DNA of 48,534 nt from Thermoplasmata archaeon (GTDB lineage Archaea > Thermoplasmatota > Thermoplasmata > Lutacidiplasmatales > UBA184). The DNA is taken from positions 1 to 48,534 of the forward strand of contig JAJZYH010000011.1 in assembly GCA_021798195.1 (NCBI GenBank), in the 5' to 3' direction. This document shows positions 1-48,534 of this stretch, one piece after another. How positions within the stretch are numbered: the stretch's first letter is position 1; every line of letters begins with the position of its first letter. Made by a program: the position numbers and the translations under genes. The notes below the pieces were generated by a model. That model saw only the letters and a program-made list of their open reading frames with translations, was not told the origin of the DNA and did not search any database.

Positions 1-142
1 CCCGGTCCGTCACGCGGGGACGGACGGACTTTCCTCCCCCTTGAGACCTTCGCGACCTCCCTCTCCGATGCGCCATGCAGAGGGCAAGACGCGACTAGAT
101 ATAACGTTTCAACTCAAAGAGCAGTAAAGGTTCGCCATCGGC

Positions 143-637
143 GTGAGCCGGGAGACCGACACCAAGGGTGCCAGCAAGATCCTCCGCCTGAGCGGGGACG
201 AGGCGTGGAACATCCCCGAGCGAGCGGTGGTGCGGGGGATCGCCCGCAAACCTCCCCTCGTCCTCCGCCTCATGGGGGTGGACGATAAGGCGACCGGACA
301 TGGCCAACAGTATGCCACGCTCATCGACAACCGCGAGAAGGGGACGGGGGAATGGGTCGGCGAAGAGAGGAAGAAGGAGACCCTGGACCTCTTCATCCAG
401 AGCCGGAACCTGGAGCAACGGTCCGCGACCGAAGGGGTGGCCCTCGACATATGGGATCCTTACATCGAATCGATCCGGGAGCACGTCCCTGGGACGATGG
501 AGAAGCTGGTCTTCGACCGGTTCCACATCATGAAGCACGCCAACGGGGGCGTCGACATGGTGCGCCAGAGTGAAAACCGAGCATTGTGGAAGGAGGGATA
601 CCCGACCCTACTCGGAGTTCTCACGAGGTCGGCCTAA
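143..637 (+). pseudogene. ISL3-family transposase fragment
   Basis: The 164 codons resemble the middle of ISL3 DDE transposases, which cut and paste their insertion sequence. Visible landmarks are the pre-catalytic segment around GDEAWNI, a GVDDKA stretch holding the first catalytic Asp, WVGEERKKETLD, and the VFDRFHIMKHAN segment with the second Asp. Full proteins of this family are about 400 residues. The N-terminal zinc-finger/HTH half and everything after the SENRAL region, including the last catalytic Glu, are missing, and the C-terminus drifts into unrelated sequence. The GTG taken as start lies inside homologous sequence, so it is probably not a real start. A TATA-like AGATATAA sits at 97-104. 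I saw no inverted repeats. It is almost certainly a dead remnant. Confidence 0.8.
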
Positions 638-667
638 CGGTTTGCGGCCGCCATAGCACGCTCCGAA

Positions 668-678
668 ATAGATATTAA
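668..678 (+). promoter_or_regulatory. TATA-like element for the FN3 surface protein
   Basis: The A/T-rich stretch ATAGATATTAA is centred about 28 bases before the ATG at 702. That is the spacing for a leaderless archaeal transcript. It supports 702, not the later ATG at 722, as the true start. Confidence 0.5.
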
Positions 679-701
679 CATGCTTCGAATGACCATTCAG
701 C

Positions 702-2053
702 ATGGTCCATGGTAACAAGCGTTGGGGAGTCCGCCATGTAGCGATCGTCGTGTTGGCTCTGGCAATCTTGGGTTGGATCGGCCCTCCGGCCACCGCATCC
801 CCAGGGACGAATCTCATTTGTTGCGGGGGGGGGGCGGAGGCGGCTGTCCTTACGGGACCGTCCTCATCTACGACGTCGCCGCGAACGTAACGTACGATTC
901 GGCGAAGCTCACCTGGACCACCAGCCCGTCCGGGGCATCGTCTTACGTCGAGTGGGGGCCATCGAGCGACCCGCAGGAATTCAGTGACTCCCCCTCAGGG
1001 AATTCCTTTTCCGTCAATTACCTGGATCCCTCCACCACGTATGACTTCTTGATTTACGCCAGTGCAAATTGCTACGACCCTGGGAGTTACTCCGGGGAAT
1101 TTCAAACGCCGGGGATTCCTTGGCAACAGGGTTGGCTGGATATCTATGGTCTTGTCAGAGACAGCAATGGAGCCATACCCCCGGCCGATTCGGTGCAAAT
1201 CACGTATCAGTGCCCCGGGGGCAGTTTTTCCGGGTTGGTAGGCTCCGGTGGGACATGGGCACTGAACGTCCCCTCCGACTGGAGTTCGAAGGATTGTGGA
1301 CAACAGCCCTTCATCATCACCGCGCAGGATTTGAGTTGGGGGATGCACTGGAATCTGTCGCTCCATCTATATGCTCCCCAAGACGTGAATTTCACATTAC
1401 CAACCGCCGTAACTGCTTGGGTCCCCATAGTGTACGATTATGTTGGCACAAGCTACGCACGGATTGTGGCTCAACAGGGTTCGAGCTACACCGTTCAGTA
1501 CACGGACGAGATAGGGGGTAACGGGGTGACATCCACCGCCTCCTACACTTTTGGAAACAACGAGTCGACATCCTACGGGGAAGGTCTCGAGGTTTTGATG
1601 CAGCATTGGATCACCGGCCAGGTCAACTTTAGTGCATACAGCCGGACGTCAGATATCGAAGGCATCCAGATTGGGGGTTACACTGAGCATTCCAACATAA
1701 CTTACCCAACCTCTGCGGGCCCCTACTCTCCAACGAATCTTCCACCGGATAGTGCCAAGTGTTATTGCAACGTCAGCCCTGGCATCACTATCTCCAACAC
1801 CTCTGCGGTTTTTGGATCCGTTTCGGGTATCGCTGGGCTTCAGTTCTCGGTGTCAGTGGGGGTCTCTTACGGTATAGACGCCAGCGTTTCCTTCACAGTG
1901 GACCTCGAGATGACCGTAACGAAGGCCGAATCCGCGACCACCACCGTCGTTATCGACAACACGGATACAGTCACTCACCAATTCCTTATCTGTCTCCAAG
2001 GGGATGACAGGTTCGGTGAAGGTGTCTCGTACTACGTCTGGATGCTATCATAG
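702..2053 (+). CDS. Secreted fibronectin-III-like surface protein, frame broken at a G10 tract
   Basis: The reading frame from ATG 702 gives a good signal peptide: a basic start (MVHGNKRWGVRH), a hydrophobic core and an ATAS cleavage region. It then enters a run of ten G at 825-834 and goes out of frame. The frame that continues to the stop at 2053 encodes about 400 residues, starting with a fibronectin type III-like module (roughly IYDVAANVTYDSAKLTW to STTYDFLIYASANC) followed by Ser/Thr/Asn-rich beta-type sequence. One extra G, or two fewer, would join the two parts into one protein of about 450 residues with a poly-Gly linker after a CC pair. The choice between phase variation, slippage and sequencing error is open. 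The gene lies 25 bases before the next surface-protein gene. Function unknown; the sequence is less GC-rich than the core genes. Confidence 0.65.
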
Positions 2054-2078
2054 GAGCGCGCTGAATCAGGTTTGACTC

Positions 2079-3374
2079 ATGGCAATGTTACCCAGCCGGG
2101 GTAGGTTCCGAAGCCTCTTCAGGGGTCCCCCGCTGTGGATTGTGATACTCACCATTGCCATCGCACTCATCGTACTCTTCGCAAGCTGGATGTTTGTGAG
2201 GCTCCAGGCCGCCCCCTCCCCCTCTTCCGCCCCGTTACCCCCGCCCGTTTCCTATTTCCCCGCATTGGATTCCTCCACCGCATTGAATCTGTCGAATCAG
2301 ACTGTCCTGTCTCAACCCGGGGGCCCCTGGACATTAACCACCCTGACGGGCCTTGCCAGCGATGCTCCCGCCTTTCCAATGGGCAATGCGGCGGCCCAGT
2401 GCCAGACCCCAGGTCCCATGTTGGGGGACATGGGGGGGGCGCTCGTCTCCTCCCAGTCCGCCCTCGCCAGCGGGTATGCCCCACTCTGGGAGATGCTCTA
2501 CATGAACTCGTCGAACAGCAGCCTCACCGTGATCGTGGCCAACGATTCCGCCCATGTGGAGGGACCGTACCCGTACGGGAGCCCCTGCAATTACGACACG
2601 GGAAATACAATAGGATGGACTGGACCTAACCGGAACCTACTGTTGGATACCAGCCAGCTGGCTCCCATGGCGTGGGACCAGGTTGGCAAGGAGACCTATG
2701 CCAATTACAGCGGCCCCCTGCTGGTGGTGTACGCATATGGAGATTTGCCTCTTCTTGGGTCTGTTCCGTACTACGGAACAAACTACGGACCGGATTGGAT
2801 CGTGGACTTCACCCCGTGTTGGGTCTCACCGTTGAAATTCTCCACGTTCACATACATGGACTTTCACTGGGCGATCGACACGTCCAATGGATCCCTGGCC
2901 CATTGGCCCGGATCGGCCGAAGGTACGTGCTTTCTCAACTCCTATCACTTTCAATTCCGACCTCTGAGCTCGGCTCCCGTGGCCGGTCAGAACTGGTCGA
3001 TCCCTCTGCTTTCCCTCAACGATATCACCTCAGACTTGACGACCTGGATGGTGCGGCCCAACCTGATCAACGCGAGCACGGACCGAACCGAACCCCCGGC
3101 TCCGGTCTCATGCCGCCTCATCCCCTGGGAGAACCTCACGTGCCAAACCTCCGGGAACGGATGGTATCTTGCTCTCACGAATCCCCGGGGCCAGTGGATG
3201 GACGTGTATGCAGAGGAGAATGGGACCGGGAATTGGGTGTACCCGAATGTCGCCATCGATCAGGGAGACATCTTCCTCTTGGAAAGCAGTTCGGAGGGCT
3301 ATCTGGAGGGGGCTCAATTCAGTGTGACCAGCAATTCGAATGTGGTCACAGTGAGCGGCAACATTACATTGTGA
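2079..3374 (+). CDS. Membrane-anchored extracellular protein of unknown function
   Basis: 431 residues. A basic N-terminus is followed by one hydrophobic segment at about residues 19-40 (WIVILTIAIALIVLF), then a Pro/Ser-rich stalk and a long Ser/Thr/Asn/Trp-rich domain with many N-x-S/T sequons and few charged residues. This is the look of an archaeal cell-surface protein anchored by an uncleaved signal segment. I recognise no catalytic motif or family. The gene begins 25 bases after the frame-broken FN3-like gene and is probably co-transcribed with it. The pair sits beside a transposase remnant and has a lower GC content than the rest of the window, which suggests an accessory, possibly acquired, surface module. 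Confidence 0.7.
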   Translation: MAMLPSRGRFRSLFRGPPLWIVILTIAIALIVLFASWMFVRLQAAPSPSSAPLPPPVSYFPALDSSTALNLSNQTVLSQPGGPWTLTTLTGLASDAPAFPMGNAAAQCQTPGPMLGDMGGALVSSQSALASGYAPLWEMLYMNSSNSSLTVIVANDSAHVEGPYPYGSPCNYDTGNTIGWTGPNRNLLLDTSQLAPMAWDQVGKETYANYSGPLLVVYAYGDLPLLGSVPYYGTNYGPDWIVDFTPCWVSPLKFSTFTYMDFHWAIDTSNGSLAHWPGSAEGTCFLNSYHFQFRPLSSAPVAGQNWSIPLLSLNDITSDLTTWMVRPNLINASTDRTEPPAPVSCRLIPWENLTCQTSGNGWYLALTNPRGQWMDVYAEENGTGNWVYPNVAIDQGDIFLLESSSEGYLEGAQFSVTSNSNVVTVSGNITL

Positions 3375-4179
3375 AATCCGATTACTGCGCTTGTTCCGCA
3401 TTGAAGGAACGACCGTATCCAAACATTCCGAGTCCTTCACTTCCCCTTTCCCCGGGGCTCCACGCCCGAGTAAGGCTTGGACTGGGTACCCCCCCTCGCG
3501 AGGCTCCTCCTCCGTACCGTACAGCATCACGGGTCGCCTTCCTCTATCCACCCCCGCGTCCCGCGAGCCACCGTGGTCCCTCCCCAGCTTCTACGCCCTC
3601 CCTGAGAAGATCCCCTTCGCCCCCGGCCGGCGCATTCCATCCCCCAGCTTCCCACGATCCCGCAACCCCCCTGACACCGTGGTCATCCTTCCAAGCACAA
3701 TCTACGCCTCTTCCGGGTCGCCGGATTCCGTGCGATCTGGATCGCAGGCTCCACAGATATCTCCGTGAGCGACCGAGACATAGACCGGGTGTTCCACGCC
3801 TCGCTGCCGGAGAGCCTCACAGCACCATAGTCCTGTACCATCGCTCCCCGCGAATTCCGTCTCCTCCTCCTTCTTGGAGTGGCCGGGCCCCCCGAATCCG
3901 GCGCTTTCCCGCGTTCCCGGGCCATCGCCCCGAGCAACTATAGGCCAGCTTTGGGTTCTTTGGATCCGGAGGTGACTCGAAAGGGTGGTACGGGCCACGA
4001 CGGGGGCTACAATTCATCCGGACGACCTCCTGGGCCCATGCGCGAAGGGCGTGGGATCGAGGGAGAACTTTCTGCGCACGACGGGCCGCGCGCTGGGGGG
4101 GCGATCGCAGCGGCATGGGTGCGGTTCATCCCAACGGCGAAGTGGAAGACCCCGCCCCTTCCCCCGCGGCCGGGCCTTC
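3375..4179. other. 805-base stretch without a recognisable gene
   Basis: Open frames here overlap one another on both strands and read as Pro/Arg/Ser-rich translations of GC-rich DNA. One short open stretch on the plus strand, 3675-3830, has a more natural composition (ending ...DRVFHASLPESLTAP), but it has no start codon in context and may be a gene remnant. I saw no tRNA, repeat array or promoter that can be tied to a product. Given the transposase fragment nearby it may be decayed accessory DNA. Confidence 0.5.
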
Positions 4180-5109
4180 TCACACGAAGTAGAGGAAGAG
4201 GAAGAGGAGGTTCCCCACGAGGATGCCCAGGATCGCTCCTCCCAGGAATGCCGACACCAGGGGGACCTGGGGGGTGACTCCCACGCGTTGGACCCCTTGG
4301 GCGAGGAGTTCCCGAGCCTGGCGGGCCCGGATGCGGTCGTCCTCTTCCGTGGTCTCGGCGTCCTCCATGGACACCTGAGGGGGGTCCCGTACCCAGACGT
4401 AGCGCCGGGGGAGTTCTTCCGTGGGGAGGTCGTACATGAGGAACATCCGGGGGAAGCGGCGGTCCCCCCTGCGGAGGTTGTGGAGGGCGATCCCCAGGGG
4501 AACCGCCAGGGCGAGGAGCGCTCCGTCCACCAGCACGGTGAACGCGAAGGGAAAATCTCCCAGGAAACCCGTGGACAGGGTGCTGGGGAGGGAGTAGAGG
4601 AGCGGCGGGATGCCCACCGGAAGGACCACCCCCACGGCCATGAGCGCCTTGGAGTCCGCTCCGCCGTACAGCAGGCCCGCCTCGAACAGGAGGCGGGCCA
4701 GGATAACGGATCCCAGGAGGGCGAAGAAAGGTGCCCCGGGGGCGGGTGTGAGGGTGAACGCCGCCCAGACCGTCACCCCCACCACCACGGCGTACAGGAT
4801 CACCTCCACCACCAGAGGCAGCGTGGGTGAGTGGGGGAACGCCCGGTCCCACGGAACAAAGTGCTGCAACGTGAAGGCGATGAGGAGCACGCTCAACCCC
4901 GCGAGGGGCCAAGAGACGGACCCATCCACCAGCACGAAAAGGGCTCCCCCCGCCACCACCATCCCGATCCAGACGGCATCCCGGACCTCCCGCGTCCTCC
5001 AGTCGCCCACCGCGGCCACCAGGAGCCCTGCGAAGAGCACGGCGAGCCGGATGGGGACCACCGCGGCGTCGGTCAGGCCCAGGATCGCCACTGCGAAGCT
5101 CCCCACCAT
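4180..5109 (-). CDS. Archaeal prepilin peptidase (GxGD aspartyl protease)
   Basis: A 309-residue polytopic membrane protein that would cleave class III signal peptides of archaellins and type IV pilins at the cytoplasmic membrane face. The two expected catalytic aspartates are visible: D36 in VGDWRTREVRD, as in the SxxDxKxxxVPN region of FlaK/TadV-type enzymes, and D152 in YGGADSKAL, the GxGD motif. The rest is mostly hydrophobic segments, with a charged cytoplasmic loop near residues 210-275 and a final transmembrane segment. The open frame continues upstream, but the ATG at 5109 is the first start compatible with the promoter at 5126-5134 and with hydrophobic sequence. It diverges from rps6e. 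A pilin-like substrate lies at 11493-12116. Confidence 0.85.
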   Translation of the reverse strand: MVGSFAVAILGLTDAAVVPIRLAVLFAGLLVAAVGDWRTREVRDAVWIGMVVAGGALFVLVDGSVSWPLAGLSVLLIAFTLQHFVPWDRAFPHSPTLPLVVEVILYAVVVGVTVWAAFTLTPAPGAPFFALLGSVILARLLFEAGLLYGGADSKALMAVGVVLPVGIPPLLYSLPSTLSTGFLGDFPFAFTVLVDGALLALAVPLGIALHNLRRGDRRFPRMFLMYDLPTEELPRRYVWVRDPPQVSMEDAETTEEDDRIRARQARELLAQGVQRVGVTPQVPLVSAFLGGAILGILVGNLLFLFLYFV

Positions 5110-5125
5110 GGTCAGTCTGAACAAG

Positions 5126-5134
5126 CTTTTTAAA
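5126..5134. promoter_or_regulatory. Shared TATA-like element between prepilin peptidase and rps6e
   Basis: CTTTTTAAA is the only A/T-rich stretch in the 69-base divergent gap. On the plus strand it lies about 50 bases before the S6e start, leaving a leader of roughly 23 bases with a G-rich Shine-Dalgarno-like stretch. On the minus strand it lies about 20 bases before the peptidase ATG. One element may serve both genes. Confidence 0.5.
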
Positions 5135-5178
5135 CCGTTGGCGAGTGGGCGCCCCGCCTCCCTGAAGGGGGACCATCC

Positions 5179-5556
5179 ATGGTGGAATTCAAGCTGGTCA
5201 TCTCCGACGGACCCAAGTCGTATGCCCGATCTGCCCCGGAGCCTCAGGCGGCGGGTTTCCTGGGCCGGCGTCTGGGGGAGACCTTGGGCGGAGAGCTCCT
5301 GGGCCTCCCCGGGTACACCCTGAAGATCCAGGGGGCCACCGACAAGAGCGGCTTCCCCCTCCGCCCCGACCTTCCCGGTAGCCGCCAGACCCGCCTCCTG
5401 GTGGGGGAGGGGTTCGGGTTCCACCCGGCCCGTCGGGGCACCCGGGACCGCCGGACATTCCGGGGAAACACCATCAGCGAGGACACCGTTCAGATCAATC
5501 TCGCGGTCTCCGGACGGGGACCCACCCCGCTGGAGGAGCTGTTCGGCGCGAAATGA
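5179..5556 (+). CDS. rps6e: Ribosomal protein S6e (eS6)
   Basis: 125 residues, the normal length of archaeal eS6, a small-subunit protein found only in archaea and eukaryotes. The start MVEFKLVISDGPKSYA, the GFLGRRLGETL region and the G-x-TDKSGFP-x-RPDLPG motif are diagnostic. The gene ends in an ATGA overlap with the eIF2 gamma gene, an archaeal pairing that makes the identification of both firmer and implies coupled translation. Confidence 0.97.
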   Translation: MVEFKLVISDGPKSYARSAPEPQAAGFLGRRLGETLGGELLGLPGYTLKIQGATDKSGFPLRPDLPGSRQTRLLVGEGFGFHPARRGTRDRRTFRGNTISEDTVQINLAVSGRGPTPLEELFGAK

Positions 5557-6779
5557 AGGTCCCGCGGCAACCGGAAGTGAACATCGGCCTCGTGGGCCAC
5601 GTGGATCACGGGAAGACGACCCTCACCCAGGCCCTCACCGGGGAGTGGACCGATCGGCACTCTGAGGAGATCAAGCGGGGGATATCCATCAAATTGGGAT
5701 ACGCCGACGCGGCGTTCTACCGGTGCCCCCGGTGCCCGGAGCCCCAGGCCTACGGGAACACCCCCACCTGCAAGGTCTGCGGGGGAGAGGCGGAATTCCT
5801 CCGGGCGGTCTCCTTCGTGGATGCGCCGGGGCACGAGACCCTCATGGCCACCATGCTCTCGGGGGCCGCCATCATGGACGGGGCGCTCCTCCTCGTGGCG
5901 GCCAACGAGAAGTGCCCGCAGCCCCAGACCCGGGAACATCTCACCGCCCTGGAGATCATCGGCGTGAAGAACGTGGTGGTGGTCCAGAACAAGATCGACC
6001 TCCTGGACCGGGAACGGGCCCGGGAGAACTACCAGGAGATCCGGGAGTTCCTCAAGGGCTCCTCGGTGGCCGATGCGCCCATCGTCCCCGTGTCGGCGAA
6101 CCACGGGATCAACATCGACGCCCTCATCATGTCCATCGAGAAGAACATCCCCACCCCGTCCCGGACCGAAGGGAAGCCGCCCCTCATGTACGTGGCCCGG
6201 TCCTTCGACATCAACCGGCCGGGGACCCCCCCGGCCCAGCTCGCGGGGGGGGTCCTGGGCGGCTCCCTCCTGCAGGGAACGCTCTCCGTGGGCGCGGACC
6301 TCGAGATCCGCCCCGGGCTCCCGTCGGCCGACGGGACCGGCCAGTCCGATCACGTGGTCACCAAGGTGACCTCGCTCATCTCGGGAGGCCAGCCGCTGGA
6401 GATGCTTCACCCCGGGGGCCTTGCGGCCATCGGAACCACCCTGGACCCCGCCATGACCAAGGCCGACGCGCTCACGGGCCGCCTCGTGGGGGCACCGGGG
6501 AGCCTCCCCCCCGTGACCCAGCGCATCCGCCTCAAGGCGAACCTCCTGGAGCGCGTGGTGGGGAGCCAGAAGGAGCTCCGGGTGGAGCAGATCCACACCA
6601 GCGAGGTGCTCACGCTGACCTTGGGGACCACCATCGCCCCCGGGAAGGTCACCAGCGCCCGCCGGGACGAGGTGGAGATCAACCTGACGCGCCCGGTGAC
6701 CGCTTTCCCCGGGGCCCGGGTGGCCATCTCCCGCCGGCTCAATGGGTGGCGCCTCATCGGGTTCGGCATCGTCAAGTAA
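5553..6779 (+). CDS. eif2g: Translation initiation factor 2 subunit gamma (aIF2 gamma)
   Basis: 408 residues, full length. This GTPase binds Met-tRNAi and delivers it to the small ribosomal subunit. G1 is GHVDHGKTT at residues 15-23, the zinc knuckle is C58-x2-C61 ... C73-x2-C76, G3 is DAPGH at 90-94 and G4 is NKID at 146-149. Two beta-barrel domains follow. The knuckle separates gamma from EF-Tu-like relatives. The start overlaps the S6e stop by four bases, so the two are one transcript. Confidence 0.98.
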   Translation: MKVPRQPEVNIGLVGHVDHGKTTLTQALTGEWTDRHSEEIKRGISIKLGYADAAFYRCPRCPEPQAYGNTPTCKVCGGEAEFLRAVSFVDAPGHETLMATMLSGAAIMDGALLLVAANEKCPQPQTREHLTALEIIGVKNVVVVQNKIDLLDRERARENYQEIREFLKGSSVADAPIVPVSANHGINIDALIMSIEKNIPTPSRTEGKPPLMYVARSFDINRPGTPPAQLAGGVLGGSLLQGTLSVGADLEIRPGLPSADGTGQSDHVVTKVTSLISGGQPLEMLHPGGLAAIGTTLDPAMTKADALTGRLVGAPGSLPPVTQRIRLKANLLERVVGSQKELRVEQIHTSEVLTLTLGTTIAPGKVTSARRDEVEINLTRPVTAFPGARVAISRRLNGWRLIGFGIVK

Positions 6780-6824
6780 CCGGGCGGCGTCGGGGGATCG
6801 CTCCGGAAGGAAGGGAAGACTGCC

Positions 6825-7007
6825 ATGCGCGACGACCTCATGGAGATCCTGTGCTGCCCCATGTGCAAGGGGGACCTCACCCTCTCGGTCACCCGGAGGG
6901 TGAAGGACGAGATCGTGGCGGGGACCCTCACCTGCACGAAGTGTGCCACCGTGTACCCCATCGAGGACGCCATCCCCAACCTCCTGCCACCGGACGAACG
7001 CGATTGA
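6825..7007 (+). CDS. Trm112-like zinc protein (methyltransferase activator)
   Basis: A 60-residue protein with C11-x2-C14 and C37-x2-C40 and the family ending YPIEDAIPNLLP. Trm112/YcaR-type proteins bind and activate methyltransferases that modify tRNA, rRNA and release factor. In archaea a single Trm112 partners several enzymes. It lies 45 bases after eIF2 gamma on the same strand and is probably co-transcribed with it. The role as activator is family knowledge; partner enzymes are not in this window. Confidence 0.85.
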   Translation: MRDDLMEILCCPMCKGDLTLSVTRRVKDEIVAGTLTCTKCATVYPIEDAIPNLLPPDERD

Positions 7008-7076
7008 AGGTCTCCCGGATCTTCCCCGGGGGGCCGGCCCAGTTCTCGTAGGGGAGGATGCCGGCTGGTCCTCCCG

Positions 7077-7505
7077 TCAGGGCAGGAAGGAGAAATAGTA
7101 GTAGAAGAGGACGAGAAAGAGCCCGGCGGACACCAGGACCGAAGGGTAGAGCCAGGCGGCGGTGCCCCGGGTGGCACTGTGGACGGAGCTCCCCACCGAA
7201 ACGATGGGGATCGCCAGGGCGAGCCAGTACCCCTGGAGGATCACCTGGGCCAAAGCCCACGCGGCCCGGTTTCCGGAGGGGTAGTGGTCCTCCAGGTAGA
7301 GAAGGGTGACCAGGGAGAAGACCAGGAACGCCAGGGAGACCCCCGTGGCGTCGATGAACCCCCGCAGGGCACGCCGCGACTTGGTGCGGGACAGCAGGAG
7401 GACGAACATGCCGATGAACAGGACGAGGCCCACCACCAGGAGGGCGAAATTGGCGGTATCCAGGTCGATGACGTAGCTCGACCCGGATCCGGCGAGAGCA
7501 GGCAA
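7077..7505 (-). CDS. Small four-helix membrane protein, unknown function
   Basis: About 142 residues with four hydrophobic segments: FALLVVGLVLFIGMFVLL, LAFLVFSLVTLLYL, VILQGYWLALAIPIV and LYPSVLVSAGLFLVLFYYY. I do not recognise a family. An ATG at 7574 would overlap the gluconate dehydratase gene by 47 bases and add an Arg/Pro-rich leader. I chose the TTG at 7505, 22 bases after that gene's stop, but the start is uncertain. It is the last gene of a minus-strand group with the dehydratase and the cyclase-family hydrolase. Confidence 0.6.
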   Translation of the reverse strand: MPALAGSGSSYVIDLDTANFALLVVGLVLFIGMFVLLLSRTKSRRALRGFIDATGVSLAFLVFSLVTLLYLEDHYPSGNRAAWALAQVILQGYWLALAIPIVSVGSSVHSATRGTAAWLYPSVLVSAGLFLVLFYYYFSFLP

Positions 7506-7527
7506 TCGAGGCTCACCCCAGGGGAGA

Positions 7528-8775
7528 TCAGGGGCTCCGGCCCGGATGCCCCGGCGCGTCCGACCCCGGCGCATGGGGGTCCGGCGGGACCCAAGTCCCC
7601 CCGATGACCCAGGGGGGCTCGCGGCCCAGGGGCTCCATCCCGCTCACGGTCTGCGCCTCCACCACCTTCTCGTTGACCCGAACCCCGAGCCCCGGACCGG
7701 TGGGGACCTGGAAGTACCCGTTCTCGAGAGTGTACCCCGATGTGAGGTCCCGCTTCCAGGTGGGCCATCCGGACTCGAAGCTCTCCTGGATGAGGAAGTT
7801 GGGCATCACTGCGTCCATGTGGAGCGTCGCCGCCGTCTGGATGGGTCCGAAGGCATTGTGGTAGGCGACCCCCACTCCGAAGGCCTCCGCGATCCCCGCG
7901 ATCTTCCGCCCCGAGGTGAACCCGCCGGAGTTGGTGATATCCGGCTGGATGTAATCCACGCACCCCCGGGAGATGGCCTCGGCGAAATGCGCGGGATTGA
8001 GCAGGCGTTCCCCCAGCGCCACGGGGGTGGGGACCTGGGCCCGGTATTCGGGGAGCCGGTACATGAGGTCCGGGCGCACGGGCTCCTCGTTGAAGAGGGG
8101 GCCGAAAGGGGCCAGGGCACGCCCGGCCTCGATGGCCTCCGGGACCCGGAAGCGTCCATGGTGCTCGATGAGGAGGTCCACTCCCGGGGGTACGGCGTCC
8201 CGGACCGCCTTCACCCGTTCGCAGGCGAGCCGGAGCCCGTCGCGGGTGAGCCCCTCGAACTGGTCCCCGAAGGGATCGAACTTGAGCCCCGTGAACCCCA
8301 GCGCCGCGGTGGCCCGGGCCTTGGCGGCCCACTGGGAGGGCTCCACGCAATCCGAATACCAGCCGTTGCAGTAGGCCCGGATCCTCGTCCGGACGGGTCC
8401 TCCCAGGAGCGCGTGGATCGGGGCTCCCAGCTCCTTCCCCAGGAGATCCCAGCATGCGATGTCCACGGCGGAGAGGGCACTGGTGGCCTCCATGGAGACC
8501 GATTGGTAGAAGGAATACCGCTGGAAATCGGAGAAGCACTGCTGGATCTGGTGGCTATCCCGGCCCACATAGAAGCGGGCCACCTCCCGCACGCTCTCCC
8601 GCACCGGGAGGGTCATGAGGGTCGTGGGGGCTTCCCCCCAGCCCACGGCACCGTCCTGGGTCGTCACCTTGACGAGGATGATGGTGGAGCTCCAGGGAGA
8701 CCCGTGCGACCCTCCCTTTCCACCCGCGCTCTGGACATCCCCTAGCTCCACCGGTTCCACGCTCTGGATCCTCAT
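7528..8775 (-). CDS. gnaD: Gluconate/galactonate dehydratase (enolase superfamily)
   Basis: 415 residues, closely resembling the gluconate dehydratase of the archaeal non-phosphorylative Entner-Doudoroff pathway, which turns D-gluconate (and often D-galactonate) into the 2-keto-3-deoxy acid. Shared stretches include MRIQSVEPV at the start, SAVDIACWDLLGKELGAPIH, GLKFDPFG, LIEHHGRF, NEEPV, ALGERL and HNAFGPIQ. Likely metal ligands are E204, E230 and E256; H206 and H306 are the expected acid-base residues. ATG 8775 matches the family start. It lies 55 bases after the cyclase-family gene, so the two are probably one operon. A related sugar-acid substrate cannot be excluded. No glucose dehydrogenase or KDG aldolase is in the window. 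Confidence 0.85.
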   Translation of the reverse strand: MRIQSVEPVELGDVQSAGGKGGSHGSPWSSTIILVKVTTQDGAVGWGEAPTTLMTLPVRESVREVARFYVGRDSHQIQQCFSDFQRYSFYQSVSMEATSALSAVDIACWDLLGKELGAPIHALLGGPVRTRIRAYCNGWYSDCVEPSQWAAKARATAALGFTGLKFDPFGDQFEGLTRDGLRLACERVKAVRDAVPPGVDLLIEHHGRFRVPEAIEAGRALAPFGPLFNEEPVRPDLMYRLPEYRAQVPTPVALGERLLNPAHFAEAISRGCVDYIQPDITNSGGFTSGRKIAGIAEAFGVGVAYHNAFGPIQTAATLHMDAVMPNFLIQESFESGWPTWKRDLTSGYTLENGYFQVPTGPGLGVRVNEKVVEAQTVSGMEPLGREPPWVIGGTWVPPDPHAPGSDAPGHPGRSP

Positions 8776-8830
8776 GGGAGACCCGATGCGCCGCCGAGAT
8801 ATTGAGCTTGGGGAAGCCGGTCCGGGGCGC

Positions 8831-9460
8831 TCACGGGGAAAGCAGGAGGGCGCGTCCCGGCCCTCCATCCCCTCCCCGGATGAGGAGTGGGAGGAAGCGG
8901 AGTTCGTAGTTTCCCTGGGGGACTTTCCCCAGAAGGAGCCCTTCCAGGATGAGGACCCCGGCGCCCAGGAGCGTGTGATGCACCGGATAATCGGATCCCC
9001 CCATCCCTTCCACGGAGAGGGAATCGATCCCCACGAGCCGGAGCTTCCGCCGGACGGCTTCGGCCGCCCCCGCCGGACTCAAGGCCACGTAGTCGGAAAA
9101 GAACTCCGGAGGATCCTTCCAACGCTGGGAGTTCGTGGTCCGGAACAGGACCCGGACATCCCCGGGGGCGAGGGTCCGGAACGCCTCCGGGCCGATCTCG
9201 GGATCCCCCGAGGGGACCTCCACCACGCGGCAGGGCCCGTTGAAGGCATCGAGGGAAAGCTGGTCGGTGGTGGCCCCTCCGGGAACGAAATGGATGGGGG
9301 GGTCCACATGGGTCCCGCTGTGGGAGCTCAAGGAGAGGGAGGAGACGTTGTACGGGCTCCCTTCGGTGATGGACTTCGTGCGTTGGACCCGGACGGGCGG
9401 GTCTCCGGGAAAGCCGGCCATGCGATCCTGGATGGGGAATGAGATGTCGATGGTGCGCAT
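8831..9460 (-). CDS. Cyclase-family metal-dependent hydrolase (kynurenine formamidase fold)
   Basis: 209 residues. The signature H47-SGT-H51-V-D53-PPI-H57-F places it in the cyclase family (COG1878). This family includes kynurenine formamidase and amide- or lactone-opening enzymes that bind metal ions through these residues. Length is typical. The start MRTIDISFPI is the usual family start, and a TATA-like element at 9491-9496 supports it. Because it heads the transcript containing gluconate dehydratase, one may guess that it opens a sugar lactone, but no tryptophan-degradation genes are nearby and the substrate is unknown. Confidence 0.8.
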   Translation of the reverse strand: MRTIDISFPIQDRMAGFPGDPPVRVQRTKSITEGSPYNVSSLSLSSHSGTHVDPPIHFVPGGATTDQLSLDAFNGPCRVVEVPSGDPEIGPEAFRTLAPGDVRVLFRTTNSQRWKDPPEFFSDYVALSPAGAAEAVRRKLRLVGIDSLSVEGMGGSDYPVHHTLLGAGVLILEGLLLGKVPQGNYELRFLPLLIRGGDGGPGRALLLSP

Positions 9461-9490
9461 GATCGCCTCGACCCACGCAGACGGGGACAG

Positions 9491-9496
9491 GTTATG
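9491..9496 (-). promoter_or_regulatory. TATA-like element for the cyclase-gnaD group
   Basis: Read on the minus strand, CATAAC is centred about 33 bases before the ATG at 9460. This would leave a leader of a few bases. Confidence 0.4.
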
Positions 9497-9530
9497 AGGA
9501 CGCTGCATGGACCGTCGTCCGACGGCGAGG

Positions 9531-9536
9531 TTTAAG
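9531..9536 (+). promoter_or_regulatory. TATA-like element for the 9557 membrane protein
   Basis: TTTAAG is centred about 24-29 bases before the two possible ATGs (9557 and 9563), as for a leaderless transcript. Confidence 0.45.
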
Positions 9537-9556
9537 AGTGGTCCCGAGTCTGGAAG

Positions 9557-10339
9557 ATGGGTATGGAGATCGGCAGCACGTCGGGGGCCCTCGTGGTGGC
9601 CTTCCTCATCACGGTGTTGGAGCTCACCGAGGTGGTGGCCGTGGTCTATGCTCTGGGAGCGGGTTCCCGGACCATGACCCCGGGGACCCTGGGAGCCATC
9701 GCCGGCGTTGCCGTGGTGGGAGGGATCGCACTGGGTGTCAGCGTGGCCCTTTCCGCGATCCCTCCCCTCGACACCCTCGTGGTGGGAGCCTTGCTCCTCT
9801 TCGGGTTCGGCGCCTTCCTGTTCCGCTCCACGGTGAAGACGTACTTCCGGGAGGCCAAGAAGCGCCTGGGCCGGGGGGACGGGGGCCCCGCCGCCCATCA
9901 GGGGGAGGGGCTCGCCCCCCATGCGCTCTTCGTGGGGGCCTTCTCCGTGGGGGCCATCGAGACGGTGGAGGCGGCCATCGTCCTCGTGGCCATCTCGGCG
10001 GCGGGCTTCGGCTGGGAAGCCCTCACCGGGTTCATCCTGGGCGGGGTCCTCCTCGTGGCCATCGGCTGGAGCCTCCACACGCGGATCCGGCAGATCAAGG
10101 TCCCGCCGCTCAAGTGGGTGGCCACGAGCCTCTTGTTCACGTTCGGGGTCTTTTGGACCGGGGAGGCCCTGGGGGCCGTGGGGCTCTTCCATTATCCGCG
10201 ATTGGGCCCCCTGCCCGCGGACATCTGGATCCTTCCCATCTTCCTGGTGTGCCTTGGCCTTGTGGGCCTCGGGGTCCGGTTCGTGGTGGCCCGACGGGTC
10301 CGTGCCCTGGATGCCCCTGGCCATCGAGGGACGGCCTGA
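9557..10339 (+). CDS. Polytopic membrane protein with paired acidic motifs, possible transporter
   Basis: 260 residues with about seven hydrophobic segments arranged as two similar halves. Each half carries a membrane-embedded acidic motif: VLELTEVVAVV near residue 20 and GAIETVEAAIVL near residue 138. Such paired Glu motifs occur in cation permeases (FTR1-like or GDT1-like), and the overall look is that of a conserved archaeal membrane family (I believe COG4280), for which I know no function. A charged loop (KTYFREAKKRLGRGD) separates the halves. The signal peptidase gene follows after 10 bases, so they are probably co-transcribed. Confidence 0.65.
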   Translation: MGMEIGSTSGALVVAFLITVLELTEVVAVVYALGAGSRTMTPGTLGAIAGVAVVGGIALGVSVALSAIPPLDTLVVGALLLFGFGAFLFRSTVKTYFREAKKRLGRGDGGPAAHQGEGLAPHALFVGAFSVGAIETVEAAIVLVAISAAGFGWEALTGFILGGVLLVAIGWSLHTRIRQIKVPPLKWVATSLLFTFGVFWTGEALGAVGLFHYPRLGPLPADIWILPIFLVCLGLVGLGVRFVVARRVRALDAPGHRGTA

Positions 10340-10349
10340 GGGCTGGGAC

Positions 10350-11438
10350 ATGGGAGTGGGACCCACGGCGGAGAAGCGCTCTCCTCGGCAGAGGGCGCGG
10401 GAATCCTCTCCCCCGGCCGACAGGCGCCGGCGACCTCGGCGCGCTCGCTCCCGGACCTGGCGACGGATCCGGGGGGTGGTCACGGCGGGTTGGTTCGAAC
10501 CCATCCTTGCCCTCCTCGCCGTGGTCATCATCCTGGGTTCCCTGCTGCTCTACACGGGGACCTGGCCACCCCTCGTGGTGGTGGAATCCTGGAGCATGGA
10601 GCACGGGCCCAACGACCCACTGGGGATCATCAACACGGGAGACATCGTCCTGGTGAAGCACGTGGATGCCCCCGCGGGCGTGACCACGTACGTCCAGGGG
10701 CTGGTGAACGGGTTCCAGACGTACGGGGAGTACGGGGACGTGATATTGTACTATCCCGATGGCCAGACCGACCTGACGCCCATCATCCACCGGGCCATGA
10801 TCTGGCTCCAGTACAACGCATCGGAGGGCGCCTTCAACGCCCCCACGCTGCTCCCCCTCACCTGCGGCCCGAACCAGCAGTACGTGGACCTCACGGGATT
10901 GGGCGGGACCCGTTGCCTCAACCCGGGAGACCCCAACGCACCCCTCACCGGGACCCTGGTGCTCTACCACGTGGGCTACAACGGAGTGACCGTCAACATC
11001 GACCTGAACGCCCTCATCCAGACGTCTCCCTGGTCCGGTTACATCACCCTGGGGGACAACAACTCCGGGCTCTACGATCAGCTGCAATGCCCCCCCAAGT
11101 GCCTGGTGCAACCCGGGTGGATCCTGGGCGTGGCCCGGGGCCTCCTCCCCTGGTTCGGGGACATCAAGCTGTGGATCGACGACCAGCTGGGCCACGACAA
11201 CAACGAGTACACGCGGATGGTCCCCACCCTGAGCTGGGTCTACCTCGGGATCTCCCTCGCCCTCATCGTGACCTTGCCCCAGGTGGTCCCCTGGTCCTAC
11301 CGGAAGTGGAGGGACCGCAGGAGGCATCGGGGGCCCGATCCAGAAGAGGCGACGGACGGGGACGCCTCGCCGGAGGACCCGGAGACGGACGGCTCCGGTC
11401 CCCCCGTGGAGGAGACGAATCCACACGACGACAATTGA
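10350..11438 (+). CDS. Archaeal signal peptidase I (S26B)
   Basis: 362 residues. The enzyme removes class I signal peptides from secreted proteins at the outer face of the membrane. The transmembrane anchor is at about residues 50-70. Catalytic motifs follow: S82 in ESWSMEHG, GDIVLVK, GDVILYY, H147 in IIHRAM, and D236 in YITLGDNN with a second Asp at 243. A His in place of the bacterial Lys marks the archaeal/ER class. An insert of about 75 residues lies between the His and Asp motifs, a second hydrophobic segment is near residues 295-315, and an Arg-rich start and acidic tail frame the protein. The gene begins 10 bases after the previous stop. Confidence 0.9.
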   Translation: MGVGPTAEKRSPRQRARESSPPADRRRRPRRARSRTWRRIRGVVTAGWFEPILALLAVVIILGSLLLYTGTWPPLVVVESWSMEHGPNDPLGIINTGDIVLVKHVDAPAGVTTYVQGLVNGFQTYGEYGDVILYYPDGQTDLTPIIHRAMIWLQYNASEGAFNAPTLLPLTCGPNQQYVDLTGLGGTRCLNPGDPNAPLTGTLVLYHVGYNGVTVNIDLNALIQTSPWSGYITLGDNNSGLYDQLQCPPKCLVQPGWILGVARGLLPWFGDIKLWIDDQLGHDNNEYTRMVPTLSWVYLGISLALIVTLPQVVPWSYRKWRDRRRHRGPDPEEATDGDASPEDPETDGSGPPVEETNPHDDN

Positions 11439-11458
11439 CGGAAGATCCCCGCCAATTC

Positions 11459-11467
11459 TCAAATACG
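11459..11467 (+). promoter_or_regulatory. TATA-like element for the pilin gene
   Basis: TCAAATACG is centred about 30 bases before the ATG at 11493 and supports that start over the in-frame ATG at 11508. Confidence 0.45.
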
Positions 11468-11492
11468 CAGTGGTACGCATAGGCCCCTTCCG

Positions 11493-12116
11493 ATGGGAGC
11501 TGGGAGGATGCGGCGGAACGGGGGCCGTGGCCGGGGCGTGTCCGACATCGTGGCCACCATTCTCGTGGTGGCCATCGTGGTGGTCCTGGCGGCGGTCCTC
11601 TACATTCTCATCTCCGGATACTTGAGCGCCCTCCCGGCCCAACCCAAGTCCGTGACGTTCGCCAACGAGAAATCCACCACTACCCAGGTGGGTACCACTG
11701 TCAATTACTACGTTTGGTGGTCCCTGAGCCTCAGCGGAGGCATGAGCACCTCCGACCTCGGCTTCAAGATCACCACGGGACAGGGGGCCCAGTTGACCTT
11801 GGGAGCTCCCGCCCCCGGGACCTGCAATGGGACCTTCACGCCGGCCTCGGGGAGTTCCCCGCCTCACGGAGCCTGCGCCGCCCCCGTCTCGGGAGCCTGG
11901 TACGGCGTCCTGGAGAACGGCGCGGGGGACGTGGTGAGCATCTGGACCGGGTCCGGATGGACCGGTCCGGGCGGAACGGGAAACAGCACGGTCTCCATCG
12001 TGTCGGGGGACACCCTTGTGGTGGTCTCGGGCGGCACACAGCCGTTGGCGGGAAGCGGCGACACCCTCTCGGTGTACGGCGCCGTGGCCAGCGTGAGTGG
12101 GACGACGGTCCTGTGA
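11493..12116 (+). CDS. Type IV pilin-like protein with class III signal peptide
   Basis: 207 residues. A basic leader (MGAGRMRRNGGRGRG) is followed directly by VSDIVATILVVAIVVVLAAVLY, the archaeal pilin N-terminal domain. Prepilin peptidase would cut after the last Gly of the leader, and the hydrophobic helix would then form the filament core. The rest is Gly/Ser/Thr-rich beta sequence with several surface-type repeats. The likely processing enzyme is at 4180-5109. No assembly ATPase or platform protein is nearby, so it may be an adhesive pilin or a stand-alone surface protein. Confidence 0.8.
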   Translation: MGAGRMRRNGGRGRGVSDIVATILVVAIVVVLAAVLYILISGYLSALPAQPKSVTFANEKSTTTQVGTTVNYYVWWSLSLSGGMSTSDLGFKITTGQGAQLTLGAPAPGTCNGTFTPASGSSPPHGACAAPVSGAWYGVLENGAGDVVSIWTGSGWTGPGGTGNSTVSIVSGDTLVVVSGGTQPLAGSGDTLSVYGAVASVSGTTVL

Positions 12117-12266
12117 GGGAGGTTTCCCACGGATATCGGGGGCCCCGAAATTCCTCCAGGGGACGGGGCTGGGGCGACCGGGCTTCTCGCAACGCTCAAG
12201 GGGTCCTTCGATCCCACACGGGAAGCACCTGTGGGCCTGCGGATCTAGACACCCCGACTCGGCCAA

Positions 12267-12274
12267 CAATTAAG
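12267..12274 (+). promoter_or_regulatory. TATA-like element for prs
   Basis: CAATTAAG lies about 50 bases before the TTG start, leaving a leader of about 23 bases that contains the Shine-Dalgarno-like CGGGAGGGT at 12304-12312. The rest of the 12117-12318 gap shows nothing recognisable. Confidence 0.45.
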
Positions 12275-12318
12275 TTCGGGCCCGTGCTGGCTCCGGAGCC
12301 ATTCCGGGAGGGTCCACA

Positions 12319-13194
12319 TTGTACGTCATCGGGGGAGGGGCTTCCACATCGCTCGCCGAGCGCATCTCAAGGGAACTGGGGAATGCCCCCTTCGCCATCC
12401 CGTTCCGGAAGAGGTTCCCGGACGGGGAGCTCTACATGCGGGTGGGGGGGAAGCTGGAGGGAGAGGATGTGGCCCTCGTCCAGTCCACCCGCACGGACCA
12501 GGATGTCCTGGAGCTCTTCCTCCTGCAGGATGCCATCCGGGAAGCCGGAGCCCGGACCCTCTGGACCGTGATCCCGTACTTCGGCTATTCGCGGCAGGAC
12601 CGGGTCTTCTTCCCCGGTGAACCCGTCTCCGCCCGCGCGCTGGCGCGCCACGTGGAGATCGATGCCGACGCCGTGGTGACGGTGGACCTGCATTCGGAAC
12701 TCACCAAGGGGGCCTTCCGCAAGCCGTTCTTCGAGGCCAGCGGGATCCCCGCCATCGCCCGGTTGCTTCGGGAGCGGCCCGTGGACCTTTTGGTCTCCCC
12801 GGACAAGGGGGGCGTGGACCGGGTGCGCCGGATGGCGGAGCGCCTGCACAAGCCCTGGAGCGCCCTCTTCAAGAAGCGGATCGACAGCGAGCACGTGGAG
12901 CTCACCGTCCCCGAGGACTTCCCGTCGGTCCACGGGAAGCACGTCGTCCTCGTGGACGACGTGATCACGACCGGAGGGACCATCGTGGAGAGCGCCCGGG
13001 TGCTGCGCCAACAGGGGGCCAGCGTGGTCATGGCTGCCTGTACGCACGGCCTGTTCCTCCGGGACGCCTTCGAGCGCCTGAAGGCGGTCACGGACGAGAT
13101 CTTCTCCACCGACACGCTGGAGAACGCGGCGGAGAAGGCCTCGGTGGCCCCCGACATCGCGGAGATCCTCAAGCGGGCCCTCCCCGCGGCGTAG
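12319..13194 (+). CDS. prs: Ribose-phosphate pyrophosphokinase (PRPP synthetase)
   Basis: 291 residues, full length for archaeal PRPP synthetase, which makes PRPP from ribose 5-phosphate and ATP for nucleotide, histidine and NAD synthesis. Visible motifs are RFPDGELYMRV, PYFGYSRQDR, VDLHSE, SPDKGGVDR and the PRPP-binding loop VVLVDDVITTGGT. The start codon is TTG, fixed by a G-rich ribosome-binding site six bases upstream and by the family start MYVIGG. PRPP feeds PurP and NadB pathways also encoded in this window. The GNAT gene follows after 28 bases. Confidence 0.95.
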   Translation: MYVIGGGASTSLAERISRELGNAPFAIPFRKRFPDGELYMRVGGKLEGEDVALVQSTRTDQDVLELFLLQDAIREAGARTLWTVIPYFGYSRQDRVFFPGEPVSARALARHVEIDADAVVTVDLHSELTKGAFRKPFFEASGIPAIARLLRERPVDLLVSPDKGGVDRVRRMAERLHKPWSALFKKRIDSEHVELTVPEDFPSVHGKHVVLVDDVITTGGTIVESARVLRQQGASVVMAACTHGLFLRDAFERLKAVTDEIFSTDTLENAAEKASVAPDIAEILKRALPAA

Positions 13195-13222
13195 AACTCT
13201 GCGGGAGCCCCCGAGGTAGGCC

Positions 13223-14215
13223 ATGGACCCAGAGGCACCCAGGGTGGTCCCCGCACGGGAGTACAAGGGCGACCTCCTGGAACGGCTCGTGGCGCTCCGG
13301 AACGCTCTGAAGGCCCGGGAGGAAGCGCTGCCTCCCGCCTGGCCCGAAGATGCCTTCCGGGAGATCCGGGAGGGGAACTATCTTGCCTGGGTGCTGCTGC
13401 GGGGAGGGATCGGGGCGGGGATGGTCGTCCTTGCCCTCCGCAATGGGCGAGCCTACGGCCACATCCACCTGGAGGATCCCGCCGCCACGGAAGCGGAACG
13501 GGACGCCCTTCTGGAGGCGGTACGAAGGGGAGTCCCCCCGCCGGTGCGGCGGTGCGACATCACCGTCTCCACTCCCGATCCCGAGACGGAAGCCCGCTGG
13601 ATGGATGCCCTGGCCGCCCGGACGGACTGGAAGGCCATCCGGCGGCAGCGGATGGTTCGTCCGCTGGAGCTGGAGGACCCCCCTGGCTCGACCCCTCTCC
13701 CCCCGGGTTTCCGGTTCGCCAAGGTCACCCTGGTCCCCCAGGGCGACCTGGCGCGGCTCGATTGGGAGGCCTTCCGGGACGGCCCCGACGCGGCCATGGT
13801 GGCCGAGAGCGTGGAGGAGAACCGGCGCCTTCTGGAGGGCCTCCTGCGGGGGGATCTGGGGGCACCCATCCCCGATGCGAGCCCTGCGGTTCTCACCCTC
13901 GAATCCGGAGCCCACGGTCCGGGTGGGTCCCTCGCAGGGTTCGCCCTCACCCTGGAACAGACCCCCCGACGGGCCCTCCTCGCCGACATCGCCATCCATC
14001 CCCGGTTCCGCCGCCAGCACCTGGGAGAGGCCCTCCTCCGACGCACGCTGAGGGGGCTCCTCGCCCTGGGGTTCCGGGAAGTCTCCCTCTGGGTGACCGA
14101 GGCCAACGGGCCGGCCCGGACGCTCTACGAGAAGCTGGGGTTCCGACGGGACCTCTCCACGGCCATCCTCCGATGGGAACGGGGAGAGCCCGGAACGTCC
14201 CCCCGTACCCCTTAA
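13223..14215 (+). CDS. GNAT-family N-acetyltransferase, two-domain
   Basis: 330 residues. The C-terminal part (about 225-325) is a clear GNAT fold: LAGFALTLE, then [21 protein letters not shown], which carries the acetyl-CoA pyrophosphate loop (R-x2-x-x-G-x-A), then the [17 protein letters not shown] motif. The first 220 residues look like a degenerate second GNAT-like domain. The acetyl acceptor cannot be deduced. A GAGGT ribosome-binding site precedes ATG 13223. It probably shares a transcript with prs. Confidence 0.75.
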
Positions 14216-14216
14216 G
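14211..14216 (+). promoter_or_regulatory. TATA-like CTTAAG overlapping the GNAT stop codon, for nadB
   Basis: The TAA stop of the GNAT gene is part of CTTAAG, centred about 29 bases before the nadB ATG, as for a leaderless transcript. Confidence 0.45.
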
Positions 14217-14242
14217 TCCGCGGGGTCCCGTCCCCGTTCCCC

Positions 14243-15832
14243 ATGTCGGGGTCCCCCCGGGAGCTCATCATCGTCGGGAGCGGCATCGCCGGCCTCTATG
14301 TGGCCATCCGGGCCCGGGAGGAGGGCTTGCGTCCCCTGGTCCTCACCAAGTCCACGCTCACCGACTCCAACACCCGCTACGCCCAGGGCGGGATCGCGGC
14401 CGCCGTGGCCGAGGGGGATTCCCCCCACCTCCACTGGCGGGACACGGTCCGGGCCGGCGACGGGCTCGTGGACCGGGCGGCGGCCCGTGTCCTGACGGAA
14501 GAAGCGCCCCAGCGGATCGCGGACCTGGTGCGCTGGGGCGTCCCATTCGACACCGTGGACGGCCGGATCACCCTGGGCCGGGAAGGGGCCCACAGCCGTT
14601 CCCGGATCCTGCACGCGGGGGGAGATGCCACGGGACTTCGCATCGAGGAGACGCTCCAGCGTCGGGTCCAGGAAGGTGGGATCGACGTGCAGGAGCAGAC
14701 GGTCCTCCGGGCCCTCCGGGTCCAAGGGGGGATCCTGCGGGGGCTCCGGGTGGCCTCCCCCCACGGGACGGAGGATCTCACCGCCGAGAAGGTGGTGCTG
14801 GCCACCGGTGGCGCGGGTCACCTCTACTACGAATCCTCCAACCCGTCGGTGGCCACGGGGGAGGGGGTCGCCATCGGGTTTTGCGCAGGGGCCGTGGTGC
14901 GCGACATGGAATTCATACAGTTCCACCCCACCGCCTTCTACCGGGAGGGGGCCCCCCGGTTCCTCATCACGGAAGCCCTCCGGGGAGAGGGAGCCCTCCT
15001 GAAGAACTCCCGGGGGGAGCGGTTCATGCCCCGCTACCACCCGCTCGCGGAGCTCGCTCCCCGCGACGTGGTCTCCCGGGCCATCGTGGCCGAGCTCCGG
15101 CGCACCGGGGATCGGACCGTCTTCCTCGACGCGTCCTCGATCCCCCCGGACCGCCTCCGGGTCCGGTTCCCCACCATCGCCCACTTTCTGGAGGCGCAGG
15201 GGCTCGACCTCTCCCGGGACCTCATCCCGGTGACGCCCGTGGCGCACTACATGATCGGCGGCCTCGCCACGAACCTCCATGGGGAAACGACCCTGCGGGG
15301 GCTCTATGCCTGCGGCGAGGTGGCCAGCACCGGGGTCCACGGGGCGAACCGCCTCGCCAGCAATTCCCTCCTGGAGGGACTCGTGTTCGGGGAACGCATC
15401 GTGGGTACCCTCCGGGACGGACGGGCCTGGGAAGGGGTTCCCCCTTCCCCCCGGGAGATGGGGATCCCTCGGGACCTCCCCCCGGATTCCGGGGAAGACG
15501 GGGTGGAACCCCTCCGGTCCCCCGAGGACCTGAGGAGGCTCCTGTGGACGAACGTGGGGATCCTCCGGGACCGGACCGGGCTCGAGGTGGCCGTCCGGCG
15601 CCTGGAACGCCGCGCCATGGAAGGAGGGGCTCTTCCTCCGGGCACCGAGGACGGAAGGGATCCCCTTGCCGACTCGGCCCTCACCGCCCTCCTCATCGCC
15701 GGGGGAGCCCTCACCCGGGAGGAGAGCCGGGGGTCCCACTTCCGCTCCGACTATCCCCGGCGCCGGGCCGCGTGGAAGGTCCATCTGGACCTGCGCTCCG
15801 TGGCCCGGGGGGGCCCTCCCGAGAAGGCTTAA
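14243..15832 (+). CDS. nadB: L-aspartate oxidase
   Basis: 529 residues. This FAD enzyme oxidises L-aspartate to iminoaspartate, the first step of de novo NAD synthesis. The dinucleotide-binding [11 protein letters not shown] is at residues 11-21. The family sequences [34 protein letters not shown] and [20 protein letters not shown] follow, ending in the helical C-terminal domain with an MTxxxG-like remnant. Length matches bacterial NadB. Quinolinate synthase (nadA) and nadC are not in the window. Related succinate dehydrogenase flavoproteins are less likely given these motifs and the lack of sdh neighbours. Confidence 0.93.
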
Positions 15833-15833
15833 G
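15828..15833 (+). promoter_or_regulatory. TATA-like CTTAAG overlapping the nadB stop codon, for the acyl-CoA dehydrogenase
   Basis: CTTAAG includes the nadB TAA and is centred about 26 bases before ATG 15856. The arrangement is the same as at 14211-14216. Confidence 0.45.
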
Positions 15834-15855
15834 CTTCCCACCCCGTGGGACCGCC

Positions 15856-17007
15856 ATGGACCTCGAGCTGCGCCCCGAGGAGAGGGATCTCCGGGCCGCG
15901 GTGGCGAGTTTCGCGCGGAAGGAGATCGCCCCGGTCGCCGACTCCATGGATCGGGAGGACCGTTGGCCCGCGGAGGTCTTCCGCCGGATGGGCGAGCAAG
16001 GTTTGCTGGGACCCACCGTCCCGTCGGAGCTCGAGGGGGGCGGTTGGGACTATGTGGCGCAGGCGCTCATCCTGGAGGAGGTGGCCCGGGTGAGCCCCGC
16101 CCTCGCCCTCTCCGTGGGAGCCCATTCCAACCTGTGCCTGGACAACCTCTTCCGGAACGGGAGCGAGGAGCAGAGGCAAAAGTATGCTCCCGACCTCGCC
16201 TCCGGACGGAAGACGGGGGCCCTCGCGCTCACCGAACCGGGCGCGGGATCCGATGCCCTCTCCCTGCGCACCCGGGCGGAGCGCAAGGGAGCGCACTACG
16301 TCCTCACCGGCTCCAAGCAGTTCATCACCAACGGCCCCATCGCCGACACGCTCCTCGTCTATGCCAAGACGGCGCCGGAGAAGGGGGCCCGGGGCATCAG
16401 CGCGTTCATCGTGGAGAAGGGGTTCCCCGGCTTCTCCGTGAGCCGGCAGCTGGACAAGATGGGCATGCGCGGATCCCCCACCGGGGAACTCTCCTTCGAT
16501 GCCGTGGAGGTACCCCAGGAGAACCTCCTGGGCCATGAGAACCGGGGGCTCGAGATCCTCATGAGCGGGCTCAACGTGGAACGCGCCGTCCTGGCCGCCA
16601 TCCCGGTGGGCATCATGGAGGAGTGCCTCGACCTCTCGGTCCGGTACAGCCGGGAGAGGGAGCAGTTCCAGCAGAAGATCGGCCGGTTCCAGATGATCCA
16701 GGAGAAGATCGCCAACATGTACATGCAGCTCGAGGCCTCCCGATGGCTCCTCTACCACGCGCTGGCCTCGGTGGCGCAGGACCGCCGCGCGGGACGCCCC
16801 GCCGCCGCGGCCCTCACGTACGCCAGCGAGGCGTCCACCCGGGTGGCTCTCGACGCCATCCAGATCCACGGCGGGTACGGGTACATGCGGGACCTTCCCC
16901 TGGAGAGGCTCATGCGCGACGCGAAGCTCCTGGAGATCGGGGCGGGGACCAGCGAGATCCGACGCCTGGTGGTCGCCCGCGAGCTCCTGGGGCCCGAGTT
17001 CCATTGA
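15856..17007 (+). CDS. Acyl-CoA dehydrogenase, isovaleryl-CoA dehydrogenase type
   Basis: 383 residues with all acyl-CoA dehydrogenase landmarks: [10 protein letters not shown] (122-133), [13 protein letters not shown] (148-160), the [13 protein letters not shown] region and IQIHGGYGY (336-343). The enzyme makes an alpha-beta double bond in an acyl-CoA and passes electrons to ETF. At the usual catalytic Glu position the sequence reads [12 protein letters not shown], without Glu. Instead E242 in SGLNVERAV matches the catalytic Glu of isovaleryl-CoA dehydrogenase (GLDLER), which points to branched-chain substrates from leucine. It fits a peptide-based diet and the methylmalonyl-CoA genes at 27694-29837. 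No ETF genes are in the window. Confidence 0.85.
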
Positions 17008-17036
17008 GGGGGCCCTCTCCCCGGGGAGCGGAACCC

Positions 17037-17918
17037 GTGCCTTCCCGGAAATATGGGAGTCCTCCGGAAGGCCCTTCGCGCACCCCTCCGGAGTTCCGGT
17101 ATCCCGGGGACATCCGACGGGTCCGCTTCCGGGAGCGGAAGAACCGGTTCCTCGTCGAGGTGGAAGGTCCCCCGGGAACTGTGTTCCCGGCCCACCTGAG
17201 GAATCCCGGACGCATGCGGGAACTCCTGCGGGAGGGAGACACGTGGGGGCACGTGGTGAGCGCCTCTCCGGGATCCCCTCGGTCCACCCGATGGACGCTG
17301 GTGGACGTCGAGTCCCCCGCCGACCCTTCCATTCTCGTTTCGGTGGATGCGGTGATCACGAACCACCTCGTCCACCAGTGGCTGGGGGAGGGGTGGCTCT
17401 TCCCCGAGGTCTCCGCGTGGGGGCCCTGGCGGCGGGAGGTGCCCTGGATGGACTGCCGGTTCGACGAAGGATCGGTGGGTGGCATTCCCGGAGCGCCTCC
17501 CCGCGCGCTCCTCGAGGTCAAGAGCTCCAACCTCCGTGGAGGCCCGGCGGCCCTCTTCCCGGACGCCCCCACGCGGAGGGGGGCCCATCACGTGGACCGG
17601 CTCACGGAATTCGCCTCCTCCGGAGGTCGTGCCGCCCTCCTCTTCGTGGCCCAGAGGTGCGACGTGAGGGAGATCCGGCCCTACGGTGCCATGGACCCCC
17701 GGTTCTCCCGGGCGGTGGAGCGGGCTGCGGCGGCGGGGGTGCACATCCTGGGTTGTCGGGTCCGGGTGCGTCCGGGAGGGATCCGGTTCGCGGGTCGCCT
17801 GCCGGTCCGCGCCCCCCGCTGGACCCCCCTGGGACCTCCGGAGGAAGAACGCCATGCCCCACCAAGGAGACGAAATAGGGGAGGGACGTTCCGGGGGCGC
17901 CAGGGATTCCCTTCATGA
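17037..17918 (+). CDS. sfsA: SfsA-family nuclease
   Basis: 293 residues. SfsA proteins have an OB-like N-terminal domain and a PD-(D/E)xK nuclease-like C-terminal domain; the E. coli protein was first linked to maltose metabolism and later shown to bind and cut nucleic acid. Family marks are PGDIRRVRFRERKNRFLVEVE near the start, FPAHLRNPGRMRELL, VITNHLVHQWL and the catalytic LLEVKSSNL, followed by THHVDRL-like and LLFVAQR stretches. The start is GTG 17037, with GGGGAG ten bases upstream. It ends in an ATGA overlap with the phosphopantothenate synthetase gene. Confidence 0.85.
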   Translation: MPSRKYGSPPEGPSRTPPEFRYPGDIRRVRFRERKNRFLVEVEGPPGTVFPAHLRNPGRMRELLREGDTWGHVVSASPGSPRSTRWTLVDVESPADPSILVSVDAVITNHLVHQWLGEGWLFPEVSAWGPWRREVPWMDCRFDEGSVGGIPGAPPRALLEVKSSNLRGGPAALFPDAPTRRGAHHVDRLTEFASSGGRAALLFVAQRCDVREIRPYGAMDPRFSRAVERAAAAGVHILGCRVRVRPGGIRFAGRLPVRAPRWTPLGPPEEERHAPPRRRNRGGTFRGRQGFPS

Positions 17919-18703
17919 CCGTGATCCCCCGAACGCATCCGCGCTACCGGAGCCTCCGGGTCCGGGCCGATCTCGCCGAGAAGATGCGGGAGGGCCTTGT
18001 GGCTCCAGAAGGGCTCATGGCCCACGGCCGCGGGGAGGCGTTCGATTATCTTCTGGGGGAGCGGACCTCGCCGGAGGCCCGGGCGGCCATCCGGGCCGCG
18101 GCGGCACGGATCCTCCTGGCGCGCCGCCCCGTCTTTTCCGTGAACGGGAACGTGGCGGCGTTGGCCGCGCGGGACGTCGCCCGACTGGTGGCTCGCTACC
18201 CCCGCCTCCGCGTGGAGGTGAACCTCTTCCACCGCACCCCCCAGCGGGCCCGGGATGTGGCCCAGGTGCTCCAAAGGGCGGGATTGCGGGAGATCCTCGG
18301 GATCCGACCCACCGCACGCCTGCGCGGGCTCCCCTCCGACCGGGGATGGGTCGACGCCCGCGGTATCCTCCGCGCGGATCTCGTGGTGGTTCCCCTGGAG
18401 GACGGGGACCGGGCAGAGGCGCTCCGTGCCGCCGGGAAGTGCGTGATCTCCATCGATCTCAACCCGCTCTCGCGCACCTCGCGCACCGCGGACCTCCCCA
18501 TCGTGGACGAGTTGACGCGGGCCCTGCGCCTCCTCGCGCGGGACCTCAAGGAGCTCTCCGGGGAACCGAAGGAGAGGCTCCGGGCCCTCGCGAGCGCGGT
18601 CCAGGGAGAGGATCTCAGGTCCCGGAGCCTCGAACGGATCCGGAAGCGCCTCCGGACCCTCGCCCGGGAGGAGCCGCGAGCACGGCCCGGGCCGGCGGGA
18701 TGA
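17915..18703 (+). CDS. Archaeal phosphopantothenate synthetase (4-phosphopantoate-beta-alanine ligase)
   Basis: 262 residues of the archaeal family COG1701, which joins 4-phosphopantoate to beta-alanine using ATP on the archaeal route to coenzyme A. Characteristic stretches are IPRTHPRYRSL, APEGLMAHGRGEAFDYLLGE, PVFSVNGNVAAL, EVNLFHRT, RGWVDARGI, VVPLEDGDRAEAL and SIDLNPLSRTSRTA. It begins inside the sfsA stop (ATGA), so translation is probably coupled. The Arg-rich tail overlaps the convergent GAF gene by 89 bases. The partner pantoate kinase is not in the window. Confidence 0.92.
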   Translation: MTVIPRTHPRYRSLRVRADLAEKMREGLVAPEGLMAHGRGEAFDYLLGERTSPEARAAIRAAAARILLARRPVFSVNGNVAALAARDVARLVARYPRLRVEVNLFHRTPQRARDVAQVLQRAGLREILGIRPTARLRGLPSDRGWVDARGILRADLVVVPLEDGDRAEALRAAGKCVISIDLNPLSRTSRTADLPIVDELTRALRLLARDLKELSGEPKERLRALASAVQGEDLRSRSLERIRKRLRTLAREEPRARPGPAG

Positions 18704-19160
18704 GCTGGACCGCGATCGCCTCCAGGAACCGGCGATCGGAGGCATCGTAGGCCGCCACCGCCTTCCCGTCGATGTCGATCTCCCCCAGGACCTCCCCTCC
18801 CTCCCGGATGGGAACCACGATCTCGCTGCGGGTATCGAGGAAGCAAGCGAGGTAGTCCGAGGAACTCCTCACGTCATCCACCGTCACCGTCCGCCGCTCC
18901 CTCGCCGCCATCCCGCAGATCCCCCGGTCCAGTGGGATCCGGGTGTGCTCCGTGGCCTGCTCTCCGTCCCAGGCCGCCAGGAAGAGCTCCCGTCCCTCGA
19001 GAAGGTAGATCCCCACCCAGCTGTAATGGGAAAATCCTCGCCGGAGCCAGGAGCAGATCCTCTCCAGGGCGGGGGCCCCCGGGGGCCCCTGGGAGATGAT
19101 CCGGGCCGCCTCGCGCAGGGCTTCCCGGTACCGTGGCTCGGGGATGTTCTCGGGAGACAT
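18615..19160 (-). CDS. GAF-domain protein resembling free methionine-(R)-sulfoxide reductase
   Basis: 181 residues, essentially one GAF domain. The segments WVGIYLLEG, TRIPLDRGICGMAA, YLACFLDTRSEIVVPI and GEIDIDG match fRMsr enzymes, which reduce free methionine-R-sulfoxide. C82 (GICG) and C106 (YLAC) correspond to two of the three redox cysteines of the E. coli enzyme. The third (VAC-x-RIP in E. coli) is replaced by ATEHTRIP. A reductase with two cysteines, or a small-molecule sensor, are both possible. Of two ATGs six bases apart I chose 19160 because GGAAGG is better spaced from it. The C-terminal Gly/Ser-rich tail overlaps the convergent gene. Confidence 0.75.
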   Translation of the reverse strand: MSPENIPEPRYREALREAARIISQGPPGAPALERICSWLRRGFSHYSWVGIYLLEGRELFLAAWDGEQATEHTRIPLDRGICGMAARERRTVTVDDVRSSSDYLACFLDTRSEIVVPIREGGEVLGEIDIDGKAVAAYDASDRRFLEAIAVQLIPPARAVLAAPPGRGSGGASGSVRGSGT

Positions 19161-19197
19161 CGCCATGGACCTTCCGTCACGCTCCGCGCGAAGGGGC

Positions 19198-19314
19198 GCC
19201 GAGGGGGAGAGTTTCCACCGGAGGGGAAGTCCCCCCACCGGTCTTTGAACTCCCGCGGTGGAGACCACCACGAGCTTTCCAGACTCGCGCCGTACCGGAC
19301 TGAGCCACCTCGGC
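19198..19314 (-). tRNA. tRNA-Ser(GGA) with a 33-base intron in the T-loop
   Basis: Read on the minus strand, acceptor GCCGAGG (19314-19308) pairs perfectly with CCTCGGC (19204-19198). The anticodon stem CGAGT/GCTCG closes the loop CTGGAAA, giving anticodon GGA. A long class II variable arm follows (GGTGG-TCT-CCACC), and the discriminator is G, as for serine. The T-stem GGGAG/CTCCC is intact, but the loop between its strands is 40 bases instead of 7. Removing about 33 bases (near 19212-19244) leaves TTCAACT, a normal T-loop, and an 84-base tRNA. The insert itself folds (ACCGG with CCGGT, GGGG with CCCC). CCA is not encoded. A TATA-like element lies about 30 bases upstream. Confidence 0.85.
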
Positions 19315-19340
19315 ACGCCCGGGCGAGGCAGTGTGGGGCC

Positions 19341-19349
19341 TCATATGAA
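19341..19349 (-). promoter_or_regulatory. TATA-like element for tRNA-Ser
   Basis: Read on the minus strand, TTCATATGA is centred about 31 bases before the first base of the mature tRNA, a normal archaeal spacing that leaves a leader of about five bases. Confidence 0.5.
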
Positions 19350-19392
19350 CATGACGGGCCTCGGAAGGGCCCGGTCGAGGGGGGAGGCACCC

Positions 19393-19635
19393 TCAGGGTT
19401 GATGCGGGGACCAGCCGCACCAGAGGCACTCGGCCTCCCGGTGGTCCGAGGCGTCCATCCGGACGCCGCAGGAGGGGCACTGGGTGGGCGCCGGACCCAC
19501 GAGGGAAAGACAATCGTGGCAGAACCCTCCCCGCCGATCCTGGGGGAGGACCACCAGTTCCTTTCCGCAACAAGCACAGTGCTGAAACCGTTCTTCCGGC
19601 GAGGAAAACGCGCGGGTATCCGCCACAGAAAGCAT
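19393..19635 (-). CDS. Small double zinc-ribbon protein
   Basis: 80 residues with cysteines at C20/C22/C23, C39-x2-C42, C53-x2-C56 and C70-x2-C73, enough for two zinc-ribbon sites. No other domain is visible and I do not recognise a specific family. Such proteins in archaea are often adaptors or nucleic-acid binders. An upstream ATG at 19665 overlaps the TATA-like element at 19661-19668, so the ATG at 19635, about 29 bases downstream of it, is the better start. It lies just upstream of tRNA-Ser on the same strand but has its own promoter. Confidence 0.7.
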   Translation of the reverse strand: MLSVADTRAFSSPEERFQHCACCGKELVVLPQDRRGGFCHDCLSLVGPAPTQCPSCGVRMDASDHREAECLWCGWSPHQP

Positions 19636-19660
19636 GCGGAGCGACCGAGGAGGGCCCACG

Positions 19661-19668
19661 TTCATAAA
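19661..19668 (-). promoter_or_regulatory. TATA-like element for the zinc-ribbon gene
   Basis: TTTATGAA on the minus strand is centred about 29 bases before ATG 19635. Confidence 0.45.
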
Positions 19669-19736
19669 CGTTCCCACGCGGGACGGACGACACCGGGCAT
19701 CCGGGCGCTCCGCCGAGGTTCCGAGAGGGCCCGGAG

Positions 19737-20486
19737 CTACGTTTCGCGCCATTGGGCCTTCTTCCAGGCCACCAGGAACAGGATGGCCGCGGCGAGGAGG
19801 AGGACCGCGACGTCGAGGAAGGCCTGGGAGAGCGAGAGGGAGGCCCCCGGTGCCCCGATGGACCCCTGGATGAGGTTCGCCGCCCACGTGGTGGGGATGG
19901 CGTAGGCGAGAGGGCGTATCCACGCTGGCAGGAAGGCGATGGGGTAGTACACGGGGGGGATCACCGAGAGCGCGATGGAGACCAGGGGGGAGATCACGAA
20001 GGTCTCCCGCACGTCCTGCAGGTAGGTGGCCAGGGTGAATCCCAGGGCGCTCGCGAAGATCCACAGGAGGACCAATCCCACGAAGACCCCGAGTCCGCCC
20101 AGGAGGAGGTAGGAGTGGAAGGAGAGGGAGAGGAGGACGAAGACCGCCATGCCCGGGATGGAATAGACGAACTCGCTGAGGGCCATGCCGGTGACGTAGA
20201 CCCCCGCGCTCACCGGGGAGGCCACCACCATCTCCTGGAGCTTCAGGTCCTGCTTGTAGTGCGTGAGATCCGCCTGGAGCGACGTGCCGATGGAGAGGAC
20301 CGTGAGGATCATCCCGCCGGCCACCGCGTACGGAAGGAGGCTATGGGGGGCGATGATGTAGAAGAAGAACAGGAAGGAGAACGGGCTCGTGAGGGTGTTG
20401 ATGAGGTAGAGGGGCTGGCGCCTCAGGGGAAGGAAGCCGTTCATGGAGATGAGGGCCCAGAGGCTCCGCATCCTATGTCGCGGCAT
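19737..20486 (-). CDS. ABC-2 type transporter permease
   Basis: 249 residues with six hydrophobic segments. The C-terminal half holds the ABC-2 layout, including LSVIPPVYYPIAFLPAWIRPLAYAIPTTWAANLI, which matches the conserved PVxxP...P...P pattern of drug- and polysaccharide-exporter permeases. The start overlaps the end of the ATPase gene by 14 bases, so the two form one exporter. The substrate is unknown; drug, lipid or signal peptide export are all possible. Confidence 0.85.
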   Translation of the reverse strand: MPRHRMRSLWALISMNGFLPLRRQPLYLINTLTSPFSFLFFFYIIAPHSLLPYAVAGGMILTVLSIGTSLQADLTHYKQDLKLQEMVVASPVSAGVYVTGMALSEFVYSIPGMAVFVLLSLSFHSYLLLGGLGVFVGLVLLWIFASALGFTLATYLQDVRETFVISPLVSIALSVIPPVYYPIAFLPAWIRPLAYAIPTTWAANLIQGSIGAPGASLSLSQAFLDVAVLLLAAAILFLVAWKKAQWRET

Positions 20487-21414
20487 CTTCCCCCACCTCC
20501 TCCGCCTCGATCTCCTTCCCCACGATCTGGACGAAGATGTCCTCGAGGCTCACCGGACCCAGGGAGATCCGGGCCCCCTTCTCCAGGGCCTTCCGGGAGA
20601 GCTCCCGGGCGGGCGCCTCGGAGGTGAAGAGGAGCCAGCGGGACCCGATCTGCGAGACCGGGCCGTAGGGAGCGAGGTCCTCCCGGCGGAACCCGCTCTC
20701 CACGGTGACCCGGTAGGGATACTGGACCCGCGAGGCGATCTCCGCCGGGGTCCCCTGGGCCAGGAGATGGCCTCCCTCCAGGACCGCGAGCCGGTCCGAG
20801 AGGTTCTCCGCCTCCTCCAGATAGTGGGTGGTGAGGAAGACGGTCCGGCGTTCCCGGGAGGCCTTCCGGATCGCCTCCCACACGCTCCGCCGGGCGAGCG
20901 GATCGAGACCCGTGGTGGGCTCGTCGAGGAAGAGGACCTCGGCGTCGGAGGCCATCACCATGGCCACCATGGACCGGCGCCGGAGCCCTCCGGAAAGGCG
21001 GTTCACCTGCGTATCTCCCCACTTCGAGATCTCCAGTTGGGCCAGGGCATCCTTGGCGCGGGCCCGCGCCTCCCGCACGGGGGCTCCCCGGAGGCGCAGA
21101 TAATAGCTCACGAGCTCGAGGGGGGTCATCCAGTAGAGCGGCCGGGATTCCTGGGGGATCACGGCGATGCGTTCCCGCACCTCGTCGGCCTGGGTGACCA
21201 CGTCCAACCCCAGGACCTCCAAGGACCCCGAGGTGGGCAGGAGGGAGGTGGAGGAGATGCGGACGAACGTGGTCTTCCCGGCCCCGTTCCTCCCGATGAG
21301 TCCCAGGACACAGCCGGAGGGGACGGTGAGGTCCACGCCCACGAGGGCATCGTGGAACCCGCCCCTCCAGTGGTACCTCCGCCCAAGACCCCGGGCGTGG
21401 AGCGCCTCCGCCAT
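20473..21414 (-). CDS. ABC transporter ATP-binding protein (ABC-2 exporter)
   Basis: 313 residues. Walker A is GRNGAGKT (41-48), the Q-loop Gln is at 88 (VIPQES), the signature is LSGGLRRR (140-147), Walker B is LFLDEP (161-166), the D-loop is TTGLD and the switch His is in LTTHYLEEA. A C-terminal domain of about 90 residues is typical of DrrA/NatA-type exporters. The ATG at 21414 lies about 30 bases from the TATA-like element at 21441-21447. An in-frame ATG at 21441 overlaps that element and is less likely. Partner permease is at 19737-20486. Confidence 0.9.
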   Translation of the reverse strand: MAEALHARGLGRRYHWRGGFHDALVGVDLTVPSGCVLGLIGRNGAGKTTFVRISSTSLLPTSGSLEVLGLDVVTQADEVRERIAVIPQESRPLYWMTPLELVSYYLRLRGAPVREARARAKDALAQLEISKWGDTQVNRLSGGLRRRSMVAMVMASDAEVLFLDEPTTGLDPLARRSVWEAIRKASRERRTVFLTTHYLEEAENLSDRLAVLEGGHLLAQGTPAEIASRVQYPYRVTVESGFRREDLAPYGPVSQIGSRWLLFTSEAPARELSRKALEKGARISLGPVSLEDIFVQIVGKEIEAEEVGEDAAT

Positions 21415-21440
21415 CGGGGCGTGGGGGAAGCCCGAGGCCA

Positions 21441-21447
21441 CTTAACG
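21441..21447 (-). promoter_or_regulatory. TATA-like element for the ABC exporter
   Basis: CGTTAAG on the minus strand, centred about 30 bases before ATG 21414. Confidence 0.4.
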
Positions 21448-21475
21448 GAATGGGTGGGGGAGAGTCGCCCGCCCC

Positions 21476-22543
21476 CTAGCTCAGGACTTCCGTGAGGCGC
21501 TCCTCGTCCATGGCCTGCCGGAGTTCCTGGGCGATGCGGCGTCCCGTGGAAAGCTCCGGGGCCAGCATGTCGGAGTACGGGGATCCCCGGATGAAGAGGT
21601 TCGTCCCCGCGACGATCCGCGTGGAGATCTCGAAGACCTTGAACTCGAGCTCCTCGGTCATGATCCCCTCCACGCAGAAGGGGCCCACCATCCCGCCGAA
21701 GAGCTCGATGGACTTCTCGATGATGCGCTCCCCGATCTCGAAGACCTGGGGGAGGAGCGACTCCCGGAGCACCACGGCCACGTTCCCGGTGACCACGAAC
21801 GTGGGGCGGATCCCCGAACGGAGGAGCTTCTCCTGGCTCCCCAGCTTGTAGAGTTCGTCGATGTTCGCCTCATCCCGGCGGTCCATGCCCAGGAGCTCCA
21901 GGGAGCCGTGACCCACCCGGTACCCGGATTCCTTGAGCGGGGAGTAGAAGAAGTGGATGTAATAGCGCGTCCCGATGACGTACTGCTGGATGACGTGCGG
22001 GCCCTTGATCTCCACCGATTCGAGGTCCTTGCGGTCCTTGGCGAGGATGAAACCGCGCCCCCCCTTGGCCCCGTAGTACTTCACGATGACCGGTCCATCC
22101 ACCTCGTCGATGGAGCGGTACTTCCGGGGCATGGCCACTCCGGCCCCTTCGAGCCAGATGCGCTCCTTCTCCCGGTCCGACTCCCATTCCATGACCCGCC
22201 GGTTCCCGAAGACGGGGATCCGGAGCTGGTTGAACACCGCGGGCCCCACGTACTCCACGAACGAGCCGGTGGGGACGATCACGGAGGCCGATTCCCGGAG
22301 CCGCTTCTCGTGGCGCGCGATCTGGGAGAACTTGGGGAGGACGAGGAACTCATCCGGCTTCGCGAGCGGGAAGGCGTCGTAGAATCGGGGAGGGTGCCCC
22401 TCGGCGACCCCCAGCGTCCGGAACTTCTCCACGCGGGCCCCGTGGAAGATCTGCAGGCTCGAGTGGGAACAGATGGTGGTGATGGTGGGGGTCTTCCCCT
22501 GGAGGCCACCAAGGGATTCTTCGGTGGAAAGTTCGATTCCCAT
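21476..22543 (-). CDS. purP: FAICAR synthetase PurP
   Basis: 355 residues, full length. PurP is the archaeal ATP-grasp ligase that formylates AICAR with free formate in purine synthesis, replacing the folate-dependent bacterial step. Diagnostic stretches are ICSHSSLQIFHGA near the start (substrate loop), VPTGSFVEYVG, VIVKYYGAKGGRGF, IQQYVIGTRYYIHFFYSP, GPFCVEGI and EFKVFEISTRIVAGTN with metal-binding acidic residues. ATG 22543 is about 25 bases from a TATA-like CATATG. A paralogue without synthetase activity exists in some archaea, so exact activity is inferred. Confidence 0.92.
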   Translation of the reverse strand: MGIELSTEESLGGLQGKTPTITTICSHSSLQIFHGARVEKFRTLGVAEGHPPRFYDAFPLAKPDEFLVLPKFSQIARHEKRLRESASVIVPTGSFVEYVGPAVFNQLRIPVFGNRRVMEWESDREKERIWLEGAGVAMPRKYRSIDEVDGPVIVKYYGAKGGRGFILAKDRKDLESVEIKGPHVIQQYVIGTRYYIHFFYSPLKESGYRVGHGSLELLGMDRRDEANIDELYKLGSQEKLLRSGIRPTFVVTGNVAVVLRESLLPQVFEIGERIIEKSIELFGGMVGPFCVEGIMTEELEFKVFEISTRIVAGTNLFIRGSPYSDMLAPELSTGRRIAQELRQAMDEERLTEVLS

Positions 22544-22564
22544 ACGGTGGAGAAACCGATGCCC

Positions 22565-22570
22565 CATATG
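22565..22570 (-). promoter_or_regulatory. TATA-like element for purP
   Basis: CATATG centred about 25 bases before ATG 22543, consistent with a leaderless transcript. Confidence 0.4.
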
Positions 22571-22656
22571 GGACTTTCGGATGCCGGCGGACCCGTCCGG
22601 TCCCGCTCCCCGTGGACCCACGGGGGGAGGAGGACCGGCCGGGTTCATACGACGGC

Positions 22657-22665
22657 TTGATACAT
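22657..22665 (+). promoter_or_regulatory. TATA-like element for the 22688 gene
   Basis: TTGATACAT is centred about 27 bases before ATG 22688. Confidence 0.4.
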
Positions 22666-22687
22666 CCCCTCCCAAGTCTCGGATGGT

Positions 22688-23290
22688 ATGGCCGACGCGC
22701 CCAAGGAAGCTCCCGATCCCGCGGCCTGGCTCTCGGACCTCATGAAGGAGGGCCAGGTGCCCATCCGGGAGACCGAGCCGCGACCCACCCGGGTGGTGAA
22801 GCAGGGGTTCAACTGGGTCCTGGAAAGCCCCCGGCGGCGCAAGGCCTTCGCCTACTCCATCCGGGTCCTGCTCATCGTGGGGATGCTGGGCCTCGCCACC
22901 GCCGCCATCTACCCGGAGCTCACCAATGCGGGGAACCCTCCGGTCCAGGACCCCCTCACCCAGCAGGCGACATGGACGATCCCTTCCGGGAACGTCTCGG
23001 GGGTGGTGGGACTTGTCACGGGCGACGACATGATCGAGGGGAACTTCACCCTCCTGGGGCCCCCTAACGGAACGCTCGTCTTCTACATCGTGAACGCCCC
23101 GGGGAACGAGAGCTGGACCCACCTCGTGGAGCATCCCCTCTATGAGTCGGCCCCGCTCACCCACATGTGGTTCAACTTCACGGCCCCCCTCACGGGGAAC
23201 TACGGGTTCCTGCTCTACAACCCGAACCCCGGCGTCACGGAAGAGGCGATCCTCACCACAGTGTACTTCTCGAGTCTCCCCCCGGCATAG
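22688..23290 (+). CDS. Single-pass membrane protein with extracellular beta domain
   Basis: 200 residues. A charged cytoplasmic N-terminus of about 57 residues is followed by one membrane segment (YSIRVLLIVGMLGLATAAIY, about 56-75). The C-terminal domain of about 120 residues is rich in Thr, Asn and Pro with N-x-T sequons and alternating hydrophobics, suggesting a beta sandwich facing outward. No family is recognised. It is divergent from purP and convergent with the nuclease gene at 23318. Confidence 0.65.
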   Translation: MADAPKEAPDPAAWLSDLMKEGQVPIRETEPRPTRVVKQGFNWVLESPRRRKAFAYSIRVLLIVGMLGLATAAIYPELTNAGNPPVQDPLTQQATWTIPSGNVSGVVGLVTGDDMIEGNFTLLGPPNGTLVFYIVNAPGNESWTHLVEHPLYESAPLTHMWFNFTAPLTGNYGFLLYNPNPGVTEEAILTTVYFSSLPPA

Positions 23291-23317
23291 GAAGGGGGAG
23301 AGGGAGAGGCCGGGGGG

Positions 23318-24511
23318 CTAGAAGGCCCCCGGACCTTCCAGATCGAGGTGCCAGCTGACCTCCCGCGAGGTGAGGGCCAGGAGCTCCCGGCGCAGGGCCG
23401 GGGGAAGCCGTGGGTCGTGCCGCCGAAGAGCCACCCGGTCGGGGTCATCGGATGGAGGGGAGGGGGGCCGGACCCCATGGACGGGGAACCGGGCGAGGGC
23501 TTCGGGAAGGGGCACGGTCCAGCGGGCTTCCCTCCGGAGGTGGATCTGCGAGCCGTTCGCTCCCGGGAGCCGACGGATGTCCAGTCGCTTCGCCTCCGCC
23601 TGGATCTCCCGGGTCACCTCTTCCAGTTCGGAAGGGAGCGGGGAGGGGCGCGCCCGGAGCTCTCGATACCGGCGGACGAGTTCGGCCACCCGCTCCCGGT
23701 CTTGGGAAGGCACCTCCCGGAACTCCGGGCAGAGGCGACGGAACTCGCACCACTTGCAGTAGGGCCCCGGCGTGGGATCCTGGTCGTCGGACCGGATGCC
23801 ATCGGCCACCTCCCCCAGGCGCATGGCGAGGTCGGCGACGCGGTCCCGGTCCCGGGCGGGGGAGCGCAGAGGCGTCAGAGAGCGCAGGTGGTAGAGGGTG
23901 AGCCTTTCCACGGGGAGATCGTAGTTCCCTTCCACCAACATCTGGTAGAGGGTGAGCTGGTCGGACTCGGCGGCATCCCGGAGGGAGAGTTCCCGGGTGG
24001 TCTTGTAGTCCAGCACCTCGAGGCCCCCCTCCGGGCGCCGGTCGATCCGATCGATGATCCCATGGACCGGAAGGCCCTCCACGGTGGTCGCGAGTTCCTT
24101 TTCCACGGCGAGGGGCATGGGAAGCTCCGCCGAGAACACCCGGTGGAACCGGATGAGGAGGTCCCGACCCAGGTCGAAGTAGCGCTTCTCCTCCTCGGGA
24201 CTGGAATACCCCTCACGGACCCAGTGCCTCTCGTACAGGGCGAGGAGCTCCTCCACGGAGAGGATCCGGGGAGCCTCCCCGGGAAAATCGAGGAGCGTCG
24301 TCTGCCGCCCCAACCGGCGACCGTCCCCCCCCGAGGGCGTGGCCACCAACGGCGCCACGAACTCTTCCAGGGCGGAATGGATGGAGCGGCCGAAGCTGAA
24401 GTAGCTCCGGGGGGCTTCGGGCAGACGGTCCAGGTAGAGGAACTTCCATCGCTGGGGGCATTCGGAGTATGTCCGGAAGCCCGAGTACGAAAGGACTGGA
24501 ACCTTCCCCAT
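23318..24511 (-). CDS. RecB/Cas4-like PD-(D/E)xK nuclease with probable iron-sulfur cluster
   Basis: 397 residues. Nuclease motifs in order are H45 (RSIHSALEE), E137 (AVEKEL), D154 (GIIDRID), D168-Y-K170 (LDYKT) and Q185-x3-Y189. A lone Cys at 18 (SECPQRWKF) plus C252, C255 and C261 (YCKWCEFRRLC) match the four-cysteine iron-sulfur staple of Cas4/AddB/Dna2-type nucleases. The last 130 residues are an Arg-rich extension I do not recognise. No cas genes or repeats are in the window, so a DNA-repair role is more likely than CRISPR adaptation. ATG 24511 is about 28 bases from GTTTAAC. Confidence 0.85.
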   Translation of the reverse strand: MGKVPVLSYSGFRTYSECPQRWKFLYLDRLPEAPRSYFSFGRSIHSALEEFVAPLVATPSGGDGRRLGRQTTLLDFPGEAPRILSVEELLALYERHWVREGYSSPEEEKRYFDLGRDLLIRFHRVFSAELPMPLAVEKELATTVEGLPVHGIIDRIDRRPEGGLEVLDYKTTRELSLRDAAESDQLTLYQMLVEGNYDLPVERLTLYHLRSLTPLRSPARDRDRVADLAMRLGEVADGIRSDDQDPTPGPYCKWCEFRRLCPEFREVPSQDRERVAELVRRYRELRARPSPLPSELEEVTREIQAEAKRLDIRRLPGANGSQIHLRREARWTVPLPEALARFPVHGVRPPSPPSDDPDRVALRRHDPRLPPALRRELLALTSREVSWHLDLEGPGAF

Positions 24512-24535
24512 CCCTGCCGTGCATCCCGCACGTGC

Positions 24536-24542
24536 GTTTAAC
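24536..24542 (-). promoter_or_regulatory. TATA-like element for the nuclease gene
   Basis: GTTTAAC is centred about 28 bases before ATG 24511. Confidence 0.4.
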
Positions 24543-24562
24543 TGTGCCCCGTTCCGCCGTCG

Positions 24563-24582
24563 CCGGCCTCGGCTTTGGCCGG
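24563..24582 (-). other. Hairpin after the TFB gene
   Basis: CCGGCC and GGCCGG flank an eight-base loop, 22 bases beyond the TFB stop and just before the nuclease promoter. It could end TFB transcripts, although it is not followed by a T-run on the minus strand. Confidence 0.3.
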
Positions 24583-24603
24583 AGAACGCCTCCGGAACGG
24601 GGC

Positions 24604-25656
24604 TCAATGGAGGGACGGGGTCGGGGGGGACGTCGGGGCGGCGAGGTGCGCCGACGGGTTCGCCAGGTTCCGGGGCAGTCCCAGGAGCTTGAGGAGCTCC
24701 TTGTAGTGGTTCCGGATGGTCACAGGCGTCACGTTGGCCACCGCGGCGATGCGGTCCTGGCTCCGGGGCTCTCCCAGGAGGTTCGACGCGATGTAGATGA
24801 TGGTGGCCAGGATCCCGTTGGGAAGGACCCCGCTCGTGGAGTAGATCTTCTCCACCTGGGCCAGCATGTCCAGGACCTTCTGGCGGACCTCCTTGGAGAG
24901 GTTGAGGTCCTGGGTGAAGCGGACGAGGTAATCCCGGGGCTCCACCGGCCGCAGCCCGAGGCGCAGCTCCCGGGCGAGGACCGTGTAGGCGCGCCCCACC
25001 TCGATCTTCGTGGCCTTGGACTGGGAGACGATCTCCTTCATGGTCCGGGGGACCCGGCACTGGCGGCACGCGGCATAGATGCTCGCCGCCACCAGCGCCA
25101 CGATCTTCTTCCCCCGGGTGGCCTTGCTCTCCAGCGCCTTCCGGTAGATGTAGGTGGCCGAGAGGCGCACTTCGCGCGAAAGTCCCAAGGACCCGGCGAG
25201 GCGGTTGAGCTCGTCGAGGGCCACCGAGAGGTTCCTCTGGTGCGTCCGGCCCGACCGGAGCCGGTGGTTCAATTTCCGGAGATGGTAGTACTTGAGCGAC
25301 GTCGTGCGCGACAGGGCGTTGCCCTGGAAGTCCCGCGTGGGCATCCCGATGTCGCTGAAGAGTCCCTTGTCCGGCATGAGGGGATTCATCGCGGGGCCGT
25401 AGCCCCGGGCCTCCCGGCCCGTGTCCTCCTTGGGGCCCCGGGGAGCCCGGTCGCTCATGAGGGAGCTCATGTCGTCGGAGACGAGGCCACAGTCGTTGCA
25501 GACCATCTCCCCGCGCACCTCATCGCGGGTGAGGTGCACGCTCCCGCAGCTCCGACACCCTCGGGCCGGCGCCACGACGTCCGCCAGGCCACCGGAGGTG
25601 TTGCCCGATACGGATACGTGTGCATCCACATCGGGAGAACTAGCGTCGGCCTTCAC
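24604..25656 (-). CDS. tfb: Transcription initiation factor B (TFB)
   Basis: About 350 residues. TFB binds TBP and the BRE next to the TATA box and recruits archaeal RNA polymerase. The N-terminal zinc ribbon is CRSCGSVHLTRDEVRGEMVC followed by NDCGLV. The B-reader/linker region and two cyclin repeats follow (first around LNRLAGSLGLSREVRLSATYIYRKAL, second around LNLSKEVRQKVLDMLAQVEKIY), with the HTH-like ATKIEVGRAYTVLARE. Upstream in-frame starts overlap or precede the TATA-like element at 25687-25695. The GTG at 25656 is the first start after the predicted transcription start, but a later start is possible. Confidence 0.93.
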   Translation of the reverse strand: MKADASSPDVDAHVSVSGNTSGGLADVVAPARGCRSCGSVHLTRDEVRGEMVCNDCGLVSDDMSSLMSDRAPRGPKEDTGREARGYGPAMNPLMPDKGLFSDIGMPTRDFQGNALSRTTSLKYYHLRKLNHRLRSGRTHQRNLSVALDELNRLAGSLGLSREVRLSATYIYRKALESKATRGKKIVALVAASIYAACRQCRVPRTMKEIVSQSKATKIEVGRAYTVLARELRLGLRPVEPRDYLVRFTQDLNLSKEVRQKVLDMLAQVEKIYSTSGVLPNGILATIIYIASNLLGEPRSQDRIAAVANVTPVTIRNHYKELLKLLGLPRNLANPSAHLAAPTSPPTPSLH

Positions 25657-25686
25657 GTTCGGGTGCTTCGCGCCACGCCATTTTGC

Positions 25687-25695
25687 CTTTAAAAG
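25687..25695 (-). promoter_or_regulatory. TATA-like element for tfb
   Basis: CTTTTAAAG on the minus strand, predicting a transcript start near 25665 and a leader of about nine bases before GTG 25656. Confidence 0.5.
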
Positions 25696-25814
25696 CATTT
25701 GGGTTCGGCAACGACCCGTCGGGGACCCAGATCCCATCCCGCCCGACCCGGTTCGGAGCCTGCGGGGGGAAACCCTCCCGCCTCCCGCGGCGGACGAGGC
25801 GACCCCGGGGTGGA

Positions 25815-26456
25815 TCAGAGGGGGGCCTGGAAATCCTCGAGGGTGAGCGTGTAGGGGGACTCCGCGGTGATCTTCCCCTGTTCACGGAGCAGCTCCCGGG
25901 TGAGGAGCCAGTAGACCGTGGCCAGGGACACCCGTCCCTTGTTGTTGGCCGGGATCACCAGATCGACGTTGCGCGTCTCGTTGTTCACATCGCAGAGGCC
26001 CACCACGGGGATGCCGATGTTCACCGCTTCGGAGAGGGCCTGCTGGTCCGTGGCGGGATCGGCCACCAGGAGGACCTTGGGCTCGAAGTACTCCTGGAGG
26101 TTGGGGTTCGTCAGGCACCCCGGGACGAAGCGCTCGGAGAAGCTCACCGCCCCCACGGTCTTCGCGAACACGCGGGCGGGCCGTTGCCCGTACTGGCGCT
26201 GGGAGACCGCGAGGATCTTCTCCGGAGGGAAGCGGGAGAGGAACTTCGCGGCCAGCCGGATCCGCCGGTCGGTCTCCTTGATGTCCAGGACGTAGAGGCC
26301 GTCGTAGCGCACCTTGAAGATGAATTTCCGCATGCTGGCGGACTTCTGCTGGGTGCCGATGTGCACCCCGCTCGTCAGGTAGGTGTCCTCGGGGACCAGG
26401 AGCTCGGAGTCGGGGATCTTCTGCTCCGGGACCTCCTGGATGTCGTTGGCCGCCAT
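25815..26456 (-). CDS. rpsB: Ribosomal protein uS2
   Basis: 213 residues, normal archaeal length. Marks are [32 protein letters not shown] near the N-terminus (without the long bacterial coiled coil), [19 protein letters not shown], and [30 protein letters not shown] with [15 protein letters not shown] at the end. It starts eight bases after the enolase stop; an rps2-enolase pairing is known from archaeal ribosomal clusters. Confidence 0.97.
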
Positions 26457-26464
26457 GAAAGGGA

Positions 26465-27697
26465 TCAGGTCTCCGCCTCGGCGACGCGTACTAGTTCATT
26501 AAGCTTGGCTATCCGTTCGCCCCCCAGGACGCCGCATTTGAGCCCCCGGCTCCCGAAGGCGATGGCGAGGTGGGGCAGCCAGGCGTCGGGGACCTCCCCG
26601 GACCGGTGGGATGTGACGGTCTTCCACCCGGCGGCCCTCGTGCGCGAGACGGTCGCCAGGGTGTCGGTGAGAGTGCCCACCTGGTTCACCTTGATGAGCA
26701 CCGCATTGGTGGCCCGTCGCGGGATGCCCTCCTCCACGCGCCGCGGGTTCGTGGTGTAGAGGTCGTCGCCCACGACGAGGGCATCCCCCGGGGAGAGCTG
26801 GGCGGTGAGGGCCGCGAAATGGTCCATGTCGTCCTGGTCAAAGGGGTCCTCCACGTACGCGAGACCGTACCGGTCCACGAGGTGGAGGACGAACCCCAGC
26901 TGGCCCTGGGGGTCCAGGGTCTGGTCCTTGTAGCGGTACCGTCCGTCCTGGTAGAACTCGCTGGCGGCGAGATCGAGCCCGGGGCGGACCGAGACCCCCT
27001 GGGACCTGCGTTCGTCCCGGACCTCGGCGCAGGACTCCCCGAGGATCTCCAGGGCCTCCACGTTGCCCAGGGGAGCGACCCAACCCCCTTCATCCCCCCG
27101 GCCCAGGGCCGCCTTGGGGAACCGGGTCCGGAGGCGGCGCCCCACCGCCCGGTGGACGGCCACCACGGCCTCCACCTCGGCGCGCGCCGTGGGCGCCTCC
27201 ACGTAGGCGATGTACTCCTGGATGTCGGGCCCGCCGACGGCATGGACGCCTCCGTTCATCACGTTCCCCACCAGGGCGGGGGGCCGCGAGGGGTGGCCCG
27301 CGGACTGGGGGATCGCCTTCCACAGCGGGACGCCCCGGCTGGCGGCGAGCGCCCTCGAAAGGGCCACGGAGAGCGCCGTACAGGTGTTCCCCCCGAAATA
27401 GGAGAGGTCCGGGGTGCCATCCAACTCCTTCAGGTGGCCGTCGAAGGCCGCCTGGTCGTCCACGGGGGATCCCAGGAGCCGGGGTCGGCCCCGCTCCAGG
27501 AAATGGGCGATGGCGGCATCCACGCCCCCTTCCGGGAAGGCCCGCACCTCGTGGCGGCCCGTGGACGCCCCGCTGGGGCTTGCCGCGCGGCCCATCGTCC
27601 CGTTCTCGATGCGGATCTCCGCCTCCACGGTGGGATTCCCCCGGCTGTCGTAGATCTTCCGGAGATGGATGTCCCGGATGCCGGAAGCCCCGGTCAT
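26465..27697 (-). CDS. eno: Enolase
   Basis: 410 residues. Converts 2-phosphoglycerate to phosphoenolpyruvate. Family motifs are [29 protein letters not shown], the [19 protein letters not shown] segment, [44 protein letters not shown] (catalytic Lys) and SHRSGEVPD (substrate loop), ending [17 protein letters not shown] 27697 overlaps the epimerase stop by four bases (ATGA) and the uS2 gene follows after eight bases, so three genes share a transcript. Confidence 0.97.
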
Positions 27698-28110
27698 GGG
27701 GACTCCCCCGTTTCCGCCTCCACGAACTCCGTGAGGACCCCGCCGAAGTGGGAGGGGTGGGCAAAGGCGACCCATCTTCCCCTCGCGCCCCGCCGGGGAT
27801 TCTCGTCGATGAGGCGGACCTTCTCGAGGCGCAGCTCGTCGAGCCGCGCCCGGAGGTCCGGGACCGCGAAGGCCACGTGATGGAGCCCCTCCCCCCGCTT
27901 CTCCAGGAAGCGGGCCACGGTGGACTCGGGTGCCGTGGGTTCCAGGAGCTCCAGGTGGGAATCCCCCACGGGGAGGAAACAGACCCGGACGCGCTGGGGG
28001 GAGACCTCTTCGGGGGGGGAGGCGCGGACCCCGATGGTCCGTTCCCAGCGCGGAATGGCCTCGGCAAGGTCACGGACGGCGATCCCCACATGGTCCAAAC
28101 GTGCGTCCAT
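27694..28110 (-). CDS. mce: Methylmalonyl-CoA epimerase
   Basis: 138 residues of the vicinal-oxygen-chelate fold. It interconverts the R and S forms of methylmalonyl-CoA. The paired half-motifs LDHVGIAV and LHHVAFAV supply two metal-binding His; the HLELLEP and VLTEFVE segments supply the acidic ligands. ATG 28110 follows a GAGGGGTG ribosome-binding site. It lies 38 bases after the mutase subunit gene, which uses its product, and overlaps the enolase start. Confidence 0.93.
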   Translation of the reverse strand: MDARLDHVGIAVRDLAEAIPRWERTIGVRASPPEEVSPQRVRVCFLPVGDSHLELLEPTAPESTVARFLEKRGEGLHHVAFAVPDLRARLDELRLEKVRLIDENPRRGARGRWVAFAHPSHFGGVLTEFVEAETGESP

Positions 28111-28148
28111 GGACACCCCTCGGATGGGGGGCGGGAGGCCGGCGGGGG

Positions 28149-28154
28149 TTAAAA
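28149..28154 (-). promoter_or_regulatory. TATA-like element overlapping the mutA stop codon, for mce-eno-rpsB
   Basis: The minus-strand TTTTAA contains the TAA stop of the mutase gene. It lies about 42 bases before ATG 28110, leaving a leader of about 16 bases that holds the ribosome-binding site. Confidence 0.4.
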
Positions 28155-29837
28155 CTGCCGCGAGGGCTTGTGCTCCCCGAAGACCTCGCGCCAAACCTGA
28201 GCGATCTCGCCGAGGGTGCACCGCGCGCTCAGGGCGTCGATGACGTGCGGCATGACGTTCTTCCCCTGCTCGGTGGCGTGGCGAAGCCCTTCGAGCGCCT
28301 CGCGGGTGGCAACGGCGTCGCGGTGGGCCCGGTACGCCCGGACCTTCCGGATCGCCCGGGCCTCGAGGGCCGGGGACACGCGGAGGATCTCGGTGCCCTT
28401 ATTCCTGCGCCCACGGGACGGGAAGAGGGCGAACCCCTCCTCGGTCTCCACGTGCGAATTGACGCCCACCACCAGTTCCTGCTTCATCTCCCGGGCGCGG
28501 GCGGTCCGGTACGCCTCGCGGGCGATCTCCTGCTGGTAGTACCCCTGGGCCACGGCCTCGATGGCGCCGCCTCTCCTCTCGATCTCCTCCAGGTAGCGCC
28601 GGGCCTCCTCCTCGATGGAATCCGTGAGGTCCTCGATGGCCCAGGAGCCCGCCACGGGGTCGATGGTGGAGGGCACCCCGCTCTCCTCGGCCAGGATCTG
28701 CTGGGTCCGCAGGGCGAGCCTCGCCGAGGGTTCCGTGGGAAGCCCCAACGCCTCGTCAAGGGCGTTGGTGTGGAGGGACTGGGTCCCCCCCAGGACCGCC
28801 GCCAGGGCCTCGAGGGTGGTCCGGATCACGTTGAGTTCCGGCTGCTGGGCCGTGAGGGAGGAACCGGCGGTCTGGGTGTGGAACCGGAGCTGCTGCGACC
28901 GGGGGGATCGAGTCCCGAGGACCTCCCGCGTCAGACTGGCCCACAGGCGTCGCGCGGCCCGGAACTTGGCGATCTCCTCGAGGAAGTTCCGGTCGGAAGA
29001 GAAGAAGAAGGAGAGGCGGGGGAGGAACTCGTCGAGGGCCATCCCCCGGGTCTGGGCGGCGCGGGCATACGCGAGGCCGTCGGCGAGAGTGAACGCGACC
29101 TCCTGCGCCGCCGTGGCCCCGGCCTCGCGCATGTGGTAGCCCGACACGGAGATGGTGTTCCACAGGGGCATCTCCCGGGTGGCGAACTCCATCACATCGA
29201 CGGTGAGGCGCAGGGACGCCTCGGGAGGATAGATGTAGGTCCCCCGGGCCGCGTACTCCTTGAGGATGTCGTTCTGCACGGTCCCGCCGAGTTTGGAGCG
29301 GGGGATCCCGTGGCGCTCCGCGACCACCACGGTGAGCCCCAGGAGGATCGACGCCGTGGCGTTGATGGTCATCGAGACCGTGGCCTGATCCAGGGGAATC
29401 CCCCGGAAGAGGGTCTCCATGTCGGCGACGGTGGCGATGGAGACGCCGCATCGTCCCACCTCCCCGTGGGCCATGGGGTGGTCCGGATCGTATCCGATCT
29501 GCGTGGGAAGGTCAAAGGCTACGGACAGACCGGTCTGCCCGTGGGCGAGGAGGGACCGGAACCGCGCGTTGGTCTCCTCCGCAGTCCCGAAGCCGGAGTA
29601 CTGGCGCATGGTCCAGAGGCGGCCGCGGTACTGGGTGGGGTGGATGCCCCGGGTGAACGGGAACTGGCCCGGGAACCCCAGGCTCCTCAGGTAGCGCTCC
29701 GGATCCTCCACACCGGCGCTGCCCGGGACGGGTGGTCCGGCAGGGTCGGGTCCCGAGGCCGGGGCGGCAAGACCCACCACCTGGGATCCTTGGGGAGAGG
29801 GGCCTTCCGCCGATGGGGCCCGCGGGGCACGAGGCAT
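28149..29837 (-). CDS. mutA: Methylmalonyl-CoA mutase, catalytic (TIM-barrel) subunit
   Basis: 562 residues. This is the substrate-binding barrel half of the cobalamin-dependent mutase that converts methylmalonyl-CoA to succinyl-CoA. Motifs include TMRQYSGFGTAEETN, LSVAFDLPTQIGYD, GGTVQNDILKEY, SVSGYHMREAGA (active-site His), RLSFFFSSDRNFLEEIAKFRAARRLW, and LRFHTQTAGSSLTAQQPELNVIRTTLEALAAVLGGTQSLHTN. The C-terminal B12-binding domain is absent, as in archaea that encode it as a separate small subunit; that gene is not in the window. The first 45 residues are a Pro/Ala-rich extension. ATG 29837 is about 28 bases from a TATA-like element. Confidence 0.95.
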   Translation of the reverse strand: MPRAPRAPSAEGPSPQGSQVVGLAAPASGPDPAGPPVPGSAGVEDPERYLRSLGFPGQFPFTRGIHPTQYRGRLWTMRQYSGFGTAEETNARFRSLLAHGQTGLSVAFDLPTQIGYDPDHPMAHGEVGRCGVSIATVADMETLFRGIPLDQATVSMTINATASILLGLTVVVAERHGIPRSKLGGTVQNDILKEYAARGTYIYPPEASLRLTVDVMEFATREMPLWNTISVSGYHMREAGATAAQEVAFTLADGLAYARAAQTRGMALDEFLPRLSFFFSSDRNFLEEIAKFRAARRLWASLTREVLGTRSPRSQQLRFHTQTAGSSLTAQQPELNVIRTTLEALAAVLGGTQSLHTNALDEALGLPTEPSARLALRTQQILAEESGVPSTIDPVAGSWAIEDLTDSIEEEARRYLEEIERRGGAIEAVAQGYYQQEIAREAYRTARAREMKQELVVGVNSHVETEEGFALFPSRGRRNKGTEILRVSPALEARAIRKVRAYRAHRDAVATREALEGLRHATEQGKNVMPHVIDALSARCTLGEIAQVWREVFGEHKPSRQF

Positions 29838-29860
29838 GCCGGGGAAAGAAGGAGAGAACG

Positions 29861-29869
29861 ACTATAAGG
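29861..29869 (-). promoter_or_regulatory. TATA-like element for mutA
   Basis: CCTTATAGT on the minus strand is centred about 28 bases before ATG 29837. Confidence 0.5.
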
Positions 29870-29928
29870 TCCCCGGGGGGCGAGGGGGATGGGGGACGAT
29901 TCCCCGGGGGAGCCTCCCCCTGGCACCC

Positions 29929-30960
29929 CTACTCCCTCGACAGGGTGCGTCGCTTCCCGGCGCGGTAGAACCTCTGGGCGACGACGGGGAGCAGGGGGTA
30001 GAGGAACGCGGGAGGGGCGATGCCCTTCTCCACGTGCCAGGTGTAGGTGTCCTGGAGGGAAAGTGCCTCCAGGAGGGCCCGGACCATCGTCCCCCTTTGT
30101 ACGACCGGGGACCGGAGGATCCGGTAGAGTTCCTGCACACGGACGATGGCCCGGGCTTCGCGTGTGGCCTCGGGAACTCCCCTTTCCGTGACCCAATCCG
30201 CCACCACCCGGTACCCCTCGAGGGCGCGTTCCGTGAACTGGACAAGGGGCGAGGGGGAGTCCGGCCGCTGCCCGTCCCCGAGGACCGAGGCGTTCCCGCC
30301 GTGGATGCGGTATCCGGTGAGGGGCCGCGGGTCGATCCGGAGGCGCCAGGGGCCCGTGGCCGCCGCGAAGAAATGGAACGCCTCGGTGGAGAGGGGGATC
30401 TTCGCGAGCGTGTCCAGGTAGGGTTCCACGACCTCCCGACGGATGGCGATGCAGCTGTTGTTGAAGTCGGGGGCGAGGTTGGGCAGCTTCCGTAGCACCC
30501 TCCAGATGGCTTTGGAATCGACGACGACGGCTCCCCTGCGGGCCCGCGCCTCCCGCGAGCTCCGCCGGAAGGGATGGTCCCGGAGGGGGTTCCCCGCCTC
30601 ATCCACGGGGCGGAAGCTGTTATGGAAGTATCCCAGCCGGCCATCCGAGGAGAAGGCCTCCTCGACGGCTCTCAGTTTACCGGGCTCGAAGAGATCATCG
30701 TCGTCCAGGAACGCGATGACATCCCCCTCGCTCTCCCGGATCGCCGTTGCCTGGGTCTGCCCCAGGTTCGGGTGAGGGGCCGACCGGGCGGACACGGAGG
30801 CGTAGGGGATGGGGGGGAAGGCCCGGGGATCGATCTGCGGGTCGGTGTAGGCAAGCACCTCGCATTCCCCGGATGGAGGTTCCTGCCGGGCCAGGGATCC
30901 GATGGCGTGGGGAAGGTATCGGGTCCGACGGAACGCGGTGAGGACGACCGTGAGCCGCAT
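29929..30960 (-). CDS. Family 2 glycosyltransferase
   Basis: 343 residues. An N-terminal GT-A fold begins with LTVVLTAFRRTRYLPHAIGSLARQ and carries the metal/nucleotide-sugar DxD-type motif in IAFLDDDDLFEP (Asp 86-89). The second half (SIAIRREVVEPYL, GYRIHGGNAS) resembles GT2 enzymes of surface glycans; the last 80 residues have some hydrophobic stretches but no clear membrane domain. ATG 30960 is the family-like start; the frame remains open upstream. Donor and acceptor sugars cannot be predicted. Confidence 0.85.
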   Translation of the reverse strand: MRLTVVLTAFRRTRYLPHAIGSLARQEPPSGECEVLAYTDPQIDPRAFPPIPYASVSARSAPHPNLGQTQATAIRESEGDVIAFLDDDDLFEPGKLRAVEEAFSSDGRLGYFHNSFRPVDEAGNPLRDHPFRRSSREARARRGAVVVDSKAIWRVLRKLPNLAPDFNNSCIAIRREVVEPYLDTLAKIPLSTEAFHFFAAATGPWRLRIDPRPLTGYRIHGGNASVLGDGQRPDSPSPLVQFTERALEGYRVVADWVTERGVPEATREARAIVRVQELYRILRSPVVQRGTMVRALLEALSLQDTYTWHVEKGIAPPAFLYPLLPVVAQRFYRAGKRRTLSRE

Positions 30961-31344
30961 GGGATCCTTAGCCCATCGGGGAGGCATGCGCCTCGTCTTC
31001 GTCGCCGGAGCCAACGGAAGGATCCTTGCTCTCGGAGGGAGAACCCCCCAAACCGAGGCGCCACGTGGTCGACGCCTCCCCGGAGCGAGGTGGGTTCCGC
31101 GGTTCGAGGGGATCACGTGCATGGCCCGTGCGCCGGCCCACCGCACGGGGGATCCCCCCGGGCGCGTCCGCACGGGGGGGGTCGTCCCCGCAAGGCGCGG
31201 CATCGAGAGGGGGCGTCGAGGGAGGACCGCGCAAGAGCCCAACGGGAACCGCGGGGATCCGGGGAAGACCAGCGCTCGCCATCCCCCGGGTTCCCCCCGC
31301 AGGGATCGCCCGGAGGCGGGGCAGGCCCCACCCGCTGGCTCGAG
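30961..31344. other. 384-base gap with strong inverted repeats, no recognised gene
   Basis: The stretch between the glycosyltransferase and pheT has only Arg/Gly/Pro-rich shadow frames. It is unusually rich in self-complementary sequence: CCCGTGCG at 31125-31132 pairs with CGCACGGG at 31142-31149, directly followed by the palindrome GGGGGATCCCCC (31147-31158). A structured RNA gene is possible; I searched by eye for SRP RNA and RNase P RNA core motifs on both strands and did not find convincing ones. Confidence 0.4.
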
Positions 31345-33057
31345 TCATACGGAGGGGGAGCCCGTTCCCGGGGCCCTGGGGGTCCCGCGCAACGACCAGA
31401 TCTGGGACAGGTTCATCTCCACGAAGGCCACGGGCTCCGGGATCCTGAGTTCCGCCAGGGCGGCCGGAAAGACCTCCCCGCAGACCGCGATGTCTTCGCC
31501 GGCCCAGCGGACCCGCGCCGCGCGGCCACGGATGGTCCCGGGGGAATCCACGGGTTCCCGGGAGGTCTGGATCCCCACCAGCCGGGTGAGATACTCCAGG
31601 ATCCCCGCCGCACGGGCGAACCCGGTCTCCTTCCCCGCCTCGAGGAGGACGCCGTGGACGTCCGTCCGGGTCCCCGTCTCCGACGAGGGGTCCCGGACCA
31701 CCACGGGTCCCACCTCGAAGATGCGCTGAGGGTATCCCTGGCCGGTGGTCCGCCCCAGGAAGTCGAGCGCCGTGGCGCGGAGGACGGGGCGCAGGTGCGA
31801 GAACTCACGGGAGACGGGGTTGGAGAGCCGGAGAGCCTCCGCCGGGGGGGAGAACCGTTCCGCCGCCTCCCGGGACATGAGGAGGGGGGTGTAGATCTCC
31901 TGGAAGCCCAGCCCCAGGGCGGCCTGGGTCCATCGGCGCAGGAACCGGCGGAACGGCAAGGTCCGACCGGGGGAGGGCGCCACGGGGAGCACGGGCGAGA
32001 GGGAGGCGAACCCGTGCGCCACGGCCAGATCCTCCACCACGTCCAGGGAGGAGAGGATGTCGGGGCGCCAGGGAGGGACCCGCACGAGGCATTCCGTTCC
32101 CTCCCGGTCCACTCCCAGTCGCGCCGCGAGGAGCCCCTTCTCCATCTCCGGGCCCGTGAGACGGATCCCCAGGACCTGCGCCACGGACCCGCTGGAGACG
32201 GGCAGGGTCCGGGGTTCCACCGCCTCGCGCCCGGGATCCGCGTTCCCCGATCGGTGGATGGGCACGGGGTGGATCTTCCATCCCCGGGCGGCGAACGGGA
32301 GGAGCATCATGCCCACCATCTCCCGGGTCCGGGAGAGACGGGTGCCGGTAGCCTCGATGAGGATCTCGCGGTCCCCCGGACGCAGTTCTCCCGGACCGGC
32401 CGCGTTGAGCACGGGGGGCAGCGAGAGGATGGTCCCCCGGGAGTCGCGCAGGGTGAGGGCGAGTCCCTCGGACCGCCCCAGGCTCCCGTAGGTCTCCGCC
32501 ATGCTGTGGGTGGCATAGAATTCCCGGCCTCCCATCTCCTCGGACCCTCCCAGGGGCACGAACCGGATCTGGTCCAGCGGTTCCAGGACGTACCGGAACG
32601 GAGGCTGGATCCGTTCCAGGGGGTAGAGCCCCAGGCTCGCGGCCACGCGGTCCCGGCCCAGCGTCGCGTGGAGGATCTCCTGGAACCGGACGAGTTCCTC
32701 GAGGTCCCCCGCATCGAGGGCTTGCCCCGGGGGCGCGGAGGCCGTGGCCATGACGAGTTCGGGGCGCAGGGGAGAGACGGTGGGGTTCGCATGGGCCTCC
32801 ACCCCGGGGCGCGGGGCGGGTTCCGGAGCGTAGGGAAGACCGCCCGCCAGGTTCAGGATCCCCTGGAGTTCCCAGGCGAGGCCCCCCTCATCGAGGAGGT
32901 CCAGACGGTCCGGCGTCACCTCGAGATCCAGGAGCCCGTCCTTCCTTCCATGGAACTCCACCTTGGATCGGAAGAGGGCTTCCCGGAGGTCCTCCTCGGA
33001 GAGCTCCCGCCCCAGGAGGCGGAAGACGCGGTCGGCGGAGAGGCTGGACTGCGGCAT
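31345..33057 (-). CDS. pheT: Phenylalanyl-tRNA synthetase beta subunit
   Basis: 570 residues, archaeal type, which is shorter than the bacterial form and lacks its N-terminal tRNA-binding and C-terminal anticodon-binding domains. Recognisable parts are VFRLLGRELSEEDLREAL, LDLEVTPDRLDLL, the B3/B4 editing region (FYATHSMAETYGSLGR), the B5 domain with WRPDILSSLDVVEDLAVAHG, and the pseudo-catalytic domain (LGLGFQEIYTPLLMS, LSNPVSREFSHLRPVLRATALDFL). An ATG at 33096 would overlap pheS; MPQSSLSADRVF at 33057 matches the usual archaeal start. It follows pheS in one operon. Confidence 0.95.
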   Translation of the reverse strand: MPQSSLSADRVFRLLGRELSEEDLREALFRSKVEFHGRKDGLLDLEVTPDRLDLLDEGGLAWELQGILNLAGGLPYAPEPAPRPGVEAHANPTVSPLRPELVMATASAPPGQALDAGDLEELVRFQEILHATLGRDRVAASLGLYPLERIQPPFRYVLEPLDQIRFVPLGGSEEMGGREFYATHSMAETYGSLGRSEGLALTLRDSRGTILSLPPVLNAAGPGELRPGDREILIEATGTRLSRTREMVGMMLLPFAARGWKIHPVPIHRSGNADPGREAVEPRTLPVSSGSVAQVLGIRLTGPEMEKGLLAARLGVDREGTECLVRVPPWRPDILSSLDVVEDLAVAHGFASLSPVLPVAPSPGRTLPFRRFLRRWTQAALGLGFQEIYTPLLMSREAAERFSPPAEALRLSNPVSREFSHLRPVLRATALDFLGRTTGQGYPQRIFEVGPVVVRDPSSETGTRTDVHGVLLEAGKETGFARAAGILEYLTRLVGIQTSREPVDSPGTIRGRAARVRWAGEDIAVCGEVFPAALAELRIPEPVAFVEMNLSQIWSLRGTPRAPGTGSPSV

Positions 33058-33082
33058 GGTTCCGATGGTCCCCCTCGCCTCC

Positions 33083-34591
33083 CTAGATCCTCGCATGGGC
33101 GAGGAGGTCCAGGTTCGTGGTGTAAAGCTCCCGGATGTCGCTCACGCCCAGGGAGATCATGGCGAGGCGCGTGATCCCGATGCCCCAGGCCGCCACGGGG
33201 ACCTTGATCCCCAGCGGGCGCAACACCTCGGGCCGGAACATCCCCCCGGGGAGGACCTCGATCCAGCCCAGCGTGGGGTGCCGGACGTAGCCCTCCACGC
33301 TGGGCTCCGTGAAGGGGAAGTAGCTGGGGCGGAAGCGGATCTCCCGGATCCCCAGGGCGTGGGCCATCTGCGTGAGGAGGCCCAGGAGGTGGCGCAGCGT
33401 GACCCCCCGTTTCCCGAAGACCCCCTCGCACTGGTCGAACTGGAAGTGGTGCGACGCGTCGACGGCATCGCGCCGGAAGACCGTGTCGATGCAGTACATC
33501 CGGAAGGGGGGTTTGGGATGGGTCTCCAGGTAACGGACCGACGTCGAGGTGGTGTGGCTCCGCAGGATGACGCGCTTCGCCACCTCGTCGCGGTAGGGGG
33601 CCTGCCAGCCCCGGGAGAGGGGAACCTTCTGCCGCGGAAGGGGGCGCCCCTCGTGCACCGCCCGGACCGCCTGGAGGAGGCGCCGGGGCGGCAGGGACCC
33701 CTCCACCCCCTCGAGGGAGAGGAGGTCGTGGATGGAGCGGGCCGGATGTTCCTGGGGCATGAAGAGGACGTCGGAGTTGTAGAACTCGGTCTCCACGAGG
33801 GGAGTCCGGTACTCCTCGAAGCCGAGGCCCAGGAGGATCTCTTCGAACTCCCGCAGCCAGGAGAGGTAAAGATGGGTGCGGGTCCCCACGACGCGGGGGA
33901 CCTCCGCCCGGACGTCGTACGGCCGGAAGGAGACCTTCTCCCAGTTCCCCCCGGAGAGGAGGGCCGCGGTGAGGGGCCCCACGAGGGGAGCCTCGTCCGC
34001 GGCCACGGAGACCTGCGATCCCTCCGGGGAAAGCTTCCAGGACCGGAGGGAGCGGTGCTCCTCCACCACGAGGCCCCGCTTGCGCAGGAGACGGAGCGTG
34101 GCGTCCTCCGGAGGAGAGCGCCCCGCGGCCAGCGCATCCAGTTCCTCCTCCTCGGGAAGGCGCTCCGGGACGGGTGGCACCGCCTCGAGGAGCGGGCCCA
34201 CTCGGATCCGGCCCCCGCGCCTGAGCTGCCCCACGGCCACCGAGACCTCCTCCGGCGTGAGGATCCCGCTCGCCGTGATGGACTCGAGCGTCCGTGGCCC
34301 CTCCTTCAGGAATTCCAGGAGGCGCCGTTCGGGCAGGCCCCGCTGGTGGACCTCCCGCCCCCGGGGGGACAGGCGGTGGAACGTCTCGTGCCGTTCATCC
34401 AGGATGGCGAGCCTCTTGGCCCGGAGGCGCTCCAGAGCCCCCCGGACGACGTCGGAGGGGAGCCCCGATTCCCGGGCCAGGACCTCCTCGGGGATGGGGG
34501 AGGGGGTCCCGGAACGCAGAAGTGTCCGGACGAGCTTCCGCTCCGGCTCCGACAGGCTGAGGCCCAGATCCGGAGGCGAGGGGTCCGTCAC
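33083..34591 (-). CDS. pheS: Phenylalanyl-tRNA synthetase alpha subunit
   Basis: 502 residues, archaeal/eukaryotic type. The first 200 residues contain winged-helix repeats (LVRTLL ... LERLRAKRLAILDER; LLRKRGLVVEEH) that contact tRNA. The catalytic domain has the class II motifs: motif 1 around LREFEEILLGLGFEEYRTPLVE, LFMPQEHPAR, motif 2 around FRMYCIDTVFRRDAVDASH with HQFDQ-like HFQFDQCEG, and motif 3 AAWGIGITRLAMI. It uses a GTG start positioned about 28 bases from TTAAG, as for a leaderless transcript. Confidence 0.97.
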   Translation of the reverse strand: MTDPSPPDLGLSLSEPERKLVRTLLRSGTPSPIPEEVLARESGLPSDVVRGALERLRAKRLAILDERHETFHRLSPRGREVHQRGLPERRLLEFLKEGPRTLESITASGILTPEEVSVAVGQLRRGGRIRVGPLLEAVPPVPERLPEEEELDALAAGRSPPEDATLRLLRKRGLVVEEHRSLRSWKLSPEGSQVSVAADEAPLVGPLTAALLSGGNWEKVSFRPYDVRAEVPRVVGTRTHLYLSWLREFEEILLGLGFEEYRTPLVETEFYNSDVLFMPQEHPARSIHDLLSLEGVEGSLPPRRLLQAVRAVHEGRPLPRQKVPLSRGWQAPYRDEVAKRVILRSHTTSTSVRYLETHPKPPFRMYCIDTVFRRDAVDASHHFQFDQCEGVFGKRGVTLRHLLGLLTQMAHALGIREIRFRPSYFPFTEPSVEGYVRHPTLGWIEVLPGGMFRPEVLRPLGIKVPVAAWGIGITRLAMISLGVSDIRELYTTNLDLLAHARI

Positions 34592-34614
34592 GGCCGGAAG
34601 CTATCTCTCATCGG

Positions 34615-34622
34615 CCTTAACA
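34615..34622 (-). promoter_or_regulatory. TATA-like element for pheST
   Basis: AGTGTTAA on the minus strand is centred about 28 bases before the GTG at 34591. Confidence 0.45.
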
Positions 34623-34664
34623 CTATTCGCGCATCCGCAACGGACTCTGCTCGTGCGGGCGAAC

Positions 34665-36641
34665 CTACCCGAAGCGTGCCTTGCAGTTGGGGCATTCCCG
34701 TTCGTTCCCCTGGAGGGTCTGCCCGCAACGCCAACAGAAGGGTACGTACGTGGCACCCTGGGTTGCCGCTGCGGTCCCCGGTGGTGGGGGCGGCGGGGCT
34801 CCCAGGAGAGGGGGTGGGGGTCCGGTCACGGCCTGCCTCCTCCTTCCCGAGAACGCGAGGGGGAGGAGGAAGGCCAGGATGAACAGGCCGAAGAGGATCT
34901 CGAGGTCGGTGATCTGGAACAGGGGAGCGGGGGGTTGGGGTGGTATGGACGGGGTCTGAGGGCCGGCGGCCACGCTCCCCACACCCGACTGGTTCCCCTG
35001 GGAGACCAGGGCGCTGATGTTCACGTAGCGACCCCCGGTGTTGGCGGGGAAGGGGAAGGACGCCCGCCAGGGCGTCCCGTTGGCGGGAAGGACCCCCTGG
35101 AGGCGGAGCACCGGGGAATCGTTCAGGGCGGAGAGCACCACCAGCTGGACCGAACCGCCGGAGAGCGGGGAGCCCGCCGGGACGGTCACGGAGACGTTGG
35201 TGAGCTTGCCCGGGGAATAGGGAGCTCCGGGACCGATGGTCACGGAGACGGGATCGGAGAGGGGGTCGTAGTGGATGTGGAGGAGAGCGAGCGCCAAGCT
35301 GGTGGCATTGGGGGATCCCCATCCGGCGATGGGGTTCCAACCCGGGGAACTCGAAGTCACGCAGTTCGATCCTTGCGTGGCATGGACGAACGCGGAGGCC
35401 GTGGGTCCTCCCACGATCTCCCCCTGGGCCGCGATCTGATAGAGGGTGGGCGCGAGGAGGCCGAGGGGGTGCCCCACCTCGGCCGCCAGGTCGGCCACGA
35501 CCCCGGCCCAGAAGGGGGACGCAAAGCTCGTGCCGTAGGCCACGTAGGTCTGTTGCTTGTACACCAACAGGTCGTCCACGGCGCTCGCGGCCACGTCGGG
35601 GACGCCTCGCCCGGCGTGGAGCGCCATCTCTCCAGCGGCGCTCCCCACCCGTTGCCAGGATGGGATCGGGTCGGTGGAGAGGGAGCTAAAGCCCCCGCCA
35701 CTCAGGTTCCACACCGTCGCCGGGCCGCTCAAAAGGTTCGTACCCCCCACGGCCAGGGCGTAGGGGCTCGCGGCGGGGAAATCCACATCGGGAGGCCCCT
35801 GGCAGGGATTGGTGAAGTTCACATCGTAGGCATCCCCTCCATCGTCCCCCGCCGCCGCCAGGACGGTCACCCCGCGGGCGGTGAGGTTCGCGAGATCCGC
35901 GTTCACCTGGGTCTCGAAGGCCGGCTGGGACCCCTGGGGCTCTCCCCAGGAAAGGGAGAGGACCGTGAGGTTCGTGAGGTTCATGGCGGCCGCGAGGCTC
36001 TGTTCAATGCTCGCCGAGGTGGGTCCGTTGCTGGACGCCGGTCCATAGATGGCGTAGATCGTGGCTCCCGGGGCCGCCGAGAGGGCCCACTCGATGTCCA
36101 GGGTGAGCTCCAGGCTCCCGTTGCTGGGGTCGTTCCACGCCTGGGGGCCCGGCGCGGGCGCACCCCCGGTGGGGACGGGGATGATGTGAGGGCGGGGGAA
36201 CGTGGCCGGATAGGAGGAATTGAGGAACTGATCGATGTCGGAGAAATCGAACCCGTTCCCCCAGACGAGGACTCCGATGGCCTCTTGGGTGGGGAAGACC
36301 GGTGTGAGGCCCGCGGAGCCGTTCAAGACCCCGTTCACGTCGTACAGGCTCCGGAGCACGCCCGGCGAGATGGGGCCCGCCATGCCACCGCCACCACCCA
36401 GGGGGTGCATGGCCGCGGGCGCCGGGGCCACCGGCTGCAGGCCTCCCAACGGGACCGTGATGTGGGCCGCCAAAGAGGCGTGGACATCGGGAGGGGGGGC
36501 CCCGAGGCGCGGGGAGCTACCCAGGGAGACGCCTCCGACGCCCAGGACCGCAAGGATCGCCACCAATGCCACGAAGGCACCGCGGATCCTCCGGGCCCGA
36601 TGCCCTCCACTTCCCGCCCGGGAAAATGAGGAGAAGACCAT
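34665..36641 (-). CDS. Membrane-tethered sedolisin (S53) peptidase with cytoplasmic zinc ribbon, copy 1
   Basis: 658 residues. A signal or anchor segment is at about 20-42. The S53 catalytic domain follows with E178-x3-D182 (LELTLDIEW), oxyanion D266 (AAAGDDGG) and S372 in YGTSFASPFWAG, so the triad is intact. S53 enzymes are extracellular acid endopeptidases. The autoinhibitory pro-domain is missing: the catalytic domain begins near residue 88. The two Asp that bind structural calcium in the family are replaced (HAT at 420-422 and GWN at 434-436). A beta domain, a membrane helix near 585-605 (LEILFGLFILAFLLPLAF), a Pro-rich linker and a C-terminal ribbon (C-x2-C, C-x2-C) complete it. It lies nine bases after the larger paralogue. 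Confidence 0.9.
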   Translation of the reverse strand: MVFSSFSRAGSGGHRARRIRGAFVALVAILAVLGVGGVSLGSSPRLGAPPPDVHASLAAHITVPLGGLQPVAPAPAAMHPLGGGGGMAGPISPGVLRSLYDVNGVLNGSAGLTPVFPTQEAIGVLVWGNGFDFSDIDQFLNSSYPATFPRPHIIPVPTGGAPAPGPQAWNDPSNGSLELTLDIEWALSAAPGATIYAIYGPASSNGPTSASIEQSLAAAMNLTNLTVLSLSWGEPQGSQPAFETQVNADLANLTARGVTVLAAAGDDGGDAYDVNFTNPCQGPPDVDFPAASPYALAVGGTNLLSGPATVWNLSGGGFSSLSTDPIPSWQRVGSAAGEMALHAGRGVPDVAASAVDDLLVYKQQTYVAYGTSFASPFWAGVVADLAAEVGHPLGLLAPTLYQIAAQGEIVGGPTASAFVHATQGSNCVTSSSPGWNPIAGWGSPNATSLALALLHIHYDPLSDPVSVTIGPGAPYSPGKLTNVSVTVPAGSPLSGGSVQLVVLSALNDSPVLRLQGVLPANGTPWRASFPFPANTGGRYVNISALVSQGNQSGVGSVAAGPQTPSIPPQPPAPLFQITDLEILFGLFILAFLLPLAFSGRRRQAVTGPPPPLLGAPPPPPPGTAAATQGATYVPFCWRCGQTLQGNERECPNCKARFG

Positions 36642-36650
36642 GGGACCTCT

Positions 36651-39600
36651 TCATCGGGCCTTTGCCCCGCAGCTGGGGCACAGCTTGGCCCGTGCAGGGA
36701 CGGGGCGATGGCACTTGGGGCAGATAGCCGGCCTCGACGTTCCCTTCGCCCCGCGCACGGGAGCCGCGGGAGTCGCCTTCCGCCGGGTCCGGGGACGCTG
36801 GACGGGATCGGGCGGGGTTGTCGGTCTTTGCTCGGCCGCCGAAGGAGGTGCCACCTCGGGCTCCGATGTCCCGGAAGCGGGTGGTTCCAGTGGTCGGGGA
36901 AGGGATTGCAGTGGATCGCCGGCCGCCTCCTCCGTCAGGCCGGAAGGCTCCGGGGAAGCGGCGGTATCCTCCGGAGGCGCACCCCCCTCGGGAGCCTCCG
37001 GCGACGGCGAGGGTTCGGGAGTCGTGGGCTCGATCCCGGCACGGTCCTCCGCTGGTCCTTCCGGGGTCGAGGTCTCCCGGCCGGCAGGCGGGCCCTCCAC
37101 GTTCTCCTCACGCTCCTCTCCCGGAGCCGCGGTCCCCGTAGGCTGGGAAGGGGCTTCCCTCTCCGTCTCCGGCGATGCCGTTTCCTCCGGAGGGGAGGAT
37201 GTCATCTCCGGAGGGGCCCTCGCGTTCTCCGGGGGGACGCTCTCGGAAGATGGATCCGCGGTGGCCTCCGGAAGGGGGGTATTCTCGGGGGGCGGCAAGG
37301 CAGCCTGCTCGGGTTCCCGGGCAGGTTCCCCCGTCGGGGAGGGAGATGTCACCGGATCCGATACCCCCGGCCCTGTGGCTGGGCCGACCCAGGGCTGGAT
37401 TCCCCCCGCCTCCGGGGGAGGAGGGGGCGGGGACGAGGATGGGGGCAAGGGCGGTCCGGTAATGGCCGGAGCCAGGCCCGAGCCGGTCCCAGGAGGGGGG
37501 GAGATGGGAGGTGGGATCCGTCTCTGGGGTCGAGTTCGGCGGAAACTCCCAGGGGTCCGGGGGGACCGGCCCAGGTAATAGCCCAAGAGCGTGGCCACCA
37601 CCACGACCGACAGGAAGAACACGATGTTGATGGGGTAATCCAGGAGGGGGGCAAGGGCCCCCCAACTGGAAGCGAGCGGAGAGACTGAGAGCACCGAAAG
37701 GGTGCTCCCCACGGCAAACCGCGTGAAGACCTGCGTTTCCACGAGGATCTGGGAGTAGAGATAGTCCAGCGGGACCTGAAAGGTCCCGGAGGCCATGCCA
37801 TTGCTACCGGTGGTGACCGTGGCCGATCCGATCACGGACTGGGTTCCCACGAACTGGGGGTGGGAATAGAACGTCAGGTTCACGGGTACACCCGGGATGG
37901 GTCCGCTGGCATTGGTCACCTGGACGGTGAACGAAAGCGTGGCCCCGGGAGCCACGACCGCCGACGAGAACGACACGTTGAGGGTGGCGTATCCGTTGAT
38001 GAGGTCCCCGTAGAGCGTGAGGGCGTTGAGGGGTGTTCCCCACCCCGTGGCGGGGTCCCACCCCTTCGTCGCGTACCAAAGGCACGTGGCGGGCTCGCCC
38101 GGGGTCTCGCCTTGCGTCACGTCGTAGTAGGGAGGGGGGGTCAATCCCTGGTCCTGCTCGGCTCCCAGGGCGTAGAGGCGCGGGCCCAGGAGGCCGAAGT
38201 GCCTCCCCTGGAGGGCGGTCATCTCGTCCACCATACCCGCCCACATGGGAGAAGCGAAGCTGGTCCCCGCACCCTCCAGGAGCTGGCCATTGTAGTAGAT
38301 CGTGTCGTTCCCGGCGGGACCCGAAACGTCGGGGATGCCCCGGTGGCCCCCTCCCAAGGTGGTGATGGCGGTGTCCGCGGAGCCCACAAGCTGCCACGAC
38401 GGAGCCGTGTACGTGGAGGAGAATCCCCCTCCGCTGAACGGCCAGGCCGGTTGGCTCTGGAGCGTGGGGGCACCCAGGATGTTGGTGGACAGGACCGGCG
38501 CGGTCCCGCCCACGGCCGTCACGTAGGGGGAGGCCGCGGGATACATGGGCTGGGGCGTCGTTCCGCAGCTCCCGCCCGGGCCCGGTACGGCGCCCCCGTT
38601 GTCGCCGCTGGCGGCGAAGACGCTGATCCCCCGGGAGGCCGCCACCTGGTAGAGATAGTCCGAGGTGGCCTGGAAGCTCGGATCCCCTCCATCCGGGGTC
38701 CCGAAGGACTGGGAGATCACGGTCATGCCGCTCGCGTTGACCAGGTAGGACAGTCCGTCCTCGAGCTGGGCGTCGGAGGGGGAGTAGTTGCTCGATTTGG
38801 GGCCATCCGGCACGTAGGCCGCAACGATGTGCGCTCCCGGTGCCTGGGAGGCGGCCCACTCGATGTCCAGGGTGAGCTCCAAGGGGGCCTCGCTGGGGTC
38901 ATTCACCGCGCTGGAGGAGGGGGGCGGGGCCCCATCGAGGGGAACGGGGGTGAGCGTGAAGGGAGGGAACTCCGAGGGGTAGTAGTTCTGGGCAAAGGTC
39001 TGGATGTCGGAAGGGGAGTAGCCGTCCCCCCACAGGAGGATCCCGATGGTGGTCCCGTTGGCGAAGTGCGCGCTCCCGCTGGCGTTGTAGAGCCGCGAGA
39101 TGCCGTAGATGGCGTGCGGGACGTTCCACCCGATGAGCGAGCCATACGAGGTCACCACGGGCCGGACCTCCTGCACGGGAAGGGAGAAGGGGGAGACCCC
39201 GGTGCTGAGCCCTGTGACGGAAAGGACCCACGGAGCGATGGCCGCCGGCACCACCGGGGCGGAAGCGGGGGTCATGACCAGGCGGCCGTTCCAGGAACCC
39301 TCGATGAGCGTCGTGGAGAACAGCCGGTTCACCGTGGCTGCGCTCCCTTCCGCCAGCAGGAAGACGTGATCGGAGTAGCGGGACACCACAGTGAGGCCGG
39401 CCCCCTGGAGGTACTGCTGGAGGGCCTCGTAGGAGGACCGGGTGGGGGCCAACTCTTCCCGGAATTGGAGGGCGGTGAGCGGGACGCTCCTTCCGGTCGC
39501 CACGGCGAGGGCCGCAGAGTGGAGGGCGGCGGGGTCCGGTGGGCTCACCGCGATCCCGATGGTGACCATCTGGTCCGCAGGGACCGACCGGGGGTCCAAG

Positions 39601-39845
39601 AGGTGGGACGCGAGGGTGGCATTGAACCCCAGCAATTGGTGGTAGGTGTACGGGAGTCCCAGAGCGGAGGCGACGGTGGCGGCGACGGGGGAAGGTCCCA
39701 CGGCAGCTTCCGGCGCCGTCCCGGGTGGGGTCGCGGCCACGGCGGCCGAGGGAAGCAGGAACAGGATCCCGAGCCCCAGGGCGGCCAAGAGGAGGGACTT
39801 CCGGGGTCGGAGCGGGGTCCGCACCCGGTGCCTCCGGTTCCCCAT
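36651..39845 (-). CDS. Membrane-tethered sedolisin (S53) peptidase with cytoplasmic zinc ribbon, copy 2
   Basis: 1064 residues. Signal peptide about 15-38, kumamolisin-type pro-domain about 60-215, then the S53 domain with E323-x3-D327 (LELTLDIEW), oxyanion D415 (ASGDNGG), S529 (GAGTSFASP) and the calcium ligands D575 (YYDVT) and D597 (GWDPATGWG). An Ig-like domain (615-725), a membrane helix near 739-758, a Pro/Glu/Ser/Thr-rich cytoplasmic linker of about 270 residues and a zinc ribbon (CPKC...CPSC) end it. Sedolisins work at acid pH, so the catalytic part should face outward. ATG 39845 follows GGGGAGGAGG. The gene is directly upstream of the shorter paralogue, so they are probably expressed together. 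Confidence 0.92.
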   Translation of the reverse strand: MGNRRHRVRTPLRPRKSLLLAALGLGILFLLPSAAVAATPPGTAPEAAVGPSPVAATVASALGLPYTYHQLLGFNATLASHLLDPRSVPADQMVTIGIAVSPPDPAALHSAALAVATGRSVPLTALQFREELAPTRSSYEALQQYLQGAGLTVVSRYSDHVFLLAEGSAATVNRLFSTTLIEGSWNGRLVMTPASAPVVPAAIAPWVLSVTGLSTGVSPFSLPVQEVRPVVTSYGSLIGWNVPHAIYGISRLYNASGSAHFANGTTIGILLWGDGYSPSDIQTFAQNYYPSEFPPFTLTPVPLDGAPPPSSSAVNDPSEAPLELTLDIEWAASQAPGAHIVAAYVPDGPKSSNYSPSDAQLEDGLSYLVNASGMTVISQSFGTPDGGDPSFQATSDYLYQVAASRGISVFAASGDNGGAVPGPGGSCGTTPQPMYPAASPYVTAVGGTAPVLSTNILGAPTLQSQPAWPFSGGGFSSTYTAPSWQLVGSADTAITTLGGGHRGIPDVSGPAGNDTIYYNGQLLEGAGTSFASPMWAGMVDEMTALQGRHFGLLGPRLYALGAEQDQGLTPPPYYDVTQGETPGEPATCLWYATKGWDPATGWGTPLNALTLYGDLINGYATLNVSFSSAVVAPGATLSFTVQVTNASGPIPGVPVNLTFYSHPQFVGTQSVIGSATVTTGSNGMASGTFQVPLDYLYSQILVETQVFTRFAVGSTLSVLSVSPLASSWGALAPLLDYPINIVFFLSVVVVATLLGYYLGRSPRTPGSFRRTRPQRRIPPPISPPPGTGSGLAPAITGPPLPPSSSPPPPPPEAGGIQPWVGPATGPGVSDPVTSPSPTGEPAREPEQAALPPPENTPLPEATADPSSESVPPENARAPPEMTSSPPEETASPETEREAPSQPTGTAAPGEEREENVEGPPAGRETSTPEGPAEDRAGIEPTTPEPSPSPEAPEGGAPPEDTAASPEPSGLTEEAAGDPLQSLPRPLEPPASGTSEPEVAPPSAAEQRPTTPPDPVQRPRTRRKATPAAPVRGAKGTSRPAICPKCHRPVPARAKLCPSCGAKAR

Positions 39846-39988
39846 GCGTGCCTGCCTCCTCCCCAAGGGACCATCCCCTGTACGGGAAATCAACCTATGC
39901 TCCCCGGGAGAGGGGTCGACCCTTCCCGCGTCCTCACGGCCTCGAGGTCCATGGCCACCCCAGCGAGGGACCCCGGCCCCGTCCCCCT

Positions 39989-41473
39989 TCACCCGCTCAC
40001 CGGGTTCGGATTGAGATTGGCGCGCGTGTAGCCGGCGGGCAACTGGAAGGGAGTGGTTCCTCCGAAGGGATCCGGACGGGGTTGAGGGGCCTCCCCTCTC
40101 TTCTTCCGCAGGTAGGCGTCAATGGCCTCGGCGCCCCGGGTTCCCGCGGCCATGGCGTAGACCACCGATTTCCCGCCTCCGGCAAAGACCCCTTCCACGC
40201 CCGTGGCCAGGTCCGGGCCCTTCCCCTCGGGCCACCCTCCCGGGGCGATCTTGAGGTCGAACTGGGACCCGTACCCGGTGAGATCCGCCCGTTGGCCCAC
40301 CGCCACGATGACGGTGTCGCAAGGGATGGTCTCCTCGGAGCCGGGGATGGGCACAGGCCGACGGCGCCCGGAGGAATCGGGGGGCCCGAGTTCCATGGAT
40401 TCCAGGACGATCCCCTCCACATGGCCGTTCCCGATGATGCGCACCGGGGCCTTCTGGAAGACGAAGTGGATCCCCTCCTCGCGTGCTCCCTTGACCTCCT
40501 CCTTGTCGGCGGGCATCTCCGCCTCGGTCCGGCGGTAGATGAGGGTCACGTCCCCCCCCGGGGACAACCGGACGGCGGAACGCACCGAATCCATGGCCAC
40601 GTCGCCTCCCCCGATGACCACGATCCTCCGGCCCAGGGTCACGGGGTGACCCTTGTTGACGTCCTTGAGGAGCTTCAGGGCGGGGAACACCCCCGGGAGA
40701 TCTTCTCCCGGGATGCCCAGGGTCCGGTGGAGCGAGGTCCCGATGCTGAGGAAGACGGCCTCGTAGCCCTCCTGGAGAAGCTTCTCGGGAGGGAAGACCA
40801 CGCCCACCTTGGTGTGGGTCTGGAACTTGACGTCAAGGTTCCGGAACCGCTCCAGGTCCTTGCGGAGGTCCGCCTCGGTCATCCGGTACTTGGGGATGGT
40901 CATGGCGAGCCCCCCGAGGATGTCCTCCTGCTCGAAGACGGTCACCGAATATCCCCGGATCCCCAGTTCCCAGGCGGCCATGATCCCGGCGGGGCCCCCT
41001 CCAACGACGGCCACCCGCTGGTTGCGGGGGCGGCCGGGAACGTACGTGAGGTCCGCGTTCCCCAGCTCCAGCGAGGATCTCTTGAGTTCCCGGATGGCGA
41101 TGGGTACTCCCTTCTTCTTCACCACGCAGGCATCCTCGCAGTAGTGGTAGCAGACCTTGCAGAGCACGTTGGCGAGGGGATCCTCCCGGAGAGTGACCCG
41201 GGCGGCCCCGTCGAAGTCGCGCTCGGCGAGGAGTCGGATGTACTCCCGACAGTCCTGGTTGATGGGGCACGCTTCCACGCACCAGGGGCGACGGCACTGG
41301 ATGCACCTCTTTGCCTCGAGGACGGCGTCCTCCAGGCTGTAGGAGCGCACGATCTCCCCGAAATTGTGGACCCGCTCCTCGGGTTGCTGCTCCGGAACAG
41401 GAACACGCACGGGGTTGAGCCGGGGAGGGACGACCTTGCCGGGAGTGCGTGCCGGCGCAGAAGACGCAGCCAT
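39989..41473 (-). CDS. GltD-like NADPH-dependent oxidoreductase (glutamate synthase small-subunit type)
   Basis: 494 residues. The N-terminal iron-sulfur domain has KRCIQCRRPWCVEACPINQDC and VLCKVCYHYCEDACVVKKKG. The C-terminal domain has two dinucleotide folds: FAD at VAVVGGGPAGIMAAWELG and NAD(P)H at IVVIGGGDVAMDSVRSAVR, with YRRTEAEMPADKEE and ATGVEGVFAGGGKSVV. GltD, NfnB and PreT subunits share this plan. No large glutamate synthase or NfnA subunit adjoins it, so it may act alone (as in some archaea) or pair with a distant gene. ATG 41473 is about 29 bases from the TATA-like TGTATTTG. Confidence 0.88.
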   Translation of the reverse strand: MAASSAPARTPGKVVPPRLNPVRVPVPEQQPEERVHNFGEIVRSYSLEDAVLEAKRCIQCRRPWCVEACPINQDCREYIRLLAERDFDGAARVTLREDPLANVLCKVCYHYCEDACVVKKKGVPIAIRELKRSSLELGNADLTYVPGRPRNQRVAVVGGGPAGIMAAWELGIRGYSVTVFEQEDILGGLAMTIPKYRMTEADLRKDLERFRNLDVKFQTHTKVGVVFPPEKLLQEGYEAVFLSIGTSLHRTLGIPGEDLPGVFPALKLLKDVNKGHPVTLGRRIVVIGGGDVAMDSVRSAVRLSPGGDVTLIYRRTEAEMPADKEEVKGAREEGIHFVFQKAPVRIIGNGHVEGIVLESMELGPPDSSGRRRPVPIPGSEETIPCDTVIVAVGQRADLTGYGSQFDLKIAPGGWPEGKGPDLATGVEGVFAGGGKSVVYAMAAGTRGAEAIDAYLRKKRGEAPQPRPDPFGGTTPFQLPAGYTRANLNPNPVSG

Positions 41474-41773
41474 CGTGAAAATGCAGTCGGCGAGCCCACA
41501 AATACATTCCTGAGCGGTGCCATGACCTGACACGAGGGGACTTGCCCAGGGGAGAAGGGGGGGCTCCCTCTGGAGGGAGGGAAACCCGAAGGGCGCGGAG
41601 AGCCTTGTCCGAACGGAGCCCACGGCCCAAACCCCGCCCGGGCGTGGACCTCCGGGTAGAGGGGAGGCGAAGGATCCGGAACGTCAGGTGCTGGTCGTTC
41701 ATTCCATGCAGGGCCCCCACAAGCGACTTCTACCCCCCCGGAGGTAGGTAGGGGAACCCGTGGGGAACGCGCG
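41474..41773. other. 300-base divergent gap between the GltD-like gene and SRP54
   Basis: The gap holds the minus-strand TATA-like element and, on the plus strand, no clear A/T-rich element close to SRP54. A hairpin CTCCCT-CTGG-AGGGAG lies near 41562-41577. If the A/T stretch at 41499-41506 also fires rightward, SRP54 would have a leader of about 240 bases. No tRNA or SRP RNA core motif was seen. Confidence 0.35.
41499..41506 (-). promoter_or_regulatory. TATA-like element for the GltD-like gene
   Basis: TGTATTTG on the minus strand is centred about 29 bases before ATG 41473. Confidence 0.45.
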
Positions 41774-43117
41774 ATGGTGCTGGAAGGCCTGGGAAGCTCC
41801 CTGCGGAGCGTCCTCTCGAAGATCGCCCGGTCCAATGTGGTGGACGAAGCGCTCGTCGCCGACGTGGTCCGGGACATCCAACGGGCCCTCCTCCAGGCGG
41901 ACGTCAACGTTCAGCTGGCCCTGGATCTCACCAACCGGGTCAAGACCAGAGCGGCGCAGGAGAAGCCTCCGGCGGGGGCCAGCATGCGCGACTTCCTGGT
42001 CCGTGTGATCTACGAGGAGATCCGGAGGATCCTAGGAGAGGATCGCCCCTACGACGTCCGACCCAAGAGGATCATGCTGGTGGGGCTCTTCGGACAGGGG
42101 AAGACCACCTTCGCCGCCAAGCTGGCCCGCTACTACCAGAAAAAGGGGGTCCGGGCGGACCTCATTGCGGCCGACGTGCATCGGCCCGCCGCCATCGACC
42201 AGCTGGAGCAGCTCTCCCGGAAGGCAGGGGCCGGGTTCTATGCCCATCGCGAGGAGAGGCGGGCCGAGGTCATTGCCCAGGAAGCGTTGGCTCGGTTCTC
42301 CCCCACCGACACCCTCATCCTGGACACCGCGGGGCGCTCCAACCTCGACGAGGACCTGCTCCAGGAGATCCGGCGGTGCAAGGCCACCTTCGAACCCCAG
42401 GAGGTCTTCCTGGTGCTCGATGCGGCGATGGGCCAATCGGCGGGGCGGTCCGCGGAGGCGTTCCACAAGGCGGTGGGCCTCACCGGGGTCGTGCTCACCA
42501 AGCTGGACGGGTCCGCCAAGGGAGGGGGCGCCCTCAGCGCCGTGGCGAAGAGCGGAGCCCCGGTGCTCTTCGTCGGAACGGGGGAGCACATCGAGGACCT
42601 GGAACGCTTCGAGCCCACCCGCTTCGTCTCCCGGCTCCTGGGGATGGGGGACATCCAGAGCCTTCTGGAGAAGTTCGAATCCCTGGAGGACAAGGAGAAG
42701 GCGGAGGAGGCGGCGAAGAACCTCATGCAGGGCCGGTTCAGCCTCCGGGACTTCTACACGCAGATCGAATCCCTCAGCAAGATGGGCCCCTTCTCCAAGC
42801 TCCTGTCATTCATCCCCGGGCTCGCGCAGGCCAAGCTCGACGACGCGCAGGTCCAGGCCACCCAGGACCGCCTTCGGGGGTACAAGGTGATCATGGATTC
42901 CATGACCCGTTCGGAGATGGATGACCCGCATCTCATCAAGGGGGACCGCGTCCAGCGCATCGCCCGGGGGAGCGGACACAAGCCCCAGGAGGTCCGGGCC
43001 CTTCTCAAGTACTTCGAGCAGACGCGCAAGCAGGCCCACGGGCTCGTGTCCAACCGCCGGCTCCGTCGCCAGATGGAGAAGCAGCTGTCCGCCGCCGGCG
43101 GAAAACTGCCCGAATAG
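41774..43117 (+). CDS. srp54: Signal recognition particle protein SRP54
   Basis: 447 residues. SRP54 binds signal sequences on the ribosome and, as a GTPase, docks with FtsY. The N domain is 1-95 (LRSVLSKIARSNVVDEALVADVVRDIQRALLQADVNVQLA), followed by the G domain with GLFGQGKTT (104-112), ADVHRPAA, DTAGRS and TKLDGSAKGGG. The C-terminal M domain (about 300-435) has the fingerloop region and SRP-RNA-binding SGHKPQEVRALLKYFEQ. It heads a plus-strand group with a coiled-coil membrane protein and Pth2. The SRP RNA gene was not identified in the window. Confidence 0.97.
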   Translation: MVLEGLGSSLRSVLSKIARSNVVDEALVADVVRDIQRALLQADVNVQLALDLTNRVKTRAAQEKPPAGASMRDFLVRVIYEEIRRILGEDRPYDVRPKRIMLVGLFGQGKTTFAAKLARYYQKKGVRADLIAADVHRPAAIDQLEQLSRKAGAGFYAHREERRAEVIAQEALARFSPTDTLILDTAGRSNLDEDLLQEIRRCKATFEPQEVFLVLDAAMGQSAGRSAEAFHKAVGLTGVVLTKLDGSAKGGGALSAVAKSGAPVLFVGTGEHIEDLERFEPTRFVSRLLGMGDIQSLLEKFESLEDKEKAEEAAKNLMQGRFSLRDFYTQIESLSKMGPFSKLLSFIPGLAQAKLDDAQVQATQDRLRGYKVIMDSMTRSEMDDPHLIKGDRVQRIARGSGHKPQEVRALLKYFEQTRKQAHGLVSNRRLRRQMEKQLSAAGGKLPE

Positions 43118-43131
43118 ACCCGAGGACGGGA

Positions 43132-43698
43132 ATGGCCCTCACCGTCGTGGGCGTTTTGTTCGCGCTGGGCTCCCTGGCCTTGTTCTTCATCGTCCCCGGA
43201 CTCTTCCTGGTGAAGGGCCTCTTCCCCGAGTGGCGCGTCCGACCCCTGGAGCGGAACGGGGAGCGTCTGGTGGAGATGGTGGCGGCGGGGTTCGTCACGA
43301 GCCTCGCCCTCACCATCACCGTGGGGTTCATCCTGGGGAATGGCCCGGGAAGCTTCCAGGTAAGCTCCCAGGACCCCCTCCTCCAATCCCTCCTCCTCGC
43401 GCTCACCGTCCTGTTCTTCGTGGCGGGGTGGCTCCGGGGGGCCTGGTCCCGCGTTCCCCCCCATGCGGACCATGGGCCGGAGGGCTCGGATCAAGAAGCC
43501 CGAAGCCTGAACGACACGCTCCGGGCTCTGGAGGAGGTGAGCCGAAAGTCCCGGCGCCTCCGGCACGAGCTGAGGAAGCTTCCCCGCTCCGCGGCTCGGG
43601 AGCGTGAACAGATCCAGGAAGAGCTCGAAAGGCTGAAGGGGGACAAGGAGGCTCTGGTGAGCCGCCGGGAGGAGGAGTTCCGTGTCCAAGGGCCCTGA
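43132..43698 (+). CDS. Membrane protein with C-terminal coiled coil
   Basis: 188 residues. Three hydrophobic segments (about 3-28, 48-68 and 83-101) are followed by a strongly charged, heptad-like C-terminal part (LNDTLRALEEVSRKSRRLRHELRK ... IQEELERLKGDKEAL) predicted to be a coiled coil on the cytoplasmic side. No family is recognised. It begins 14 bases after SRP54 and overlaps the Pth2 start by 17 bases. This position in a translation and secretion operon invites the guess of a ribosome- or translocon-associated membrane factor, which is only inference. Confidence 0.65.
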   Translation: MALTVVGVLFALGSLALFFIVPGLFLVKGLFPEWRVRPLERNGERLVEMVAAGFVTSLALTITVGFILGNGPGSFQVSSQDPLLQSLLLALTVLFFVAGWLRGAWSRVPPHADHGPEGSDQEARSLNDTLRALEEVSRKSRRLRHELRKLPRSAAREREQIQEELERLKGDKEALVSRREEEFRVQGP

Positions 43699-44050
43699 GG
43701 AGTACAAGATGGTCCTGGTGGTCCGTCGGGAACTGGGCTTGAGCCCGGGGAAGATCGCGGTGCAGGTCGCCCATGCCGCCGTGATGCTCACGGTGGACGG
43801 GCTCGGCCGGCACCGGAAGGACGTGGAAGCCTGGCTCCAGGAGGGGCAGAAGAAGGTGGCGGTCTGGGGCGAGAACCTCGAGGACCTGGAGCGCCTGCGT
43901 CGCAAGGCGGCTTCCTTGGGGCTCCCCACGACCTACGTGGAAGACGCGGGATACACGGAGATCCCGGCGGGGACGCGGACGGTCTTGGGCATCGGTCCGG
44001 GTCGGGTGGGCGACGTGGACCGCGTCACGGGGCAACTACCACTGGTCTGA
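43682..44050 (+). CDS. pth2: Peptidyl-tRNA hydrolase, archaeal/eukaryotic type (Pth2)
   Basis: 122 residues, normal for Pth2, which frees tRNA from stalled peptidyl-tRNA. Diagnostic parts are KMVLVVRRELGLSPGKIAVQVAHAAV (active-site Lys and His), W-x-GQKKVAV, L-x-LRRKAASLGLPTTYVEDAGYTEIPAGTRTVLGIGP. The GTG at 43682 gives a short N-terminal tail and overlaps the upstream gene by 17 bases; the later ATG 43709 would also give a functional enzyme. Confidence 0.96.
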   Translation: MSKGPEEYKMVLVVRRELGLSPGKIAVQVAHAAVMLTVDGLGRHRKDVEAWLQEGQKKVAVWGENLEDLERLRRKAASLGLPTTYVEDAGYTEIPAGTRTVLGIGPGRVGDVDRVTGQLPLV

Positions 44051-44093
44051 GGCGGAAGGCGCTGCCATGACGGCGCTCCTCCCAAATCCTGTA

Positions 44094-44101
44094 CTTATAT
44101 A
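44094..44101 (+). promoter_or_regulatory. Strong TATA-like element CTTATATA in the Pth2-dppB gap
   Basis: This is the most perfect TATA-like sequence in the window, yet the next gene starts 300 bases downstream. A transcript would begin near 44123. Confidence 0.5.
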
Positions 44102-44122
44102 CCGGGGCATGTCAGGGCAAGG

Positions 44123-44300
44123 CAGGGATCTCCTGCGGATGGTTCCGGCGTACCCTCTGCACACCCGGCGCAGAGGGCCCGGTGGGGAGGGGAACGTCGG
44201 ATCCGGCCGCAAGCGGTCCTGGGGTGCGCAATGACCTGTGCAGCATGGGAGCCTGGGCGGGGAAAACGATGCCGGTTCGCCTTCGGAGAAATCGCATCGC
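44123..44300 (+). ncRNA. Candidate structured RNA or long leader upstream of dppB
   Basis: About 180 GC-rich bases between two TATA-like elements with no coding frame of natural composition. Clear helices are CCCTCTGC (44153-44160) with GCAGAGGG (44170-44177), an enclosing GTTCC/GGAAC pair, CCG-CAAG-CGG near 44206-44215, and CGATGC/GCATCG near the 3' end. I could not match it to tRNA, SRP RNA, RNase P RNA or a known riboswitch. It may be a small RNA or, if read through, a regulatory leader of the peptide transporter. Confidence 0.3.
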
Positions 44301-44307
44301 CTCAACG

Positions 44308-44315
44308 CATAAATA
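44308..44315 (+). promoter_or_regulatory. TATA-like element for the dpp operon
   Basis: CATAAATA predicts a transcript start near 44338 and a leader of about 57 bases before the dppB ATG at 44395. Confidence 0.45.
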
Positions 44316-44394
44316 CCGGTACCGGGTGGCCTCCCGAGGATTTGTGGGCCTTGACCTCCCGTGACCTCGTCCAGATTCCTGGGGCGGTGTGGGG

Positions 44395-45600
44395 ATGAAG
44401 CTCTGGGTCTACCTGGTCCGGCGGCTTCTCTTGATGATCCCCGTCCTCATCGGGGTCGTCACCATCACGTTCATCATCGCCCAGGGGGTCCCGGTGAGCG
44501 AGCGGCTCCTGGCCTGTACCCGTCCGCCCAAGAACGGGTTCCCGCCGGAGGGTTCTCCCGCGTACAATTCCCTCCTGGCCTCCTGTGGATTGAACCAACC
44601 GGTTCCCGTGCAGTACGGCAACTACCTGTACCACACATTCACGTTCCAATGGGGCTACACTTCGCCCAATAGCTATCTCATGTCGGACGGGGGACCGCAG
44701 ATCCACTCCTGCGGGACCACCTGCTCTGTGGCCACCCTCATGCAGGCCTGGCTTCCCTATACCATCGAGCTGGCCCTCCTTTCCCTGCTCTTCGTGCTGG
44801 TGTTCGCGCTGCCGCTGGGGAACTACTCCGCGGTGTACAGGAACCGGGCGGTGGACCAGGGGTCGCGGGTGTTCTCCTTCTCCGGGTTCTCCCTCCCCGG
44901 GTTCATCCTCGCGAGCCTCCTCATCGTGGGGGTATATTTCGCCCTGGTCCCGTCCTTCACCTCGAGCAACTGTCTGGGCACCCCCTACTATGCCATCATC
45001 CGGAATTGGCCCAGCCCCGCTTGTTTCTCCATGTTTCCTAATCAGCTCCCTCCCTTCATGAATTCCATGGGAGCCACGAGCCCCACGGGGTTCCCTACGG
45101 TGGATGCGCTCATCTACGCCGTCGGCCACCCGGGTGGAGTGCCGGGCCAGCCCTACTTCTTCTGGTCCCTCGCCGCCGACAGTCTCCTCCGGCTGATCCT
45201 CCCGGCCCTGACCATCGCCTACGGGGCGGCGGCCGTGATCCTTCGGTACGTCCGGAACAGCATGCTCGAGGTCATGAACCTGGATTTCGTCCGGACCGCC
45301 CGGGCCAAGGGCCTTCCCGAACGGACGGTGGTCCGCCATCATGCGGGACGGAACTCCTTGAACGTCACCGTGACCGTGCTGGGCCTGAGCTTCGCCGGCT
45401 TCATGGCCGGGTTCCCCGTCATTGAGCTGGTCTTCAGCCTGTACGGGGTGGGACGGCTCTTTGCCTATGCGGTCTTCCCCCCGGTGGACTACCAGACGAT
45501 CTTCGCCACCACGGTGCTCTTCACCATCATCATCGTCATCGCCAACGTCACGGTGGACGTGATCTATAGCTACCTCGACCCTCGGGTGAGGCTGGGATAG
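44395..45600 (+). CDS. dppB: Peptide ABC transporter permease, DppB type
   Basis: 401 residues. First permease of a dipeptide/oligopeptide importer. The N-terminal helix is WVYLVRRLLLMIPVLIGVVTITFII, and the C-terminal core includes the coupling motif around LDFVRTARAKGLPERTVVRHHAGRNSL and the final DPRVRLG. Two extracellular loops are enlarged and carry six Cys (residues about 40-125 and 185-225), so disulfides are likely. ATG 44395 was chosen over GTG 44389. DppC follows after eight bases. No substrate-binding protein gene lies upstream in this window; it may be downstream. Confidence 0.92.
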   Translation: MKLWVYLVRRLLLMIPVLIGVVTITFIIAQGVPVSERLLACTRPPKNGFPPEGSPAYNSLLASCGLNQPVPVQYGNYLYHTFTFQWGYTSPNSYLMSDGGPQIHSCGTTCSVATLMQAWLPYTIELALLSLLFVLVFALPLGNYSAVYRNRAVDQGSRVFSFSGFSLPGFILASLLIVGVYFALVPSFTSSNCLGTPYYAIIRNWPSPACFSMFPNQLPPFMNSMGATSPTGFPTVDALIYAVGHPGGVPGQPYFFWSLAADSLLRLILPALTIAYGAAAVILRYVRNSMLEVMNLDFVRTARAKGLPERTVVRHHAGRNSLNVTVTVLGLSFAGFMAGFPVIELVFSLYGVGRLFAYAVFPPVDYQTIFATTVLFTIIIVIANVTVDVIYSYLDPRVRLG

Positions 45601-45608
45601 GAGGGACC

Positions 45609-47252
45609 ATGAGGCATTTCGTCGTATATCTGGGACTCCTCCTCATCCTGGTCGGGGTGATCCTGGGCGCCCTCTACGCTACGGACCCCGCGTCGAACAA
45701 CCTCCTGGCCCAGGGGCCCGTGGCCCCGGGCGGGAACACGGCGCTCCCGTTCACCCACACCGCCCCCGGGAACGCATCCTACTCCATCCAGGTCTCCTAC
45801 CAATTCGGGGATTCCCATGGCCAGGTGTGGCTCCAAGCCTGTCCTTCGTATGCCCAGGGCCAGATCTGCTCCAGCGGCGCGGGGCCGGTGCTCCTCAACC
45901 TCACCGGACCCCAGGCCTCTGGATCGGTGTCGGGGCTGAAGTCGGGAACGTGGTATGTCCTCAACGCCAACGAACCCGTGGTCGCAACGGTGAGCTACAC
46001 CCCCAGCCTCGTTACCAGCGCCCTGGAATACGGTGCCGTGGGAGCGGGGGTGGGCGGCCTCGTGGTGCTGGGACTGGGGCTTTATATGAAAGACCCCTTG
46101 AAGCGCCCGACCCCGCGTCTTGCCCAGTTGAAGAGGACCCTCTACTTCTTCATCCAGAGCCGGTTGGCGGTCATCGGCCTCGCCCTCCTCATCGCCTTCG
46201 TCCTGGTGGCCGTCCTTTCCCCGGTCCTTGCGCCGGTCTCGCCCCCCAATGAGACCTTCAACGGAACCTATGACGTCCTCCCGGTCCAGTGCTCCTACAT
46301 CCCGACCCCCAATCCGTACGCGGCCGATGGCTGGTCCTGGAACACCCCTCCCGCGTGCCAGGGATACGAGCAATGCGTCTATAGCCCTCCCAATCCCGCT
46401 CCGCCCGGGAATTGTGTCGCGGTCAACTCTACGGAGTGGGGCGCCATCCCGCCCACCATCAGCCTGAGCCCCCTCACCCTGGGGCCCCTCCCCTTCGGCT
46501 CCATGACGGCCGCCACCAGTTCCCAGCAGGAGTATTACAACATCTGGCAGGGGGAGATCCGGGGGACCCCGTGGGATCTCGTTATCGCCGGCGGGGTCGT
46601 GGGGAGCGGTGCCCTCATCGGACTGGTCCTGGGCGCCCTCTCCGGCCTCAAGGGGGGTATCGGGGACGACATCATCATGCGCCTCACGGACATCTTCCTC
46701 TCCATCCCGGGCCTGTTCCTGGTGCTCATCATCCTGGCCGTGGTCTCCTCCACCATCTCCACCAGCATCCCCTTGCGGATTGCACTGGTCATCGGGGCGT
46801 TCGTGGTGACCTGGTGGCCCGGGTACACGCGTATCGTCCGGAGCCAGGTACTCGTGACCCGGGAGCAGAAGTTCGTCGAGGCAGCGAGAGCTTCCGGCGC
46901 CGGCACTGGAAGGATCCTCCGGCGGCACATCATCCCCAACAGCATCTATCCCGTCTTCGTGCAGATGTCGCTGGACGTGGGTGTGGTCCCCCTCCTTCTG
47001 GCATCCATCTTCTATCTGGGCTTCGGGCCTCTCATCTTCCCCAGCGAGGGGGGGCTCTTCCCGGAGTGGGGAGTGATGGCGGCCACCTCGGTGAACATCT
47101 CCAACTTCTACGAGAACTTCCTGGTGACCGGTCAGGCGATCCCCTGGTGGCAGATCGCGATCCCGGGCCTTGTGATCTTCTTCTTCGCCATCTCGGTGAA
47201 CTTCTTTTCCGATGGCCTGCGTGACGCGCTCGACCCGAGGCTGAGGAGGTAG
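45609..47252 (+). CDS. dppC: Peptide ABC transporter permease, DppC type, with extra N-terminal module
   Basis: 547 residues, about twice the usual 280-300. The core is DppC: RLAVIGLALLIAFVLVAVLSPVLAP, the EAARASGAGTGRILRRHIIPNS coupling loop, and DGLRDALDPRLRR at the end. It is preceded by about 160 residues made of a membrane helix (3-25), an extracellular beta domain (about 30-135, AYSIQVSY...VSYTPS) and a second helix (140-160). A second insert of about 100 residues with five Cys lies between core helices 1 and 2. The extra module might dock a substrate or binding protein (inference). Start MRHFVVY follows GGAGGG. Confidence 0.9.
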   Translation: MRHFVVYLGLLLILVGVILGALYATDPASNNLLAQGPVAPGGNTALPFTHTAPGNASYSIQVSYQFGDSHGQVWLQACPSYAQGQICSSGAGPVLLNLTGPQASGSVSGLKSGTWYVLNANEPVVATVSYTPSLVTSALEYGAVGAGVGGLVVLGLGLYMKDPLKRPTPRLAQLKRTLYFFIQSRLAVIGLALLIAFVLVAVLSPVLAPVSPPNETFNGTYDVLPVQCSYIPTPNPYAADGWSWNTPPACQGYEQCVYSPPNPAPPGNCVAVNSTEWGAIPPTISLSPLTLGPLPFGSMTAATSSQQEYYNIWQGEIRGTPWDLVIAGGVVGSGALIGLVLGALSGLKGGIGDDIIMRLTDIFLSIPGLFLVLIILAVVSSTISTSIPLRIALVIGAFVVTWWPGYTRIVRSQVLVTREQKFVEAARASGAGTGRILRRHIIPNSIYPVFVQMSLDVGVVPLLLASIFYLGFGPLIFPSEGGLFPEWGVMAATSVNISNFYENFLVTGQAIPWWQIAIPGLVIFFFAISVNFFSDGLRDALDPRLRR

Positions 47253-47281
47253 GAGTCCTGTCATCCACGGTCCAGCCCCCG

Positions 47282-48534
47282 GTGAGCCCCGCGGTCCGCG
47301 TCGCCACCACGGAGGGCGCCCCTTCTGCTCCCGCGTCCAGGGCGAACGCGAAGGACTCCCTGAACTCCGCCGACAACGACTACATCCTCCGGGTGCGGGA
47401 TCTCAAGACCTATTTCTTCACGTACGACGGGGTGGTCCGTGCCCTGGATGGCGTCACCTTCTCCATCCGTCGGGGCGAGACGATGGGGCTCGTGGGGGAG
47501 ACCGGATGCGGCAAGTCCGTGACGGCCTTCTCCATCACCCGCCTGGTGTCGGACCCTCCGGGGCGCATCATCTCCGGGGAGATCTGGTTCAAGGGGGCGA
47601 ACCTCCTGTGGAACCTGGAACGGGAGGCGCGGATCAAGCCCATCAAGGGGACGGTCCGCGCCAAGGTCCGCCGCCGGCACCGGGTCATCAAGCAGGCGCA
47701 GGTCCGGCTCTCCGCCGTCCGGGGCTCCGAGATCTCCATGATCTTCCAGGAGCCCATGTCCGCGCTGAACCCCGTGTTCAGCATCACCCACCAGTTGGGG
47801 GAGTCGCTGGAGCTCCAGAAGCTGCCCGCCATCATCGACATCCTGTTCAAGGCACGGCCCAATCTCCGATCGTACCTCACCGGACTCGACCGGATCACGA
47901 AGGCCGCCACCTCCGGGGATCCGACGGCGCTCGAGGAGGCTTGCCGGGCCCTGGCGGAGGAGGCCAAGACCCCCGAGCTTGCCCCGGCCCTCCGGACCGC
48001 CGCGGCCAATGCTTCCGGAGCCTCCCGGGAAGCGTTGACGGAAGCCCTCGAGAAGGTCTACCAGACCGTGGCCCTCAAGGCCCGGATCGAGGCCATCCTG
48101 ACTGCGGCGCGGGAACCGGGGCAGCCCCGGCTCCGCGCGGCGTGCCGGGCCTTCTCCCAGGTCCTGGGGGTCCCCTCCGTGGAGACGGAGGCGTACTACC
48201 TCTTCCGGAACGTCACACGGGATCCTGAGCGGAACCTGGGGGCCCTTTCCAAGACCCTGCGCCGCCTCACGCTGTCCGCCCCCCAGCGGAGCTATCTCCG
48301 GCACCGCCTCCGGCTGGCGGAACTCTTCGAGAAGCGGCGCCAGCTCTCCCTTCGCGAGATGAAGGAGGGTCGCAGCTATTCCCGCCTCGTCTCCGGCCTC
48401 CGCCTGCGGAGCTGGCGGGAGAGCCTCCAGTGGTTCTGGCTGAGCCTCCCCATCTATCGGCGGTATACCCAGGCCCCCTTACGCCAGGAGATTTTCTGGG
48501 AGACGGTCCGGATGCTGGAGGGTGTGGGGATCGC
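47282..48534 (+). CDS. dppD: Peptide ABC transporter ATP-binding protein, DppD type, partial with large insert
   Basis: At least 417 residues; the gene runs off the window. An N-terminal tail leads to YILRVRDLKTYFFTYDGVVRALDGV, Walker A GETGCGKS (72-79) and the Q-loop MIFQEPMSALNPVF (Gln 156). Between Walker A and the Q-loop is an extra basic stretch (IKPIKGTVRAKVRRRHRVIKQ). After the Q-loop, instead of reaching the LSGGQ signature within about 60 residues, the frame continues for more than 240 residues of charged helical sequence with no signature or Walker B before the edge. The start is uncertain: GTG 47282 lacks a ribosome-binding site, while CTG 47258 sits seven bases after GGAGGT. Confidence 0.85.
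   Translation, partial: MSPAVRVATTEGAPSAPASRANAKDSLNSADNDYILRVRDLKTYFFTYDGVVRALDGVTFSIRRGETMGLVGETGCGKSVTAFSITRLVSDPPGRIISGEIWFKGANLLWNLEREARIKPIKGTVRAKVRRRHRVIKQAQVRLSAVRGSEISMIFQEPMSALNPVFSITHQLGESLELQKLPAIIDILFKARPNLRSYLTGLDRITKAATSGDPTALEEACRALAEEAKTPELAPALRTAAANASGASREALTEALEKVYQTVALKARIEAILTAAREPGQPRLRAACRAFSQVLGVPSVETEAYYLFRNVTRDPERNLGALSKTLRRLTLSAPQRSYLRHRLRLAELFEKRRQLSLREMKEGRSYSRLVSGLRLRSWRESLQWFWLSLPIYRRYTQAPLRQEIFWETVRMLEGVGI

Follow-up and report, generated by a model that had tools for sequence, protein, structure and literature searches.

How can a serine tRNA whose T-stem encloses 40 nt be made in an archaeon that does not belong to the Thermoproteota? The question is raised by a tRNA-Ser(GGA) gene in a 48,534-nucleotide stretch of DNA (the window) from a soil archaeon, a Thermoplasmatota relative of Candidatus Lutacidiplasma. 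The gene lies on the minus strand, with a cloverleaf that ends exactly at 19314 and 19198 (Table 1). Its acceptor stem (GCCGAGG/CCTCGGC) forms seven of seven pairs and its T-stem (GGGAG/CTCCC) five of five, which confirms the class II tRNA-Ser fold with an oversized T-arm described in an earlier note on this DNA. The anticodon loop, CTGGAAA, carries GGA, and the variable arm is long. ARAGORN reported zero tRNAs in the window, and Rfam gave nothing there at the gathering score, the best hit being a partial, sub-threshold tRNA match of 20 bits. Once 33 nt are taken out, ARAGORN recognizes a full-length tRNA-Ser(gga), while the unspliced form yields no call. Another sub-threshold Rfam hit, DUF3800-XI over the insert (13.7 bits, E 0.98), is on the opposite strand and was treated as chance. 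Downstream of the tRNA, also on the minus strand, a gene for a GAF-domain protein (18618-19166) starts after a gap of about 32 bases.

Table 1. Features of the tRNA-Ser(GGA) locus, in window coordinates.
Feature	Position	Strand	Basis
tRNA-Ser(GGA) gene with intron, 117 nt (mature 84 nt)	19198..19314	-	cloverleaf; ARAGORN call after splicing only
5' exon side: T-stem GGGAG and T-loop UUCAAA (54-59)	19244..19254	-	pair counts, covariation
U54-A57, exon half of the central BHB helix	19249-19246	-	pair counts, covariation
T-loop intron, 33 nt, position 59/60, GACCGGTGGGGGGACTTCCCCTCCGGTGGAAAC	19211..19243	-	intronless orthologues; conserved position in relatives
Intron hairpin, inner helix ACCGG/CCGGU and GGGG/CCCC	19217..19242	-	fold, compensatory changes
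Intron half of the central BHB helix, GGAA	19213..19216	-	partner counts
3' exon: U60, T-stem CUCCC, acceptor CCUCGGC	19198..19210	-	
Anticodon GGA	19278..19280	-	sequence, ARAGORN
Possible TATA-like element TTCATATG, about 30 bases upstream of the gene	19342..19349	-	sequence; suggestive only

Both the ARAGORN calls before and after removal and a comparison with intronless orthologues document that taking out the intron restores a canonical tRNA. The same tRNA is intronless in four genomes (G002, G008, G020 and G024; loci L263-L266) of a sister genus, g3, in the same family, where it reads GGGAGTTCAAATCTCCC, and the predicted spliced sequence, GGGAGTTCAAATCTCCCCCTCGGC, is identical to these orthologues. 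The junction falls after position 59, at TTCAAA|T, and leaves the mature loop TTCAAAT. A junction at TTCAA|CT is ruled out, since the intronless orthologues have TTCAAAT. The earlier note was thus right to see a T-loop intron and right about its length of about 33 bases, but its boundaries (near 19212-19244, restoring TTCAACT) were off by one base. Matches were obtained in 98 family genomes; in most of these the alignment crosses the insert at the same position, and in the relatives that were parsed the Ser(GGA) intron is 31-33 nt long with its position kept. Given this alignment across most matching family genomes, and a helix kept by compensatory changes (below), the insert is real and not a product of chance.

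That the insert forms its own helix had been recognized before, together with the view that a canonical bulge-helix-bulge (BHB) could not be drawn. A near-canonical one can, in which U54U55C56A57 pairs with the intron bases GGAA, flanked by a 5' bulge, AA|G, and a 3' bulge, AC|U. T-loop introns in general share this layout: the T-stem is followed by U54U55C56R57, which pairs with intron bases -6 to -3, the 5' bulge is A58A59|N, the intron hairpin comes next, and the 3' bulge is NN|U60. Across 15 T-arms from seven isotypes, 87% of cells are paired over the whole structure, and there are 50 double-change cells compared with 17 +/- 3 in shuffles (kinship uncorrected); sliding the structure by a single base makes the pairing collapse. 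The insert helix is therefore preserved through compensatory changes, across genera.

On the exon side, the central helix is built from the T-loop itself. In a set of 58 introns, 21-42 nt long, the partner of C56 is G in every case, and U55 and U54 always face A or G. Residue 57 covaries with its intron partner in 63 introns, G57 facing C in 14 of 14 and A57 facing G in 45 of 49 but never U, even though A-U is a standard pair (Fisher p = 8e-11, kinship uncorrected). Both states are found within Arg(UCU) (nine A.G, seven G-C), and likewise within Gly(UCC), the isotype labels in this set being those of ARAGORN, which are unreliable where a gene still holds a second intron. The Ser(GGA) helix has three standard pairs and, as the fourth, A57.G at the helix end, while sibling tRNAs with G57 have a canonical BHB. 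Judged from its pairing, the Ser(GGA) motif is near-canonical and slightly relaxed, because the fourth central pair is A.G; the relaxed motif proposed earlier holds to that extent and not for the rest of the BHB. When T-arms are folded alone, those of Gly(UCC) and Lys(UUU) adopt the BHB and that of Gln(CUG) nearly does; in the minimum-energy fold for Ser(GGA) the T-stem and intron hairpin form, and the central helix is open. The minimum-energy fold of the whole pre-tRNA is a mixed structure and was set aside as evidence.

The Ser(GGA) intron has company. About 15 of the about 40 tRNA genes found in this genome bear introns, compared with 92-95% of tRNA genes in the Asgard Atabeyarchaeia and Freyarchaeia (PMC11291895), which likewise lie outside the Thermoproteota and have many non-canonical introns, several per gene. 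About ten are T-loop introns at 59/60, in Ser(GGA), Ser(GCU), Ala(GGC), Asp(GUC), Gln(CUG), Gly(UCC), His(GUG), Arg(UCU), Arg(UCG) and Lys(UUU). Three genes have D-loop introns. The one in Lys(UUU), which has a 4-bp central helix, is present besides the T-loop intron, and removal of both leads ARAGORN to call tRNA-Lys; those in Arg(GCG) and Leu(UAG) are likely, with exact junctions less certain than for Lys. By-eye reading places introns at 37/38 in Met(CAU), Tyr(GUA) and Leu(UAA).

We searched 150 genomes of the class with a covariance model built on the intron-bearing T-arm. These many-genome searches scored the best 30-40 candidates, so the counts are lower bounds, and they carry a small error: of 30 loci checked by script, one (L250) is no tRNA and another, at a contig edge (L235), looks spurious. 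All 24 genomes of the window's family had matches, at least 5-13 per genome. Among the best candidates scored, there were none in three genomes from other families of the order, and mostly none or one in other families of the class, with up to five in one of them (f22). A phylum-wide search that used a stricter E-value and scored fewer candidates gave at least 4-10 matches in eight genomes of the Lutacidiplasma family and one match each in 8 of 188 genomes outside it. There are 13 T-loop matches in Candidatus Lutacidiplasma silvani AcS3-62 and 11 in AcS5-107, and most of the matches inspected outside the family are complete tRNAs. On these matches, T-loop introns number 4-13 per genome in the Lutacidiplasma family and are sparse yet real elsewhere in the phylum. 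In other Thermoplasmata families, two tRNA-Lys(UUU) genes (L138 and L140) carry three introns, in the D-loop, at 37/38 and in the T-loop, and give a perfect 73-nt tRNA-Lys when all three are removed. A Ser(UGA) gene (L142) has a putative D-loop intron. Three tRNA-Trp(CCA)-like genes in other classes of the phylum (L275, L276 and L280) have the T-loop as a second intron site; by-eye reading finds C/D-box-like motifs in their anticodon intron.

Which enzyme could remove such introns? Reviews describe the alpha'2 EndA as narrow in specificity (PMC6379350) and the Euryarchaeota that own alpha4 or alpha'2 enzymes as having single introns at 37/38, with non-canonical introns going together with (alpha-beta)2 or epsilon2 enzymes (PMC6379350, PMC4090602, PMC4033280). 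This published correlation, along with the A57.G mismatch that slightly relaxes the motif, speaks for the broad-specificity endonuclease suspected in the earlier note, be it an (alpha-beta)2 or epsilon2 enzyme or one with an extra subunit encoded outside the assembly. We regard that as unlikely. Typing the endonuclease, as the earlier note had advised, found a sole EndA in this genome, a single chain of 375 residues in which PF01974 and PF02778 each match twice; nearly all class genomes with a match show this two-repeat layout as well. The proteins nearest to it come from Thermoplasmata MAGs, among them the AcS/SubAcS series and Candidatus Lutacidiplasma silvani AcS3-62. The C-terminal catalytic Tyr-His-Lys (Y306, H321, K352) is invariant in an alignment across the class. 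The loop between FG and LSL has 8 residues, as in Archaeoglobus fulgidus and compared with 18 in Aeropyrum pernix, so there is no CSL/ASL specificity loop by this comparison of lengths. The structural model (pLDDT 86) best matches fused Methanopyrus kandleri and A. fulgidus alpha'2 enzymes (Foldseek 1RLV/2GJW), and the A. fulgidus alpha'2 structures rank above epsilon2. On sequence and model, the enzyme is of the alpha'2 homodimer type, and no sign of a broad-specificity endonuclease emerged. The homodimeric EndA of Ferroplasma, also in the Thermoplasmata, can at 30 C cut a mini-BHB that lacks a tRNA body (PMC8707768). Since homodimeric enzymes cleave a canonical BHB in this way, a BHB in the T-arm should be cleavable too, the A.G variant being set apart.

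The other explanations concern the insert rather than the enzyme. A decaying pseudogene, or an enlarged T-loop that is retained and never spliced, would fit with the gene having been missed by ARAGORN and by Rfam at the gathering score. We consider this highly improbable, as the exons are intact, the insert helix is compensated across genera and other isotypes have an insert at the identical position. In addition, no second Ser(GGA) gene, which the earlier note had raised as a point against splicing here, was found in the 95.7%-complete assembly, and UCC accounts for 71 of 127 serine codons in seven window genes, more than any other. An equally slight chance attaches to an intron of a different kind, self-splicing or mobile. 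Its presence in some genera and absence from others is as in mobile introns, but at 21-42 nt these introns are too short for a catalytic core, and there was no match to an Rfam intron family; group I, group II and mobile introns were rejected on length and on the BHB.

The explanation we favor, and hold with high confidence, is that the locus is an essential tRNA-Ser(GGA) gene whose transcript carries a BHB intron at 59/60 and is cut by the alpha'2-type EndA and joined by RtcB, which is encoded in the genome (PF01139, E 1.8e-165). In this model, the T-stem would remain paired in the precursor while U54-A57 pair with the last intron bases, the 3-nt bulges AA|G and AC|U would carry the two cut sites, EndA would cleave in both, and RtcB would ligate the halves to give the T-loop UUCAAAU. 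The spliced junction is predicted to read TTCAAATCTCCC, with the body GCCGAGGTGGCTCAG... We infer that EndA alone may suffice. The Ser(GGA) intron would then be one of a set of T- and D-loop introns that spread in the Lutacidiplasma family.

T-loop introns at 59/60 are already known as a kind (PMC4090602), the site being on the published list for the non-canonical BHB introns of Thermoproteales, other Crenarchaeota and Thaumarchaeota. The introns described here resemble those in having a BHB at the exon-intron junctions and several introns per tRNA; they differ in that the host is a Thermoplasmatota archaeon, the EndA is of the alpha'2 and not the (alpha-beta)2 type, and 59/60 dominates among the introns found. 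Enzyme type and BHB geometry are shared with the canonical 37/38 introns of Euryarchaeota (alpha'2 or alpha4 EndA), in contrast to which the introns here occupy T-loop (and D-loop) sites, and related families have tRNAs with as many as three. The novelty lies in the lineage and the scale, in the occurrence of such introns alongside an alpha'2 enzyme, and in the way residue 57 covaries across the exon-intron boundary. In the literature searched, with many subscription papers outside it, we found no report of T-loop introns in Thermoplasmatota; the founding paper of the order used tRNAscan-SE, and the word intron is absent from its main text (PMC9287336).

As the reviews link alpha'2 enzymes with introns at the canonical 37/38 site, the Lutacidiplasma lineage is an exception. 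We think it reasonably likely, with less assurance than for the Ser(GGA) gene itself, that the spread of T- and D-loop introns in Thermoplasmatota, similar to that in Thermoproteales, was supported by an ordinary alpha'2 EndA lacking specificity loops, with the invariant T-loop UUCR serving as half of the recognition helix and the pair at residue 57 alternating between G-C and A.G. If so, enzyme type would not restrict the sites of archaeal tRNA introns. An entire Thermoplasmatota family whose genomes have 4-13 T-loop introns each, with an alpha'2 EndA as the sole type found, is a clear counter-example to the account in which non-canonical introns co-evolve with broad-specificity endonucleases (PMC4090602, PMC4033280). 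Since ARAGORN and Rfam miss or mis-fold many such genes, the tRNA sets of these soil archaea will seem incomplete when compiled with such tools.

Other tRNA loci in the same genome also stand out. A near-identical pair of tRNA-Leu(CAA) genes (L065 and L066, G000:C38:15399-15483 and 17147-17231) lies 1.7 kb apart. A degenerate copy of tRNA-Lys(CUU), with the anticodon changed to CGU (L062, G000:C52:102228-102300), is 5.5 kb away from the intact gene. Finally, a second Cys-like tRNA (GCA) is bacterial-looking and could reflect contamination or transfer (L053, G000:C4:5149-5221).
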